This document shows, in pieces, positions 1-64,000 of a stretch of 64,000 bases of DNA. A program made the position numbers and the translations under genes. The stretch comes from Aliivibrio sifiae (GTDB lineage Bacteria > Pseudomonadota > Gammaproteobacteria > Enterobacterales > Vibrionaceae): positions 1,311,569 through 1,375,568 of the forward strand of contig NZ_MSCP01000002.1 in the NCBI RefSeq assembly GCF_002954715.1, written 5' to 3'. Under the pieces are notes generated by a model. The model was given only the letters and a program-made list of their open reading frames with translations, had not been told where the DNA came from and did not search any database. Within the stretch, counting starts at the first letter, position 1, and every line of letters begins with the position of its first letter.

Positions 1-272
1 TCTTTGTAACTGGCTTGCATACGACGAAGTGAGTTTTGAGCGATGGTATATATCGTATCAGCTTCGCTTCGTGTGATTGAATAATCTTCGTCATACAACT
101 GAGTTCGCTCTTTTAATACATTAACTAAGGAATACGACAAGCGATCGAGCTTGCCTCTAATGGAGAGCTTAATAATCACATCGGCACTAAACACAAACAT
201 AATGCTCAGCGCTATCCCCACAATCGCAAATTCAACAGTAAAATTTCCTCGCTGTTTAAATTTCAAAGGCAT
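1..272 (-). CDS. tadF: TadF-like pilus assembly protein (partial, cut by window edge)
   Basis: The minus-strand frame opens with MPLKFKQRGNFTVEFAIVG and a hydrophobic stretch (about residues 13-33), the prepilin-like N-terminus with a conserved Glu typical of TadE/TadF pseudopilins. It runs open to the window edge, about 90 codons, so the C-terminus is not visible. Two starts are possible, 281 (MNV) and 272 (MPL). An AGGAG lies one base before the first and ten before the second, so 272 is preferred. It overlaps the 3' end of tadE by 17 bases and is the distal visible gene of the tad operon. TadF is known to act with TadE and TadG in Flp pilus assembly. Assignment to TadF rather than TadG rests on gene order and short size expectation. 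Confidence 0.75.
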   Translation of the reverse strand, partial: MPLKFKQRGNFTVEFAIVGIALSIMFVFSADVIIKLSIRGKLDRLSYSLVNVLKERTQLYDEDYSITRSEADTIYTIAQNSLRRMQASYK

Positions 273-744
273 CACGTTCATACTCCTGAATAACAATCAC
301 TTCGCGACTAAAAAGGCTTTCAGTATCAACAAAATAAGTAAAAATAGATGAGAACCGGTAATCGATGCGATACACAGCTAATGCTCTATCATCAGCATTT
401 CCGCATTCAGCACTAACTTCATCCTTCGGAACCACACATGGATTAACTAACCCACCGAGTTCGCTTACACTATCAAGATATTGAATCGACATCGTAAACT
501 TATTAGGGTCGACCACACTCCCCCATAGCGATTGATTCGTATTAATTGCTTGATTAAAAGAATCCAAATAATCGGCTTCTTTTGTTTTAGATTCACGAGC
601 TGATTCAGATACAATCAAATCACTAATTGCTGAAATATAAGACATATAGCTCATTTCAACCCATGCCATACAAATCAACCAAAATGCCATAAAACCAAGA
701 ACAAACTCGATACTGGCCGTTCCTTTATTTTTACTAATCTTCAT
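256..744 (-). CDS. tadE: TadE-like pseudopilin
   Basis: The 162-residue protein starts MKISKNKGTASIEFVLGF, a short basic leader followed by Gly, a Glu at the +5-like position and a long hydrophobic helix (residues 12-35). This is the prepilin-type N-terminus of TadE family minor pseudopilins, which TadV-type peptidases process. The remainder is polar and periplasmic, with two cysteines (in NPCVV and AECGN) that could form a disulfide. It overlaps tadD by 11 bases and the following tadF by 17, as in a translationally coupled operon. Family assignment is from the N-terminal motif and gene order; the C-terminal part has little to identify it. Confidence 0.85.
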   Translation of the reverse strand: MKISKNKGTASIEFVLGFMAFWLICMAWVEMSYMSYISAISDLIVSESARESKTKEADYLDSFNQAINTNQSLWGSVVDPNKFTMSIQYLDSVSELGGLVNPCVVPKDEVSAECGNADDRALAVYRIDYRFSSIFTYFVDTESLFSREVIVIQEYERDAFEI

Positions 745-1492
745 TGCTACTCTCTACCTCAGTAGGGACAACATCTAAACGTTGAAGCTCTGTGTTTCTT
801 AATGCGTTATAACGCTTTGATATTTGACGCTCAGTATATTTAGGAGACAGTACTTTCTGCATAAACTCTAATTCCCCCGATTTCGCCATAGCGAGCATTA
901 AATTAGATTGGACTAATGGATCATTTTGATCCTTCATATATAAATGCAATAAACGATTATTTGCTTGGTCATATTTCCCTTCGATAATATCGAGAACCGC
1001 TAAATTATTTTTGATTTTACTGTCGTTATATAAATGCTTTCTCGCTAACGTAAAATAATGCCTTGCTTGCGGAATGTCTTTTTTAGCGGCATAGATAATG
1101 CCAAGTAGATTCTCTACCTCCGCATTATTTTTATCAGTCTGATATATCTTCAGGGCAGTATTTAGAGCTTCATCAACCATTCCTAGCTCTAATTGCGCGT
1201 TCGCTTCTACTAAAAAAGAGGATACAGAACGAGAATCTTCATCAAGAGAGCTAATCGTAAATAATGCGGAATCTGGATCCCCTGAATTTAAATACGTTTG
1301 CGCTAACTTCTCTCGAGTTTCTTCACTTTCGTTTTTCTTTAACTGCTCTTTATAAAAAACAATCAACTCTGGATAGTTTTCCGTATTAATGAGAATTTTT
1401 TCTTTTGCGCTTTGAGTATCAACGCCTGAACTTGTTACGCATCCTGCTAAGCTCAATAACATTAGCCCGATAGCTATATTTTTAATAAACAC
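734..1492 (-). CDS. tadD: TadD-like TPR lipoprotein
   Basis: The protein of 252 residues begins with a lipoprotein signal ending in LAGC (Cys18). It is followed by helical repeats of the tetratricopeptide type, for example around residues 50-80, 85-120 and 120-155 (AEVENLLGIIYAAKKD). TadD is the outer-membrane-associated TPR lipoprotein that helps assemble the Flp secretin and pilus (family knowledge). The start codon is GTG at 1492. The alternative internal ATG would destroy the basic n-region of the signal peptide. The start overlaps the tadC stop by 11 bases. Confidence 0.88.
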   Translation of the reverse strand: MFIKNIAIGLMLLSLAGCVTSSGVDTQSAKEKILINTENYPELIVFYKEQLKKNESEETREKLAQTYLNSGDPDSALFTISSLDEDSRSVSSFLVEANAQLELGMVDEALNTALKIYQTDKNNAEVENLLGIIYAAKKDIPQARHYFTLARKHLYNDSKIKNNLAVLDIIEGKYDQANNRLLHLYMKDQNDPLVQSNLMLAMAKSGELEFMQKVLSPKYTERQISKRYNALRNTELQRLDVVPTEVESSNED

Positions 1493-2360
1493 CTGACATC
1501 ATCCTCATTATTCCTGGCGCAGCAATTAGAATTACTACGGGTATCATTATGAATAAAATCAGTGGAACCGACATTTTAGCCGCTAACTTACCCACTTTTT
1601 CTTCTAATGAAAGTAACCGTACATTACGAATATCCGCGGCTAAGGTATTCAAAATTCCATAAATTGAACTTCCGTAATGTAAGCTTTGTTTTAACGTCAT
1701 GACGAAGCTTCGCATTTCATTTGTTGGTACCTTGATGTATAACTCATCCAACGCAACACTTAATCCGACAATGCGAGCACGATCATTAGTACGACTCACC
1801 ATATACGCTAAATCTTTATCAAAACCGCGCATTTCTTTAGCAAGGTAGGCCATTGATGACTCAATAGTCATGCCCGTATGCACACACATCGCTAATAGAT
1901 CGAGTAAATAAGGCAACTGCCCAGACAACTTCTCTTGCAACGATTTAATTCTAAAATTGAGGATTGCATCAGGTACCGAGATACAAATAACTAACCAAAT
2001 ACACATAAAAGCGATTAATTGCTTTTGATCTGTGTTATCCCCTAGACTCCAATAAATTGCACCAAAACCTAATAGCACCGCTGTATACTTAGCGGGCATG
2101 TAAATATGGGCCCATTTAAACTGATAGAAACCTGCAGAATAAAATTTTCGTTCTATGTCATCAGCATTAGTTGATACCGAGCTCGGTAAGAATTTTTCAA
2201 CTTTATCAGCCATGTTTTCAGTACGATCAAAAACATCATTATCTACCAACAGTTTTCGTAATACTTTTTTCTGTAACACTATTTGGTATAACAACCAAAA
2301 TAGTAAGGATAAACCTGACGTAATAATTATTAAAAATAATGCCATTGATGGCGAGATCAT
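1482..2360 (-). CDS. tadC: TadC inner-membrane platform protein (type II secretion F family)
   Basis: The 292-residue polytopic protein has hydrophobic segments near residues 5-25, 90-108, 113-133 and 262-287. The cytoplasmic T2SF domain (about 145-270) includes LPYLLDLLAMCVHTGMTIE and the later SFVMTLKQSLHYG block. It pairs with TadB as the platform on which the TadA ATPase acts to push Flp pilin through the envelope. The ATG overlaps the tadB stop by four bases (ATGA), indicating translational coupling. TadC and TadB are paralogues; order and length (TadC usually about 290) support this one being TadC. Confidence 0.92.
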   Translation of the reverse strand: MISPSMALFLIIITSGLSLLFWLLYQIVLQKKVLRKLLVDNDVFDRTENMADKVEKFLPSSVSTNADDIERKFYSAGFYQFKWAHIYMPAKYTAVLLGFGAIYWSLGDNTDQKQLIAFMCIWLVICISVPDAILNFRIKSLQEKLSGQLPYLLDLLAMCVHTGMTIESSMAYLAKEMRGFDKDLAYMVSRTNDRARIVGLSVALDELYIKVPTNEMRSFVMTLKQSLHYGSSIYGILNTLAADIRNVRLLSLEEKVGKLAAKMSVPLILFIMIPVVILIAAPGIMRMMSGVY

Positions 2361-3268
2361 GAACGCACCCCTTTCATTAATAGCCAGATAGTCAATATAC
2401 CTATCGACTCACTAATTAATACATAATATAAAATTGGTCTTCCATCAGGATTAAACATAACGTATTCATAGTTTTCTGGGCTTAAATATTGCAGCATGAA
2501 TAAAAATATAAATGGAATTGCAGCAACAATTTTTGCCGATGTTCTCGCTTCAGATGTCAGTGCATATTTCTTTTTTTCAATGGCTCGAGCCCCAAACATT
2601 AAACGGTTTAAGCGAGTCATAATTTCTTTTAATTGCCCACCTCGCTCCATACTGGTGCGTAATGTAATGACAAAAAATTGAAATGAAGGGTAAGGAAAAC
2701 GCATGCATGATTTTCTAAAAACAGTATCTGCTGATTCACCTAATTGAAGCTGTTCCCCCATTCGTTTAAATTCATTCCCTACTTTTCCATCAAGAGAATC
2801 ACCAACAAATATAATGGCGTGCATGATCCCCTCACCAGAACTTACAGCACTAGAAAGCATATTTAATGCATCAGGAAATGAATCTTCAAATCTCTTTTTT
2901 TCGCGTTTAGCAAGCCATAACACACCAGCAAAAATACCACCAACTTCCACAATTGTAATAACAACAATGACGTTGCCTTGAATGAAATTTTGATTAATAT
3001 AAATGCCAAGCAAGACCATCACTATGCAATAAATGGCAATTTTTATATTTGCATATACATCGATTTGTTGATGTGTGTTTTTAATAAATCGTAATAATTT
3101 CTGACCTATTTCTTCATCAGATAAAGAGGCCAACTTTACGGCTTGACGACCATCATCGAGTATTGAGTTAGAAGACGTATCGAGATGTTCACGGTATCTT
3201 TTGTTGTAAGTAAAGATCACATACAACATTAAACACCCACCAAGAATTAAAGCCATTCCATAAATCAT
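2357..3268 (-). CDS. tadB: TadB inner-membrane platform protein (type II secretion F family)
   Basis: The 303-residue protein has an N-terminal membrane helix (residues 1-20), a pair of helices around 80-120, a T2SF domain (about 130-260) with LNMLSSAVSSGEGIMHAI, and a C-terminal helix pair around 250-300. It is the partner of TadC in the Tad export platform. Start and stop overlap both neighbours by four bases (ATGA junctions), so the genes tadA-tadB-tadC are coupled. Nothing is missing compared with the family. Confidence 0.92.
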   Translation of the reverse strand: MIYGMALILGGCLMLYVIFTYNKRYREHLDTSSNSILDDGRQAVKLASLSDEEIGQKLLRFIKNTHQQIDVYANIKIAIYCIVMVLLGIYINQNFIQGNVIVVITIVEVGGIFAGVLWLAKREKKRFEDSFPDALNMLSSAVSSGEGIMHAIIFVGDSLDGKVGNEFKRMGEQLQLGESADTVFRKSCMRFPYPSFQFFVITLRTSMERGGQLKEIMTRLNRLMFGARAIEKKKYALTSEARTSAKIVAAIPFIFLFMLQYLSPENYEYVMFNPDGRPILYYVLISESIGILTIWLLMKGVRS

Positions 3269-4551
3269 GCGCTCTCATCCATCTTATTAAAAGCGGCATT
3301 TAGCTGTTGTTCTAAACCAAAAAATCTCGCTTTTTCTACTAATACAGACCGCTGCATTATCCCTGCGGTAGAATAATGACCTAATATTTTTCCATCATGA
3401 CCATGTTGGCCAGAAGATTGAAACTTATACAATTCTTCTAAAACAACGTTATTTCCTTCAAGACCAACCACTTCAGTAATGCTCATTACTTTTCGACTGC
3501 CATCATGTAATCGACTGATTTGAATAACTAAATCCACTGCACTTACTATGGTTCGTCTAATTGCTTCCAATGGAAGGTTATTGCTAGCCATCATAACCAT
3601 CGCTTCTACACGCGCCATCGCATCACGAGGAGTATTGGCGTGTAATGTAGACATAGAACCATCATGACCTGTGTTCATTGCTTGAAGCATTTCAAACGCT
3701 TCTCCGCCACGACACTCCCCAACAACGATACGATCAGGACGCATACGTAAGGCGTTAATCACAAGATCTCGCTGGGTAATGGCTCCTGTACCTTCAATGC
3801 CTGAATTACGTGTTTCTAAACGAACTACATGTGGTTGCAGCAATTTAAGCTCAGCCGCATCTTCAATTGTGATGATCCTTTCTTTCTCTGAAATAAATTG
3901 AGAAAGTGCATTCAACATGGTGGTTTTGCCTGAGCCTGTACCGCCAGAAATCAAAATATTCAAACGACAACGCGAAGCTATCATTAAAATCTGAGCCATC
4001 TCAGGACTTAATGCACCAAATTCAGTCAACTTATCTAAGCCAATGCTGTCTTTTTTAAATTTTCGAATTGACATAGAAGTGCCATCGATAGCAATCGGAG
4101 GTATGACGATATTGACACGACTTCCATCCTGTAATCGCGCATCACACGTCGGTGAAGAGTCATCAACACGACGCCCCACTTGAGAAGCAATTCGCTTAGC
4201 TATGTGAATTAACTGCTCTTCATCAATAAAGCTTACAGGGGCTATCTCAACCAAACCATTACGTTCAATAAAGATTTGGTTATATCCATTGATCATAATG
4301 TCACTGATTGATTCATCTTCCATTAATACTTGTAATGGACCAAGGCCTTGTAATTCATTAACAAGGCTAGTTACAAATTCAGTACGAATAATAGTACTAA
4401 CAGACCAACCTTGTCGCTCTATAAGTAAATCAATAGCACCACTAAGTTGTTTACTTAACTCCTCTTTTGACAAAGAGTTAACTGCCTCTGCTTCTAAAGC
4501 TTCAAAGATTTGATTACGAATTTCAATATAAATTAATTTATGCTGATTCAT
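3265..4551 (-). CDS. tadA: TadA/CpaF secretion ATPase
   Basis: The 428-residue protein is a type II/IV secretion ATPase of the CpaF/TadA group. The Walker A motif is [10 protein letters not shown] (about residues 202-211). The Walker B and Asp box region is [16 protein letters not shown] (about 274-289), and HVVRLETR and THANTPRDA-like elements ([18 protein letters not shown]) follow the family pattern. It powers Flp pilus extrusion at the cytoplasmic face. The N-terminal 110 residues form the usual CpaF-type helical and PAS-like region. It overlaps tadZ and tadB by four bases each. All catalytic motifs look intact. Confidence 0.95.
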
Positions 4552-5768
4552 AATGACATTCTCTGCGTTAAACGTTTAAATAAACTAGGTCGCTTTAATG
4601 TCTCTCCAAGCAATAAAGCAGTAATGCTGTTAAGGCTTAGACTTATTGGCATATTTTTTGAAAATACACTTTCCCCGAGTAGCAAAGCACTGCCAATTTT
4701 AGGTTCAAATGGACAAATCACATCGACATTTTTTCCGATATGTTTTTTTATGTCTTTCAAATCAACCGTTGAATATTTCTCTGGTTTCGTATTATTCACC
4801 ACAATAATAAAACGCATTGCTAGTTTTTTTTCTTTTACAGAGCTTAATACTCGTGAAGCTTCTCTCAGGCTTGATACTGTTTGATCAATAACTAATACCA
4901 CAACATCAATGTCTGTTTCTTTAGTCAAGAAGTGTATTTTCTCACTTGCAGAACCAGACAAATCTTCAATAATAAAATTGGTTTGCAGTGCGAGTTGATT
5001 GGTTAAAACATGAATATATTCTCGGCACTCTTCGACAGATAAATTATCTGACTCGATCGCTAATAAAGAAAGCATATCATTCACTTTCGTTGTCATGCCC
5101 TCTGCATATTCAGGGTCTAAATTACTAACCAACATACCAGGAGCTAATTTTCGTCTCGCAAACTGTTTAAGCCCTAGCATAATGTCAAGGTTACCACCGC
5201 TAAAATTATGATCGATAACCATGCATGAACTATTACGTCTTTCTGATAACTCTTTACTTATCTCAGCGGTTAACATAGATGTGCCTACCCCGCCTTTTGA
5301 ACCCAATACAACAATTCTCTTTGCTTGGCGACTTTTACTTATTTGATTATTTTTTGTGAAATCATCATTCACACCTTTGATAAAGTCGATCAACTCTAGT
5401 TTGGTAATTGGCCAAAATAGATAGTAATAACCCATTGCTCTTAGGCTACGGATCGTAGAAATTGAATTTTCACTACCAACAACAATAACAGAAGCACTAT
5501 GTGGTAACTGGTGGCTGATCTGTTCTATATCTGTTGTAATATTGGTACTCTCGTTTAACTCAATCATAATAATATGATCGGTAAACTCTTGTGCGTTATC
5601 ACGAATGGCATCGTCGCTGTACTTAAAAACAATCGGAGCTGTAATGCCTTCAAAACGAAAAACTTCTTCCATTAACTCTCGAAATTTCTCAGTTTGATAG
5701 AATAAAATTAATGCCAATTTTTTTTCTTCATTCACCGGTAAGTTCATTGAACTTGCTAGATCAAACAT
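4548..5768 (-). CDS. tadZ: TadZ/CpaE localisation ATPase-like protein
   Basis: It has an N-terminal receiver-like domain (about residues 18-140) lacking a clear phospho-acceptor, then a MinD/ParA-type domain beginning VVLGSKGGVGTSMLT (about 157-170). The deviant Walker box has Thr where most ParA/MinD proteins have the nucleotide-contacting Lys. That is a known tendency of TadZ/CpaE proteins, which place the Tad machine at a cell pole or focus. The ATG at 5768 is spaced six bases from GGTG. A GTG at 5777 would add three residues and overlap the upstream lipoprotein gene. About 400 residues, normal for the family. Confidence 0.88.
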   Translation of the reverse strand: MFDLASSMNLPVNEEKKLALILFYQTEKFRELMEEVFRFEGITAPIVFKYSDDAIRDNAQEFTDHIIMIELNESTNITTDIEQISHQLPHSASVIVVGSENSISTIRSLRAMGYYYLFWPITKLELIDFIKGVNDDFTKNNQISKSRQAKRIVVLGSKGGVGTSMLTAEISKELSERRNSSCMVIDHNFSGGNLDIMLGLKQFARRKLAPGMLVSNLDPEYAEGMTTKVNDMLSLLAIESDNLSVEECREYIHVLTNQLALQTNFIIEDLSGSASEKIHFLTKETDIDVVVLVIDQTVSSLREASRVLSSVKEKKLAMRFIIVVNNTKPEKYSTVDLKDIKKHIGKNVDVICPFEPKIGSALLLGESVFSKNMPISLSLNSITALLLGETLKRPSLFKRLTQRMSL

Positions 5769-5769
5769 G

Positions 5770-6279
5770 TTATTCACCGCTTTCTGTATTTGAATTGGTT
5801 TTTTCTAATAGCATTTTTTGAGGATTCACCATTGAAGACCAACGAGCATTTTCGACAAAACAGCCACTACTTACGTTCCCTATCGTGCCAATGTTGGCAT
5901 ATTCACAGGTTGAAACTTGAACTTTATGTGTAACAAGAGAAAGCTTAATATCAAAATGAGAGACCTTTTTCTCTTCATTACTAAGGATAATTAATTCCTT
6001 ATTTACTCCATTTTTAAGCAGCTCTTTGTTAATCTTGTCTGCCCATTTTTTACCTTTAGTGCTAAACCAACTGATCTTGACCCCATGATTCAATATCTCG
6101 TTTTCATACTTATCAAAAAACGCCGACAGTTTACCGTCTGATTCTTTAGATTTAGATAACGCGATAGAGAAGGTAACTGGATATACATCAATTTCTGGTC
6201 CAAAACGTTCGTTTACTTTTTCTACACAACCAATCATTAAAACTAGCGGCAGAAACAACACATATTTCCAGTTCATCAT
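5770..6279 (-). CDS. rcpB: RcpB-like outer-membrane lipoprotein of the Tad system
   Basis: The 169-residue protein starts with a lipoprotein signal ending LMIGC (Cys18). The remainder has an OmpA/CpaD-like feel: a strand-helix stretch with ENEILNHGVKISWFSTKGKKW, and a late pair of cysteines (STCEYANIG, SSGCF). Position between the secretin and tadZ is where rcpB (CpaD-like) lies in Pasteurellaceae and Vibrio tad loci. Sequence identity to RcpB cannot be judged by eye, so the name is by synteny. It overlaps rcpA by four bases. RcpB-type proteins are thought to assist or gate the secretin. Confidence 0.7.
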   Translation of the reverse strand: MMNWKYVLFLPLVLMIGCVEKVNERFGPEIDVYPVTFSIALSKSKESDGKLSAFFDKYENEILNHGVKISWFSTKGKKWADKINKELLKNGVNKELIILSNEEKKVSHFDIKLSLVTHKVQVSTCEYANIGTIGNVSSGCFVENARWSSMVNPQKMLLEKTNSNTESGE

Positions 6280-7604
6280 TTCTTAAACCCTCCAGTGGCT
6301 AGTAATTCTTTTGCCCATTTGTCACTGGCAGTAATATAAGAATCTTCTATTGCGAAGAAACGACTTAATGTGGTTGTTTTCTTCATCGTTGGCAGTTGAA
6401 TTTGAGAAGGATGGATCGGTTGCACTAAATTTACTGTTGCAACAATGATCAATTCTGTTTTGTTTCTCTCAGTCACAGAATGACGAAATAGCGCTCCTAA
6501 AATAGGGATATCACCTATGAATGGGACTTTTTGTAAACTTTCTTTATCTTCAGAGTTTAATAACCCACCAAGAACGAAGCTTTGACCATCCCCTAACTCC
6601 ACCGTTGTACGCGCTCGGCGTGTTTTTAATGCAGGAAGATCATAAGAGTCATTTTCATATTGAGTATCTAAAGAACTAACTTCTGGCACTAAAGCAAGAG
6701 TGATTTTGTCATCCTTCTTTACCTTCGCCATTAGTTCAAGACGCACACCAAACTCTTTATAAACAACGTTAGTACTGTTATTTACACTCGTAACTACAGG
6801 CAGCTCACCACCAACAAGGAAACTTGCACTCTCACCTGAAATAACCGATAAGTTAGGCTCTGCGAGTATTTGCCCTACAGAATCATTTCCAATTGCAGAT
6901 ATTACCGACATGATGTCGGATGAACTGAAACTTGTTAAAGGCTGAACAAATACACCAGGGACACTAGCACTACTGCCGTATTGAATACCTATATCCTCAA
7001 GAAAAGATTGAGAAACTTCAGCAATAGATATTTTCACATTCACTTGTTTGGTTACCGCTACAACAATATTATTTACAATACCTTTATATTGGTGACGTTC
7101 CATAAATTGAACTTCGTAATCTTGCTCTTCTGTATCAAATTCAAACTGAAAATCTTTACTATTCTTTTCTAATAGCTCACCAACAATAGTATTAATTTCA
7201 TCTTTTTCTTGTTCATTTGATACCGTACCGCTTAATACAACCTGCTTACCGACATTAAATATGTCTACAGCTGTATCTGGATATTTCACAGAAATATATT
7301 GTTGTATATCTGCTAGGCTTTTATTGACCATTATTTTTTTACTTGAAAGCGTATCCCCTTTTTCGCCAAAAATAAAAACAGAACTTGTCCCTATCTTTTT
7401 CCCATAAATAACAACTTTACGTTTATCAATTACTTGGTAATCTGCAACCTTAGGATCAGAAAGAAAAACAGAAGAGATATCCTGATTGACTGATATCGTT
7501 CTTGCTCCACCTTCAGACATATTAATAAGACCAGCAGCATTCGCAAAAACAGAAATCGATAATAAACTCAATGTAATTATAGATTGGTAGTATTTATTTA
7601 TCAT
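6276..7604 (-). CDS. rcpA: RcpA/CpaC secretin
   Basis: The 442-residue protein has a signal peptide (cleavage near FANA-AG), an N-terminal pilus-assembly domain (about 26-95) and a BON-like segment (about 97-160). The secretin domain (about 230-400) carries the C-terminal signature VPFIGDIPILGALFR. It forms the outer-membrane channel for Flp pili. The length agrees with RcpA/CpaC. ATG start at 7604; the gene is ten bases downstream of rcpC. Confidence 0.93.
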   Translation of the reverse strand: MINKYYQSIITLSLLSISVFANAAGLINMSEGGARTISVNQDISSVFLSDPKVADYQVIDKRKVVIYGKKIGTSSVFIFGEKGDTLSSKKIMVNKSLADIQQYISVKYPDTAVDIFNVGKQVVLSGTVSNEQEKDEINTIVGELLEKNSKDFQFEFDTEEQDYEVQFMERHQYKGIVNNIVVAVTKQVNVKISIAEVSQSFLEDIGIQYGSSASVPGVFVQPLTSFSSSDIMSVISAIGNDSVGQILAEPNLSVISGESASFLVGGELPVVTSVNNSTNVVYKEFGVRLELMAKVKKDDKITLALVPEVSSLDTQYENDSYDLPALKTRRARTTVELGDGQSFVLGGLLNSEDKESLQKVPFIGDIPILGALFRHSVTERNKTELIIVATVNLVQPIHPSQIQLPTMKKTTTLSRFFAIEDSYITASDKWAKELLATGGFKK

Positions 7605-7614
7605 TGTATTACCC

Positions 7615-8394
7615 TCACTTAATTACCACTTTATTTGCGCGATATTCTGTAATTGAGTTGAAGTCTTTTAGAATATCTCCCGCGTCGGCTTGTAAATCAC
7701 TAGAGTCATATTTTCCAATTGATTTATATACTTCAATGCTCGCTATTTCTTTCGCTACAATTAACTTAGTTGCTTGCTCTCTGGTTAATTCTAAAATTAA
7801 ATTAACGGTTTCTGTTTCAACATCATTGCGTTCCTTTTTAACAGTACGCTTAACCTTTAATACTTTTACACCAGAAAATATTGGTGTAATTGAAACTGAC
7901 TTTTTCACATTTCTATTTGTGTTACTCATGTTTTTAGTCGATGCCAAAGCAAGAATATCAACAATGGTTCCACTTCGAATAACGCCACCAGTAATTGATG
8001 AAGGATCTACGGTGAGCGGGAAAGGAACTCTCTCAGGAGCGATAACATAATCAATGTAGCCATCATCGTTAGGGGCAATTAAGTCATTCATTGATAGATA
8101 ATCCCCTTTATTTAGAGTATTTCTAAACACGGTTCCTGGTTTTAGTTCTATCGCTACGTCTTCAAAAAAGCCAAGAGAATTCGCTTTTTCCTCAGAAATA
8201 GACTCAATTGATAACATACGACGGTCAATTTCTTCGCTCAGTTCCACATCTTTTTTTAAACGCCAAACTTTAATTTTCACTTCTTTAGTTGGTTGTATGT
8301 TTATAGGATTTGGCATAGATAAGTTATTCACTAATCCGTACAAACCAAATAGGATAGTCGCTATCGCGAGTACCATTATTATTTTAACTTTCAT
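7615..8394 (-). CDS. rcpC: RcpC/CpaB Flp pilus assembly protein
   Basis: The 259-residue protein has one N-terminal membrane segment (about 4-22). A SAF-type domain follows (about 42-115; KVWRLKKDVELSEEIDRRML and PGTVFRNTLNKGDYLS are characteristic), then the RcpC/CpaB domain. CpaB proteins have SAF/beta-clip folds linked to flagellar FlgA and are thought to bind the periplasmic matrix and support the secretin. It lies eight bases downstream of tadV and ten upstream of rcpA, consistent with one transcript. Confidence 0.9.
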   Translation of the reverse strand: MKVKIIMVLAIATILFGLYGLVNNLSMPNPINIQPTKEVKIKVWRLKKDVELSEEIDRRMLSIESISEEKANSLGFFEDVAIELKPGTVFRNTLNKGDYLSMNDLIAPNDDGYIDYVIAPERVPFPLTVDPSSITGGVIRSGTIVDILALASTKNMSNTNRNVKKSVSITPIFSGVKVLKVKRTVKKERNDVETETVNLILELTREQATKLIVAKEIASIEVYKSIGKYDSSDLQADAGDILKDFNSITEYRANKVVIK

Positions 8395-8402
8395 TATTTA
8401 CC

Positions 8403-8837
8403 TTAAATTGATGCTGCAATACCAAATAAGTAACCAATACAAATAGGGACACCATAAGGGACACCATTTACTTTTCCATCTGATTTATATTCATTCCAAA
8501 TTAATTGGCACAGTGCTACAACACCTCCAAGTAATAAAATGATGGTAATAACTAACAATTGATACTTTGGATTAACTGCTATTGAAAAAGCAACAGCAAG
8601 TTTTACATCTCCTGCTGCAATAATATTCAATAAAAAGAGAAAGAATCCTGTAACAAGTATTATCACTGGACATAATATATTATTAAAATTATCCGTAATG
8701 ATCCCAAACAAAATACAAATGATAAACACAGCCATGCATGCTCTGTTAGAAATAACCCTTTTAGTAATATCTTGATAGCATATAAACAAAGAAATGGTGG
8801 TTAATAAAAACCACCAAACTATTAAAAAATCATCCAC
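8403..8837 (-). CDS. tadV: TadV/CpaA prepilin peptidase
   Basis: The 144-residue, very hydrophobic protein has the two catalytic aspartates of type IV prepilin peptidases of the short (A24A) kind: Asp23 in YQDITKRVISN and Asp77 in AAGDVKL. It also has the C-terminal GVPYGVPI motif. It lacks the N-methylation domain of PilD, as expected for TadV/CpaA. It should cleave Flp and the TadE/F pseudopilins after Gly. The start is GTG at 8837 with no obvious Shine-Dalgarno. It begins just downstream of the flp stop, so coupling is likely. Confidence 0.92.
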   Translation of the reverse strand: MDDFLIVWWFLLTTISLFICYQDITKRVISNRACMAVFIICILFGIITDNFNNILCPVIILVTGFFLFLLNIIAAGDVKLAVAFSIAVNPKYQLLVITIILLLGGVVALCQLIWNEYKSDGKVNGVPYGVPICIGYLFGIAASI

Positions 8838-8847
8838 TTAACGATGA

Positions 8848-9057
8848 TTAACTTGTCACATTGGCAGAATCAATATTGCTTGAAATTGTTCCCATAGCAC
8901 CAACTAAAGCATCTTTAAGGGTGCCATTGAACATCAATAAAACAATTGCAGAAATAGAAACACCGATGATTGCATATTCAATCGCAGTAACACCACGTTG
9001 ATCATTTTTAAAATTTTCGAACGCCATTTGAGAACGAACTACAAGTTGAGTTAGCAT
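8848..9057 (-). CDS. flp: Flp/Fap family major pilin
   Basis: The 69-residue prepilin has cleavage expected after Gly22 (NDQRG then VTAIEYAII). Glu at +5 and Tyr at +6 form the Flp signature, followed by a hydrophobic helix to about residue 46 and a short C-terminal tail rich in Ser and Asn. It is the first gene of the tad operon, as the pilin usually is. An AAGGT ribosome site sits six bases before ATG. It is the only flp copy in the window. The operon promoter must lie in the AT-rich 400 bases upstream. Confidence 0.96.
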   Translation of the reverse strand: MLTQLVVRSQMAFENFKNDQRGVTAIEYAIIGVSISAIVLLMFNGTLKDALVGAMGTISSNIDSANVTS

Positions 9058-9435
9058 TTTATAACCTTAATGTTGAATTTTCACTTTACAAAAAAATAAT
9101 CATTTACTTTTTTACGATTTATATTTGTTAATACTGACTAGTATTTGGAATCAATGTATCAACAAACTGAAGACATCATAATAATCTGATATAAAAATGA
9201 ATAAGGCATATTTTTTTAATATAAAGATAAAAATGCTAATAAATGTAATTTAGCCTTATCTAACAAATAGATACGATCGATGTCACACTTTTAACCGTGA
9301 AAATAAAAATTAAACAACTGTGTATTTTGTTAATAAATGTAACAGTAAAAAATCAATTTATAATAAATTAGAAATTTATGACGTGAATACTCATTACCTA
9401 CAACGTAACAAAATTATTTTTCATTAAAAAATAGG
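9058..9435 (-). promoter_or_regulatory. AT-rich upstream region of the tad operon
   Basis: About 380 bases without a gene separate flp from the terminator of the next unit. By position it should carry the flp promoter. On the minus strand, TTGATT near 9152 followed by TATTAA about 15 bases later is a poor sigma-70-like pair. No credible operator palindrome was found. The region is strikingly AT-rich and may be bent or bound by H-NS-type silencers (inference). Confidence 0.4.
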
Positions 9436-9466
9436 TATAAAAAAAGCATGACAAATATCATGCTTT
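9436..9466 (-). terminator. Rho-independent terminator after the HPt gene
   Basis: A perfect nine-base stem (AAAGCATGA at 9443-9451 with TCATGCTTT at 9458-9466) has a six-base loop. It is followed on the minus strand by a T tract (the A run at 9436-9442). It closes the 9478-11801 minus-strand unit, so the tad operon is transcribed separately. Confidence 0.85.
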
Positions 9467-9477
9467 AGAGTAATTAA

Positions 9478-9798
9478 TCAAATAATAAAGTTTTCATTTT
9501 TCAAAATATTTTCGTATTCTTTATTTAACGTTGTCTTTATTAAGTCAAAGGTCATTATTTGATGGTAATTTTCTAATCTGCTGCATATTTCATGCATTCG
9601 ATTTAACCCTCCATAACTAGATATTCCTTTAATTGCATGAATTGTATCTCTAATCTTTTCATGATCGGTAGAATCAAGTTCATTTTGGAGGCTTTCTTTG
9701 ATCATCATTTTAAAAAACAAAGCATCTGATGTGGTATTTCTTGTACTCGTACCATTCTCAAAATCAACCACATTAAACTCTTGAAGTCTCTGACTCAT
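9478..9798 (-). CDS. HPt domain phosphotransfer protein
   Basis: A small protein of 106 residues carries a histidine phosphotransfer motif, TIHAIKGISSYGG. His54 is the likely phospho-acceptor, with Lys57 and Gly58 as conserved partners. It is a stand-alone HPt. The ATG at 9798 (MSQRL) is preferred over a TTG nine bases earlier, and it overlaps the 3' end of the response-regulator gene by 26 bases. Function is likely as an intermediate that passes phosphate to or from the neighbouring receiver. No histidine kinase gene is adjacent, so the donor would be encoded elsewhere (inference). Confidence 0.8.
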   Translation of the reverse strand: MSQRLQEFNVVDFENGTSTRNTTSDALFFKMMIKESLQNELDSTDHEKIRDTIHAIKGISSYGGLNRMHEICSRLENYHQIMTFDLIKTTLNKEYENILKNENFII

Positions 9799-10921
9799 AA
9801 TTTTCAATCCATTTATTTATGTCTGCAGATGTCATTAATGGTGATAAATAATCACCTTGTAAAAACTTAAGTCCCTGCTCGATCAGCTTATCCTTTACAC
9901 CATCATTATTAACATCATAAATCACCATACCATTATCACTGATTGATAATGCATTACATATATGCAACCTACTCGATGTTGGGATATTATGATCCATAGT
10001 TACCCTAGCTAAAGGTAACTCTTTATAAGCATCCGATATATATGTTTTATTACACTGCTCACAGAAATTAATTGATACACCAATACCAATGTCTTTTAGC
10101 ATTTTCGTATTTTCAACGAGCTTAGTTCTATCATCTATCTTGTCGTGACAATCAATCACAAAAACAATTTTATTAGAAGGGATACGAAGTTTTCTATTCA
10201 AAAGATACCCTATAAATTCATCATCACAAATTATTTTTAGTGGTACTCGTAAGTTTAGTTTGAATTCATCATTCATATTATCAAAATATTCACAAACTTC
10301 ATCAAACAACATAGACACAGATAATCTCATGAAATTTAATAGTTTTTTCATATCATCAATTTTTGGCATGAATACATTCTGAGAAACAGAACTATCCTCC
10401 TTATTCTTCCATTGAATAAAGACTTCAGCTCCAATAGTGACTCTATCTTGTATGTTAACTTGGGGTTGATAATACAACTCAACTAACGAATTTTTATTAC
10501 ATCCTGTAAAACACTCTTTTTTTTCTTCTAATTCCTGTAAAGAAAAGTTCTCAATCGATTTAATAATATCTTCTGATGATATTGGTTTCCTATATGAATT
10601 AATAATATTGACACCGCTGACTTCAGCAAGATTCATTATTTTCTCAAGTATATTCATTTTAACAGAAGACACGATAACAATAGGTATGTTGTAATTATTC
10701 ATAGAAAGAACATTAATTAAATCAAATCCACTACCATCAGGCATTATTATATCTGTAATTATCCCATTGATTTTTATATTGCTTTTTATTATTTTTTCTA
10801 CATCGTAACTATTTTCTGCTTCTATAATATTGACTTCATCATTAAACCTTTTCTTTATAATGTAAGAAATTACTTTCCTTGAGAATTCGATATCATCTAC
10901 AATTATGATGTTACTTTTCAT
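9773..10921 (-). CDS. Response regulator with degenerate EAL domain
   Basis: The protein is 382 residues from MKSNIIIVDD. Its receiver domain has acidic DD9-10, phospho-acceptor Asp57 (GIITDIIMP) and Lys112. A C-terminal EAL-fold domain (about 145-375) opens with the family's LYYQPQVNI. The EAL tripeptide is replaced (GAEVFIQW, near 165-171). The metal-binding DDFGTG loop is replaced by NFCEQC, and the ELTE-type strand reads VIDCHDK. It is therefore very unlikely to hydrolyse c-di-GMP and more likely a binding or scaffold domain. The ATG at 10921 has AAGGA upstream. The frame is open further (to a TTG at 10981), but the receiver begins here. It overlaps the XRE gene by 11 bases. Confidence 0.82.
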   Translation of the reverse strand: MKSNIIIVDDIEFSRKVISYIIKKRFNDEVNIIEAENSYDVEKIIKSNIKINGIITDIIMPDGSGFDLINVLSMNNYNIPIVIVSSVKMNILEKIMNLAEVSGVNIINSYRKPISSEDIIKSIENFSLQELEEKKECFTGCNKNSLVELYYQPQVNIQDRVTIGAEVFIQWKNKEDSSVSQNVFMPKIDDMKKLLNFMRLSVSMLFDEVCEYFDNMNDEFKLNLRVPLKIICDDEFIGYLLNRKLRIPSNKIVFVIDCHDKIDDRTKLVENTKMLKDIGIGVSINFCEQCNKTYISDAYKELPLARVTMDHNIPTSSRLHICNALSISDNGMVIYDVNNDGVKDKLIEQGLKFLQGDYLSPLMTSADINKWIENYESETSRV

Positions 10922-11801
10922 ATTCTTTCCTTCTAAATCCGACAAGAAAATACAATGCCTCTCTAGAACTGTTGATATCAAACTTCGTTAATTCAGAAAT
11001 TTTCAAATTTTTTCCATCATAAGACTCATTATATTTAACTTTAGATTTAAGCTTTAGAAAAAGCTTATGTATGTTTTTTTCAAATGACGACATATACAAT
11101 TTAGATTCAATGTTTGGAATATCTAAGAATTTATTTAAAATATTCCCAAGAATGAATCTCAAGGTGGTAAGTGTTGAAGCATGAAATGAAATCACAAATG
11201 GATGACTTCCTGAATATGACTCTATTTTTGATAGTTCAATAGTGTCACCTACAATGTCTTTTATGAAGTCAGGTTCGATATAAAGAGTGATTGAATGAGC
11301 AATTATCCTTTGGTTGTATTTACAAATAATTATTTCTGCATTGAATTTTTCGATGAGCATTTTAATGACGTGATCTTTCTTGCCTGATTGTAATGAATCA
11401 AGAATTCTCTTTACATAAACATCATTATTTTCAATCAATTCCACTTCATTGACAAAATCAATCACCTCATCAATATTAGTACGGTTAAGGTAATAAGAAT
11501 AAAAATCATTTACAGATTCCGTATAGTAATCACTAATAAAGTAATCTTCGGCATCTATCTTCGGTAACTCTATATCAAGTTTTATAATCTCATCAATGGG
11601 ATCGACGCCAAGCAATCGATATATCTCAATTTGTTTTCTAAATGGGGGAATTGTTATCCCTCTCTCCCATCGGCTAAAAGTAACATTATCTAATTTCTTC
11701 AGATTAGATGAATTATTACTCAATAAATCGACCATGAACTCTTGAGTAATACCACTTTTCAATCTATATTTTTTTAAAATTTGCTCAAATAAATTCTTCA
11801 T
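10911..11801 (-). CDS. XRE-type helix-turn-helix regulator with unknown C-terminal domain
   Basis: The 296-residue protein has an N-terminal HTH of the Cro/CI type (about residues 7-68, including GITQEFMVDLL and the FSRWERGITIP recognition end). A 220-residue helical domain that I do not recognise follows. No membrane segment or ligand domain can be named. It is first in the operon with the RR-EAL and HPt genes, so it may be the output or the autoregulator of that signalling unit. AT-rich codon use stands out from the neighbouring housekeeping genes, hinting at acquisition (impression only). Confidence 0.7.
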   Translation of the reverse strand: MKNLFEQILKKYRLKSGITQEFMVDLLSNNSSNLKKLDNVTFSRWERGITIPPFRKQIEIYRLLGVDPIDEIIKLDIELPKIDAEDYFISDYYTESVNDFYSYYLNRTNIDEVIDFVNEVELIENNDVYVKRILDSLQSGKKDHVIKMLIEKFNAEIIICKYNQRIIAHSITLYIEPDFIKDIVGDTIELSKIESYSGSHPFVISFHASTLTTLRFILGNILNKFLDIPNIESKLYMSSFEKNIHKLFLKLKSKVKYNESYDGKNLKISELTKFDINSSREALYFLVGFRRKEYEK

Positions 11802-12159
11802 ACAAATGAACTAATCCTCTACCTAGCTTAAGGGTAATACTTTATATTTTTAACACACATAGCATTTGAAAATTTAATATAAATTAAAATGCCTAGATTA
11901 AAATTATTCTATAGAAGTTCATATGAAAGTTAAATAACATTATTGATATAATTAACTGTTAAATATGAGATTTTAAGTATGAACCAATGATTTCATAACA
12001 TGAATATAAATTTAAGATATCAAAATTATTCTAAATTAGATTCAACATAGAAAGAATTGTTTTATTAAAATATAAAAAATCAATGGGGCAGATCTCAATT
12101 TAAAGTTTAAACGGTCTTTTTTTTGAGACGGAATTTTGAAGGGGATCTTTAATAATTTG
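11802..12159. other. Intergenic AT-rich stretch with no gene seen
   Basis: About 360 bases lie between the XRE gene start and the ynjB-like terminator. It should hold the promoter of the XRE-RR-HPt unit near 11810-11900. No ORF of credible quality, no clear inverted repeat and no tRNA were found. Confidence 0.5.
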
Positions 12160-12210
12160 AAAAAAAGAGCAAGCAATATTGATATTACGCCTGTATATTG
12201 CTCGCTCTTT
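12160..12210 (-). terminator. Rho-independent terminator after the YnjB-like gene
   Basis: An imperfect 16-base stem (12164-12179 with 12195-12210, one A/C mismatch at 12171/12203) is followed on the minus strand by a T tract (A run at 12160-12165). It lies 15 bases after the ynjB-like stop codon. Confidence 0.8.
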
Positions 12211-12225
12211 CATTTAAGTTTTATA

Positions 12226-13368
12226 TTATTTTCCGTAACGGACTAACCATTCTTTTTCTAACGCTAACTGCCAACTTGGATGTGGTTCAGCTAATGATTT
12301 AAACAATTTGGTCTTTTTTGCTGAGCCCGTTAGGTATTGTGATTGTAAGACAGATGGATCGCCCCAAACACTTAAATCCCCTTTACGAGATTGTGCTTCA
12401 GGGCTCAGTAAAAAATTAATCGCTACTTGAGCGCCCTCTTTTGCTGATGCATTCCAAGGAATAGCTAAAAAATGGATATTTGATAGTGCGCCCGCTTCCA
12501 TAGCATAAGCTTCTGTGCTGTCGGCTAGCTTACCACTTGCTTGTGCTGAGAATACTTCATTTGGATTAAACGTAACCGCAAGATCAATTTGATCGTCATC
12601 TAATAGCTGCAGTGATTGTGCTGTACCTGATGGGAACTGCTTTCCTTTACGCCATGCGTTTTGATGAAGCTCGTCCAGATACATCCATAATGGTTGTGTG
12701 ATTCCAGCAAAATTTGCTTGCTCCACAGGCTTCATTAATTGCGGATTATTATTTGTCAGTTCAATCAATAGTGCTTTTAAGAAACTCGTTCCATGAAACT
12801 CAGGTGGTTTTGGGTAAGTAATTCGATTTGGGAAAGCCTTACTGTAACTAAGTAATTCAGCAAAAGATTGTGGCGGATTACTTAAGGTTTGTCTGTCATG
12901 AATAAACACAAGTTGACCAACGCCCCACGGGGCTTCCAAACCTAATGTAGGTTCAGAAAAATCACTGTCTACGGGTAAGGTTTTATTTACATATTCCCAA
13001 CTTGGTAAGTCTTTAGTAAATGGGCCAAACAATAATTTATTATTCTTCATAGATTTAAAGTTTTCACCATTAATCCAAACCATATCAACGCTTCCACCCT
13101 CGTTTTTACCTGCTGTTTTTTCTGCAATCAAACGAGATGTGCTTTCTGCAATATCAGCAACCTTCACATGCTTTAAAGTAACGCCATACTGACGTTGTAG
13201 CTCTTTATCCGCCCAACGAAGATAATTATTTATCTCTTGGCTTCCTCCCCAAGCATGAAAATAGACAGTTTGCCCTTTCGCTTTTTGTTCTATATCTTTC
13301 CATGTATCAGCAGCATTAACACCAAAAGAAAGAATTACACTATTGAGCAATAATAACCACTTTTTCAT
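12226..13368 (-). CDS. YnjB-like ABC transporter substrate-binding protein (orphan)
   Basis: The 380-residue periplasmic protein has a signal peptide (cleavage near VNA-AD) and a solute-binding fold. Remembered E. coli YnjB has very similar blocks: YFHAWGGSQEINNYLRW, VDMVWINGENF, WGDPSVL, and the C-terminal EKEWLVRYGK. YnjB belongs to the extracellular solute-binding protein family 1. Its substrate is not established. In E. coli it is followed by permease genes ynjC and ynjD; here no permease or ATPase gene is adjacent. An AAGGA ribosome site precedes the ATG. The divergent LysR gene is a plausible regulator. Confidence 0.78.
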   Translation of the reverse strand: MKKWLLLLNSVILSFGVNAADTWKDIEQKAKGQTVYFHAWGGSQEINNYLRWADKELQRQYGVTLKHVKVADIAESTSRLIAEKTAGKNEGGSVDMVWINGENFKSMKNNKLLFGPFTKDLPSWEYVNKTLPVDSDFSEPTLGLEAPWGVGQLVFIHDRQTLSNPPQSFAELLSYSKAFPNRITYPKPPEFHGTSFLKALLIELTNNNPQLMKPVEQANFAGITQPLWMYLDELHQNAWRKGKQFPSGTAQSLQLLDDDQIDLAVTFNPNEVFSAQASGKLADSTEAYAMEAGALSNIHFLAIPWNASAKEGAQVAINFLLSPEAQSRKGDLSVWGDPSVLQSQYLTGSAKKTKLFKSLAEPHPSWQLALEKEWLVRYGK

Positions 13369-13497
13369 CTTTTTTTCCTTTATCCATTAAAGAGTATTTT
13401 TATTATGTTCGTCCCGATTATAGTGTATAACTAATGATTATTCAGAGCTTTGTGGTTATATTTAATAATCAAAACATCAATACGAAGATGGGTATAA

Positions 13498-14397
13498 ATG
13501 CATAATAAAGATCTTAATTTACTCAGATTACTTATCATTCTTAATGAAGAAAGACAGACCGTTTTAGCGGCAAAAAGAATGAATTTAAGTCAACCAACTA
13601 TCAGTATTATGTTAAAAAAACTGCGTGACCAATTTGATGATCCCTTATTCATTAGAGATAAGAATAATCTAGTTCCTACCATCAAGTGTTTGGATATTTT
13701 ATCCACACTACCTAATCTGCTAACTCAGCTTGATAAACTATACAGTGACAATACTGAATGGGATATCTCTCAACTTAATGGTGAATTACATTTACTGATA
13801 TCTCCTCCATTGATATCCACTCTTGGCGCTCAGTTAATAAAGAAACTGACATTGTTAGCCCCTGCTCTCACGGTTCAATGCTCGCATTGGGACATCAATA
13901 CACCACAAAAATTGGAAACGAACCCTCATCAACATTTTGGTATTACTTATTTACCAATGGAAACCAATAAAACATTGATGGAGCAAGAAGTGGGAGCCGA
14001 TGAATTTGCTTTTGTGGTTCATAATGATCACCCAATAACTGAAATCACTATTGAAGAAGTTCTCGTTTATCCCGTCGCTATCTGCCTGATCCCTGGAGTT
14101 ACCGGTCCTTCTAAAGCTGAACAGTTGATCCGCAGTTTTAAATTAAAGAAAAACATTAGTCTTAGAACCAGTGATATTACGCTAATGACAACCTTGATGG
14201 CTGAAAGTAAATACATTGGTATTATGCCGCGCTCTTTAGAAGAATCTATTGGTGAGAAATTTCGTTTTTTATCCATTCCTCATTCACTTGTTCCTAAAGG
14301 TTATCAACGTAAAATTGCCTTTTTTAGCCACCAAACCAACAGAAAACAGCCTCTGACTGAGTGGCTTTTGACTGAAACCAAACGTTTTCTCTCTTAA
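13498..14397 (+). CDS. LysR family transcriptional regulator
   Basis: The 299-residue protein has the LysR winged HTH at the N-terminus (residues 6-65; LAAKRMNLSQPTISIMLKKL). The substrate-binding domain (about 92-295) is of the type shared with NodD/SyrM-like regulators. It sits head to head with the YnjB-like gene, with 129 bases between, and upstream of the DUF1254-sulfatase unit. It could control either. The inducer is unknown. The ATG at 13498 is followed by MHNKDLNLLRLL, a usual LysR opening. Confidence 0.85.
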   Translation: MHNKDLNLLRLLIILNEERQTVLAAKRMNLSQPTISIMLKKLRDQFDDPLFIRDKNNLVPTIKCLDILSTLPNLLTQLDKLYSDNTEWDISQLNGELHLLISPPLISTLGAQLIKKLTLLAPALTVQCSHWDINTPQKLETNPHQHFGITYLPMETNKTLMEQEVGADEFAFVVHNDHPITEITIEEVLVYPVAICLIPGVTGPSKAEQLIRSFKLKKNISLRTSDITLMTTLMAESKYIGIMPRSLEESIGEKFRFLSIPHSLVPKGYQRKIAFFSHQTNRKQPLTEWLLTETKRFLS

Positions 14398-14428
14398 TCT
14401 TAACTATTCATTTTTCAAATCTAAAAAC

Positions 14429-14457
14429 ACTCTCTATTAAAAATAGTAATAGAGAGT
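14429..14457 (+). terminator. Possible terminator hairpin after the LysR gene
   Basis: A perfect ten-base stem (ACTCTCTATT at 14429-14438 with AATAGAGAGT at 14448-14457) has a nine-base loop. No T tract follows at once (a T run appears about ten bases later), so it is a weak or rho-assisted terminator or a leader structure for the DUF1254 gene. Confidence 0.4.
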
Positions 14458-14517
14458 ATAGGAACAATTTTTTAGTAAAAAACGTAAGATGACTCTATAT
14501 ATTGAGAGGAGTCGCTA

Positions 14518-15957
14518 ATGTTTAAAAAACAGTTCACCGCTACTATTATCGCCACTATTTTAATGAGTTCTTTGAGTATTAATGCTCAAGAAGTAAAATC
14601 AACAACACTGAGTCCTGCCGCTCAAATCCATCAAAATCAAGCCTCAACATGGCTAAATCAAGAAAGCTATATTTTGGCGACTAATGCCTATTTATGGGGT
14701 TCAACTTTAGTTCGTATGGAGCAGGTTGCTCGCCAATATACGGATATGTCTCAGCCACAAAATGACACGAGTTATCGTGCGCCTTTAAATCATTTTGGTC
14801 ATGCTCGTCGCCTACCAACAGATCAAGACACTGACATGCCGACCGCCAATCGAGACACCTTATATTCAAGTGCCGTTGTTGATGTGTCTAAAGAACCTAT
14901 GATCTTATCGACACCTACTGTTAATAATCGCTACTTTGTAATTAATATGTTCGATATGTGGCATAACCTCTTCAAGTATGTCGGCACACGCACTACAGGC
15001 GACAATGCACAAGAAATTATGATTGTTCCTCCTCATTGGCAAGGGAATATTCCAAAAGGCATGGCAGTAGTTGAAGCTCCAACGACCAAGGTATGGTTAT
15101 GGGGTAGAACTCAAGTCTTTGGTGAGAAAGATTACCCAACAGTTCATACCATACAAGATCAATATAAATTAACCCCATTAAGTCAATACCTCTCTCAAGA
15201 TGCATCTGATTTTATTTCACCCACATTATCACCAAGAGCAGGAAAACCGGATGACCCACTACGTTTTTACGAAGAGCTCGGCACATATTTAACAGCAAAC
15301 CCTATTCCTGAACGTCAGCAAGCATTGCTTGGTCAATTTAATAAGATTGGGTTAAGTAAAGATGGATTTGATCGTTCCAAATTAACGCCATCAATGAAAA
15401 TTCAGCTTGAAAAAGCAGTGAAAGATGGCCAACAAATTGTAGCAAATCAAACATCTAACCCTGTCACAATGAAAATGAAAGATGGGTGGTATTACTCTTT
15501 TGTTTTGGACCAATTTGGTGACGACAATGCATTACGTTCACTCATTTCTCATCCTTATCTTGGAGGGCAAGGCGCAAAAGAAGCCATGTACCCAATTACC
15601 TATACTGATGCCAAAGGCCAACTATTATCGGGTAATACCCAATACACGATGCATTTTAAAGATAAGCCACCAGTGGGTTCCTTTTGGTCAGTTACGGTTT
15701 ATGACGCAAAAACAAAAATGTTAATTAGCAATGATATCCGTCGTTTCAATATTAATGATCAAACGCCGATTCAGAAAAATAAAGACGGCTCTTTTGATTT
15801 AGTTCTGTCCCATAAAAAACCAACCGACAGTAAGCAACTCGCCAATTGGTTGCCAACTGCTGAAGGTAACTTTTATGCCATTACTCGTTTGTACATCCCA
15901 TCCCAAGATATCTTAGATATGAAATGGACAGTACCACCGATTAACCCAATCAAATAA
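14518..15957 (+). CDS. DUF1254/DUF1214 domain periplasmic protein, copy 1
   Basis: The 479-residue protein has a signal peptide (cleavage near INAQ-E), then a DUF1254 domain (about residues 60-190; NRDTLYSSAVVDV, RYFVINMFDMWHN). The C-terminal DUF1214 domain (about 355-460) includes FWSVTVYDAKTKMLISN. The biochemical function of these domains is not established. It has AGGAG six bases before ATG and is followed after 49 bases by the sulfatase gene, most likely one operon. A second, related protein of the same domain order lies at 22888-24285. The link to sulfatase is contextual inference. Confidence 0.8.
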   Translation: MFKKQFTATIIATILMSSLSINAQEVKSTTLSPAAQIHQNQASTWLNQESYILATNAYLWGSTLVRMEQVARQYTDMSQPQNDTSYRAPLNHFGHARRLPTDQDTDMPTANRDTLYSSAVVDVSKEPMILSTPTVNNRYFVINMFDMWHNLFKYVGTRTTGDNAQEIMIVPPHWQGNIPKGMAVVEAPTTKVWLWGRTQVFGEKDYPTVHTIQDQYKLTPLSQYLSQDASDFISPTLSPRAGKPDDPLRFYEELGTYLTANPIPERQQALLGQFNKIGLSKDGFDRSKLTPSMKIQLEKAVKDGQQIVANQTSNPVTMKMKDGWYYSFVLDQFGDDNALRSLISHPYLGGQGAKEAMYPITYTDAKGQLLSGNTQYTMHFKDKPPVGSFWSVTVYDAKTKMLISNDIRRFNINDQTPIQKNKDGSFDLVLSHKKPTDSKQLANWLPTAEGNFYAITRLYIPSQDILDMKWTVPPINPIK

Positions 15958-16006
15958 ATGCTAAATCTAGCTCGAAACCTCTATTTTTATTCATAGGTAC
16001 TTTAAT

Positions 16007-17545
16007 ATGAAAACCAAAACCATAGCTAAAACAGCGATTGCACTGGCTGTCACCTCTTTTGGTGCACATGCAGCTCAAACGCAACCTAACATTGTTACTA
16101 TCATGATTGATGATGTTAGCCCAATGGATATTTCTGCCTATCACCGTGGTCTGGGCGCAATTGAAACACCAAACATTGACCGTATAGCAAAACGCGGCAT
16201 GATGGTAAGTGATTACTACGCTCAAGGCAGCTCAACCGCTGGACGAAGCGCTTTTATTACCGGTCAATATCCATTTAGAACTGGCTTAACAACAGTTGGT
16301 CAACCTGGTTCTAATATTGGTCTACAAAAAGAAGACCCTACTTTAGCTGATATGTTGAAAGCCAAAGGCTACGACACGATTCATGTTGGTAAAAGTCACC
16401 TAGGGGATCGCAATAAATTCTTACCTACCGTACATGGATTTGATGAATTCTACGGCTTCTTATACCACCTAAATGTAATGGAAATGCCTGAGCAACCAAA
16501 CTTCCCGAAAGATCCTAATTTTGTTGGCCGCCCACGTAACATGATCCACAGTTTTGCAACCAATAAATATGATAAAACTGAACAGCCTCGTTGGGGCGAA
16601 ATAGGTAAACAGCGCATAGAAGATAAAGGGCCTCTAGGGTCTGAGCGCATGAAAGTCATTGATGATGAGTTTGTGCAATTCTCTACCGATTGGTTAGACA
16701 AACATGAAGCCAATACACCTGATAAGCCTTTCTTTATGTGGTTTAACCCATCACGTATGCATCAGCAAATACATGTAAAAGACGAGTACTTAGGCGCAAG
16801 CGGTCACACTGAATATTTTGATGCACTAAAAGAATTAGATGATCAAATCGGTGTTCTATTAAACAAATTAGATGATCTTGGTGAGACTGATAATACCATC
16901 ATCATGTTTACTGCCGATAACGGTATTAACCTTGATCACTGGCCAATGGCTGGCACGGCTTCGTTCCGTGGACAAAAAGGCACAACATGGGATGGTGCAT
17001 TCCGAGTTCCTATGTTAATTAGCTGGCCTGGACATATCCCTGAAGGAGAATATACCAGCGGCTTTATGACTTCTGAAGATTGGGTTCCAACTCTAATGGC
17101 AGCAGCTACGGGTGATACTACCGTTAAGCAAGATCTTCTTAAAGGCAAGAAAATTGGTGATACTAAATATAAAGTTCATCTCGATGGTTATAACCAAATG
17201 GATATGCTAACCAATAAAGGCCCAAGTAAACGTAATGAATTTTTCTATTACAACGAGCAAGATTTAAACGCTGTTCGCGTGGGTGATTGGAAAGTACACC
17301 TGAAGACCAAAACAGAATGGACTGAACCAGCAAAAGCATGGCCTTTAGGTATTATCCTTGATATTAAAGCCGATCCTTATGAGCGCAGTGTTGATACGAA
17401 TGGTTGGTTCTTGTGGATGAAAGAGCGTTCTTGGATTGTCCCAACATTACAAAAATCAATTGTAGAATATAAAAAGTCTCTAAAGACCTTTCCACCACGC
17501 CAGAAATCCGGTGGAATTGGTATGTCAGATACGTCGGTAAAATAA
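16007..17545 (+). CDS. Serine-type sulfatase (arylsulfatase family)
   Basis: The 512-residue periplasmic protein (signal peptide to about residue 22) has a sulfatase fold. Metal-binding Asp35 and Asp36 sit in IMIDDV. The active-site motif is Ser76-Thr-Ala-Gly-Arg80, followed by ITGQYPFRTG. A second metal site, FTADNGIN, is near 306-312. Sulfatases need a formylglycine made from Cys or Ser. Here the residue is Ser and the Pro position is Ala, which fits anaerobic (anSME-dependent) serine-type maturation. The substrate cannot be read; it may be a sulfate ester of a carbohydrate, phenol, steroid or lipid. The partner maturase lies at 24452-25618. Confidence 0.88.
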   Translation: MKTKTIAKTAIALAVTSFGAHAAQTQPNIVTIMIDDVSPMDISAYHRGLGAIETPNIDRIAKRGMMVSDYYAQGSSTAGRSAFITGQYPFRTGLTTVGQPGSNIGLQKEDPTLADMLKAKGYDTIHVGKSHLGDRNKFLPTVHGFDEFYGFLYHLNVMEMPEQPNFPKDPNFVGRPRNMIHSFATNKYDKTEQPRWGEIGKQRIEDKGPLGSERMKVIDDEFVQFSTDWLDKHEANTPDKPFFMWFNPSRMHQQIHVKDEYLGASGHTEYFDALKELDDQIGVLLNKLDDLGETDNTIIMFTADNGINLDHWPMAGTASFRGQKGTTWDGAFRVPMLISWPGHIPEGEYTSGFMTSEDWVPTLMAAATGDTTVKQDLLKGKKIGDTKYKVHLDGYNQMDMLTNKGPSKRNEFFYYNEQDLNAVRVGDWKVHLKTKTEWTEPAKAWPLGIILDIKADPYERSVDTNGWFLWMKERSWIVPTLQKSIVEYKKSLKTFPPRQKSGGIGMSDTSVK

Positions 17546-17579
17546 TAATTACCTGACAGTGACTCCATAAGAAAAAAAT

Positions 17580-17608
17580 AAAAAGAGGAGCATGCAACTC
17601 CTCTTTTT
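17580..17608. terminator. Bidirectional terminator between sulfatase and kinase genes
   Basis: A perfect 11-base stem (AAAAAGAGGAG at 17580-17590 with CTCCTCTTTTT at 17598-17608) has a seven-base loop. It has an A tract on one side and a T tract on the other, so it serves both convergent genes. Confidence 0.88.
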
Positions 17609-17612
17609 ATTT

Positions 17613-19031
17613 TTATAACCCAATAACCACACTAAACGTAATCACTTGTTCATCGTTATAATCTACAGATAAATCATAGCCATTTAGTTGTGCAACATTC
17701 TTTACTATCGACAATCCTAAACCATGTCTTTCTGTATGAGTTCGCGAGCTATCTACCTGATAAAGCGGCTTAAATAAGTTGTCTATATTCTCTTGAGTTA
17801 ACTTATTTGATGTCGTATTTTTAATAGCTAAAATTACGTTATCTTTATCATCGTTAGCCATAGATGCCACGATTTTCGTATCCTCTACACCATAAAATAA
17901 TGCGTTATCCAATAGATTTTTCACTATCGTTTCGATACTAAACTTATCGACATAAATGATTGGTGATGCTAAAGAAGAAACAAATACAACTCTATTATCT
18001 ATATCCGAATACTTAAATTTTAGCTCTGAACTGATCTCTTCCGCTAACGTTCTAATATCGACTTCTTGCTTTTCAATATAATAATGTCCCGATGTACTTT
18101 GATTCAATGCCATCAACTTATTGACGATATTTTTCATATTATGCGCAATGGATAAGACATCTTCCTTATAAGTTTCTGAAATACGAATATCATCAGGAAA
18201 ACGAATATTCATCTCACTCAAGCTGATGATCTCAGCAATTGGCGTTTTAAGCTCATGAGCGATATCAGAAGAAAGACGCTTCTCATTCGCAACATTTTGA
18301 ATATTTAACTCAATGTATCGATTTAACTCTTTTCTAATTGGCGCTATTTCTCTACTCTCTTTCGGATTTATCTTTATCTGTTGTGCATGAGCGTCTAGTT
18401 CTGAAATCTCTTTATTTAATAAATAAAGTGAATCTAGTTCTTTATCGACAACTTTAATTACAACAAATCTCACCCCGAAAATTGCCGTTATAAACACAAA
18501 TAACAACGATAAATCAGCAATCAATAATATGTTACTGACTCTTTGATTTGAGATAGCTAACGTCAGGTACATAGTGTCGATATAGGTTACATCAGCTGGA
18601 TTAACATCTGATGACAATTGAGGCTGAAAACGAGCAGAAATGGCCTTTCCCATGCTGCCATCAGGCAATCTAATCTTAAAAATACGGCTACCATGCGTAG
18701 GAACGTCTTTGTATTTCAAATCAACATCATCAAAATAAGCAAGTGATTGAGACTTCGCGAAAGTCTCTTCCTCTAACCAAATCTGAAAATATTGAGCATT
18801 ATCTTTACGCTCAAATTGGGGCATAAAACCAGTATGATATTCAAATTCAATTTCATCACTTTCGACTTCAACCAGTGATTTTAAATAGTTTGATTTTTCA
18901 ACTAACGCATCATCGAATTGCTGATCAACCCAAGCATCAAGAATGAAATCCAACGATAAGAAAACCACCAATAAAATTACGCCAATAATCACGGTTAATG
19001 CATTAACTAATCTGTTTTTTATTGAGTACAT
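17613..19031 (-). CDS. OmpR-partner sensor histidine kinase
   Basis: The 472-residue inner-membrane kinase has transmembrane helices at about 11-28 and 168-190 enclosing a periplasmic sensor of roughly 140 residues. HisKA follows, with His259 in SDIAHELKTP, then HATPase_c. The latter has its N box near DNALFYG and its G box near HGLGLSIVKN. No classical HAMP signature is obvious. It overlaps the upstream response-regulator gene by 13 bases. Position beside an eptA-like gene suggests a PmrB/QseC-like role in envelope stress, but the sensor ligand is unknown. Confidence 0.85.
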   Translation of the reverse strand: MYSIKNRLVNALTVIIGVILLVVFLSLDFILDAWVDQQFDDALVEKSNYLKSLVEVESDEIEFEYHTGFMPQFERKDNAQYFQIWLEEETFAKSQSLAYFDDVDLKYKDVPTHGSRIFKIRLPDGSMGKAISARFQPQLSSDVNPADVTYIDTMYLTLAISNQRVSNILLIADLSLLFVFITAIFGVRFVVIKVVDKELDSLYLLNKEISELDAHAQQIKINPKESREIAPIRKELNRYIELNIQNVANEKRLSSDIAHELKTPIAEIISLSEMNIRFPDDIRISETYKEDVLSIAHNMKNIVNKLMALNQSTSGHYYIEKQEVDIRTLAEEISSELKFKYSDIDNRVVFVSSLASPIIYVDKFSIETIVKNLLDNALFYGVEDTKIVASMANDDKDNVILAIKNTTSNKLTQENIDNLFKPLYQVDSSRTHTERHGLGLSIVKNVAQLNGYDLSVDYNDEQVITFSVVIGL

Positions 19032-19705
19032 GAGTTTTTTTCCAAATAATAACCAAAACCACGTTTGTTTTTAATTGGCAACTCACCGCCTAATACTTTT
19101 ACCTTTTTACGCACAGAAGAGAGGTGTGACTCTATGGTATTTTTCGATAATGAATCAAACGAACCAACGACATAATTGCTGATATTTTCAGTCGTTATGA
19201 CTTGGTTTTTAGATAAGAATAAGCACTCAATAATCTTGTACTCATTTTTAGTAAGATCGATGAGTTGCTCAGAAAACTCCAACTCTTTTTTGGCAAGATC
19301 GAGTGTAAAGTCACCCAACCTAATATCATCATCGCTATTTTTAACCACACCTCTTCGTGCCACCGTTAAAATACGAGCGTGTAACTCATCAAAAGAAAAA
19401 GGTTTCACTAGATAATCATCCGCACCGGACAATAAGCCTTCAACACGATCTTCAGGTTGTGATCTTGCCGATAAGATAATCACTTTTACGTCATTACCCA
19501 TCTTTCGAATACTTTTTAATAACGTAATGCCATCAACATTAGGAAGCATTAAATCAAGAATAATAAAGTCGTACTCATTAGTGATAGCCATTGATAAGCC
19601 TATTGAACCATCTCCGGTTTCATCAATCGTAAAACCAAGATTACTTAACCCGACGACTAAACTACGTCGCAAGTGTGCAGAGTCTTCAATCAAAAGTATT
19701 TTCAT
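19019..19705 (-). CDS. OmpR family response regulator
   Basis: The 228-residue protein has a receiver domain with acidic Glu7/Asp8, phospho-acceptor Asp51 (ILDLMLP) and Lys101. The OmpR-type winged helix (about 130-225) ends NKRGFGYYLEK. Transcribed with the kinase (overlap of 13 bases). It lies just downstream of the eptA-like gene, separated by a terminator hairpin. The pair therefore probably has its own promoter, at about 19706-19756. Candidate targets are eptA and neighbours (inference from context only). Confidence 0.87.
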   Translation of the reverse strand: MKILLIEDSAHLRRSLVVGLSNLGFTIDETGDGSIGLSMAITNEYDFIILDLMLPNVDGITLLKSIRKMGNDVKVIILSARSQPEDRVEGLLSGADDYLVKPFSFDELHARILTVARRGVVKNSDDDIRLGDFTLDLAKKELEFSEQLIDLTKNEYKIIECLFLSKNQVITTENISNYVVGSFDSLSKNTIESHLSSVRKKVKVLGGELPIKNKRGFGYYLEKNSCTQ

Positions 19706-19756
19706 TATCTAGTACCACGTTATTCTTGAGATTAAGCATTATCCAACGATAATAAC

Positions 19757-19793
19757 AAAAAATAGGCTAACCATTGTTATGGTTAACCTATTT
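19757..19793 (-). terminator. Rho-independent terminator after eptA-like gene
   Basis: The stem pairs AAATAGG-c-TAACCAT (19760-19774) with ATGGTTA-a-CCTATTT (19779-19793), with one mismatch, a four-base loop and a T tract on the minus strand (A run at 19757-19762). It separates eptA from the response-regulator gene. Confidence 0.78.
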
Positions 19794-19822
19794 CTTTCTA
19801 CTTTAATTATAGCTGCGTTTTG

Positions 19823-21451
19823 TTAGCTTTGAATTGCCATGATGTCTAACGCATTATCTTTCGCATCCGTTTTCACGCCATACAAGCCAAGCATGGTATG
19901 GAACAAGTTATCATGCGAGTATTGACCCGTTGCAGCTTTCTCAATGACACTTTTTTTATCAATGCCTTTTTGGTTTGCATAGTCATCACTCATCCAGATG
20001 TACCAAGGCACATGGGTTTGCTCTTTAGGTGCAATCATATAAGGTGCACCATGAAGGTATAAACCATTCTCACCCAGTGATTCTCCGTGGTCTGATATAT
20101 ACAGCATCACAACATTGTATTTATCAGAATATGTTTTTAGTTTTTCGATAGTTTGAGCGATCACATAGTCAGTATAAACAAGCGTGTTGTCATACACATT
20201 GGTGATCTCTTCATCACTGCAATTTTCAATATCACTGCGATTACATGCAGGAGAAAACACCGCTATATTATCAGGATAGCGTTTCCAATACGTTGGCCCA
20301 TGGCTGCCAATCATATGCAGAGCATACAGTTGGTCCCCTTTACTATTTTGAATTCGCTGATCAAGTCCTTTAAGTAATATTTCATCATAACAACTTGAGC
20401 CATTACATAATTTAGCGTCTGCATTATCCGCAATCATCTCTTTTTCAATGTTCTTAGCAACGGCTTTATCACCACCATCATTATCAACCCATACGGATTT
20501 CACCCCAGCATGAGTCAGTACATCTAATACGTCATCTTGATTGTTAGCACGTTCTTTATTGTAATTGGTGCGCGGCATATTCGAGAACATGCAAGGTAAA
20601 GAATGAGCCGTTGCGGTACCACAAGAACTGACATTTTGAAACGCAATCAAACCTAGATCTTTGGTGTATGGATTTGTTTCTCTTGAGTATCCATTATAAG
20701 CACTGTTTTGAGCGCGAGCCGTTTCTCCAACTAACACAACCATTAGGGTTGGTTTACCATTCTTCGCTGGGATAATTTGCGCATCTTCGCCGATCGTTAT
20801 ATATTCTAACGGCTCGGTCAGGTACGTATTATTGATGTATTTAACTGTATTAAACGCATCCGCAGGATTAATCATTTTATTAAGGTATGAGTTATTTCGG
20901 CCAATTGACGCGTAATCTTTAAAGTAAAAGACGGAGATAAGCAACATACCGACAATAGCAACACTAATTAATGCCGCACGATGAAAAATCTCTTTTGACC
21001 AAGAGACATTACGTACTATTTTCACTTTAAGTAGTAATAAAACGGGAACAATACCGAAGGCAATCAAATAAAAAATAGACGCACTACTTAAATAAGATGA
21101 AGCTTCGTCTACATTACTTTCGAACACGTTTTCTATCATTGCGTAATCAAACATGGTGTTGTATTGCAAAGCTGCATAAAACGCCATCGCTGATGTTATG
21201 GTTAAAATAACAACAATACTTTTAAATAGGTAAGGAAAAGCAATAAGCGAGAAAATGATAATAAAAACACAAGTAAGAAGCGCAGGAGTCATAAACAAAA
21301 AGATGCTTTGACCTTGGGATAGCTCATAAATTTTTTCATTAATTGGGTAGTTAAAAACCACAGAAAAATAAAGCGAAACAACCGTTATCAACGTCACCAT
21401 GTTCAGGGTTATTTTTTGATTTTTAATTTTTGACAACAAATTCAACAACAC
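19823..21451 (-). CDS. eptA: EptA-like phosphoethanolamine transferase (alkaline phosphatase fold)
   Basis: The protein is about 542 residues, with five hydrophobic segments in the first 200 residues and a periplasmic sulfatase-like catalytic domain. The metal and nucleophile region is VVLVGETARAQN, and a later block reads SCGTATAHSLPCMFSN with the conserved Thr nucleophile. A C-terminal ISDHGESLGE completes the signature. It transfers phosphoethanolamine to lipid A at the periplasmic face (EptA family), lowering negative charge. Start: GTG at 21451 with AAGGT six bases upstream. A TTG at 21499 would add 16 odd residues and has no good ribosome site. Confidence 0.85.
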   Translation of the reverse strand: MLLNLLSKIKNQKITLNMVTLITVVSLYFSVVFNYPINEKIYELSQGQSIFLFMTPALLTCVFIIIFSLIAFPYLFKSIVVILTITSAMAFYAALQYNTMFDYAMIENVFESNVDEASSYLSSASIFYLIAFGIVPVLLLLKVKIVRNVSWSKEIFHRAALISVAIVGMLLISVFYFKDYASIGRNNSYLNKMINPADAFNTVKYINNTYLTEPLEYITIGEDAQIIPAKNGKPTLMVVLVGETARAQNSAYNGYSRETNPYTKDLGLIAFQNVSSCGTATAHSLPCMFSNMPRTNYNKERANNQDDVLDVLTHAGVKSVWVDNDGGDKAVAKNIEKEMIADNADAKLCNGSSCYDEILLKGLDQRIQNSKGDQLYALHMIGSHGPTYWKRYPDNIAVFSPACNRSDIENCSDEEITNVYDNTLVYTDYVIAQTIEKLKTYSDKYNVVMLYISDHGESLGENGLYLHGAPYMIAPKEQTHVPWYIWMSDDYANQKGIDKKSVIEKAATGQYSHDNLFHTMLGLYGVKTDAKDNALDIMAIQS

Positions 21452-21575
21452 AAGGATACCTTCAGGATCTTTAAGAATGAAATAAGTGTCACATATCAAA
21501 CTTAAGATTCACTGAAGATAAACTTATGATTTACTGCACTTCATTACTTCACTGAATGATTAATGCGAAATTTGG

Positions 21576-22811
21576 TTATTTAAACGACATATTTAGAGTT
21601 ATGCCAATAAACTGATTCGAATTATCAAATTGGCCAATAACTCCATTATTGTTGATCTCTGGATCACCATAATCTACGTAGCTATAATAGGTGTTAAAAG
21701 AAATATCCTTTTTCCATTGATAGGTAGCTCCTACACTGTATCTATGCTGTGTATCCACAGGGAGATCTAGCCCTTGAGATTCAGGTTCATCAAGTGGTGA
21801 ACTTGCGTATCCAATCCCTGATTCTAAACGTAACCTTGATGTTAGTTGATAACGAGCACCAATGGCTGCTGTCCATACATCTTCAAAGTTTCTCTCTATT
21901 TGTGATATACGATTACCATCATTAATTGAGATAGTCGTGGAATCATTATCACTCCATTGCTCGAAGCCTACACTCCACACTAAGCTCAATGGATTAGTAA
22001 GTTGATGTAAACCTGAAACTTCAACTTGACGAGGATTGAGAACGTTTAAGCCTGTATCTCCCGACTTAGCTGATATATCTTTATCTATTGTTCCCGGGAT
22101 TGGCCCAGGAATAGGAACGGAAACCGTCATCGTATTACTACTAAATAATCCTGTAAGATCATGATTCATACGTGAACGATAGGCGATACCTAAACGGTTA
22201 TTCTCATCAATCTGATACATCAGACCCAAGTTATAGCCCAGAGTCCAACTGTCAGTCTCAATATTACCTTGTCCGTATAACAAGCTCTCTTCAAAACTAG
22301 CGTAATCAATTTGTAATCCACCACCAATAGATAGCTTATTATTTACTTGATAAGACACACTTGGGTTAAATTGAATTACCGACAATTTCAAATCATTTAA
22401 GGTTAATGCCCCCGCATAATCAGTTCCATAGTTAAGCGCACTTCCTCCTTGAGCTGATACACTCATTCCTAAATGGACATCATCATTCAACTGGTGGACG
22501 TAATAGATCGACCCGTAAGGTTGAATACCACCTGCATTATCACTGTCTAGACTTGAGTCTGTATCGTCATGATAATAAATACCCAAATCCATCACTGCGG
22601 CATTAACGCTTAATGCATCCCCCTCAATATAACTCATGCCTGCGGGGTTCGAATAAGCCACGGAAGCATTTTCAGCTAATGCTGCACTGCCTGCCCCTGC
22701 TGTACTGACTGTCATTTTACTCATTTCTTGTACTAAGGTTCCGGCAGCATTGGCTTGAAAGGTCAACACTAAAGTAGAACTTAGTAGTATTAATGAATAG
22801 TTTTTTTTCAT
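21576..22811 (-). CDS. FadL/OmpP1-family outer-membrane protein
   Basis: The 411-residue outer-membrane beta-barrel has a signal peptide (to about FQANA-A), the N-terminal FadL signature SNPAGMSY, and alternating strands to a C-terminal aromatic-ended strand (ITLNMSFK). FadL members import hydrophobic molecules such as long-chain fatty acids and aromatics (family knowledge). It lies 76 bases downstream of the DUF1254 gene on the same strand with a terminator hairpin between. The ATG at 22811 (MKKNYS) gives a proper signal peptide; the frame is open further but less credible. The substrate is unknown; in this island a hydrophobic sulfate ester is conceivable. Confidence 0.82.
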   Translation of the reverse strand: MKKNYSLILLSSTLVLTFQANAAGTLVQEMSKMTVSTAGAGSAALAENASVAYSNPAGMSYIEGDALSVNAAVMDLGIYYHDDTDSSLDSDNAGGIQPYGSIYYVHQLNDDVHLGMSVSAQGGSALNYGTDYAGALTLNDLKLSVIQFNPSVSYQVNNKLSIGGGLQIDYASFEESLLYGQGNIETDSWTLGYNLGLMYQIDENNRLGIAYRSRMNHDLTGLFSSNTMTVSVPIPGPIPGTIDKDISAKSGDTGLNVLNPRQVEVSGLHQLTNPLSLVWSVGFEQWSDNDSTTISINDGNRISQIERNFEDVWTAAIGARYQLTSRLRLESGIGYASSPLDEPESQGLDLPVDTQHRYSVGATYQWKKDISFNTYYSYVDYGDPEINNNGVIGQFDNSNQFIGITLNMSFK

Positions 22812-22835
22812 TATTAATTCTCTAACTAACAAAGT

Positions 22836-22872
22836 AAAAAAGAGCACATTAAACACAATCAATGTACTCTTT
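22836..22872 (-). terminator. Terminator or attenuator hairpin between DUF1254 and FadL-like genes
   Basis: The stem AAAGAGCACATT (22839-22850) pairs with AATGTACTCTTT (22861-22872), one G-T wobble, with a ten-base loop. The minus-strand T tract is the A run at 22836-22841. It sits 27 bases before the FadL-like ATG, so it probably limits read-through from the DUF1254 gene. Confidence 0.7.
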
Positions 22873-22887
22873 ATTGAAAATGAAAAT

Positions 22888-24285
22888 TTATTGTTTAACG
22901 ACTTGAGGGAGTGCGTAGGTATTATCTAATACAGCTTGAGTTGGCTCATACAAACGTAAGTGCAAATAGAAATCATCTTTTGGTGCTGGTAACCAATTAC
23001 AACTTGCATCCGTAGGTTTACGGTTTTGGATACATACGGTTAATGATCCATCTTTGTTGTAGGTAAGTTCATCTTTTCTATTCGTCGATACTGAGTAACG
23101 ATCAATGCTGTTTGGCACCATAAATAAGTGCTTCGCATCATACATAGTTAATGACCAAAACTCTTTCGCAGGTGCGTCAGCAGGCATGGTCATGCGGTAC
23201 TTGTTTTTTCCTGACAATTGCTGATCGTTAGAATCCGTATAGCGATTTGGATACAGCGCACGCTCTTTAGTATTCAAACCCGCAGCACGGAAGTTAATAC
23301 TGGCACGGCTCAGGTAATCGTTACCATAGCGCCCGCCTTCGTACATCATCGCCCAACCGTTATTTTTAACGCCTAAATCACGACTTGCGTATTGAATAAT
23401 TTGTGGTGCCACATTTAATGCACGCAGTAAACCTTTTTTCTGATCTGCCGTTAAATCGTCAGCATTAAATGGCTTATCACCACCAATGCCAATGTACTTA
23501 AATTGATCAACTATTGCCGCATCGCCTGCTATCGGGTTTGCACGCAGTTCGCTATCAATCAATTTAAACCATTCCAATCCTTTTGGTGGCGCTAATCGTG
23601 AAATACCCGTTTTAGCGTGAGTTAATTTAACTGGTTGATGTGCTTGCCCTAACTCTGATAATGGATAATTGATAAATCCATCATGAACTTTTAAAGCAGT
23701 AGGCAGATCTTTATCACCAAAGACACTGGTGCGTTGAATATACCAAACTAGCGGTGTTCTTGATTCTATGATCCCATCAATCCCATCAGGAATTCCGTCC
23801 TCAAGGCCTTTCCATCCTTTATTGACTAAAAGATATTTCCCCCCATTTTCACCGACATTTTCTTTAATTAAATTACCTATCGCTTCTGAGTAATCATCCA
23901 GCAGTTGTACAATAAAATAGCGATTATCCGTTGGTGGAATTTCAATCACTAATGGTCCAGTGTCATTCAAATTAATATGAGATTGAGAATACAGGCTATC
24001 GTTATTCACCGTTGGGACAACTTTATCTTCAGGACCCGCTAACTTAAGGGTTTTCCCCATCATATTTAACGGTGCCGCGCCATTATCCATTGGGGCATCT
24101 ACATTGGTCGAAGCGGCTCTAACTTGTGCAACCGTTAGTGGGCCAGCGCCATAAATAAAGGCCTGTAATCCTAGGGTATAGGCTAATTCTTCTTGGGGAT
24201 TAACTGGAGTGAGTTGTGCCGCAAATACTGCAGTACTGCTTAATAAACTACTCGTAATTACTGTTGCTATGAGTGCCTTTTTCAT
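22888..24285 (-). CDS. DUF1254/DUF1214 domain periplasmic protein, copy 2
   Basis: The 465-residue protein has a signal peptide (to about VFAAQ). The N-terminal DUF1254 region (about 45-175) includes VNNDSLYSQSHINL and RYFIVQLLDDYSE. A DUF1214 region (about 345-450) has FWSLTMYDAKHLFMVPNS. It shares domain order and local motifs with the 14518-15957 protein but is clearly diverged. The two flank the sulfatase/EptA segment. Transcription diverges from the anSME gene, and AGAGG lies seven bases before its ATG. The biochemical function is unknown. Confidence 0.8.
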   Translation of the reverse strand: MKKALIATVITSSLLSSTAVFAAQLTPVNPQEELAYTLGLQAFIYGAGPLTVAQVRAASTNVDAPMDNGAAPLNMMGKTLKLAGPEDKVVPTVNNDSLYSQSHINLNDTGPLVIEIPPTDNRYFIVQLLDDYSEAIGNLIKENVGENGGKYLLVNKGWKGLEDGIPDGIDGIIESRTPLVWYIQRTSVFGDKDLPTALKVHDGFINYPLSELGQAHQPVKLTHAKTGISRLAPPKGLEWFKLIDSELRANPIAGDAAIVDQFKYIGIGGDKPFNADDLTADQKKGLLRALNVAPQIIQYASRDLGVKNNGWAMMYEGGRYGNDYLSRASINFRAAGLNTKERALYPNRYTDSNDQQLSGKNKYRMTMPADAPAKEFWSLTMYDAKHLFMVPNSIDRYSVSTNRKDELTYNKDGSLTVCIQNRKPTDASCNWLPAPKDDFYLHLRLYEPTQAVLDNTYALPQVVKQ

Positions 24286-24451
24286 AGTAGAACCTCTATT
24301 TATAAATATCGTTCCAGATTAGCGACTCTTAATAAAGAAGAACAATTGAAAGAATGAATATCCTTTATTAAAAAATGCAATTCGACTATATCTATATAAT
24401 TAATTAAATTAATAGACATGAATTATAAGTCATCAACAAGGTAATCAAATA

Positions 24452-25618
24452 ATGTCTGTATCCCCTACCACAACTACAATGCCTTATAGCCTATTTATTA
24501 AATCTGAAAGCGCAAAATGTAATCTAGATTGTCATTATTGTTATTACCTCAAAAATGAAGACAAAAAAAAGCCCGGCATAGATAATGAGACATTAGAAAA
24601 AATGATCATCAATCACATGCACTCTCAACCAAGCAAAACCCCCGTGGTTGATTTTATTTGGCATGGAGGAGAGCCAATGATGCGTGGTCTTGAGTTTTAT
24701 CAATTGGCCATTCAACTACAGCAACAACAAAACTCAAACATTCCAATACAAAATACCATTCAAACCAATGGCACTTTAATTAATGACCGTTGGGCTTCGT
24801 TTTTTGCTCAAAATAAATTTATGATTGGGATCAGTATTGATGGCCCACAACTAATCAATGACATTGCTCGTATTGATAAATCAGGAAACTCATCTTTTGA
24901 ACGAACCATGCGTGGCATACGTCACTTAAAAGATCACCATGTAGAGTTTAATACTCTAACGGTTATTAATAATAAAAGTTACAAGCACGGAAAAACAATT
25001 TATAACTTTTTAAAAGACAATGGCAGCAATTACCTACAGTTTCAGCCTTGTATTGATCATGAAATGGATCGTCGTTTTGATTACGATTGGACATTATCAG
25101 GCAAGCAATGGGGACAATTTTTGTGTGATATTTTTGATGAATGGGCCGCCAATGATATTGGTAAAACCTATGTACAATTTTTTGAAAACTGCTTAATGAT
25201 ACTTATGGGCCACCAAAGCCAAATGTGCCACCACGCCGATACTTGCGGACAACAATTAATGATGGAGTCTAATGGTGAGGTATTTAGTTGCGATCACTAT
25301 GGCTATGATGACTATCAAATTGGAGATATTCATCAGGATAACCCCTCATTAGCACACATGGTGAGTTCAAAAGAACAAATAACATTCGGGCAAGATAAAC
25401 ACGACTCGCTAAGTCAAAAGTGTCAACGTTGTGATTTTAAGCCTTTATGTAATGGTGGCTGTCCAAAAAACCGAGTGGATAAAACCAATAATGGTGAAGA
25501 TCATAATATATTATGTGAAGGGTATGAACTATTTTTCAAGCACGCACTACCCGTGATGCTAAAAATGGTTGATACAATGAAACAGGGATATTCTCCAATC
25601 CATTATCCTATGTTTTAA
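24452..25618 (+). CDS. Anaerobic sulfatase-maturing enzyme (radical SAM, SPASM)
   Basis: The 388-residue protein has the radical SAM cluster motif Cys23-x3-Cys27-x2-Cys30 (CNLDCHYCYYLK). The GGEP motif (WHGGEP, near 69-72) binds SAM, and a C-terminal SPASM region is rich in cysteines (for example CHHADTCGQQ, SCDHYGYDD, CQRCDFKPLCNGGCP). Such enzymes oxidise the active-site Ser or Cys of sulfatases to formylglycine without oxygen. Here it is the natural partner of the serine-type sulfatase at 16007-17545, separated by the kinase pair, eptA, FadL-like and DUF1254 genes. It lacks a signal peptide, so acts in the cytoplasm. Confidence 0.92.
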   Translation: MSVSPTTTTMPYSLFIKSESAKCNLDCHYCYYLKNEDKKKPGIDNETLEKMIINHMHSQPSKTPVVDFIWHGGEPMMRGLEFYQLAIQLQQQQNSNIPIQNTIQTNGTLINDRWASFFAQNKFMIGISIDGPQLINDIARIDKSGNSSFERTMRGIRHLKDHHVEFNTLTVINNKSYKHGKTIYNFLKDNGSNYLQFQPCIDHEMDRRFDYDWTLSGKQWGQFLCDIFDEWAANDIGKTYVQFFENCLMILMGHQSQMCHHADTCGQQLMMESNGEVFSCDHYGYDDYQIGDIHQDNPSLAHMVSSKEQITFGQDKHDSLSQKCQRCDFKPLCNGGCPKNRVDKTNNGEDHNILCEGYELFFKHALPVMLKMVDTMKQGYSPIHYPMF

Positions 25619-25674
25619 ATATACTTTAAAAACATCACGCTAATTGATTAAAAAATAACACTTAACTTATTTAT

Positions 25675-25714
25675 CACCCATACTAATAAGTGCGACCTCG
25701 CTTATGAATGGGTG
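25675..25714 (+). promoter_or_regulatory. Leader hairpin before the membrane nuclease-like gene
   Basis: CACCCAT (25675-25681) pairs with ATGGGTG (25708-25714). An inner stem, ATAAG-t-GCG (from about 25686) with CGCTTAT, has a small loop. The 3' strand contains the GGGTG that could serve as a ribosome site for the ATG at 25722, so the fold might mask it. No T tract, so a simple terminator is less likely. Confidence 0.35.
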
Positions 25715-25721
25715 TTGAATA

Positions 25722-26660
25722 ATGATAAAAAAACAACTTTTGATTTGCTTTCTACTGCTACTGCCAACTTTATTATGGAGTGCTGCATCGAATTTTACGC
25801 ATACTTGGTGGGTTGAAAATATCACGGGTATTCCCAGTATTATCGTCGGAGTTTATTTTTTATTTTTTCTCCTTCTATTACTTTGCCGTTATTATCTTTA
25901 TTCTTTCTTCTGTTTATTGCTCGCCACCTTGTGGTTATATCAAACCCCATCACAACACTACATTACGTCATCCTGCGTTGATCCTTTAAAAGTGCTGCAA
26001 TATAACCTTTATTACACTAATCCTGACCTCACGCCTTTTTTAAATTATTTAACCAAAACGGACATAGACCTCGTTGTACTTCAGGAAACGTCCCCTTGGC
26101 ATGGTGAACGATTCATGGCATTGATTAATAATTACCCTTATCAATTTGGCGGAGCTCCAACATTAGGTTATCCAAGTGGGCAAATGATCATTAGTAAACA
26201 ACCGTTAAATTTGCGCGCTCAAAACACACCCGCAGGTCATTATATGATTAGTGGAATATGGCAAAGCAGCGAAGAACGACCAGTTAGTTTATATACAGCG
26301 CATCCTCCCTCACCTAGAACTAAACAACTATGGCACGAAAGAAACGCATTAATTGGTAGTTTAGAGCGCTTAGCTGATTACTCCCCCTATGCTGATACCT
26401 TGATAATTGGTGATTTCAATTTATCAGCCAACACTAAACGTTTTAATACTATTTATAATGACTACCACACAGCCCCAATACAAAGCTGGCCAAGAGAACT
26501 TAAAGGCATTTCCATCCCTTCATTTACTCGTATCGCTATTGATCATCTATGGATAAAAAATGCGGAATCCCCCTCATTATCGATCTGTAAACGAGAAGTG
26601 TTACCTCAGTTTTCAGGTTCAGATCATAGTGCGGTAATTACGTATTTATCAGTACAATAA
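25722..26660 (+). CDS. Endonuclease/exonuclease/phosphatase family membrane protein
   Basis: The 312-residue protein has hydrophobic segments at about 5-22 and 35-70. A C-terminal endonuclease/exonuclease/phosphatase-fold domain has VLQYNLYYTN (Asn), VVLQET (metal-binding Glu), IIGDFNLS and the closing GSDHSAVI, where the catalytic His sits. The Asp/Asn/His set looks complete. Substrates in this superfamily range from DNA and phospholipids to inositol phosphates. Its domain faces the periplasm if the helices orient as usual (inference). It follows the anSME gene by 103 bases but has a separate leader, so cotranscription is unsure. Confidence 0.75.
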   Translation: MIKKQLLICFLLLLPTLLWSAASNFTHTWWVENITGIPSIIVGVYFLFFLLLLLCRYYLYSFFCLLLATLWLYQTPSQHYITSSCVDPLKVLQYNLYYTNPDLTPFLNYLTKTDIDLVVLQETSPWHGERFMALINNYPYQFGGAPTLGYPSGQMIISKQPLNLRAQNTPAGHYMISGIWQSSEERPVSLYTAHPPSPRTKQLWHERNALIGSLERLADYSPYADTLIIGDFNLSANTKRFNTIYNDYHTAPIQSWPRELKGISIPSFTRIAIDHLWIKNAESPSLSICKREVLPQFSGSDHSAVITYLSVQ

Positions 26661-26776
26661 ATCCACCTAATCTGCTTTACCTGGTATCTCCCTTTCCGCC
26701 CACTTAGTATAATGTAGTAGTCTAATAGTTCCGGACAACTCTATAAGTTTTAGTTATTATGTCACTAGAGGTGAAT

Positions 26777-26971
26777 ATGGATAAGAAAAATATACGCAGA
26801 ACGTTTACCCTTGAGTATAAACAAGATGCTGTTAAATCAGTTACATTAAACCTTTCAGAACGAAGTGAGTTAGAGCGCTTAAGAAAAGACACTCAATACT
26901 TATTGATTAGACTATCTTGTTTAGTTAATTATCAATTTAGGTCATTACAGAATGACTTTCACCCGAAATGA
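26777..26971 (+). pseudogene. IS3-family OrfA transposase remnant (internally deleted)
   Basis: The start reads DKKNIRRTFTLEYKQDAVKSV, the HTH opening of IS3-type OrfA. It jumps at once to SERSELERLRKDTQYL, which corresponds to the leucine-zipper region further along, so about 20-40 residues between are missing. It ends in unrelated sequence. An AGAGG ribosome site is five bases before ATG. No OrfB or intact terminal repeats were found, so this is a dead insertion-sequence scar. Confidence 0.6.
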
Positions 26972-27220
26972 ATCGAAATTTCATTTTATGTAAATCGAAC
27001 TGAAATCGTTATAAACTTTCAACCACATTTAGGGATATATTTTTTTGATTTACATCTAAAAAGCGGTTCTATAAGCTTTTTTGGCTACGAAAGAATGGGG
27101 TTTATAGGCTAACTTACAGACTTAACATAGTGGAAATAATGAATACCAGTATAGTGACAGGTGATGATAATTTCTTGCCTTTCCTTTATAATACTCAAAT
27201 TAAAATATTGAGAGTTATAC

Positions 27221-28090
27221 ATGAAAAAAATTATTTTATCTTCTATGGTCTTTTTCTTTTATGGCGTACATGTTGGCCAAGATAAACCATTTCCTTACAG
27301 TGAAATAAAGGCGATGACATCGTTCTTTAAAGGTGTATTAGCTCCTCAGCCTGAGATTGGTAGCTTTGGCAGAGTGATATCTATGCCTGACAGCGTTCAG
27401 GTTGAGTGTCCTACACAGAATGAAAAATTAGGTGTAATTGTTGCCTTTGGTCAAAGTAACTCTGCCAATCAGGCTGAGTACAAATATACGAGCCAAGAAC
27501 TAGAGGGGGTAGTTAATTTTTATAATGGTAGGTGTTATCAAGCGAAATCCCCTTTATTGGGAGCTACAGGTTTAAGAGGTGAGTGGATATCAAAAACAGC
27601 CAAGAATCTTATTGATAATGACGTATACGATAAGGTTGTTGTGATGTCTAGTGGTATAGGAGGTACTCCGATTATTCGTTGGGCCAGAGATAATGACTTG
27701 AATCAAATGTTTTTAAATGAACTGCAAAAAATATCAGAAAAATATGTAGTTACAGATATGATTTGGCATCAAGGCGAAACAGATAAAAAGTATACACCTA
27801 CTGAAGCATACGAAAATATGTTCTTGAGTATGAAGGAAACTATCACAGAGGCTGGAGTTAATGCTCCTATCTTTATATCTATTGCTAGCGTTTGTGGTTC
27901 GAGCTTCTCTTATCCAAATAAAGTAACTATGGCTCAAGAAAATCTGGCGAAAAAAAATAATATTTACCTAGGGGTTAATACCGATAAGTTGATACCTCCT
28001 GATATGAGGTTCGATGGCTGTCACTTCGATAAAGCAGGACAAGAGATTGCGGCTAGAGTTATGGCTGAATCAATAAAAAATAGCAAATAG
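27221..28090 (+). CDS. Sialate O-acetylesterase-like SGNH hydrolase
   Basis: The 289-residue protein has a signal-like N-terminus. A catalytic domain of the sialate O-acetylesterase (SASA, DUF303) type shows block I VAFGQSNSANQ (Ser nucleophile), the block around SSGIGGTPIIRW, IWHQGETDKKYTP, and the terminal DGCHFDKAGQEIAA with the catalytic Asp/His. It should remove acyl groups from acetylated sugars outside the cytoplasm (family knowledge). It lies within mobile-element debris, and its stop codon falls inside a heptamer tandem repeat, so the C-terminal few residues (KNSK) come from the repeat. The gene looks otherwise intact. Confidence 0.75.
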   Translation: MKKIILSSMVFFFYGVHVGQDKPFPYSEIKAMTSFFKGVLAPQPEIGSFGRVISMPDSVQVECPTQNEKLGVIVAFGQSNSANQAEYKYTSQELEGVVNFYNGRCYQAKSPLLGATGLRGEWISKTAKNLIDNDVYDKVVVMSSGIGGTPIIRWARDNDLNQMFLNELQKISEKYVVTDMIWHQGETDKKYTPTEAYENMFLSMKETITEAGVNAPIFISIASVCGSSFSYPNKVTMAQENLAKKNNIYLGVNTDKLIPPDMRFDGCHFDKAGQEIAARVMAESIKNSK

Positions 28091-28140
28091 CAAATAGCAA
28101 ATAGCAAATAGCAAATAGCAAATAGCAAATAGCAAATAGC
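28078..28140 (+). repeat. Nine-copy tandem heptamer AAATAGC
   Basis: Nine perfect copies of AAATAGC occupy 28078-28140. The acetylesterase-like stop codon (TAG at 28088) is supplied by the repeat, so the last codons of that gene are repeat-derived. Because 7 is not a multiple of 3, each added unit changes frame, but every frame meets TAG within three units. Copy number may differ between strains by slippage (inference). Confidence 0.97.
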
Positions 28141-28175
28141 ATAATCTTCGTTATCTGTACTAACAACTAGAAAAC

Positions 28176-28204
28176 AAAGGTCGCTTAAATTGGTGACCTT
28201 TTTT
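28176..28204 (+). terminator. Rho-independent terminator after the acetylesterase-like gene
   Basis: AAAGGTC (28176-28182) pairs with GACCTTT (about 28195-28201), with further partial pairing inside the loop and a T tract to 28204. It is placed 85 bases after the stop codon, beyond the tandem repeat. Confidence 0.75.
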
Positions 28205-28215
28205 CTGATACAACA

Positions 28216-28473
28216 TCACCGCAACTGCACATCAATTTTTTGAAAGCACATCTCCCTGGCTTGATTGACTAGATTATCCAATCGCCATATTCTAAGATCT
28301 GCAACCCGACCATGACGCACAGCATAACCAATGCCATTGACTTGAACGATACCAATCAGATGGAATTTATTTGGAAATTCAGTGGATTCTTGAGCAAGAA
28401 TTTTCGTCATGGTTTTGGCTTCAGCTAACCGACGAAACTCCCCATCTTTGACTTGATGAAAGACAATTGACAT
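28216..28473 (-). CDS. Hypothetical 85-residue protein
   Basis: The frame from ATG at 28473 (MSIVFHQVKDGEF) gives an 85-residue basic protein with a mixed sequence (LAEAKTMTKILAQE, IGIVQVNGIGYAVRHG) and no obvious signal or membrane segment. I do not recognise it. It lies downstream of the serine recombinase relic on the same strand, between the two heptamer repeats, and may have been part of the same element. It could also be a truncated remnant. Coding quality looks fair, but no family evidence supports it. Confidence 0.4.
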   Translation of the reverse strand: MSIVFHQVKDGEFRRLAEAKTMTKILAQESTEFPNKFHLIGIVQVNGIGYAVRHGRVADLRIWRLDNLVNQAREMCFQKIDVQLR

Positions 28474-28530
28474 ACATAATGACAATTTATAAATTATATA
28501 TATTAGCTCTAACTACAATTAATTATTATA

Positions 28531-28558
28531 TCAACTTTCAACTTTCAACTTTCAACTT
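28531..28558 (+). repeat. Four-copy tandem heptamer TCAACTT
   Basis: Four perfect copies of TCAACTT (28531-28558), followed by a broken fifth (TCAAAAC). It lies at the 3' end of the recombinase relic. It has the same unit length as the AAATAGC array 390 bases away, but the sequences differ. Confidence 0.95.
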
Positions 28559-28560
28559 TC

Positions 28561-29071
28561 AAAACACTATAAACAGTCGTTCGACTACAACTCAACTCTT
28601 TACTGATCGCGTTCTTATTCATCCCCTCACTCGCAAGCTCTTTAATGCGATTATGAAGCGCTTATTATACCTTCTGCTTTAACGTGTTCTCAGCCCTCAT
28701 TACAGCGCTGTAAGACGCGTTTTCTTTCCATTTCTGCGAAAGCTGGAATAGTGGTATAAATCACTCGCCTACATCAGAATTAATATCGACATTACCGAGA
28801 TCGTGAAATATCAAACCAACACCTTTCGCTGATAAGGTATCGGCAATTTGAAGAGCATTAATGGTATTACGAGCCAAGCACTCCACTTTCATGACATGAA
28901 TAATATCCCCTTCACGAGAGAAATCGATCATCGCATTTAATTGGCGCGCTCTGAATCTTTGCCACTGGCATTTTCTTGGAAGATTTTTTCACAGCCTAAT
29001 CGTTCAAGTTGTTCAACCTGCAAATCGAGAAATTGGTCGCTTGAGCTAACTCTTGCATAACCAATAAGCAT
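28561..29071 (-). pseudogene. Serine recombinase (resolvase/invertase) relic
   Basis: On the minus strand an ATG at 29071 opens [13 protein letters not shown], the resolvase N-terminus with the catalytic Ser. It continues to [14 protein letters not shown], then shifts frame. Later pieces read AMIDFSREGDIIHVMK, DTLSAKGVGLIFHDLG, a stop, then PAFAEMERKRVLQRC, and finally an HTH-like NRIKELASEGMNKNAISKELS. The catalytic-arginine region reads VECLARN rather than the usual DRLGRN-like form. Several frame breaks and stops show it is dead. The family is the Tn3 resolvase/Hin invertase type. Bounds are approximate. Confidence 0.75.
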
Positions 29072-29216
29072 AAATATCATCTAAAGGTGTTCAGTAAGAT
29101 TCTATTTATATTATGGTCATGTTTTTTATTAAGCTGTAGGACTTAATGAACAGTTTGAAAGCAGGATTTAATGGCGCATAAAAACCGGAGTACATATTTC
29201 GAACTGAGGATGAAAC

Positions 29217-29418
29217 ATAAATTATTACTATAGTCATGCAGAGGCTTTTTTCTATGATACTCTTGATATAGAGCCAATTTATCAACCATTTTTACGGTAT
29301 TTCAAAAGTAGAACCATCTTTAGTACTAACAAGGTTTGCAAGAAAAAATTCGGAGGTTGAAATCATCGAAAGCACAATTCAAAACCTACAATTGTCGTAT
29401 CAATTTGACGGTATCTAG
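29217..29418 (+). pseudogene. Frameshifted coding relic of unknown identity
   Basis: Two adjacent frames read as protein: NYYYSHAEAFFYDTLDIEP and on to QPFLRYFK, then, after a frame change near 29304, VEPSLVLTRFARKNSEVEI and on to QLSYQFDGI, ending at TAG 29416. The text looks like genuine coding sequence with one indel, but I do not recognise the family and no start is visible. It lies in the same decayed stretch as the recombinase relic. Confidence 0.3.
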
Positions 29419-29583
29419 ACTTGTTCATCTTTACTTCACGTACCATCATAGAGTATTGGATTACGGGAGATCAGAGAAAAGACGAATGGTTGAATGTAAT
29501 TATGACTAGTTATACTGTGCTAATTATACAATCGATACAATGAATATACATAAGCCGAACGAAATTAGAGCTCTAGCAGACTT

Positions 29584-29799
29584 ATGAATAAAAAACTTGT
29601 CAGCATAACAATGGAATTATGTTTTCTACAGATGTACCAAATGCAATTAATCTTAGGTTTAGCGGCATATTCAGATATGAACGAAGGTACTTTAGATAAT
29701 CTCAATTTCCTATTAAAAAATTTCAGTGAGAAAGAATACAAAGATGACCAAAATAATATAATAAAATGGTTCAAAAAGTATACCGAAGTACTCATATAA
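29584..29799 (+). CDS. Hypothetical small protein (71 residues)
   Basis: The 71-residue frame reads MNKKLVSITMELCFLQMYQ, then LGLAAYSDMNEGTLDNLN and a charged C-terminus. No clear ribosome site is seen. A terminator-like hairpin follows at 29881-29907. It could be a real small gene or a remnant; the opposite strand is also open over the same stretch. I do not recognise it. Confidence 0.3.
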   Translation: MNKKLVSITMELCFLQMYQMQLILGLAAYSDMNEGTLDNLNFLLKNFSEKEYKDDQNNIIKWFKKYTEVLI

Positions 29800-29880
29800 T
29801 ATAAAGAGTGTAAGATCCTTAAATTAAAATAAACTTTTAATTTAACCAGTGTATTACGCTGAAATTTAATCTTAGAACAA

Positions 29881-29907
29881 AACCCTTAAAAAGGTTAAGG
29901 TTTTTTT
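29881..29907 (+). terminator. Terminator-like hairpin upstream of the YeiH-like gene
   Basis: AACC(C)TTAA at 29881-29889 pairs with TTAAGGTT at 29895-29902, with a bulged C and a five-base loop, followed by T to 29907. It fits a plus-strand terminator for whatever is transcribed from 29584. Confidence 0.55.
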
Positions 29908-29989
29908 AACTCTATATATGGAATTATTAAACTTACTAAACCTAAGAAAAGTGATATCTTTTACTTTCCTGTGCCTAAGAATAATAAAC

Positions 29990-30931
29990 ATGACTTATAA
30001 TAAACAACACTTACAACATTACTTTCCTTTTTATCTTGCTGCCCTACTAACATTAACCCCTTGGGTTAGTTCTCCTACCGCTTTAGTTATGGGTTTTGCT
30101 CTGGCAAGTTTTGGTTTTGTACCCACGACCTTTGCATTGGGAAAAGTCACTAAAAAACTGTTAGCTTACTCTATTATTGGTTTAGGATTTGGCATTCAGC
30201 TGAATGAAGCAATAGAAGCAACCTCAAATGGGATTGGTATTATTTTATCAACGATTGTTGGTACATTAGTTCTGGGTTGGCTGCTCGCTCGACTCATGAA
30301 ACTTGATAAAGTGACTGGGCATTTGATCGCATCTGGTACTGCGATTTGTGGCGGTAGCGCTATTGCTGCAGTTGCCCCTGCGATTAATGCCGATGAAGAA
30401 TCTACAGGCCTTGCTCTGGCTACTGTATTTGTATTGAACTCAATTGCACTCTTTATTTTCCCTGTCATTGGACATGCATTAGAGCTAAGCCAACACGCCT
30501 TTGGTACTTGGGCAGCTATTGCGATTCACGATACTTCATCCGTGGTTGGTGCCGCCTCAGCATACGGCGAAGAAGCGTTAAAAACCGCAACAACGCTTAA
30601 ATTAGCACGTGCATTATGGATTGTTCCTGTTGCCTTTATTAGTGCTCTACTTTTTCGTAGCAACAGTAAAAAAATCACGATCCCTTACTTCATCCTCTTT
30701 TACTGTTTAGCAATTCTAATCAACGATAACCTGCCACAATTCCAAATGGTTTATAACGGTATTTTTGATATATCAAAAAAACTATTAGTACTGTGCCTCT
30801 TCTTTATTGGTTGTGGGATTTCCATTGATAAAATCAAATCAGCAGGAGCTAAACCGTTGATCTTCGGTGTACTTCTTTGGGTTGTTATCTCTACAACCTC
30901 TTTGCTTTATATCATGAACTATATTCAATAG
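29990..30931 (+). CDS. YeiH-type putative sulfate exporter family membrane protein
   Basis: The 313-residue polytopic protein has about ten hydrophobic segments. The family signature is [21 protein letters not shown] (about residues 105-125) and the repeat-related [17 protein letters not shown] (about 180-196), typical of the YeiH/UPF0324 (PSE) family of inner-membrane proteins. The substrate of the family is not securely established. The ATG at 29990 (MTYNKQHLQ) is chosen over an in-frame start at 29918, because homologues begin with a short polar leader. Downstream is an unrelated membrane protein gene. Confidence 0.85.
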
Positions 30932-31047
30932 AAACTTACAGAATGGCAACTCGCGTTTATGGAATCCTATTTTTAATAAATGAGTACATACTATGCTACT
31001 GAACTACCCTATAATGATAAATTAGTTAATAAGTATTAGAGGTAGCC

Positions 31048-31686
31048 ATGATGTTTTCTTATTCAAAATCCGCTGACATAAAAAAAATCCAAAAAGGACT
31101 ATTACAGTTTTTTATTCAATGTCTTGTTGTTGCTGTTGCCTACTTAGTCATCCGTACTGACATTATTGTTTTAAAGAATGAGCTTAGTGAAAATTCATTA
31201 ACTGAATATTACCAACAGATCTTATTACTTATTGTTGCTTTTTCTTTTAGCTACATCGCTATAACCAATAAAGAAGCACGCTCTTTTTCAATTCTTATCA
31301 TTGGGTTTTTTAGTTGTATGTGCATAAGAGAGAGTGATGGTGTTCTTGATGAGGTTTATCATGGTTTTTGGCTAGTTCCGGCTCTAATCGTTACTTTTAC
31401 GTGCATTTACTTTGCATTAAAAGATAAGAAAGGTCTTCTATCTACCGCGGCTCGATTTTTCGATAGCCGTTATTTCTACACGTTAAGTTGCGCCTTAGTT
31501 ATTGTTCTGGTGTTTTCTAGATTAGCTGGCATGGGTTATCTGTGGCAAACGTTACTTGATGATCACTACATTCGTACAATAAAAAAACTAGCAGAAGAAG
31601 GAACTGAACTACTAGGTTATTCTCTGCTCGCTTATAGCGCACTAGGCTTTGGTATTGAAGTTCATCGCCTTAATAAAAATTCATAA
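31048..31686 (+). CDS. Uncharacterised integral membrane protein
   Basis: The 212-residue protein has about five to six hydrophobic helices (roughly 19-36, 57-75, 79-96, 106-125, 143-163) and a short polar end. No family motif is recognised. TEYYQQILL and the GMGYLWQTLL-DDHY region have no obvious catalytic signature. It follows the YeiH-like gene by about 115 bases and ends near a bidirectional hairpin. Sequence alone gives no function. Confidence 0.65.
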   Translation: MMFSYSKSADIKKIQKGLLQFFIQCLVVAVAYLVIRTDIIVLKNELSENSLTEYYQQILLLIVAFSFSYIAITNKEARSFSILIIGFFSCMCIRESDGVLDEVYHGFWLVPALIVTFTCIYFALKDKKGLLSTAARFFDSRYFYTLSCALVIVLVFSRLAGMGYLWQTLLDDHYIRTIKKLAEEGTELLGYSLLAYSALGFGIEVHRLNKNS

Positions 31687-31693
31687 TTTTATC

Positions 31694-31719
31694 TAGCTAA
31701 CGGCAATCGTCGTTAGCTA
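31694..31719. terminator. Bidirectional hairpin between convergent genes
   Basis: A perfect nine-base stem (TAGCTAACG at 31694-31702 with CGTTAGCTA at 31711-31719) has an eight-base loop. It lies directly between the stop of the membrane protein (31686) and the stop of the small minus-strand gene (31721). The flanking T tracts are weak. Confidence 0.6.
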
Positions 31720-31720
31720 A

Positions 31721-31870
31721 TTATTCATTCAATGCCTCTGCTTTCATCGCAAAATAACGGATCATTTTAACAAGATCTGACTTACTTATTTCTTTTAACG
31801 TTAATGCGACTTCTACATCTTTTTTTATCGTCTTGAGCAACACTTGCTTTCTCAAACTTTCACTTTGCAT
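31721..31870 (-). CDS. Small protein of 49 residues (short gene)
   Basis: ATG at 31870 is preceded by GGAG at the ideal distance of six bases. The frame reads MQSESLRKQVLLKTIKKDVE and continues KEISKSDLVKMIRYFAMKAEALNE to TAA at 31721. It is basic at the start and predicted mainly helical, without a membrane segment. It ends at a convergent hairpin shared with the membrane protein gene. The family is unknown to me. The ribosome site, convergent terminator and amphipathic pattern support a real gene. Confidence 0.6.
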   Translation of the reverse strand: MQSESLRKQVLLKTIKKDVEVALTLKEISKSDLVKMIRYFAMKAEALNE

Positions 31871-32038
31871 ACTGAACTCCGAACATTAACATGCTCATTT
31901 AACCGCTAGAATGTGTGCTAAGTATAAAAAGTAATAAATACAATTTATGTAGGACATATCCTAAAAATGAATGGCACAAGTCTATAGCTTTAACGAAGCA
32001 TTCCAATAGCATATTAAAAGGTTAATAAATTCAATGTG

Positions 32039-32704
32039 CTAAAATAGCAACATAGAATTCCTTAATCTTAAATACAAGTCACTAACTCCATTCATTCCTT
32101 TAGAGTTCTCTTCTATTCTTTGATAATGAGAAATCGCTTTTTGCAAATACTCTTGATGATTTACATCTGACAAATCCCACATTTCAGAACCGATATTAGT
32201 CAGAGGGATAGCCGCTTGATTACTGACATGAATAATTTCATAAAAGCGTTTATTTTCTTTAATTAACGTTTCTGAGACTAAACCAAAACCCATATCAATT
32301 AACTCAGTTCTCACTTTGTAATGATGCAATACAGGGCACAAGATAAACTCTAACTCGGAATCTTGATTACATAATTGAATGGATCGAACTAATTCAATTA
32401 ATAAATCCCCCCCGACTCCGGCGATAATAATCAGATTTTTTTTATCTGAGACAATAGGCAAATTTGCCACATCCATGCAGTGCACTTGCCATTGAGAACT
32501 GACATTTGAGGCATGTTTTTGCAACTGAGACTCGAGTTCAATCATCAATCCATCCACGACGTCAACAAAGTGGATCACACTTTTTGGTTGTGAAGCCAAT
32601 AAGGCAGTGCCTAACTGACCATGATCACAGCAGCAATCCCAAATATGATCATAGTGCTTGGTAACTTTATTTTTAATAGTATCTAAACGAGAACTTAATT
32701 TCAT
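32039..32704 (-). CDS. trmK: TrmK-like tRNA (adenine-N1)-methyltransferase
   Basis: The 221-residue SAM-dependent methyltransferase of COG2384 opens KLSSRLDTIKNKV. Motif I is IWDCCCDHGQLG, and the catalytic/SAM region is LIIIAGVGGDLLIELV, followed by LCPVLHHYKVRTELID. This matches remembered TrmK proteins of Gram-positives, which methylate A22 of tRNA; the corresponding E. coli gene is absent. The reaction on tRNA is inferred from the family, and the Vibrio substrate is not certain. Single gene, with a divergent phosphatase gene about 100 bases away. Confidence 0.75.
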   Translation of the reverse strand: MKLSSRLDTIKNKVTKHYDHIWDCCCDHGQLGTALLASQPKSVIHFVDVVDGLMIELESQLQKHASNVSSQWQVHCMDVANLPIVSDKKNLIIIAGVGGDLLIELVRSIQLCNQDSELEFILCPVLHHYKVRTELIDMGFGLVSETLIKENKRFYEIIHVSNQAAIPLTNIGSEMWDLSDVNHQEYLQKAISHYQRIEENSKGMNGVSDLYLRLRNSMLLF

Positions 32705-32804
32705 GGTTCAATATCGGTAGTGAAAATCAGGCACAGTATATAGTATTTTTTTCACAAAAATCAGGTAAGCTACCTCAAGATAATTTAACCAAATGGTAAG
32801 TACT

Positions 32805-33614
32805 ATGTATAAACTGATCGCATTGGATATGGATGGCACTCTGCTTAATTCTGATAAGCAAATCTCAGCCGAAAACAAAACCGCTATTGCAGCTGCTCGT
32901 GAAAAAGGGGTAGTCGTCGTTTTAGCCTCTGGCCGCCCACTAAACGGCATGAAGCCACAACTAGAAGAACTAGGCATGACAACAGAGGACGATTACGTTC
33001 TTAGTTACAATGCATCACTGGTTCAAAAAGTGAAAAGCGAAGAAGTTATCCGTAGCCAAATAATTACAGGTACAGACGCAAAAATCATTGCTAAATTAGC
33101 TAAAGAACTGGGAGTTCACGTCCACGCCTTCTCACAAGAAAAAGGGCTAATTACACCACAATTAAATCATTACACCGAACATGAATCAAGCATCACTGGC
33201 ATGCCAATTACAGTAATTGATTTCGAAGAGTTAGCAGACGACGAACAAGTTATGAAAGCGATGATGATTGATGAACCAGAGCTACTTTCTGCTGCTATTA
33301 AACAATTACCTGTCGCTTTATATGAGCAATTTACCATTGTACAAAGCGCTCCTTTCTTCTTAGAGTTTTTAAACCCAAACAGTAATAAAGGCGTAGGCGT
33401 AAAAGCATTAGCAGACCATCTTGGCATTACTGCTGATGAGGTTATTTGCATGGGTGATGCGGGTAATGATTGGCATATGATTAAGTATGCCGGTCTTGGT
33501 GTTGCTATGGAAAATGCCACTGACGATATAAAAGAAATCGCGAACCACATTACCGTAAGTAATAACGATCATGGTGTAGCAAAAGTAATCGAAGAGTTTG
33601 TATTAAACGTTTAA
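32805..33614 (+). CDS. yidA: YidA-type HAD sugar phosphatase (Cof-like)
   Basis: The 269-residue protein opens MYKLIALDMDGTLLNS, with the HAD nucleophile and acid Asp8/Asp10. Motif II (LASGRP) and motif IV (CMGDAGNDWHMI) are intact, and the Cof cap lies between. Blocks YEQFTIVQSAPFFLE and the end match remembered E. coli YidA closely. Sugar phosphates are its typical substrates in vitro. ATG 32805 is preferred over the in-frame ATG at 32793, because it begins at the conserved residue. It ends at a bidirectional terminator. Confidence 0.85.
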   Translation: MYKLIALDMDGTLLNSDKQISAENKTAIAAAREKGVVVVLASGRPLNGMKPQLEELGMTTEDDYVLSYNASLVQKVKSEEVIRSQIITGTDAKIIAKLAKELGVHVHAFSQEKGLITPQLNHYTEHESSITGMPITVIDFEELADDEQVMKAMMIDEPELLSAAIKQLPVALYEQFTIVQSAPFFLEFLNPNSNKGVGVKALADHLGITADEVICMGDAGNDWHMIKYAGLGVAMENATDDIKEIANHITVSNNDHGVAKVIEEFVLNV

Positions 33615-33639
33615 TTCTAAATAAATAGATTCATAACAA

Positions 33640-33685
33640 AATAAACCCCAGTATAAATTACATATCATATACTGGGGATTTTATT
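33640..33685. terminator. Bidirectional terminator between yidA and MFS genes
   Basis: A perfect ten-base stem (CCCCAGTATA at 33646-33655 with TATACTGGGG at 33668-33677) has A-rich and T-rich flanks on both sides. Confidence 0.85.
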
Positions 33686-33716
33686 TACTATAGGGATCTT
33701 GTCTTAAATCACTAAA

Positions 33717-35015
33717 CTACGCTTCTGATTCAACCAACTTTCCTTCTTGATCATCACCGCTGTTTTTCTTTTTCAGAGAGATAAGGATCAGTGAACATAT
33801 CATACCAAGTACCGCAACAGTTAAGCCAATACCAAAGATCATTTGATATGCTTGAATCGCAGGATAAGTATCAATAATCCAACCATTTAATGCGTATGCC
33901 CAAAACACTGATGCATAAGCAGCAAATGAACCAACACTCATTGCTGAACCACTGTAGTCCTTTGGTACACCCGCTTCAGCTACCGGTGCTAAGATAATTC
34001 CTTTAGCTAAGAAGATACTGAAAGAGAAGCACATTAACAACACCATGTTCATCATTAGCATGCCTTCTGTTTTAGGCAGTGCAATCGTCACACCCAAACA
34101 AATTGCCGTTAAACCCAAAGCAAAAAACATCATTTTAATTGAAGATTTAAATACGAAATCAGCAATAGATCCGGCAACTAAACCAGCAACTACTCCCATT
34201 GCACCTGTATTAATAATACCGAAGATAGCGGCTTGTGCTGTTGATAAACCAAATACGGCTTGTAGGTAAGGCACTGTATAAATTAGCGTAATATAAATCC
34301 AATATACTGTTAGAGAAGTAATCGCAGCTAACCATACTGTTGGCATTTTTAGTACATGAACTAACCCTTTTAATGCTTCTTTGTTTTTGCTCTCACCTTG
34401 CTTAATTTCCATGTGATTATCTGGTACAAATTTCCATACACAGAAAATCATTGGAAGGATAAGTAACGTATAGAAAACAATTGCGCCTTGGAATACAAGG
34501 ATTGAACCACCAACCAACGCCATGATACCAACGATAACAGCATTCATACTCATTTCAGCAGCACGGCGCACTGATTCTAGTAACCCAAACGCCATGCCTT
34601 TGTTTTTATCGCCAGACATTAAGGTAACGCCATTAACGACTGATGGCCAAAAAGCAGCATCCACTAGGCCCCAAATACCGGCAATCACAACCAAAATACT
34701 GAATCCAGGTTCTAAGAAAATGATGGTCATCATACTCAAAAAACGTATCGTCAGGCTGGTAATTAAAATGGATTTTACTGAAAAACGGTTATTGACCCAA
34801 CCTGCTGGTATATAGAAAAACATTGCAGAACCAATTAGGGTAAATAAGATCCCCATTTGGGTGTTGTCTATTTGTAGCACTTCTAAAAGTAAGTTATAAA
34901 ACGTACCTTTAAATGCTTCAAACGCAGAGTAAATGATTTGTCCTGACATCACGACAGAGAAAAAACCAAACAGCTGGTTTCGACTCGTGAAGCCTATTTT
35001 TTCAAACAAGTTCAT
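33717..35015 (-). CDS. MFS transporter (glycerophosphodiester-linked)
   Basis: The 432-residue protein has about twelve hydrophobic segments and a central polar loop (about residues 200-216) between two six-helix halves, the MFS plan. The first loop motif is degenerate (AGWVNNRFSVKS). It lies 38 bases downstream of ugpQ with AAAGGA before its ATG, so the pair is probably cotranscribed. Uptake of glycerophosphodiesters or glycerol phosphate is the likely function by context only; the sequence itself does not decide the substrate. Confidence 0.72.
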   Translation of the reverse strand: MNLFEKIGFTSRNQLFGFFSVVMSGQIIYSAFEAFKGTFYNLLLEVLQIDNTQMGILFTLIGSAMFFYIPAGWVNNRFSVKSILITSLTIRFLSMMTIIFLEPGFSILVVIAGIWGLVDAAFWPSVVNGVTLMSGDKNKGMAFGLLESVRRAAEMSMNAVIVGIMALVGGSILVFQGAIVFYTLLILPMIFCVWKFVPDNHMEIKQGESKNKEALKGLVHVLKMPTVWLAAITSLTVYWIYITLIYTVPYLQAVFGLSTAQAAIFGIINTGAMGVVAGLVAGSIADFVFKSSIKMMFFALGLTAICLGVTIALPKTEGMLMMNMVLLMCFSFSIFLAKGIILAPVAEAGVPKDYSGSAMSVGSFAAYASVFWAYALNGWIIDTYPAIQAYQMIFGIGLTVAVLGMICSLILISLKKKNSGDDQEGKLVESEA

Positions 35016-35053
35016 AGTGGTAATCCTTTCACGTTATTGTTTTAATTATTATA

Positions 35054-35791
35054 TTAAGCTTTATATTTCGATGGGAATTTATGTGCGATATCAGTACAGA
35101 TACCATCAACACCCCAATTAAATAACTCGTTTGCACGAGCCAAATCATTTACCGTCCACACATTTACTTTAATTCCTGACGCTTTAAATTTATTTACCAT
35201 TTCACGAGTTAAGCCCTTCTCTTCAGGGTGAATGTAATCGGCTTGACACCATTCAATGATTGAGTTCCAATCATCCCATAAGTTATGACTTTCAAACAAA
35301 CAAGCAACTTTACTTTCAGGGCTTTTACGTTTGAATTCAGACAATACTAAGTGGTTAAAACTTGAAATAATAAGCTCACGTTCAGGGTTTAACTCTTTAA
35401 GTGCCATGATCAAATTATCGATCAATAAATGACTTAATTTAGCACTTGCCGAACACGATTTAATTTCAATATTTAAATTCAATTCTTTTTCGTTCGCTAA
35501 TTTGATCAATTGTTGAACAGTTGGTAAACGCTCATCAATATAATCATCACTAAACCAACTTCCAGCATCAATAGAGTTCAAATCGGCGTGGCTAATATCA
35601 CACAATCGGCCACTTTTATCTGTACAGCGATCTAACGTATCGTCATGAGAAATAATCACCGTGCCATCTTGTAGAATATCAACATCACATTCAAACCATT
35701 GAACACCATGGTCTTTACATAATGAGAAAGCAGAAAGCGTATTTTCGGGAGCCAGAGAAGACATACCACGATGAGCTATTAATGTTTTCAT
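35054..35791 (-). CDS. ugpQ: Glycerophosphodiester phosphodiesterase
   Basis: The 245-residue TIM-barrel enzyme has the GDPD motif: His6/Arg7 (IAHRG), Glu16 (PENT), Glu34 in WFECDVD and His49 in ISHDDTLDR. The closing pair is VNVWTVND and GVDGICTD. It hydrolyses glycerophosphodiesters to glycerol 3-phosphate and an alcohol. There is no signal peptide, so it is cytoplasmic, which matches an import partner (the MFS gene next door). An operator-like palindrome lies about 90 bases before its ATG. Confidence 0.9.
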   Translation of the reverse strand: MKTLIAHRGMSSLAPENTLSAFSLCKDHGVQWFECDVDILQDGTVIISHDDTLDRCTDKSGRLCDISHADLNSIDAGSWFSDDYIDERLPTVQQLIKLANEKELNLNIEIKSCSASAKLSHLLIDNLIMALKELNPERELIISSFNHLVLSEFKRKSPESKVACLFESHNLWDDWNSIIEWCQADYIHPEEKGLTREMVNKFKASGIKVNVWTVNDLARANELFNWGVDGICTDIAHKFPSKYKA

Positions 35792-35878
35792 TGTTAACCT
35801 ATTTTACGTGTTAGAAGATGTGAAGGATGATAACGCTTAGATCATTTCATAAATGTGACAAGAACAGATAAAATGAGC

Positions 35879-35894
35879 ATTCGAACGTTCGAAT
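35879..35894. promoter_or_regulatory. 16-base perfect palindrome upstream of ugpQ
   Basis: ATTCGAACGTTCGAAT is its own reverse complement. Its centre is about 95 bases upstream of the ugpQ ATG and 190 bases beyond the end of the kinase relic. The TTCG/CGAA pattern resembles DeoR-type regulators of glycerol phosphate genes, but that is a loose comparison. It is a candidate operator for the ugpQ-MFS unit. Confidence 0.5.
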
Positions 35895-36082
35895 AGGAAC
35901 TTATTTCATTTTTTGCCTATGGGTTAACAATATTAATATCATTAACTTTAATTTTTTCGATATTAAAGAGAGCAGAAATCAAACAAGTTACCACCCTTCA
36001 GAATTTATCTTCTTAAATTACAATTAATAACTGAATAAATAACAATAAATACATCGAGATTATTTATGTATTGAAATGGCAA

Positions 36083-38533
36083 TTACGGCAAAGATGAAGG
36101 TAACATACGATTAATAATCGTTAGAGCACGATCAAAATCATACGCTTGTAACGCCTTAATTAATTGTTGCTCATCGCAATCTAAATTGACTTGTTCAGGA
36201 AAAAGATGAGTGGCTAAATCTAAAGCATTACTATCATATTCTTCTACTTTATTTTTCAGATCCTGTCATTCTTGTCTACTTATCGTAGTTTTCTCTTTTT
36301 GAGCACTTCCTGTCGCCAGCAAAGATAATTGCTCAAAGAATAATAAATACTCAGCATCACTCTGCGTAAGTAGTTCCACAATATCACTCTTACTACTATA
36401 AGTTGCGCTTGATTCAACTTGCTGTAAAAGTGCAGCAAGCTTACGACCACCTAAATTTGCAGTCATACTTTTCAATGTATGTGCAGTACGCTCAAGTAAC
36501 CCCATATCACTTTGTTTCAAAGCAGATTGAAGATCACCCAACATTAGCTCAGCGGTTTCCATATAGCGTTTAATTAAGCGCTGTAATAAATCAGGATCAT
36601 TATTGCTGTACAGCATTGCATCATCTTTAGAGAATGTAGACTTATAGTGAGATTGCTCATGACCCGAAGACGTTGAAGTAAAAGACATATCCAATGGTAA
36701 CCCATCAAAAGCATTAGCAATATGTATCGCTAGTTTATCAAACACAATCGGTTTCTCGATAAAACTAATAAAACCACACAACATTGCTTTGTGCTTTATT
36801 TCTGGTAACACATTAGCAGAAAGGGCAATAATAGGCGTTGTTATATTTCTTTTACGGATTGCTTCTGTCGCTTGGTAGCCATCCATTATTGGCATCTGAA
36901 GATCCATTAAAACCAATGCATAAGTATAATTATCAATATACTCCAGAGCCTCTTCTCCATGATTTGCAACATCAACACGTAAATTCAATTTCGTTAACAT
37001 CGCCGTCGCAACCTCTTGGTTAAACTCATTATCTTCAACGAGTAATACACTTTGCCCTTCAAACTCAACAACAGCGCGTTTCCCATCGTCATGATTTTTC
37101 GGCTTTATTTGCGTTAAGCTTTTTAACAATGTTAATTTAAAATAAAATTCGCTACCTTTACCTAACTCACTTCTTACTTCAATGAGTCCTCCCATTGAGG
37201 AAACCAAATTTTGGCTAATGTTTAAGCCTAACCCTGTTCCACCAAAACGTCTTGTTGTCGAACTATCAGCTTGAGAAAAAGCGGTAAATAAATCATCAAC
37301 TTGTGAAGGAGTCATGCCTATTCCTGAATCAATAATCCGAACGACAAACGTAGCATCTGTATCGGTTGACTTAATAGCTGAAAGGTAAATAATCACTTTG
37401 CCTTCAGGGGTATTTCCTGCTAAGTTTAGGATGACTTGATATAACCTTAGGGGGTCTCCTATTAGTGTCATACTCAAGGCTTCGTCTAATATTATCTCAA
37501 GTACAAGCCCCTTCTCTTGTGCCTTAATAGATAAAATATCATTTACGTCATCTAGCGTATCTGATAATAAAAAAGGGATGGATTCTAATTGTAATTGACC
37601 AGCTTCAATTTTTGATAAATCTAGAATATCATTAATAATCAACAATAAAGATTCAGCCGAACGGTGAACCTTTCTAATATAGTTAGCGACTATCGGCTTC
37701 TCAACCTCTTGCAAAGCGAGATAAGACATCCCTAGAATAGCATTCATTGGTGTTCGTATTTCATGACTCATATTCGCCAAAAAATCAGATTTTGCTTTAC
37801 TGGCCTCATCAGCTGTTTTCTTTGCAATTTCGAGTTGAATATTAAGCTTCCTTAATTTTCGACTCCAAATAAAAATCGCAATAAGAATAAAGGTGGAGGA
37901 AAAACCAATGGTATATACTAATTCATAATCTACTTTTTCTATTAACTTTGGAGCACTCCATTTAAGTAAAATACGTTTTTTTTCTTGTTCAGAAATTGAA
38001 CTTACTACATTATTAATAATTGAATATAGTTCAGGCTCAGAATCTAATACGTGAAAAGTAGGACTTATTTTTTGCTCAAGGCGACCAACAAGATCAATAC
38101 TTTGATACTCATTAGTTGAAATTAAATAATTTAGAACATGAACGGTATCAATGACCCCCATAACTTCTTCATTATTAACAAGTTCAAGTCCTTCTTCTGT
38201 ATTATCAACGAGCACCCAACTAATATTTGGGTATCTTTTTAAAATTTCTGGCGTATTTGCCCCATTACGCAAAATACCTATCGTCCAATTCGTTATATCA
38301 CTTAACTCAACACTGTGAACATCAAGATTAGAAGCAAGAGCAAGTTTATTTGAAAAAAGAGGATCTACTGGATGATAAGAATAACTTAATGTATTGTTTT
38401 CTACTGCAGCTGAAACTAACTCTACCTTCTCTTGAGAAATGAGATCTTTTGTTTCAGTCCAACTATCTACAACTTTTGGGATAATCTTAAGACCCGTTTT
38501 ATTCTGAATTAACTGCAAAAAATATTGACCTAA
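36083..38533 (-). pseudogene. Hybrid sensor histidine kinase, degraded
   Basis: Domains in order are a partial periplasmic binding domain, one membrane helix, HisKA ([10 protein letters not shown]), HATPase, a receiver ([12 protein letters not shown]) and HPt ([10 protein letters not shown]). Three lesions are visible. The 5' end lacks a signal peptide and an in-frame stop (TAA at 38534) precedes it. The ATPase N box reads [10 protein letters not shown], lacking about four residues (AIKF-like) expected between GN and TPEG. The frame also has an in-frame TGA at 36266, after which it stays open for 60 more residues (ending PSSLP, stop at 36083) that look like the rest of the protein. The receiver and HPt look intact. 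It is probably not a working kinase. Confidence 0.75.
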
Positions 38534-38745
38534 TTATTCATTAAATATAGAAGACATATCAGTAATAACCATTAATTTCTTTCGTATTTATTCCCCTTCA
38601 ATAAAGCATTCAAAACCAATTTTTTATTTGACATATACATCAGTTAAATCTTAGTTGGCACAAAATGGTAAGTATTGTTTTATAACGAAAAGCATAATAG
38701 CTCCAAGAAAACACACCACTGATTACTTACTTTTGGAACTAAATT

Positions 38746-39279
38746 ATGAAAAAAACACTGATTAAAACTGCAGGCATCATTATTCTAGCGACAACATTAA
38801 CCGGTTGTATTGGTAGCAATGCAGTAACAGGGAAAGTAATGAAATTCAATGTTGAGGTAGTTGATAACCGATATGCTAGGGCTGGGGTTAATTTACTTCT
38901 TGCGCCTGTTTACGGTATCACGACTGCGGCTGATTATGTTTTATTTAACTCATTAGAATTTTGGACAGGTAAAAACCCAATCTCTGGTAGCCCACATATT
39001 TTTGATTCAAAAACTGATACTCATTTTAAAGTAAATGATGAATTAGACCCATCATTGCGTGATGCGCCTATTGACCCATTAGTGAACCAAAGAACTATTT
39101 CTACTGGTGAAATGCAAAAAATCGACAACAATACCATTCAAATGGACATCACTTATAACACGGGAGAGACTGCTATTTTACGTGGCGTGCGTGATGGAGA
39201 AAATGTAAGTTACTATATTGATGATAAACTTATCTCTCAAACAACCATAGCTCAATTAGAATCTCTACAGCAGAGTTAA
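38746..39279 (+). CDS. DUF3332 family lipoprotein
   Basis: The 177-residue protein has a lipoprotein signal ending LTGC (Cys21), then IGSNAVTGKVMKFNVEVVDN and LLAPVYGITTAADY, the signature of the DUF3332 family of Vibrionaceae and relatives. Function is unknown. It is expressed alone with a terminator at 39303. The starting ATG is preceded by GGAAC at a good distance. The conserved NPISG and FDSKTD elements are intact. Confidence 0.85.
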   Translation: MKKTLIKTAGIIILATTLTGCIGSNAVTGKVMKFNVEVVDNRYARAGVNLLLAPVYGITTAADYVLFNSLEFWTGKNPISGSPHIFDSKTDTHFKVNDELDPSLRDAPIDPLVNQRTISTGEMQKIDNNTIQMDITYNTGETAILRGVRDGENVSYYIDDKLISQTTIAQLESLQQS

Positions 39280-39302
39280 AATAGACGAGATATATTCAAA
39301 AT

Positions 39303-39339
39303 AAACCATGCACTAATAATAAGATAGAGCATGGTTTTT
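39303..39339 (+). terminator. Rho-independent terminator after the DUF3332 gene
   Basis: AAACCATGC (39303-39311) pairs with GCATGGTTT (39329-39337), with a 17-base loop and two further T residues. It sits about 23 bases after the stop. Confidence 0.7.
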
Positions 39340-39361
39340 CATTACTTTTAAAACAACTATG

Positions 39362-39808
39362 TTACTTTACAATTTTACTTTCTAACCACTTATCTAATGC
39401 AACTTTACCAGAACCAGATAACATCAATGATGCACTTGCAGCCAATAATGCCAAACCAAACTCATAGCCGCCATCAGACATAAATAAACCATTAGGCAAG
39501 TGTACGCTTACAATCGCAATCAACATCGTAAATGCAAGTACAAATGCAGAAGGACGAGTTAATAGGCCTAATAGTATAAATAACCCACCAAAAAATTCAG
39601 CACTACCAGCCAAAAATGCCATTGCCACACCAGGTGCTAATCCTATAGATTCAAAAAACTGACCTGTACCTTCCAAACCATAACCACCAAACCATGCAAA
39701 TAATTTCTGAGCACCATGAGCCATAAAAATGATACCAACAGGAATACGAAGAGCAAGTGCGCTAAAACCAGCGTTCGATGATAATAATTGAGCGATTTTT
39801 TGTTTCAT
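39362..39808 (-). CDS. DoxX family membrane protein
   Basis: The 148-residue protein has about four hydrophobic helices (LALRIPVGIIFMAHGAQK, MAFLAGSAEFFGGLFIL, FVLAFTMLIAIVSVHL and a C-terminal one) matching the DoxX fold. Relatives act in oxidative or thiol stress membrane complexes, but the exact role here is unknown. A LysR gene is divergent across about 140 bases, and the spacer has a palindrome near the LysR start, so it is probably a regulated target. Confidence 0.82.
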   Translation of the reverse strand: MKQKIAQLLSSNAGFSALALRIPVGIIFMAHGAQKLFAWFGGYGLEGTGQFFESIGLAPGVAMAFLAGSAEFFGGLFILLGLLTRPSAFVLAFTMLIAIVSVHLPNGLFMSDGGYEFGLALLAASASLMLSGSGKVALDKWLESKIVK

Positions 39809-39912
39809 AATAATGTCCTAAAGCGAATAGATTTTAATGAGGTTCCCCTCTTAGTTGTGAGTCAGTATAAATATGTTACCCTCAAAGAAAATTGGAACAA
39901 TTTGAGTAAGTA

Positions 39913-39929
39913 GTTCAATTTTTTTGAAC
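39913..39929. promoter_or_regulatory. Inverted repeat in DoxX-LysR spacer
   Basis: GTTCAA, five T, then TTGAAC forms a six-base inverted repeat, starting 36 bases before the LysR ATG. It could be a LysR-type regulator half-site pair controlling both genes, though it also contains a T-run and could be coincidental. Confidence 0.4.
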
Positions 39930-39948
39930 ATATAAAATAAGGACATAT

Positions 39949-40839
39949 ATGAACTCTCTTATTACCCTAGATGCTTTACGTGCATTAGATGCTATTGACA
40001 GAAAAGGAAGCTTTGCTGCAGCTGCTGAATCATTATTTAAAGTACCATCGGCACTCACTTACACTATAAAAAAACTCGAAGAAGACCTTGATGTTGCTTT
40101 ATTTGATCGCTCAAAACAAAAAGCAAATCTAACTCCAGCAGGCAAATTAATTTTAGACCAGGGTCGAGAGATTTTAATTGCGACAGATAAACTTGAATCA
40201 GCAGTGAAACAATTAACTTCTGGTTGGGAAAGAGAAATAAAGATAGTAAGAGACACTATTATGCCTCTTTCCCCTCTTTTAGATACCATTCTTGAGTTCA
40301 ACAAATTAGAACAAGAAACAGAGATTACCGTTTCAGAAGAATCGCTCAGTGGAGGTTGGGATGCTCTGCACAGTAACCGTGCCGATATTGCGATCGGAGT
40401 TTCTGACCATTTACCAAAAGGCGAATATCAGATCACTGAAATTGGACGTGTGGACTTTCTCTTTGCAGTAGCGAAACATCACCCGCTAGCACAATTAGAA
40501 CGAACCATTGAAACTGATGATTTACTTAAATATCCTTCAATTATTGTCTCTGATTCTTCACTTTTATTGCCGACACGCGATACTGGGTTGTTTAAAAGTA
40601 AACAGCGAATTCGTTTTCATACTATGCAAGCAAAAATACAGGCACAACTAGCAGGCGTAGGCACAGGATTTTTACCAAGGCATTTGATTCAATCTTATTT
40701 AGATTCTGGTGATTTAGTTGAAAAAACATGTGCAGTACCAAGAGTTAATCCACCTTTATTTATTGGATGGCATAAGAGTAACGACGGAAAAGCATGTGAA
40801 TGGTTTGCAAGAGAATTGGCACTTAGAAAATGGCTGTAG
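39949..40839 (+). CDS. LysR family transcriptional regulator
   Basis: The 296-residue protein has an HTH at the N-terminus (residues 4-62; AIDRKGSFAAAAESLF, SALTYTIKKLEEDL) and a substrate-binding domain (about 90-290). It is divergent from doxX, so regulation of that gene is a natural guess. The ligand is unknown. The start ATG at 39949 lies at the end of a short A/T-rich leader with GGACAT. Confidence 0.87.
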   Translation: MNSLITLDALRALDAIDRKGSFAAAAESLFKVPSALTYTIKKLEEDLDVALFDRSKQKANLTPAGKLILDQGREILIATDKLESAVKQLTSGWEREIKIVRDTIMPLSPLLDTILEFNKLEQETEITVSEESLSGGWDALHSNRADIAIGVSDHLPKGEYQITEIGRVDFLFAVAKHHPLAQLERTIETDDLLKYPSIIVSDSSLLLPTRDTGLFKSKQRIRFHTMQAKIQAQLAGVGTGFLPRHLIQSYLDSGDLVEKTCAVPRVNPPLFIGWHKSNDGKACEWFARELALRKWL

Positions 40840-40911
40840 TGCCTCTTAATGTGCCATCTTTATTGCTATTTTTTACAATCAAACTTGTCGTAATACAAAC
40901 AAACTACCTGT

Positions 40912-42879
40912 TTAGACATTCAGATAATAAGCTTTCTTATCACGATACATATGCTCATCTGCAACCGTGAACATCTTAAATAGTTCAGTATTATCAGAGC
41001 ATGACCAACCGATGGAATAATGGGCTTCATAGTTGGCGCCCTCTTTATCAAAGAAAGTTAAACTCTTTTGATGTAGCTGTAATTTCTCAGCTAATGACGT
41101 ACATTCTTTCCATGTCATGCCTTTAGTTAACAGAGCAAACTCATCTCCACCTATGCGATAGAAGGCCTCGTTCTGTGTTAACTGTTCTGAAATATGTCGA
41201 CTACATGTCCGAATTAATTCATCACCTAAATCATGCCCATATTGATCATTAATCGCTTTTAGTCCATTAACGTCTAAGATGAACAACCCAAAGTTCCATC
41301 CCGCTTCAGTGTCTCTATAGCGCTTCTGATAGTGCGCTAAATCTTCATCGAATGCTTTGCGATTACCGCATTTTAATAATGCATCACTTCGCGCTACATC
41401 CACCAACTCTAACCAAGAGGAAAGCTGTTTAACAAAAAGCTTAAACACTAACTGATGCTCTTCTAATTGAGGTGTTGATATAAAACGCAGACTTGCAAGT
41501 AATTTATCCTTACTCGACAATATCTGTATTCCAAAATGATCACCTAACGGCTTAAATCTCAATTCCCATTGAATATCAGGGAAAAGCTGCTGCAGTTGCT
41601 GCTCTACTTTATCTGGTAAATTACGATAACTCAGCGTCTTATATATTGAACCGAATTCAATCACAGCTGCTAAATTATTTTTATTTAGCTCTTCTCTCTG
41701 CAAAGCGTCACTAATTTGAGCAGTCTGTTTAGTAACCTGAACTTCTAATTCTTGGTTAAAACTAGACAGTTTTTTATTATTCAGCTCTATTAACTCTTGA
41801 GATTTATTAAGCTCATTATTGGTATTTTTTAATTCCAGCAGTTGATTTTGAATCGTGACTCTCATTTTACTGAGAACTATCGCCATTCGATTAAACTCTG
41901 TAAATTGGAACTGCTTTTCTTTTGGCTCTTGATTTGATGCATAGCTGAAAATTGTTTTTTCTATCTCAAGGAATGCCTTTGATATCCAACGAGTTATCCC
42001 CATTGCGATGAAAAGAACAGTTACAAATGTCCAACCAATCACAGTAAATAACGCAACTAGAGTCGATTTCATCTCTTTTAAACGAGAAAAATCAGAAAAC
42101 TGATAAGAGATATCTAGCTTTAATGGCGATGAAAAAAACGTATTATTTAACACAAACAAACGGTCAATACGGTCACTGTCGCTAACTTCTGGAGTTATTT
42201 TAAGCTTCTCTCCCACATGCTGCTTAACACTGAAGCTTTCGTCTTTAAGTAGAAAGTGTTGGAAGTGCTTTTCAATCGTATCAAATGAAATCAATACCAC
42301 CACATAACCAGATGCGCGATAGCGGCCAGAGCCTTCTAAATTATATGGCAGCATTGGAGTAACTAAAGCAACCCCATTAGAGGTTGCTATCCCTTTAATC
42401 AAATTAGGCTCAGTGTAAAATCTCGCAGCCGTTAATCCTTGTTCATACACCGATTTATTTTTGCTAATTTCTTGTAATAATTTACTATTTTCAAAATAAT
42501 ATGAGCGCCCGTTTAAATCATACAACGGCTCCCAATCATCATTTAATATATAAACACTATTAATTAAGCTGGATAGCTCACTAAAGCGCGTAAGGTTATG
42601 CATTACTACGCTAGAATAGAGAATATTATCAAGCGCTTGAATGTTAAACCGGTCACGAGATAACCAATTTAAACTTTGTTGAATGCGATCAAACTCAACC
42701 ACGATCTCTTGGGCTATCGTCGATACTGCATTTTGTATTTGTTGTTCTTTTTGATTTAACAGTTTTTCGCCAATACTGTTCGTCAAAAAATGACTAATAA
42801 ACAGCAGCGGGACTAACGTAGTAACCAACAAAACGTAGGTGAATACTTTACGTAAACTTAAAAATGGACGACGGATCAT
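40912..42879 (-). CDS. Membrane diguanylate cyclase with periplasmic sensor domain
   Basis: The 655-residue protein has an N-terminal membrane helix (about 12-32), a Cache-like periplasmic domain (about 40-265), a second membrane helix (about 272-295), a long coiled-coil region (about 330-395), and a C-terminal GGDEF domain with an intact Gly-Gly-Asp-Glu-Phe (577-581). No RxxD inhibitory site stands five residues before it. It should make c-di-GMP. It overlaps the solute-binding gene by four bases, so the two are produced together; the binding protein could feed a signal to the sensor domain (inference). Confidence 0.85.
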   Translation of the reverse strand: MIRRPFLSLRKVFTYVLLVTTLVPLLFISHFLTNSIGEKLLNQKEQQIQNAVSTIAQEIVVEFDRIQQSLNWLSRDRFNIQALDNILYSSVVMHNLTRFSELSSLINSVYILNDDWEPLYDLNGRSYYFENSKLLQEISKNKSVYEQGLTAARFYTEPNLIKGIATSNGVALVTPMLPYNLEGSGRYRASGYVVVLISFDTIEKHFQHFLLKDESFSVKQHVGEKLKITPEVSDSDRIDRLFVLNNTFFSSPLKLDISYQFSDFSRLKEMKSTLVALFTVIGWTFVTVLFIAMGITRWISKAFLEIEKTIFSYASNQEPKEKQFQFTEFNRMAIVLSKMRVTIQNQLLELKNTNNELNKSQELIELNNKKLSSFNQELEVQVTKQTAQISDALQREELNKNNLAAVIEFGSIYKTLSYRNLPDKVEQQLQQLFPDIQWELRFKPLGDHFGIQILSSKDKLLASLRFISTPQLEEHQLVFKLFVKQLSSWLELVDVARSDALLKCGNRKAFDEDLAHYQKRYRDTEAGWNFGLFILDVNGLKAINDQYGHDLGDELIRTCSRHISEQLTQNEAFYRIGGDEFALLTKGMTWKECTSLAEKLQLHQKSLTFFDKEGANYEAHYSIGWSCSDNTELFKMFTVADEHMYRDKKAYYLNV

Positions 42880-44039
42880 TCCTCCTCCACTTTTTTAGAG
42901 TATCGGTCTATTAAGTTTTCGATATATTCCATGGTTTCCTTTTTTGGCATACCATCAGAATGTCGGGATGCCCCTCTTGCTAGCGCTTCCCAAATAAAAG
43001 AAACACGTAAGCTCGTCGGTATAGGTTGTGAACGTAAATATTGCTGATACACAGAATACATCACCGTTTTATCTGGTGACATTGAAGCGTGATTCACTTT
43101 CGCAGAAGCGGAAATATATTGGTGCTCATTAATCAGTTGAGTTAGGAATTTCTCATCTTGGGAAATCAACATTAATTGTTTAATCATTTCTCTTTTTTCT
43201 GGATTTTGATAACCACCTTTTGTGATGGTTAGTACTTTACCAGCAGATAATGATTTCATTGGAACACCTTGGTAGCTAGGTAACGAAGTAATACCAAGAT
43301 TGTCACCAAACGCTTCTGTTAAGCTATTTACAGCCCAATCACCATCAATTAAATAAGATGCCTTACGATCGATGAATGGTTGGCGTCCGCATACATTACT
43401 GCATTCGACACCAATATGGTTAAGCGTTGCCATATCATGATAAAACTGCAAAGTATCCATGCTTTTTTCATCATCAAAAACAATTTGATCAAACAATATC
43501 TCAGGATGAAATAGACTAAAAAACGCTGAGAAGAAATACATATCTTTCACGCTAAAAGTAATATGAGTTTTGCTTGGTTCTTGTTGTGAGAATGCTTGCA
43601 GTTGCTCCCAGCTTGTTATTGGTTCTTTAATTTTGCTTTTATCATAGAAAAGCATGAGGTGGTTTCCGAGAAATAGAGGTAATCCCATATACTCATTACC
43701 CACCATTGCACTTTGTTTTGCTACGGTTTCAAGTTGGTCTTCTTTAATCCATTCTTTTGGGATGGTTTTTAAACCAATAAATCGGTGTAACCCTAAGAAA
43801 TCAGAAGGAACCCATGCCACATCTGGCATGTAGTTTTTTGAGCGTGATGCTAATAGCAATTCGGCTTTCATTTCATCAATAGAAAACTTACGGATCATCA
43901 ATTGATTACCCGTTCTTTTTTCGAATTCGTCTGCAAGTTTTTTATCAACGTTATCCCCGAAGGCACTCCAGAATTCAAGCATTCCTGCTTCAGATGAGAA
44001 CGAGACAATAAAAGTAATTAATACGAGGAATTTACGCAT
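42876..44039 (-). CDS. Family 1 extracellular solute-binding protein (orphan, coupled to GGDEF gene)
   Basis: The 387-residue periplasmic protein has a signal peptide (cleavage near SEA-GM) and a family 1 solute-binding (maltose-binding-like) fold, including LEFWSAFGDNVDKKLADEFE at the start and GLPLFLGNHLMLFYDK. It has no transport partners nearby. The four-base overlap with the diguanylate cyclase gene on the same strand suggests a shared signalling unit, in which the binding protein acts as the sensor receptor rather than a transporter part. Substrate unknown. Confidence 0.78.
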   Translation of the reverse strand: MRKFLVLITFIVSFSSEAGMLEFWSAFGDNVDKKLADEFEKRTGNQLMIRKFSIDEMKAELLLASRSKNYMPDVAWVPSDFLGLHRFIGLKTIPKEWIKEDQLETVAKQSAMVGNEYMGLPLFLGNHLMLFYDKSKIKEPITSWEQLQAFSQQEPSKTHITFSVKDMYFFSAFFSLFHPEILFDQIVFDDEKSMDTLQFYHDMATLNHIGVECSNVCGRQPFIDRKASYLIDGDWAVNSLTEAFGDNLGITSLPSYQGVPMKSLSAGKVLTITKGGYQNPEKREMIKQLMLISQDEKFLTQLINEHQYISASAKVNHASMSPDKTVMYSVYQQYLRSQPIPTSLRVSFIWEALARGASRHSDGMPKKETMEYIENLIDRYSKKVEEE

Positions 44040-44174
44040 GACAGTTAAATAATATCTATTTGAAATGAAAAGAGAGACACAAGCTTCCTATCTATGTCAC
44101 GAACCGATAATTATATCAGAAAAAAAAGCAATTAACGTTGGCTACCCACAAATGGTCATACCACTAACATCCGG

Positions 44175-44774
44175 TTATACATGTATTTTTGCATACGTCA
44201 TAACGAGATCGGCAACCGTCTCAGCATTCAGTTTCTTCATTAAACTAGAGCGATGTACTTCTACCGTACGAACCGCAACAAATAACTCTGCTGCAATCTG
44301 TTGGTTTCGTTTTCCAGCTACAATTAAATGCAAAATTTCAGATTCTCTTTCGGTCAATGAACCCAGCACTTTTTTACGGTTTTGTTTATCATAAAGACTT
44401 AAAGAGGCCGTCATTGCTTTATGAATAGCTAACGCTAATTGCTCACCATCGACGGGTTTTTGAAAGAAATCCACCGCCCCTAACTTTAGAGCATCCACCG
44501 CCATTGGTACGTCACCGTGTCCGGTTAAAAATATCACAGATAATGGACTTTGCTGTTGATTAAGTACTGTATGCACCTCTTGGCCACGAAGGATAGGCAT
44601 ACGGCTATCAAGCACCACACAACCGGGCTTCATTACATCCACATTATCAATAAAATCTTGTCCATCGTTAAAAGAAACAACAGTAAAATCATAACCTTCC
44701 AACATGAAGGTTAATGAATCACGTACAGATTCATCGTCATCGACAACATACACTGGTACTACTAATTCAGACAT
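44175..44774 (-). CDS. ttrR: TtrR-like response regulator (LuxR type)
   Basis: The 199-residue protein has a receiver domain with Asp56 (VVLDSRMP) and a LuxR-type HTH (about 135-195; LTERESEILHLIVAGKRNQQ). It is cotranscribed with the ttrS-like kinase 18 bases upstream and divergent from the reductase genes. In Salmonella TtrR activates ttrBCA in response to tetrathionate. The same role is likely here, with a shared operator-like element in the spacer. Confidence 0.88.
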   Translation of the reverse strand: MSELVVPVYVVDDDESVRDSLTFMLEGYDFTVVSFNDGQDFIDNVDVMKPGCVVLDSRMPILRGQEVHTVLNQQQSPLSVIFLTGHGDVPMAVDALKLGAVDFFQKPVDGEQLALAIHKAMTASLSLYDKQNRKKVLGSLTERESEILHLIVAGKRNQQIAAELFVAVRTVEVHRSSLMKKLNAETVADLVMTYAKIHV

Positions 44775-44792
44775 TAACTTCCCATTCTTTTT

Positions 44793-46619
44793 TTATTTAG
44801 TAATGAGTGTACTTAATCGTGGCAATATTACTGTGACACAGCACCCTTGTGGTGATGCGGGTTCCAATAAAAATTGCCCTTGATGCGCTTCAATCACATC
44901 ACGACAAATCGCAAGTCCTAATCCTAATCCATTTTCTTTCGTGGTAAAGAACGCTTTAGATAACAGTTCGCTATCGTCCTCAAACCCTATTCCATTATCT
45001 TGTATTGTGAGCACGATATTAGAATCATCACATTGTGTTTCAATATGAATGTGATGGGTAACACTGCCTTTTTGTTCTTCGCGTTGCATACAAGCATCAG
45101 CGGCATTATTAAGTACATTGAGCAGTACTTGTTGTATGCCTACCCCATCTCCCAATAAAAGACACGGTTTAACTGCATTGTTTCGCGTCAGGTGAATTTT
45201 TTTCTTTTGAAAGTCGTACTCTAATAACGTTAAGGTATCGCTAATGATGCCATTAATATCACATTCCGCTTTTTCTATTTGGCGCTTATTAATCAGTTTA
45301 CGTAACCGCTGCACAATACTATCAGCGCGAATGACTTGCTGCTCTATTTTCTCTAAAACGGGAATTAATTCTTGCGCTGGCAGTCCTTTTTTAAGGCGTA
45401 ACAATCCCCCTTGGCTATAATTACGGATTGCAGCTAATGGCTGATTAATTTCATGCGCCAAACTGCTTCCTAGCTCTCCAACAATACTCACTCGTTGAGC
45501 GTGTTCTAGCATCGAATTTTTCTCTTTTAAACTATGAAGCGTATTTTCTAGCTCACGTTTACTGCGACTGAAACGATATTCCAGCAAAAAATGATAACCA
45601 TTAAGTGAAATAACTAAGATAAATAGCATCCATCCCCATTGTTGATTCTGCTTTAGCCACGATACAGCTTCTTGCCACCACGGCTTTTGCAATGGGTGCA
45701 TATCCAAACCTTGATACAATTTATCAACTGAGAGCTGGCTAATGGGTGATGTCCAACCCAACGAATTTGCAGCAAGCGCTGCAGACTCATGACTGGGTAA
45801 TGATAACAAAGCTCTGGTGATCGGCTTGGCTAATCGTTCATCTCCTTTCCCTGTTTTAGCAAATGACCAGTTTGGGTAGAGCGGCGTTGAGGTGGCGCAA
45901 GAAAAATCGTCTGGTGCGATATTATTGATCACTCGATAGTTAGAGGCGTCAATCAATCCCTCTTTGTTCATTCTCTCAATTAAACACACAGGTACAATCG
46001 CACCATCAATATGTTTATCACGTAATTGATAAATTAAAGCATCTAACGGGAACCCTAAAAATTGCGTATCTGAAAAGTACGTTGATTGACTTAATCCGAG
46101 TTTATTAATCTCAAATCGTAACGTCAGATACCCCCCAAAGGCATTTTCATCGACCGCTGCTAAGGAGTGTCCACTTAATGATTCGATGGTCGAAAATGAT
46201 GAATCGTTACGGACCACTAACGCCGAGCCAATCGCATGGGTGGTTCCATTTTTACGAGTGGTGTTCGCACTGCTTAATGTCGCAAGCCAAGAGAGTGGGT
46301 ATTGTCTGCCTAATCGTACCGCTTGACCGGGGTTGGTGATAACAAAATCAACGGTTTGATTCTCGACCACTTGTTCCATTTGTTGAAGCGTAAAAGGATG
46401 CAAAACAAAATGAGTATTAGGAACGCGTTCACTCAGCCAATCCATCGTCGGTTGCCAACGATTTTGTGCTTCAGCCCCACCACGGGTAGCCAATACACCA
46501 ACATCAACATTAACGGTTTGCGCTTGAGCAAAGACCGCATGAGATAACAACAAACACACACACCCTACCCACAGCGATAGACTGATTTTACGACCCTGTA
46601 TTTGCCATCCATTGCTCAT
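44793..46619 (-). CDS. ttrS: TtrS-like tetrathionate sensor kinase
   Basis: The 608-residue membrane kinase has a signal peptide and a PhnD-like periplasmic binding domain (about 30-290; ending near TSPISQLSVD). A membrane segment follows near 330, then a coiled linker, HisKA (SSLAHEINQPLAAIRN) and HATPase with G box GLGLGLAICRDV. TtrS senses tetrathionate (known for Salmonella). The ATG at 46619 gives a proper signal peptide; the TTG at 46679 would add 20 residues that break it. It lies divergent from ttrB. Confidence 0.88.
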   Translation of the reverse strand: MSNGWQIQGRKISLSLWVGCVCLLLSHAVFAQAQTVNVDVGVLATRGGAEAQNRWQPTMDWLSERVPNTHFVLHPFTLQQMEQVVENQTVDFVITNPGQAVRLGRQYPLSWLATLSSANTTRKNGTTHAIGSALVVRNDSSFSTIESLSGHSLAAVDENAFGGYLTLRFEINKLGLSQSTYFSDTQFLGFPLDALIYQLRDKHIDGAIVPVCLIERMNKEGLIDASNYRVINNIAPDDFSCATSTPLYPNWSFAKTGKGDERLAKPITRALLSLPSHESAALAANSLGWTSPISQLSVDKLYQGLDMHPLQKPWWQEAVSWLKQNQQWGWMLFILVISLNGYHFLLEYRFSRSKRELENTLHSLKEKNSMLEHAQRVSIVGELGSSLAHEINQPLAAIRNYSQGGLLRLKKGLPAQELIPVLEKIEQQVIRADSIVQRLRKLINKRQIEKAECDINGIISDTLTLLEYDFQKKKIHLTRNNAVKPCLLLGDGVGIQQVLLNVLNNAADACMQREEQKGSVTHHIHIETQCDDSNIVLTIQDNGIGFEDDSELLSKAFFTTKENGLGLGLAICRDVIEAHQGQFLLEPASPQGCCVTVILPRLSTLITK

Positions 46620-46715
46620 TATCTTTTCGCTCTTATTTGAAATACTTGCCAAGAATAACAACTTCTGTTTTTTTCCCAACTCTTTTTCTTGTTTTAGATC
46701 AACTCACCTTACGCT

Positions 46716-46733
46716 ATGTGGAAAACCACAATA
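46716..46733. promoter_or_regulatory. 18-base operator candidate upstream of ttrB
   Basis: A core inverted repeat TGTGG-AAAA-CCACA (46717-46730) lies within an 18-base element that is identical at 51862-51879 before tsdB. It ends 76 bases before the ttrB ATG and about 97 bases from the ttrS start. TtrR is the obvious candidate to bind it (inference). Confidence 0.75.
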
Positions 46734-46809
46734 GGCGGCACTGACTTAATTCTTAATAATCCGTTCATATTATGAAATGCACTCTAACTCCTAACCAAAA
46801 AGGTGTTTT

Positions 46810-47586
46810 ATGGACAATACCAAACGTCGATTTCTCAGTCGTCTTGGCACCCTTACCGCAGGCGCTGCGATTATTCCTGTCGCTGGCGCAGGCACATTAT
46901 CAGCCAATACCATTATCCGTAATAATAACCAACCAGACCGCAAAGGCATGGTGGGTAAACGTTACGCGATGGTTGTTGATTTACGAAAATGTGTTGGCTG
47001 CCAAGCCTGTACCGTGGGTTGTTCCATCGAAAACCAAGCACCTATTGGGCAGTTTAGAACAACCGTAAAACAATACGAAGTCACGCTAGATAATGGCGAT
47101 ACTGAAGTTCAAAACGTCAAATCATTCATGTTACCGCGTTTGTGTAACCATTGTGAAAATCCCCCTTGCGTGAAAGTTTGCCCAGTTCAAGCGACCTTCC
47201 AACGTGAAGATGGCATTGTCATGGTGGATAACGAACGCTGCGTAGCCTGTGCTTATTGTGTTCAGGCTTGTCCTTACGATGCCCGCTTCATTAATGAAGA
47301 GACCTTAACCGCTGACAAATGCACCTTCTGTGCTCACCGCTTAGAAAAAGGCTTATTGCCCGCTTGTGTCGAAACCTGTGTAGGTGGCGCGCGTGTGATT
47401 GGTGATTTGAATGATCCAAGCAGTGAAATTGTGCGCTTAATGGCAGAAAACCAAGCGGACATCAAAGTACTAAAACCAGAAGAAGAAACACAACCGCATG
47501 TGTTTTATATCGGCATGGACGAGCGCTTTACGTCTCACATTGAGGGCAAAGCCGCGATTTATGATCCAAAAGGAGAAAACGCATGA
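46810..47586 (+). CDS. ttrB: TtrB tetrathionate reductase iron-sulfur subunit
   Basis: The 258-residue protein has a Tat signal (twin Arg at residues 6-7, then FLSRLGTL) and four ferredoxin-type cysteine groups, for example CVGCQACTVGC, CNHCENPPCVKVCP, CVACAYCVQACP and CTFCAHRLEKGLLPACVETC. It carries electrons between TtrC and TtrA at the periplasmic side of the membrane. An AAGGTG ribosome site precedes the ATG at 46810. It overlaps ttrC by four bases. Confidence 0.94.
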   Translation: MDNTKRRFLSRLGTLTAGAAIIPVAGAGTLSANTIIRNNNQPDRKGMVGKRYAMVVDLRKCVGCQACTVGCSIENQAPIGQFRTTVKQYEVTLDNGDTEVQNVKSFMLPRLCNHCENPPCVKVCPVQATFQREDGIVMVDNERCVACAYCVQACPYDARFINEETLTADKCTFCAHRLEKGLLPACVETCVGGARVIGDLNDPSSEIVRLMAENQADIKVLKPEEETQPHVFYIGMDERFTSHIEGKAAIYDPKGENA

Positions 47587-48653
47587 ACATCACTGAAGTT
47601 TTAGTTCAACCACAAGCAACCGCGTGGCTTCCGTGGGCCGTGCAATATTTCTTATACATTGGCTCTGCTTACGCTGCTGCTATTTTGTTTTTACTGAGCT
47701 TGGTATTTCAACAATTTACAAGCCATAAAATGCGCTCTGCATTGGTATTAACCCTCGCGATTGGCGCAATTGTTGGCCCGTTAGCGTTAACCGGTGATCT
47801 GCATCAACCAGGTCGTGCTTGGCATTTCTTCTTCCATCTTACGCCTTGGTCTTGGATGTCTCTTGGATCGTTATTCTTGCCTCTTTTCTCAGGGCTAGCA
47901 GTACTCACAGCATGGCTATATTTACGTGATGACATTGCCCAATTGAAAAACAGTACCAATCCAATCGCAAAATTAGTGGGCTTACTCACTCTGGGTGATT
48001 GGAAAATAAGTGCCGTACAAATGAAAATCATCGCGGCGATCACAGTTTTATCAGGGTTAAGCATCGCGCTTTATACGGGCGCTGAAATTGCGATTGTAGA
48101 AAGCCGTCCATTATGGAATCAAGCCGCTTCTCCTCTGCTTTGGTTTATCACCGCTTTCTTAGGTGCGATTGGTTTCTCTGCAATTTTATTGTGGCTGTTC
48201 CCATCAGAAAATAACGACGTCATGAAGAGCGGGGATTTATCTCTCATCAAACGCGTGATGACATTAAGCTCACTGCTCGCTTTTATTCTTATGCCGCTTT
48301 GGGCTTCAAATAATCCGTACTTTTCATTGTACGAAAACAGCGATTGGATCACTCGGTTAAGCATTGTCAGCATGGGTTTTGTCCTTTGTTTTATTGTGGC
48401 TCAAAACATCAAAAAACTGCATCGACTGAGTTTCGCTGTGATTGCATTAACGACCTTGTGTGCGAGCTTTTATTTACGTTGGGTTACCATGATGGATGTA
48501 CAAACCATACCAAAATTTGATGTGGGTGCTTACCCATACGAACTGCCAATGGGCGGCTCTGGGCTGCTGGGCATTATTGGTATGTTTGGCTTATGGATGG
48601 CGTTAGCGCTTGCTGCATCTGAACTCATCAACACAACAAAATCAACCAAGTAA
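47583..48653 (+). CDS. ttrC: TtrC tetrathionate reductase membrane subunit (NrfD type)
   Basis: The 356-residue polytopic membrane protein has about nine hydrophobic helices and the NrfD-like elements GDLHQPGRAWHFF and TPWSWMSLGSL. It hosts the quinol site and hands electrons to TtrB. It is coupled to ttrB by overlap and to ttrA by a ten-base gap. In Salmonella it is the quinol-oxidising membrane anchor. Confidence 0.93.
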   Translation: MNITEVLVQPQATAWLPWAVQYFLYIGSAYAAAILFLLSLVFQQFTSHKMRSALVLTLAIGAIVGPLALTGDLHQPGRAWHFFFHLTPWSWMSLGSLFLPLFSGLAVLTAWLYLRDDIAQLKNSTNPIAKLVGLLTLGDWKISAVQMKIIAAITVLSGLSIALYTGAEIAIVESRPLWNQAASPLLWFITAFLGAIGFSAILLWLFPSENNDVMKSGDLSLIKRVMTLSSLLAFILMPLWASNNPYFSLYENSDWITRLSIVSMGFVLCFIVAQNIKKLHRLSFAVIALTTLCASFYLRWVTMMDVQTIPKFDVGAYPYELPMGGSGLLGIIGMFGLWMALALAASELINTTKSTK

Positions 48654-48663
48654 GGAATTGAAC

Positions 48664-51600
48664 ATGGATAACAAACGTCGTCAGTTTTTAAAATCAGGTC
48701 TTGCTGTTGGTGGTGTTGGTGCTTTTGCGGCAGGCTATGCAACAACAGCAAAACACATGGCTCATGGGGTGATTGAAGGCACCGCAGGTAAGAAAACCAA
48801 CCACATACATCATGGTAATTCATTAGAACCAGAATACACGGTGACAGAAGAAGGGAAATTTATTCCTAATCCAAAGCAACGTGTTGCCCCTTCAATGTGT
48901 TTTGGTTGTTGGACATTATGTGGCCTACGCGTTCGTATTGATAATGACAGCGATAAGATCTTACGTATCTCTGGCAATCCATATCATCCGTTATCACACG
49001 AGCAACAAATCCCATTTAATACGTCAGTAAAAGACGCGTACATTGGCTTAGCCGGAGAAACAGGCATTGCAGGTCGCTCTACGGCGTGTGCCCGTGGTAA
49101 TGGCATGATGGAAATTCGCAACAGTCCGTATCGTATTACTCAACCATTAAAACGTGTCGGTAAACGTGGTGAAGGAAAATGGGTGCCCATCAGTTATGAA
49201 CAATTACTTGAAGAAGTGATTGAAGGAGGCGATTTATTTGGTGAAGGTCATGTTGAAGGATTACGCGCTATTCGAGATCTAAAAACACCTGTTGATCCTA
49301 ATAACCCAGAATACGGCCCAAAGGCCAATCAACTGTTAGTCACCAACGCGGGTAACGAAGGTCGTGATGACATTTTAAAACGCTTTGCTTTCAACAGTTA
49401 TGGTACACGTAATTTTGGTCATCATGGTTCATATTGTGGTTATGCTTTCCGCGCAGGCTCTGGCGCATTAATGAATGATCTCGACAAGTTCGCTCACGTA
49501 AAACCGGATTTAGAACACACCGAATTTGCAATCTTTATTGGTATGTCGCCAGCCCAAGCCGGTAATCCATTTAAACGTCAAGCTCGCCAATTAGCCGCTG
49601 CTCGTACTCGTGGTAATTTTGAATACACGATTATCACACCAAGCTTACCGGCTGGTTCATCAAGCCTAGCGGCGGGTGATAATAACCGCTGGATGCCAAT
49701 TAACTCAGGCACGGATTCAGCTTTAGTGCTAGGTATGATCCAATGGATCATCACTAACGAGCGTTACAATCACACCTTCTTAGCGCAACCAAGTGCGAAT
49801 GCAATGAAAAGCGCAGGCACAGCCCACTGGTGTAATGCCACTCACCTTGTTATTAGCGATGAATCTCATCCTAGAAATGGCGCGTTCTTACGTGCGTCTG
49901 AAATGGGATTAACGTATGAAGGCGAAGCGCTGTCTGACAGTGATCCTTATGTGATTATTGATGCAGAAACGAAGCAGTTAGCCATCAATACACAGAACCA
50001 ACCAGCGATGTTATTTGTTAGCCAACAAGTAGAAACCATCACTGGCACCGTCACCGTTAAGTCATCATTACAACGCTTAAAGGAAGAAGCGTTTAAATAT
50101 GACTTGGCGTTCTACAGTAAGCAATGTGCGATCTCAGAAGATGAAATCATTGCATTAGCCACCAAATTTACCAGTCATGGAACTAAAGCTGTCGTCGATA
50201 CCCACGGAGGTAACATGCACAGTAATGGCTTTTATAACGCTTACACCATTTTGATGTTGAATGCCCTTATCGGTAACATCAATTTAAAAGGTGGAACGAT
50301 GGCAAAAGCAGGCGGTTATCCTACGTCGGCGGAAGGTCCACGTTATAACTTTGCAAAATTCTCAGGTAAGGTGAAACCACAAGGCGTTTTCTTATCTCGC
50401 AGTAAATTCCCATACCAGAAAACCAGTGAGTACAAACGTAAAATAGCGGCAGGGCAATCGCCTTACCCAACTCGCTCACCTTGGTACCCTATTTCTTCTC
50501 CGTTACTGACAGAGCATTTGTCAGCGGCGATTGATGGTTATCCATACCGTGCAAAAGCATGGATAAACCACATGGCAAACCCGCTTTATGGCGTTCCTGG
50601 ATTAGATAATTTATTAAGCGATAAAATCAAAGATCCAAAACAATTAGGATTGATTGTCTCTGTTGATGCGTTCATTAACGAAACCACCGCCCTGTCTGAT
50701 TACTTAGTACCCGATACCGTTACCTATGAAAGCTGGGGAATGGCGACACCTTGGCATGGCGTACCAACAAAAGCCGTCACAACTCGTTGGCCTATTGTTG
50801 AACCATTAACAGAAAAAACAACTGATGGTCGCGCTATTAATCTTGAAAACTTCGTTATTGATATTGCCAAACAAATGGATCTTGGTGGTTTTGGGAATAA
50901 CGCGATTTCCGATGCTAACGGCAACTGGCATGGCATTCATTGTGCGGAAGATTTCTATTTACGCTCAGCGGCTAACCTTGCTTATGTGGCTAATGGTGTA
51001 CCAAGTGCCACCGCAGAAGACATGGTGTTGTCAGGATTAGATCGACTAATTCCAGACATGCAACGAGTTTTATCGCCAGAAGAATTAGGCAAAGTAGCCT
51101 ATATTTTTGCTCGCGGAGGGCGTTTTGAAGACGCAACAGAAGCGTACAAAAACGATGAAATGAAATACAAATGGAAAAAACCATTAGCGATTTGGAACGA
51201 GAGACTCGGCACCTCTCGCAACACCATGACAGGTGAGCAATACAGTGGCTGCCCTACGTGGTATCCACAAAAGCTCGCTGATGGCACACCGTTAAGTGAT
51301 AAATACCCAAAATCAGAATGGCCATTTACGTTAACTAACTTTAAATCCAACATTCACAGCGCGGTGTCTAACTTATCTCCTCGCTTGAATTCAATTAAAG
51401 GCGTAAACCCTGTTTATATTCATCCGACAGACGCACAAAAACTCGGCGTCAAAACTGGCGATGTATTCACAATAACCACGCCAAGCAGCTCAACCAAAGC
51501 ATTAGCGATGTTAGTTGATGGTATTCAACGTGGCACACTAGGCTTTGAACATGGCTTTGGTCATAAAGAGTTAGGTGAACGTGCCCATTGGATTGGCTAT

Positions 51601-51756
51601 ACTCAACAACCAGTAAAAATGAAATCAAATGATGGCGTGAATATCAATGACATTGGCTTAATAGACCCAACTCGTAAAGGTAAAGGCGTTTTACTTGATT
51701 GGGTGGTTGGTGCAGCAGCAAGACAAGCGCTACCTGCCAAAATTAGCCTAAGTTAA
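48664..51756 (+). CDS. ttrA: TtrA tetrathionate reductase catalytic subunit
   Basis: The protein has 1030 residues, with a Tat signal (RRQFLKSG, twin Arg at 5-6) and an N-terminal iron-sulfur site CFGCWTLCGLRVRI. The molybdopterin guanine dinucleotide enzyme core follows, with a C-terminal molydopterin-dinucleotide binding domain (VYIHPTDAQKLGVKTGDVF). The length is close to Salmonella TtrA (about 1020). It reduces tetrathionate to thiosulfate in the periplasm as an anaerobic electron acceptor. The ATG at 48664 (MDNKRRQF) has AAGGA upstream; an in-frame ATG at 48610 would overlap ttrC and break the Tat signal. Confidence 0.95.
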   Translation: MDNKRRQFLKSGLAVGGVGAFAAGYATTAKHMAHGVIEGTAGKKTNHIHHGNSLEPEYTVTEEGKFIPNPKQRVAPSMCFGCWTLCGLRVRIDNDSDKILRISGNPYHPLSHEQQIPFNTSVKDAYIGLAGETGIAGRSTACARGNGMMEIRNSPYRITQPLKRVGKRGEGKWVPISYEQLLEEVIEGGDLFGEGHVEGLRAIRDLKTPVDPNNPEYGPKANQLLVTNAGNEGRDDILKRFAFNSYGTRNFGHHGSYCGYAFRAGSGALMNDLDKFAHVKPDLEHTEFAIFIGMSPAQAGNPFKRQARQLAAARTRGNFEYTIITPSLPAGSSSLAAGDNNRWMPINSGTDSALVLGMIQWIITNERYNHTFLAQPSANAMKSAGTAHWCNATHLVISDESHPRNGAFLRASEMGLTYEGEALSDSDPYVIIDAETKQLAINTQNQPAMLFVSQQVETITGTVTVKSSLQRLKEEAFKYDLAFYSKQCAISEDEIIALATKFTSHGTKAVVDTHGGNMHSNGFYNAYTILMLNALIGNINLKGGTMAKAGGYPTSAEGPRYNFAKFSGKVKPQGVFLSRSKFPYQKTSEYKRKIAAGQSPYPTRSPWYPISSPLLTEHLSAAIDGYPYRAKAWINHMANPLYGVPGLDNLLSDKIKDPKQLGLIVSVDAFINETTALSDYLVPDTVTYESWGMATPWHGVPTKAVTTRWPIVEPLTEKTTDGRAINLENFVIDIAKQMDLGGFGNNAISDANGNWHGIHCAEDFYLRSAANLAYVANGVPSATAEDMVLSGLDRLIPDMQRVLSPEELGKVAYIFARGGRFEDATEAYKNDEMKYKWKKPLAIWNERLGTSRNTMTGEQYSGCPTWYPQKLADGTPLSDKYPKSEWPFTLTNFKSNIHSAVSNLSPRLNSIKGVNPVYIHPTDAQKLGVKTGDVFTITTPSSSTKALAMLVDGIQRGTLGFEHGFGHKELGERAHWIGYTQQPVKMKSNDGVNINDIGLIDPTRKGKGVLLDWVVGAAARQALPAKISLS

Positions 51757-51861
51757 CGCTAGCTACTTTATTCATATTATAAACGGGTGTAAATGACAGC
51801 ACTCGTTTTGATACATTTCATCTCACAAACACTCCCATTGATATCACACACTTGATAATAA

Positions 51862-51879
51862 ATGTGGAAAACCACAATA
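51862..51879. promoter_or_regulatory. 18-base operator candidate upstream of tsdB-like gene
   Basis: Identical to the element at 46716-46733, with the core inverted repeat TGTGG-AAAA-CCACA at 51863-51876. It ends 74 bases before the tsdB-like ATG. The same relative placement as before ttrB suggests coordinate control of both transcripts. Confidence 0.75.
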
Positions 51880-51953
51880 CCCAAGTCTATAAATACTATT
51901 GATAATAAAAAGAAAAGATCCCTAAAAAATAAAGTAATTTTTGTGGAGCAAAT

Positions 51954-52580
51954 ATGTCATTACCCAAAATAATTCAAAGCAGCTTAGGGTTAGGAGTGTT
52001 ACTTCTATCTACCAGTTCAGCCTTTGCAGCACCTGCGCCAATCCCACCCGCAGCAACCGTGTGTACCAGTTGTCATATGCCTACTGGAATGGGATTACCT
52101 AACATGGCACCGATGATTGCAGGTAAAAACGCCGACTATCTAACGCATCAAATCGATTTATTCATTGCAGGTGAACGCAACGATCCTCTAATGACACCAA
52201 TGGCAAGCCTCATTGCGGATCCACAAAAGAAAGCTGAAGCCATTAACTATTTCGCCTCTTTATCTGCTCCTGAAATTAAAAATCCAGAACACCGCGGTGA
52301 CCATGTCATTATTACCGGCCCTGCTCGTAAACTCGTTTACCAAGGCGATTGGAATCGCAATATTCCAGCCTGCTCTACTTGTCACGGTGCCAGTGGCATT
52401 GGGGTACAAGATTTTCCTCGCTTAGCAAATCAACATCCTGATTACCTTGAAGAACAATTAAAAGCGTGGAAAAACAAAACCCGATCAGGTGATCACAATG
52501 ACGTGATGGGCAGTATCGCACGACAACTCACAGATACTGAGATCTCGCAATTATCGCACTATTTTGCCACTGTGAAATAA
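51954..52580 (+). CDS. tsdB: TsdB-like dihaem cytochrome c (c4 type)
   Basis: The 208-residue periplasmic cytochrome has a signal peptide (cleavage near AFAAP) and two CxxCH haem sites at 37-41 (CTSCH) and 140-144 (CSTCH), with candidate axial Met residues between. The two-domain c4 layout fits TsdB, the electron partner of TsdA. TGGAG precedes the ATG. It is followed after ten bases by the tsdA-like gene. The name depends on that neighbour. Confidence 0.75.
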   Translation: MSLPKIIQSSLGLGVLLLSTSSAFAAPAPIPPAATVCTSCHMPTGMGLPNMAPMIAGKNADYLTHQIDLFIAGERNDPLMTPMASLIADPQKKAEAINYFASLSAPEIKNPEHRGDHVIITGPARKLVYQGDWNRNIPACSTCHGASGIGVQDFPRLANQHPDYLEEQLKAWKNKTRSGDHNDVMGSIARQLTDTEISQLSHYFATVK

Positions 52581-52590
52581 GGAACATACG

Positions 52591-53625
52591 ATGAATAAAA
52601 CCATAATCACTCTGGCAGCCGCAACTTTATTTTCACACTCAGTATTAGCAACGACAGAGTTACCAGACAAACAAGCAGAGCTGCCAGCTCATCCCAAAAC
52701 AGAAAAGTCGGATCACTTAGTTCCACGTGATTTCAGTACAATTCCGAACACCCCTTTTGGTGACAAAGTTAAACAAGGTTATTCTCTATTTGTAAACACG
52801 CAAACCTTGCAAGGCAAATACGTTAATAACCAACAGAATTGCGTAAACTGCCATATGCAAGCGGGCATGAAAGCGGATTCAGCGCCACTTTGGGGAGCCT
52901 TTATGGCCTACCCCGCTTATCGTTCAAAAAATGACAAAGTAAACACGTATGCAGAGCGTATTCAAGGGTGTTTCACTTATTCAATGAACGGAACTCCGCC
53001 ACCTCAAGACTCTCCTGAATTAGTCGCATTAAGTGCCTATTCTTATTGGTTAGCTATGGGGGGGTTATTAGACAAATACAATATGCAGAACACGCCAATC
53101 CCTGAATTGTCAGATGCTGCCGTTCAATTAGGAGGCAACGATGAGTCGTTTATCCTACCTATTGAGATGATGAAAGATTTACCCGCAGGTAAACGTGGAT
53201 CTCTCGCTGGACGTAGTTTTCCTAAGTTAGATAAACCAGAGCAAGCGCCTTCTATTGAGCGTGGCGAGATCGTTTACAACACTACGTGTGCAAGCTGTCA
53301 TGGTGCCAATGGCGAAGGCATTAGAGATCACGGCGTGCAATCTTTCCCACCATTATGGGGCAAGGACTCATTTAACTGGGGGGCAGGCATGCACCGTGTA
53401 AATACTGCCGCCTTCTTTATTTATGAAAACATGCCACTTGGGAAAAGTATTCAGATCACCAAACAAGAAGCATGGGATGTTGCAGCCTTCATGAACAGCC
53501 ATGAGCGCCCTCAAGATCCCCGCTTTAAAGGTGATTTAAAAGCAAACCAAGAAAAATACCATAACCACCAAGGCTACTATGGTAAAACCGTAAACGGAAA
53601 AGTATTAGGTGAACATTCATATTAA
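52591..53625 (+). CDS. tsdA: TsdA-like thiosulfate dehydrogenase / tetrathionate reductase
   Basis: The 344-residue dihaem cytochrome has haem sites CVNCH (84-88) and CASCH (233-237). Between them is the Cys127 of RIQGCFTYSMNG, which corresponds to the distinctive axial Cys ligand of haem 1 in TsdA enzymes; a Met in ENMPLGKS is a candidate ligand of haem 2. TsdA interconverts thiosulfate and tetrathionate, and some members favour reduction. A signal peptide is present. It is transcribed with tsdB and ends at a strong terminator. Confidence 0.82.
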   Translation: MNKTIITLAAATLFSHSVLATTELPDKQAELPAHPKTEKSDHLVPRDFSTIPNTPFGDKVKQGYSLFVNTQTLQGKYVNNQQNCVNCHMQAGMKADSAPLWGAFMAYPAYRSKNDKVNTYAERIQGCFTYSMNGTPPPQDSPELVALSAYSYWLAMGGLLDKYNMQNTPIPELSDAAVQLGGNDESFILPIEMMKDLPAGKRGSLAGRSFPKLDKPEQAPSIERGEIVYNTTCASCHGANGEGIRDHGVQSFPPLWGKDSFNWGAGMHRVNTAAFFIYENMPLGKSIQITKQEAWDVAAFMNSHERPQDPRFKGDLKANQEKYHNHQGYYGKTVNGKVLGEHSY

Positions 53626-53676
53626 TAGCATTGCCTAATTAAAATAATAAAATAGCACCGTCTATTGGCTTAACAT

Positions 53677-53712
53677 AAAGTCCTTATTCACTTTTAGTAA
53701 TAAGGACTTTTT
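53677..53712 (+). terminator. Rho-independent terminator after the tsd pair
   Basis: A perfect 12-base stem (AAAGTCCTTATT at 53677-53688 with AATAAGGACTTT at 53699-53710) has a ten-base loop and T residues. It is a clear end of the tsdBA transcript. Confidence 0.9.
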
Positions 53713-53802
53713 ATTGCGGTATTGTTAACACCGTCCCTGTTTATTACAACAAAATACGTTATATTCTCGCGAAATTAATCCTTATTGATAATTGAGTTCA
53801 TA

Positions 53803-54378
53803 ATGAAATTTAGCGTTAACACATTAGTTATTTCTACTCTATTTGCTTCTTTTTCGGCTTTTTCTGCCCCTGTTGAATTTCAGAAGATCCCAGAGATCAT
53901 GACGAAATTTGAATCTGCTCAGCTGTTTGTAAAAAGCTCACCAACCTTAGGCCGATTACCAAAAACCGCTGAACTAGGCAAACAGTTTCCTACTTATGTG
54001 TCTGATGGCAAAGGCGGTTATCACCTAGAAACAAGCAATACGATGATCAAAGAGGTTGTTGTCGCTAGAATGCCAACCGCGGTTGTCGATGATGTCTATA
54101 ACGAATGGTTAGTACCTCAAGACGTATGGAAAGTCACTTATGGTGTTCTTCCTACCTCAACAGAGTTCGCATCCTTTAAACGAATCAAAAGCATTAAAGC
54201 CATCAAAATAGATGACGAAATGTTAACACTGATGGGCAGTGACGATGGTAAAACTGCGACCATTAAAGTGAGCTGGGACGATAAAGGAATGACAGTCTAC
54301 AAAGACGGTTACCTTGCTGATTATGAATACGGCATTGCTCCAGAAGAAATGAAAGCAAACTACGAATTGGCAAAATAA
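53803..54378 (+). CDS. Uncharacterised periplasmic protein
   Basis: The 191-residue protein has a signal peptide (cleavage near AFSA-PV), followed by a polar globular body with no recognised motif (EFQKIPEIMTKFESAQ, the WKVTYGVLPTSTEF block and a terminal EEMKANYELAK). The ATG at 53803 (MKFSVN) gives the signal peptide; a TTG at 53785 is in frame but adds an awkward lead. It is flanked by terminators on both sides, so probably expressed on its own. I cannot name a family. Confidence 0.6.
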   Translation: MKFSVNTLVISTLFASFSAFSAPVEFQKIPEIMTKFESAQLFVKSSPTLGRLPKTAELGKQFPTYVSDGKGGYHLETSNTMIKEVVVARMPTAVVDDVYNEWLVPQDVWKVTYGVLPTSTEFASFKRIKSIKAIKIDDEMLTLMGSDDGKTATIKVSWDDKGMTVYKDGYLADYEYGIAPEEMKANYELAK

Positions 54379-54390
54379 AGTAGCCAAATG

Positions 54391-54427
54391 AATAAGAAGA
54401 GAGGCGATTAACACCTCTCTTTTTATT
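54391..54427. terminator. Bidirectional terminator between periplasmic protein and MFS gene
   Basis: AAGAGAGG (54397-54404) pairs with CCTCTCTT (54414-54421), and the stem extends through A and T flanks (GAATAA with TTTATTC). It serves convergent transcripts. Confidence 0.85.
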
Positions 54428-54437
54428 CATAAACTCT

Positions 54438-55559
54438 TTATTCTCTAGGTAACAGCATAGCTCCTGCTAATAAAGACATTGCGATTAGTACGAATCCTAA
54501 ATCTCCAATAACCCCAGCAAGAGCCAGCCCACCGCCAATTAAGCAATAATACAACAACCCTAGAACTGCGCCCGCTGTTCCTACTTGGTGTTTATAATTA
54601 ACGAGTGCGGTGCTAAATATATTAGGAATTGCCATACCAAATCCGGCGACCACGCTTGCCATTCCAACCAAAAACCAAAGACTATCTTGATATAAATACA
54701 CCTGAGCTGAACCTATCATACTAAATACAACAGCAACCTGAATTAATCGTTGCGAACACCACTCTTTTTCTAACAATCGCTTATTCAATGTGCTACCAAA
54801 AATAGAAGCTACAGCCAGCACCACACCACTGTAACCAAATTCTATTGAACTTAATCCAAGCTGATTAAACATAAATGGTGCTAAAGAGTAGTAGCTAAAC
54901 ATCATGACATTAAAGCAAGCAACCAAAATCGCACTTTTCCAAATAGCACCATCTTTTAACATCGCATTAAAAATACTCATAAAACTGACAGGTTGCAGAT
55001 GGTTGGGTTTTGTTTCTGGTAATAACACAACAGATACTGCTAATAATGTAATAGCCATAACAAATAACAAGCTAAACACAATCAAATGGCCGAAATACTC
55101 TGCAATAAATCCTCCCAGCATTAAACCTACAACAGGACTAATCGATACCGCAACAACCGCTACTGAAAAAACTTTTCCTAACTCTTTGCCCTCATAGCTA
55201 TCACGTAATATTGTCTGACCGATAACAGATCCAACAGCAGCACCAAAAGCAGAGATAATACGTGCAACCAACACCATATTAAAATCAACAGCAGTAATAG
55301 CCAGCAAGCAACCAATACCATAAATAAACAAACCACATAACATCGCTTTTCGGCGTCCAATCACATCAGCGACTCGCCCCCAGATAACAACACCCACAGC
55401 AAAAGCCATAAAATAGATAGACAAGGTTTGACTGGCGCTTGCCATTGATACATCAAAATAATCGACGAGGTGAGGTAATACAGGGCTGTAAATGGTTTCA
55501 ACAATTTGAGGGAACATCAATAGTATGATGAGTAATCCCATGTGGCGTTTTTTATTCAT
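54438..55559 (-). CDS. MFS drug-resistance transporter (Bcr/CflA type)
   Basis: The 373-residue protein has about twelve hydrophobic helices. The MFS motif between helices 2 and 3 is GRVADVIGRRKAMLCG, followed by ARIISAFGAAVGSVIGQTI, typical of the Bcr/CflA (DHA1) group. The ATG at 55559 (MNKKRHM) is chosen: the frame is open for 76 more codons upstream, but they are not MFS-like and overlap the divergent regulator. An AraC regulator faces it across about 100 bases. Substrate unknown. Confidence 0.83.
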   Translation of the reverse strand: MNKKRHMGLLIILLMFPQIVETIYSPVLPHLVDYFDVSMASASQTLSIYFMAFAVGVVIWGRVADVIGRRKAMLCGLFIYGIGCLLAITAVDFNMVLVARIISAFGAAVGSVIGQTILRDSYEGKELGKVFSVAVVAVSISPVVGLMLGGFIAEYFGHLIVFSLLFVMAITLLAVSVVLLPETKPNHLQPVSFMSIFNAMLKDGAIWKSAILVACFNVMMFSYYSLAPFMFNQLGLSSIEFGYSGVVLAVASIFGSTLNKRLLEKEWCSQRLIQVAVVFSMIGSAQVYLYQDSLWFLVGMASVVAGFGMAIPNIFSTALVNYKHQVGTAGAVLGLLYYCLIGGGLALAGVIGDLGFVLIAMSLLAGAMLLPRE

Positions 55560-55657
55560 ATTCTTTTCTTCTAAAATTGGAATAAGAGAAGTATATGGAA
55601 TTGATTTGTGTTCAAATACCAACATTAGAACAGCAAACATCAAAATAAGGACAAACC

Positions 55658-56422
55658 ATGTTGATTGATGGAAACACCCCCTTTTATGTTGATGACATGC
55701 CTTACTCTTTTGTTGGCATTGCAGCCCAAATTGGTAAACACGATTCAGGCATGCATATTCACAACCGTGCACAACTGCTGTTTGCACCTCATGGTTGTAT
55801 GAGTATTACTCTTGATGGGCAACATTGTGTTTTACCTCCAACCAAAATAGCTTGGATACCTGCGGGGATTGAACATTGCGCTACCATGACCAATGTCGTT
55901 GCCTATCGCTCTCTTTATTTTGATCCTCTCGCTATCGATAATTTACCAACAGAACTGAGTATTTTTAGCGTCACACCATTATTAAAGGAATTGATCGAAC
56001 GAATGGCTTTTTGGGAATGGGATAAACCAAGTAATGAGCAAGCAAATACCTTGGCTTTATGTTGTGAAGAACTTTTTTACGCAGAAAAGAATGAACTCAC
56101 ACTACCTTTACCCAAAGATAAACGATTAGCACTGTGGTTAGAAAAAGTAAAACAAAGAACACTATTACCTCAACCATTGAATGAAATGGCAAAGCATATA
56201 GGGGCAAGCAGCAAAACCATTAGCCGGTTATTCATAAAAGAAACCGGGATGCCTTACCAAGCGTGGCGACAACAATGGCGACTGCTCACTGCGATTGAAC
56301 AATTATCAGAGAAAAAAAGTGTCTCTGTTGTCGCCCACGCGTTAGAGTTCTCCAGTGACAGCGCGTTTATTCATTTCTTTAAGCAACACACTGGAGAAAC
56401 CCCAACTCATTACATAAAATAA
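55658..56422 (+). CDS. AraC family transcriptional regulator
   Basis: The 254-residue protein has a cupin-like N-terminal domain (MHIHNRAQLLFAPHG, residues 32-46) and a C-terminal AraC HTH pair (about 155-254; MAKHIGASSKTISRLFIKE, ALEFSSDSAFIHFFKQHTG). Divergent from the MFS gene, so it probably controls that pump. The arrangement resembles the E. coli nimR-nimT pair, but the transporter families differ. The ATG at 55658 is preceded by AAGGACAA. Confidence 0.85.
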   Translation: MLIDGNTPFYVDDMPYSFVGIAAQIGKHDSGMHIHNRAQLLFAPHGCMSITLDGQHCVLPPTKIAWIPAGIEHCATMTNVVAYRSLYFDPLAIDNLPTELSIFSVTPLLKELIERMAFWEWDKPSNEQANTLALCCEELFYAEKNELTLPLPKDKRLALWLEKVKQRTLLPQPLNEMAKHIGASSKTISRLFIKETGMPYQAWRQQWRLLTAIEQLSEKKSVSVVAHALEFSSDSAFIHFFKQHTGETPTHYIK

Positions 56423-56549
56423 TATTCCTTATTTAAAATTTGAATACCCTTTAATTTCCAAAATAGAAATAAGTCTTCTTATTAATTTCACTAAATGAAA
56501 GTGGATTTATCACTTAAAATAAAACCATACTAATAAAAAGGGTTTTATC

Positions 56550-58076
56550 ATGAGTCAAGAACGCTTCTATAGCATCATTACCGATGCCAACTTATCTCCA
56601 AAACAAAAATCTCAGTATTTAGCATTAGAGGCAGAAGCAAGCTTGCCTTATATGGAGATTGACTCAGAAACTCAACAAGCTTTAAAAGATGGCGTGTTAT
56701 GTGACATGTTTGAAGGTCATGCACCATTTAAACCACGCTATGTATTACCAGATTATGCTAAGTTTTTAACTCAAGGTTCTGAATTCCTAGAGTTGAGCCC
56801 AGCTGAAGACTTTGATGATGCATTAAATTTACTGACTATTATTTATCATCACGTTCCTTCGGTTACTTCTATCCCTGTTTACCTTGGCCAACTTGATACA
56901 GTGCTTATGCCTTTTGTTGGATCTCTTAGTGATGAAGAGATTTACCAAAAACTAAAACGTTTCTGGATCATGCTTGATCGCACCCTTCCTGATGCATTTA
57001 TGCATGTAAATATTGGTCCAACAGATAACATCATTTGCCGTACTATCTTGCGCGTTGATGCCGAATTAAAACAAATCGCACCGAATCTAACCTTTATGTA
57101 CGATGCTGACGTTACACCAGACGATTTACTTCGCCAAGCCGCATCAAACATTTGTGAATGCAGCAAACCGCACATTGCAAACTACCCTGTGCACGCAAAA
57201 GCGTATAACAATACAGGCTTTGGTATTGTTAGTTGCTACAATTCTCTGCCGCTTACTGGTGGGTCAAACACATTAGTTCGTATGAACCTAAAAGAAGCGG
57301 CTAAAAAAGCACAAAATAAAGCTGATTTTATTGAGAACGTTTTGCCATATTACTGCAAAGTAATGTTTGGCTTAATGGATACTCGTAGCGAGTTCTTACA
57401 TGAAAAATCTAACTTCTTTGAAGGCTTCTTAACAAAAGAAGGTCTAATCAATGAAGATCGATTCGCACCAATGTTTGGTATTTACGGCATGGCTGAAGCG
57501 GTTAATATTTTGCTGGAAAGAGAAGGTATTGATGCAAAATACGGACACGATGAAGTTGCAAACCTATTAGGTCACGCTATTTCGAAACAACTTTCTGAAA
57601 TTGTGGCAACGACGGATGTTAAATACGGCTACCACAAAAAAGCATTGCTTCATGCTCAAGGTGGGATCAGTTTAGATCTTGATGTGACTCCTGGTGTTCG
57701 TATTCCTTACGGTACCGAACCTGATCCAGTATCTTATGTGCAAGCAACCGCAGGGCACCACCAATACTACACGTCAGGTATCAGTGATATTTTAACGATT
57801 GATGAAACCGTTAAATCAAACCCAGAAGCGATGTTTAATCTAGCGAAAGGGGCTCTTCAATCTGGCTACCGTGAATTTACAGCAAACGTTGCATCAAATG
57901 ATTTAGTTCGTGTAACAGGTTACATGATTAAACTGTCTGACATTGCAAAATTTGATGATGAAGGTTCTCGCACTAACACCACATTCTTAGGTGCAGAAGC
58001 GGCTAAGAACACAGGTATTTTAGAGCGAAAACCTCGTGTTGCAGCGTTAGAAATTACACCAACGTACGCAGAATAA
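56550..58076 (+). CDS. yjjI: YjjI-type glycyl-radical enzyme
   Basis: The 508-residue protein is of the YjjI (DUF3029) family. The glycyl-radical box near the C-terminus is LVRVTGYMIK, with Gly457 as the radical carrier, and the preceding Cys site is around GIVSCYNSLPL. The length is shorter than pyruvate formate-lyase. The reaction of YjjI is not established. It is followed after 12 bases by its activase gene. It must work without oxygen. Confidence 0.9.
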   Translation: MSQERFYSIITDANLSPKQKSQYLALEAEASLPYMEIDSETQQALKDGVLCDMFEGHAPFKPRYVLPDYAKFLTQGSEFLELSPAEDFDDALNLLTIIYHHVPSVTSIPVYLGQLDTVLMPFVGSLSDEEIYQKLKRFWIMLDRTLPDAFMHVNIGPTDNIICRTILRVDAELKQIAPNLTFMYDADVTPDDLLRQAASNICECSKPHIANYPVHAKAYNNTGFGIVSCYNSLPLTGGSNTLVRMNLKEAAKKAQNKADFIENVLPYYCKVMFGLMDTRSEFLHEKSNFFEGFLTKEGLINEDRFAPMFGIYGMAEAVNILLEREGIDAKYGHDEVANLLGHAISKQLSEIVATTDVKYGYHKKALLHAQGGISLDLDVTPGVRIPYGTEPDPVSYVQATAGHHQYYTSGISDILTIDETVKSNPEAMFNLAKGALQSGYREFTANVASNDLVRVTGYMIKLSDIAKFDDEGSRTNTTFLGAEAAKNTGILERKPRVAALEITPTYAE

Positions 58077-58088
58077 GTTAACAATATT

Positions 58089-59000
58089 ATGGTTGACGCT
58101 ATCACTCAACAGAGCAATACCATCAACTATGACAAAACAGGATTGGTCAGTAAAATACTGACCTTTTCTTGTGTCGATGGCCCTGGAAATCGTCTTGTGA
58201 TCTTCTTACAAGGTTGTAATTACGATTGTATAACTTGTCATAACCCCCACACCATTAACCACTGCGATCATTGTGGTGATTGCGTCGAGCCTTGTCCAAC
58301 AGGAGCATTAGCCTTTAATGATTCTCCAAATAGAAAAGTCATTTGGAATGAAGCCTTATGTACTCAATGTGATAAATGTATTGATGTCTGTCCAAGTAAA
58401 TCTAATCCTAAAATAACGACTTACTCAGTAGAAAAGCTGCTTGAATTTACTAAAAAACATGCTCCATTTTTAAGTGGCGTTACTATTTCTGGTGGTGAAG
58501 CAACCCTACAATTGCCGTTTATTATTGAATACTTTAAAGCTATAAAATCAGAAGAATCATTAGGTCACCTTACCTGTTTTATTGACAGCAATGGCAGTTT
58601 ATCAGAGCAAGGATGGAACAAAGTTTTACCTTATCTTGATGGCACAATGATTGATTTAAAAGCATGGCAAAATGACACACATTTATGGTTGGTCGGCAGA
58701 GAAAACCACCGAGTATTGCACTCTATTAATTTATTGGCTCAATACGGAAAATTACACGAAGTTCGTTTATTGTATATTCCGAATAAAACCGATTTATTGA
58801 GTGAGATCGATGCTGTTAGTGAATATTTAAAAACACTGCCAGAGCACGTAACTATCCGCTTAAATGCTTTTCAACATCATGGTGTAATTGGTGAAGCCTT
58901 GGCATGGGATAAATGCAGCAAAGTACAAATGGAAGAATTTGAGGCCAAGTTAATTACTAAATTGGGGCGACCAGTTATCACCCCATCGGTTTATACCTAA
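58089..59000 (+). CDS. yjjW: YjjW-type glycyl-radical enzyme activase
   Basis: The 303-residue radical SAM protein has the motif Cys43-x3-Cys47-x2-Cys50 (GCNYDCITCHNP). A ferredoxin-like insert of two Cys groups (CDHCGDCVEPCP and CTQCDKCIDVCP) follows, typical of glycyl-radical activases. Its SAM-binding GGEA lies at SGVTISGGEATLQ. It should install the radical on Gly457 of YjjI. Cotranscribed with yjjI. Confidence 0.92.
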   Translation: MVDAITQQSNTINYDKTGLVSKILTFSCVDGPGNRLVIFLQGCNYDCITCHNPHTINHCDHCGDCVEPCPTGALAFNDSPNRKVIWNEALCTQCDKCIDVCPSKSNPKITTYSVEKLLEFTKKHAPFLSGVTISGGEATLQLPFIIEYFKAIKSEESLGHLTCFIDSNGSLSEQGWNKVLPYLDGTMIDLKAWQNDTHLWLVGRENHRVLHSINLLAQYGKLHEVRLLYIPNKTDLLSEIDAVSEYLKTLPEHVTIRLNAFQHHGVIGEALAWDKCSKVQMEEFEAKLITKLGRPVITPSVYT

Positions 59001-59034
59001 ACAAACCATTGATTCATAAAGAAAGCCTCAGCTA

Positions 59035-59053
59035 TAATGTTACTGTAACATTA
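59035..59053. promoter_or_regulatory. GntR-like operator before the gntR gene (three-base centre)
   Basis: TAATGTTAC-T-GTAACATTA is a perfect 19-base palindrome ending 13 bases before the gntR ATG. The ATGTTA/TAACAT halves match GntR-type operators of E. coli, but the spacer here is three bases (CTG) rather than the usual four. It may mediate autoregulation. Confidence 0.6.
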
Positions 59054-59066
59054 ACTAAGGCTTATT

Positions 59067-60074
59067 ATGACTACTGAGATTAGAAAATCACGCCCAACTT
59101 TACAAGATATTGCAGACAGAATCGGCATCACCAAAATGACGGTCAGCCGCTATATGCGAGCTCCTAGTTCAGTTGCAGAGCCAACGCGAGTCAAAATAAG
59201 AGCCGTTGTTGAAGAGCTTGGATACATTCAAAACCGTGCCCCAGCAATGCTTTCAAAAGCCTCAAGTAAAGCGATTGGTGTATTGCTACCTTCTTTATCA
59301 AACCAAGTATTTGCTAATTTTACACAAGGTATTGAAGCGGTAACCAATGCTTGTGGTTATGAAACCTTAATTGCCCACTTTAGTTACAGCAAAGATATTG
59401 AAGAAAACAAGATAGCGGCCCTACTTTCTTATCAGGTAGATGGACTTATTTTAACCAGTTCAGAGCATACTCCGCGTACATTACAAATGATAAAAACCGC
59501 TGGCGTACCAATTATCGAAGCGATGGAATTACCTGAAAACCCAATTGATATTGCTGTCGGATTAGATCACGAATTAGCGGCTTATACTGTCATTAAATCT
59601 ATGCTCAATAAAGGGAAAAAACACATCGTCTACTTTGGTGCCCGACTGGATACCCGAACACAACTACGTATGAATGGTTACGATAAAGCGATTACAGAAG
59701 CTGGATTTGAGCCAATCCACATCCTAACCGAAGCTCACTCAAGCTTTACCTTAGGTCAAAAACTTCTTGAACAAACATTAAACATGCACCCTACTGTAGA
59801 TGGGATCTTCTGTACTAATGACGATATTGCTATCGGAACAATCATGGCTTGCCAAGAAAGAAAAATCCCAGTACCACAACAAATTAGTATCGTTGGATAT
59901 AACTCATTAGACATAGGCCAAGCAATGTCACCAAAACTAACCAGCGTAGATACGCCTTTATATGCTATTGGAGAGAAAAGTGCACAATTACTGCTAGATT
60001 CTCTGGCAGGAAAAAGCCCAGAACAAAAAGTGTTTGATCTGGGCTTTACGATTACACAAGGAGAAAGCTTGTAA
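59067..60074 (+). CDS. gntR: GntR-like LacI family gluconate repressor
   Basis: The 335-residue LacI-type repressor has the HTH at residues 12-32 (TLQDIADRIGITKMTVSRYM), a hinge, and a sugar-binding domain (about 65-330). Proximity to edd, gntK and eda, and ATGTTA-TAACAT palindromes next to them, support GntR (gluconate operon repressor). An AAGG ribosome site precedes the ATG. It is transcribed away from yjjW and converges with edd. Confidence 0.85.
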   Translation: MTTEIRKSRPTLQDIADRIGITKMTVSRYMRAPSSVAEPTRVKIRAVVEELGYIQNRAPAMLSKASSKAIGVLLPSLSNQVFANFTQGIEAVTNACGYETLIAHFSYSKDIEENKIAALLSYQVDGLILTSSEHTPRTLQMIKTAGVPIIEAMELPENPIDIAVGLDHELAAYTVIKSMLNKGKKHIVYFGARLDTRTQLRMNGYDKAITEAGFEPIHILTEAHSSFTLGQKLLEQTLNMHPTVDGIFCTNDDIAIGTIMACQERKIPVPQQISIVGYNSLDIGQAMSPKLTSVDTPLYAIGEKSAQLLLDSLAGKSPEQKVFDLGFTITQGESL

Positions 60075-60087
60075 TTTCAGCTTTCTC
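60061..60087. terminator. Hairpin over the gntR stop codon
   Basis: GAGAAAGCT (60061-60069) pairs with AGCTTTCTC (60079-60087), with a nine-base loop containing the stop. Flanks lack a clear T tract, so it is at best a weak bidirectional terminator between convergent genes. Confidence 0.35.
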
Positions 60088-60129
60088 TATTGCGCTTTAT
60101 TCCTGCTCCTTAGATATTAAGCCAATCTA

Positions 60130-61926
60130 TTAATACAAGAATGAAGCGCCTTCTTCTGCACTCGAAACATTGTCTCGCATAATTTTGAACATATCTCGTC
60201 CCCACGTGACCTGCTCTTTTTCCGTATCAATGACCATAGGTTGACGCCCCTCATACGAGGTTAATAAATCTAACTTTCCATTTTCACTGTCAAGACGAAC
60301 AATATCTCCTTCTTGAATCAGTCCAATCACACCACCACGTAGGGCCTCAGGAGAAATATGGATAGCCGCTGGAATTTTGCCTGACGCGCCAGATAATCGA
60401 CCATCAGTAACCAAGGCAACTTTATAACCGTCTTTCTGAATATTTCCCAAAATAGGCATTAGCTTATGTAGCTCAGGCATTCCATTCGCTGCGGGTCCAT
60501 TGTGGGTCACGACAATAATACAATCTTGATTTAACAGGCCTTTTTTGTACGCTGTCTCCACATCATGTTGTGAAGTAAATACTTTCGCTGGCGCTTCTAT
60601 AAATCGGTATTCTTTTGCCACAGCAGACACTTTAATCACTGCGCTACCTAAATTACCGTGTAGCACTTTTGTTCCACCAGTACTTTGAAACTCTTCGCCA
60701 CTACATGCAATAACATTAGGGTTTGCAGTGCCTATGACATCGAACCATTCAAGCTGCCCATCAACCAAGGTTGGTGACATTAGCTGTTGATTGAAATCGC
60801 CAAAAGCTGGAGTAACATCAGTATGCAGTAATTCACTTTCATGCAGACGCTTCATTAGTGCAGGAACACCGCCAGCGACTTGAAATTCATTAATATCAGC
60901 TGGCCCGTTTGGATAAATCTTCACTAAAAGTGGAACAATATCAGACAAGTCGCTTAAATCTTCCCACGTTAAAATAAAACCTGCTGCACGAGCGATGGCA
61001 ATCATATGAATGCTGTGATTTGTACTGCCACCAGAGGCTAATAATGCAATTAAGCCATTCACTAAACTCTTCTCTGTAAACACCTTTTTTAACGGTCTAT
61101 ACGATGGGGTATCAGCAGTCATTGATGCCAAACGTACTGATGCATAATCAGTTAATGCCGCACGAAGTGGCGATTCTGGATGAACAAAAGCGGAACCTGA
61201 CAACATTAACCCCATCGCTTCAAATACAAGCTGATTTGTATTTGCGGTTCCATAAAAAGTACAAGTTCCAGAAGAGTGATAAGCATTACATTCCATTTTC
61301 TGCAACGCATCTTGCCCGACTTTGCCCGCTACAAATTTTTGTCGAACATCGACTTTTTCTTCATTGGTGATACCAGTAGACATTGGTCCTGCAGGAATAA
61401 ATGCCGTCGGTAAATGAGCATAACTTAGTGCCCCTATTAACTGTCCCGGGGCTATCTTGTCACAAATCCCAAGCAGTAATGTCGCATCAAATACATTATG
61501 GCTTAACGAAAACGCGGTAGATTGAGCAATTAAATCACGAGAGAAAAGAGACATATCCATGCCTGCTTGACCTTGCGTCACACCATCACACATAGCAGGA
61601 ACGCCACCCGCGATTTGTGCGGTATGACCGTGCTCATTTAGTGCTGATTTAATTTGATCAGGATAGTCTTTATATGTTTGATGTGCACTTAGCATGTCGT
61701 TGTATGCAGTAATAATCGCAACGTTTGCGTGTGTTAAATTCAATATCGTCGATTTTTCACTAGAACAAGAAGAAGCAACTGCATGTGCTAAATTACCACA
61801 AGACATTTGAGCTCGACCTTTACCCGCCTTTTCTTGTTCTTCAATTTTATTCAAAAAAGCCTGACGACTATCAACACTTCGTTCTTGGATTCGTTTCGTT
61901 ACCGCTAAGATGGTTGAGTGAGTCAT
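60130..61926 (-). CDS. edd: 6-phosphogluconate dehydratase
   Basis: The 598-residue protein is of the IlvD/Edd family. Cys-rich iron-sulfur elements appear at [13 protein letters not shown] and [17 protein letters not shown]. The C-terminal block [19 protein letters not shown] is the family signature. It makes 2-keto-3-deoxy-6-phosphogluconate from 6-phosphogluconate. The length is normal (about 600). It overlaps gntK by four bases. Confidence 0.95.
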
Positions 61927-62477
61927 GCTACTACCTTATTTTGTTGTGTATTACTTAGGTTGCTAAAGCGAGAAAGGCTTTCTAATTCTAAAACTGTTTT
62001 TTCAATAATGTCATTCAGCGTCGCATCAATATTTATGGTAATAACGCTTTTCTCACTCACTGGACGCTCTAAAATATCAAACTGACTCTTTACCATATTC
62101 TCTTTCATGAAATGACCAGAGCGAAAAGACATTCTTTGTAAGATAAGCTCAATACTTCCATCCAGAAAAACAAAACTGACGTTTTTATTCCCTTCTCGGA
62201 TTTTATCGCGATAGCTTTTTTTCAATGATGAGCAAACAATTACACCTGTTTCGTTTTTACTTTCAATGCTAAATGCCGCATCACGTACTCGCTCCAACCA
62301 AGGCAAGCGATCTTCATCGCTCAATGGCTCACCACGTGACATTTTTAAAATATTCGCTTTTGGGTGTAAGTCATCCCCATCGATAAATTTCGCTGAAATT
62401 CGTGTTGCCAGCAATTCACCAATCGTGCTTTTACCACAGCCTGAGACACCCATAATAATGATGCTTTTTCCTGACAT
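61923..62477 (-). CDS. gntK: Gluconokinase
   Basis: The 184-residue P-loop kinase opens IIIMGVSGCGKSTIGEL (Walker A), then DGDDLHPKANI and MSRGEPLSDEDRLPW, classical GntK/IdnK motifs. It phosphorylates gluconate to 6-phosphogluconate, feeding Edd. First gene of the minus-strand edd operon; two GntR-like palindromes lie upstream in the spacer with eda. Confidence 0.95.
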   Translation of the reverse strand: MSGKSIIIMGVSGCGKSTIGELLATRISAKFIDGDDLHPKANILKMSRGEPLSDEDRLPWLERVRDAAFSIESKNETGVIVCSSLKKSYRDKIREGNKNVSFVFLDGSIELILQRMSFRSGHFMKENMVKSQFDILERPVSEKSVITINIDATLNDIIEKTVLELESLSRFSNLSNTQQNKVVA

Positions 62478-62549
62478 TTTTACTCCCTAAGTTTTTTTGA
62501 GCTAGATCTCACTTTTCAAACATCGTGAAGAATTTAGTTTATTTCCTAA

Positions 62550-62579
62550 ATGTTATTGGTAACATGTTACCCGTAACTT
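62550..62579. promoter_or_regulatory. Two overlapping GntR-like operators between gntK and eda
   Basis: ATGTTATTGGTAACAT (62550-62565) has the four-base-spaced GntR pattern. ATGTTACCCGTAACTT (62564-62579) is a second, slightly imperfect copy starting inside the first. The pair lies in the 154-base spacer of the divergent gntK-edd and eda units, so one regulator could control both. Confidence 0.65.
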
Positions 62580-62631
62580 AGAGGTTTGTGAAACTATTTT
62601 CTTCAAGCTTCGACCAATTAAGGGATAAAAA

Positions 62632-63246
62632 ATGCAAACCATCGAACAGCAATTAAAAGAAATCAAAATCGTTCCAGTTATCGCAATTGAAGATAAAAAT
62701 AATGCAGTTCCACTCGCTAAAGTACTTATAGAAAATGGATTACCTTGTGCTGAAATAACCTTCAGAACCGAGGCTGCTGTTGAATCTATTCGTTTAATGA
62801 GAGAAGCATACCCAACACTGTTGATTGGTGCAGGTACAGTATTAACAACCCAACAAGTTGATGACGCTATCGATGCGGGTGCTGATTTCATTGTCAGTCC
62901 AGGTTTGAACCCAACCACAGTGACTTACTGCCAAGAGAAAAACATTCCTATTATCCCAGGAGTTAATAATCCAAGCTTAGTTGAACAAGCAATGTCTTTA
63001 GGATTAAAAACCGTCAAATTCTTTCCTGCGGAACCTTCTGGTGGCCTATCGATGCTAAAAGCTTTATCTGCAGTTTATCCTGTCAGCTTTATGCCAACCG
63101 GCGGCATTAGTCCAACGAATGTTTCTGATTATCTTGCTTTACCCTCTGTTGTCGCTTGTGGTGGAACATGGATGGTGCCAAATGCCATGATCAACAACGG
63201 TGATTGGAAAGGTTTAACTCAGCTAGTAAAAGACGTAAATAATTAA
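62632..63246 (+). CDS. eda: 2-keto-3-deoxy-6-phosphogluconate aldolase
   Basis: The 204-residue class I aldolase has Glu in CAEITFRTEAA, the turn IGAGTVLT, and the Schiff-base Lys in KTVKFFPAEPSGG. It cleaves KDPG to pyruvate and glyceraldehyde 3-phosphate, the end of the Entner-Doudoroff route begun by Edd. AAGGGA precedes the ATG. A PTS gene follows about 110 bases later on the same strand. Confidence 0.95.
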   Translation: MQTIEQQLKEIKIVPVIAIEDKNNAVPLAKVLIENGLPCAEITFRTEAAVESIRLMREAYPTLLIGAGTVLTTQQVDDAIDAGADFIVSPGLNPTTVTYCQEKNIPIIPGVNNPSLVEQAMSLGLKTVKFFPAEPSGGLSMLKALSAVYPVSFMPTGGISPTNVSDYLALPSVVACGGTWMVPNAMINNGDWKGLTQLVKDVNN

Positions 63247-63358
63247 ATTTTGACAAAAACAAAACAATAACAAGGCGAGCGATGAGTACTCTGTTGGTTA
63301 TTTAATCAATGATTCGTTCGTCTGTTCTCACACATGGAAAGTAAACTTGGAGTTAAGC

Positions 63359-64000
63359 ATGTCAAAGAATTATGGCGCTACTGCACAATCCGTCGTTGAA
63401 AAACTCGGTGGTTCACACAACGTTATCGCAGTAACTCACTGTATGACACGATTACGCTTTGTTGTAAAAGACGAAAGTTTGATTGATGTTACTTCCCTAA
63501 AAGCAATTAAAGGCGTAATGGGTGTTGTTCATAACAGTGATAAATGCCAAGTAATTATTGGCAATACTGTCTCTTACGTATTTAAAGAAGTGACTGCGCT
63601 TTGTAATTTAAGTGGTCAAGAAGATATCGAGACGACTAAAGTAAAGCTGACACCAAAAGTCATTGGTGCAAAAATTTTAGATGCCTTAATTGGTACCATG
63701 TCTCCACTGATCCCTGCGATCATCGGTGGCTCAATGGTAAAACTATTAGGCATGATCCTCCTAATGGCTGGAGTATTTGAAAAAACAGATTCAACCCTTA
63801 TTATTTTAAATACCATAGGCGACGGTGCTTTCTTCTTCTTACCAATTATGGTTGCCGCTTCTGCCTCTATTAAATTTAAAACTAACATGTCATTAGCCAT
63901 TGCGATTGCGGGCGTGCTTGTTCACCCTGCTTTTGTTGACCTAATGGCACAAGCAGCAAACGGGGTCGAAGCAACCTTCTTTGGCGTTCCTGTCCTTGCC
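63359..64000 (+). CDS. PTS EIIBC sugar transporter (partial, cut by window end)
   Basis: The frame starts at ATG 63359 with GGAGTTAAG eight bases before and stays open to the window edge (214 codons). The EIIB domain is first, with phospho-Cys28 in THCMTRLRFVV and KGVMGVVHNSDKCQVIIG. The EIIC membrane domain follows (from about residue 100; PLIPAIIGGSMVKLLGMIL). The B-C order and sequence type are those of the glucose/beta-glucoside/sucrose superfamily. The substrate cannot be told from this part; neighbours suggest a sugar that feeds the Entner-Doudoroff route. Confidence 0.85.
   Translation, partial: MSKNYGATAQSVVEKLGGSHNVIAVTHCMTRLRFVVKDESLIDVTSLKAIKGVMGVVHNSDKCQVIIGNTVSYVFKEVTALCNLSGQEDIETTKVKLTPKVIGAKILDALIGTMSPLIPAIIGGSMVKLLGMILLMAGVFEKTDSTLIILNTIGDGAFFFLPIMVAASASIKFKTNMSLAIAIAGVLVHPAFVDLMAQAANGVEATFFGVPVLA

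Follow-up and report, generated by a model that had tools for sequence, protein, structure and literature searches.

In the 64,000-nucleotide stretch of the Aliivibrio sifiae genome analysed here (the window), two identical 18-mers, ATGTGGAAAACCACAATA, precede the operons ttrBCA and tsdBA, and on the combined evidence they are almost certainly operators of the response regulator TtrR. An earlier note on this DNA had named TtrR as the likely regulator of both arms. The idea is supported, being backed by direct experiments in Vibrio parahaemolyticus and by a TtrR homologue lying near the extended element in 104 of 104 cases, and it was already known, since the V. parahaemolyticus ttrR box was published in 2024 (Zhong et al. 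2024, PMC11293645). The finding thus restates a published mechanism, with Aliivibrio as a new host genus. The added value lies in the promoter geometry and in an FNR-like site at ttrB only.

Table 1. Features of the ttr-tsd cluster (window coordinates)
Feature	Position	Strand	Description
ttrR	44175..44774	-	FixJ/NarL-type response regulator, REC + LuxR-type HTH; best NCBIfam match TtrR, 212 bits
ttrS	44793..46679	-	Sensor kinase, phosphonate-binding-type sensor domain; best NCBIfam match TtrS, 458 bits
FNR-like site TTGTTTTAGATCAA	46689..46702	+	Centre lies 28 bp before box 1; agrees with TTGAT-N4-ATCAA in 9 of 10 bases
ttrR box 1	46716..46733 (core 46717-46730)	+	Matches published ttrR box; predicted operator of ttrBCA
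-10-like hexamer AATAAT	46755..46760	+	24 bp after core 1
ttrB	46810..47586	+	Iron-sulfur subunit
ttrC	47583..48653	+	NrfD-type membrane subunit
ttrA	48664..51756	+	Molybdopterin catalytic subunit
ttrR box 2	51862..51879 (core 51863-51876)	+	Matches published ttrR box; predicted operator of tsdBA
-10-like hexamer GATAAT	51901..51906	+	24 bp after core 2
tsdB	51954..52580	+	Dihaem cytochrome c; matches TsdB half of TsdBA fusion PDB 5lo9, E 3e-23
tsdA	52591..53625	+	Thiosulfate dehydrogenase; PDB 5lo9, E 9e-72; TsdA 4wq7, E 3e-38

The closest named relatives of the window's genome are Aliivibrio sp. 1S175 and A. sifiae. In the cluster the minus strand carries ttrR and ttrS, and the plus strand then carries ttrBCA and tsdBA (Table 1). 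All three ttrBCA subunits could be assigned, and TsdB and TsdA both match 5lo9, a solved chain that holds the two halves in a single protein and that we take to be the Marichromatium TsdBA fusion. The haem-ligand Cys is retained in TsdA in the motif RIQGCF. An ATG start is also present for ttrS at 46619. The scores of both regulatory proteins are under the NCBIfam cut-offs, 290 bits for TtrR (NF040749, a Salmonella-type equivalog) and 750 bits for TtrS, and the window TtrR is for this reason not filed under NF040749. These cut-offs appear to be tuned to Salmonella-type proteins; that of NF040749 was reached in one of the 296 genomes of the order (L196). In a tree of regulators the window TtrR clusters with the ttr-linked ones. 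Past a terminator-like hairpin 3' of tsdA lies a small gene (53803-54378) that matches no family and probably encodes a signal peptide; it is retained where tsdBA has been lost.

We read the 18-mer at both positions where it had been noticed, and the exact core TGTGGNNNNCCACA occurs at only these two places in the window, in agreement with the earlier note, in which no other copy had been noticed. Both boxes fit the inverted repeat GTGG-N4-CCAC. The pair is no chance repeat: 60 first-order Markov copies of the window contained no repeated 18-mer, and the window itself held one besides ATGTGGAAAACCACAATA, leaving aside two 7-bp tandem arrays. That further exact direct repeat, TTCCATAAATTGAACTTC, is located at 1655 and 7098, and the short arrays, with units AAATAGC and TCAACTT, at 28078-28141 and 28531-28562.

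The whole 4.74 Mb genome has four copies of the core, the two window sites included, while the extended 18-mer with an A/T spacer is found at the window sites only. The third core copy (C1:596391-596404; L001 1501-1514) was rejected as an extra target; it follows purF and sits within an intrinsic terminator, AAAAAGCCTGTGGAAAACCACAGGCTTTTTTG, between convergent genes, where the identical 14-base palindrome has another use as the terminator stem. The fourth copy (C1:2169468) and a match with one mismatch (C1:271390) were rejected as well, both lying within coding sequence. A genome scan allowing two mismatches gave 77 matches compared to 113 with a reversed control, so no more members of the regulon can be claimed.

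Across 297 Vibrionaceae genomes, the extended element ATGTGGWWWWCCACARTA gave 104 matches in 69 genomes. It was not scattered over unrelated genes: all 104 matches were within 8.3 kb of an independently found TtrR homologue, a nearness that a randomly chosen position would show with a probability of about 0.3% if the genome were 5 Mb long. The search for homologues scored ten candidates per genome, so the tally of paralogues is a lower bound and some may be missed. At the loci inspected the boxes precede ttrB and tsdB, with two exceptions in which tsdBA is lost or broken. A box with no or one mismatch precedes ttrB in every ttr locus examined, including those of other families of the order, as well as in one genome outside the order; the core was observed before ttrB in Shewanella-like, presumed Pasteurellaceae and Salmonella-type loci, the families being presumed from size and gene content. 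The GG/CC of the box is invariant in all ttr loci. When 369 genomes of the class were scanned for the exact box together with an upstream ATCAA, two had it: the window genome and one other, again at a ttrB promoter.

Both exceptions are Aliivibrio. In Aliivibrio sp. EL58 (L036 11430-11547; the same locus as L114) tsdBA is cleanly missing, and an orphan ttrR box 2 with its -10 element stands before the downstream terminator-like hairpin, followed by the small gene that comes after tsdA in the window. Repeats similar to AATAATAAA are present on both sides of the missing stretch. In the other strain (L035 11069-13743) a DDE transposase gene splits tsdB, and tsdA is truncated. With one loss and one disruption, tsdBA is the less stable of the regulon's two halves.

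With respect to promoter architecture, the conserved distance is that from the box to the -10 element. The earlier note had placed each box about 75-80 bases before the next start codon; the distances hold (76 bp to the ttrB ATG at 46810 and 74 bp to the tsdB ATG at 51954), but not as a conserved feature, as they vary from 44 to 202 bp among loci. A hexamer ending in AAT at one fixed offset, its first base being the 25th after the core, accounted for 78% of the ttrB weight and 82% of the tsdB weight, compared to 0-29% elsewhere. We observed that this core-to-hexamer spacing is kept across relatives while the intervening sequence has diverged, ttrB and tsdB sharing little there. No strong -35 element was found near either box, as expected of an activator-dependent promoter. 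Judging from the 24 bp gap, the box is predicted to lie directly upstream of the -35 region; its centre, some 43 bp ahead of where transcription is predicted to start, together with the poor -35, fits an activator that touches the polymerase at the -35 region.

A paralogue of TtrR was also considered as the regulator acting at the box. Many Vibrionaceae have a ThsR-like regulator that shares roughly 45-64% identity with TtrR, sometimes with a TtrR elsewhere in the genome. At one such locus (L037 4435-15268) the ThsR-like TtrSR paralogue is divergent from an operon for a rhodanese, an FAD/Fe-S oxidoreductase, CCG-domain and VTT-domain proteins and an ABC-type solute-binding protein; similar loci are L038-L041, L060-L069 and L086-L096. 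The ThsR-like paralogues adjoin nearly the same box, with T for A at position -1 (before TGTGG) in nearly all loci. The N4 spacer alone failed to discriminate the two types of box, AAAA being present in both. In the regulator tree the ttr-linked and the other regulators part with two label changes, the dividing branches being moderately supported. The likeness of the boxes, along with the 3-fold rise of ttrBCA caused by the paralogous system of V. parahaemolyticus (PMC11293645), would favour a ThsR-like regulator that shares the box with TtrR or is its main user. However, at E < 1e-30 only one TtrR-type regulator is found in the window's genome, and in V. parahaemolyticus, according to the same paper, TtrRS is absolutely required; we give this possibility very little weight.

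Binding of CRP-cAMP to the TGTG and CACA arms is scarcely credible. The arms are there, and the related Shewanella phsA promoter is affected by CRP (PMC5408782), but the arms of a CRP site, TGTGA-N6-TCACA, leave 8 bases between TGTG and CACA where the box has 6, and the inner position of the box is G/C instead of A/T, invariantly so in the ttr loci. A CRP site would moreover be scattered genome-wide, whereas the element was found only beside TtrR. A role for the palindrome at the RNA level, as a terminator or hairpin like the copy after purF, has a negligible chance in spite of the terminator-like look of box 2 on the minus strand, for neither window copy has a T tract on the coding strand, the spacing from the boxes to the -10 element is fixed, and box 1 lies within a divergent intergenic region. 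Both readings were rejected on arm spacing, distribution, the missing T tract and the fixed -10 distance.

Taking the analysis as a whole, we consider it highly probable that a dimer of phosphorylated TtrR binds each 18-mer and works in the following way. TtrS would sense tetrathionate and phosphorylate TtrR; TtrR~P would bind TGTGG-AAAA-CCACA, abutting or overlapping the weak -35 region, and recruit RNA polymerase to the -10 element 24 bp past the core. Box 1 would drive ttrBCA, hence tetrathionate reduction, and is probably also the operator of the divergent ttrSR. Box 2 would drive tsdBA, whose products would oxidise thiosulfate to tetrathionate and so supply more inducer. TtrR binding, dependence on the box, tetrathionate sensing and the functions of the enzymes have been shown in V. 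parahaemolyticus (PMC11293645), where ttrRS is also autoregulated; we infer the same TtrR mechanism for this Aliivibrio, with start sites and any FNR role being predictions. A single two-component system tying tetrathionate reduction to thiosulfate oxidation is supported across the family and beyond.

The two promoters differ upstream of the box. The ttrB promoters examined comprised 62 distinct sequences, which form 32 clusters at 75% identity. All 62 had an FNR-like site with at most two mismatches upstream of the box, 60 of them at a centre distance of 28 bp and two at 30 bp, compared to about 5 of 62 after shuffling. Among 29 tsdB promoters such sites were no more frequent than by chance: two were found, at distances of 55 and 29, where about two were expected. 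The tsdB promoter of the window has no counterpart. Counting against FNR, the left half-site is TTGTT rather than TTGAT in most Vibrionaceae; three presumed Pasteurellaceae have the perfect TTGAT-N4-ATCAA. The window's genome encodes FNR, and the candidate site would sit at about -71 relative to the inferred start, from where FNR would probably boost ttrBCA anaerobically. The notion of one regulator for both arms therefore stands as far as the common TtrR box is concerned but does not extend to alike promoters: both arms share TtrR and, as the sequences suggest, an anaerobic input is probably confined to the reducing arm. The arms would then have the tetrathionate input in common and not the oxygen input. 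As far as we could find, this one-sided site at a fixed spacing appears to be new. It would explain simply how a cell can both produce and consume tetrathionate without necessarily running a futile cycle.

The promoter of the ThsR-like paralogue's operon has the same composite: of 23 such loci, 21 have the FNR-like site at the 28 bp distance. A tentative reading, which we lean slightly against, is that a composite promoter, with 28 bp from FNR-like site to box and 24 bp from box to -10, is kept at ttrB and at the paralogue's operon, that tsdBA has it without the FNR half, and that the circuit sorts by oxygen. If so, with oxygen present TtrR~P would make TsdBA and tetrathionate would build up; with oxygen absent TtrR~P and FNR would make TtrBCA and tetrathionate would be respired. 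Our reserve comes from V. parahaemolyticus, where ttrBCA is induced aerobically and the authors think the ttr promoter free of FNR (PMC11293645). The conserved site at ttrB is in tension with that view, and an oxygen-sorting circuit would contradict it.

Among known systems the closest is ttrRS-ttrBCA-tsdBA of V. parahaemolyticus, which has the same gene order, adjoining ttrRS, both target operons and the inverted repeat GTGG-N4-CCAC, named there the ttrR box; TtrR was reported to bind it and to activate ttrBCA and tsdBA by gel shift, promoter and box deletion, lux fusions and qRT-PCR (PMC11293645). That species belongs to another genus, and the fixed -10 spacing and the ttrB-only FNR-like site come from the present analysis, not from the available text of that paper. 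The Salmonella-type locus L196, the sole one in the order to pass the TtrR cut-off, has the same box with an FNR-like site 28 bp upstream; unlike in the window cluster, tsdBA was not found there. FNR dependence of ttr is a finding from Salmonella, not from Vibrionaceae: in Salmonella the ttrB promoter needs both TtrSR and FNR (as cited in PMC5408782). FNR is cited in other work as mattering for ttr in Shewanella baltica.

The ThsR operator of Shewanella halifaxensis PphsA, TATGTGGTTTACCACAAT (Daeffler et al. 2017, PMC5408782), agrees with the window 18-mer in 15 of 18 bases; the FixJ-like regulator family is common to the two, and the box was needed for the response. PphsA differs in its spacer (TTTA versus AAAA), in having two copies before one operon and in that thiosulfate sensing drives phsA. 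The search for a TtrR operator in that sensor work was inconclusive, and the sites described here supply a precise operator and promoter spacing where it had been left unsettled.
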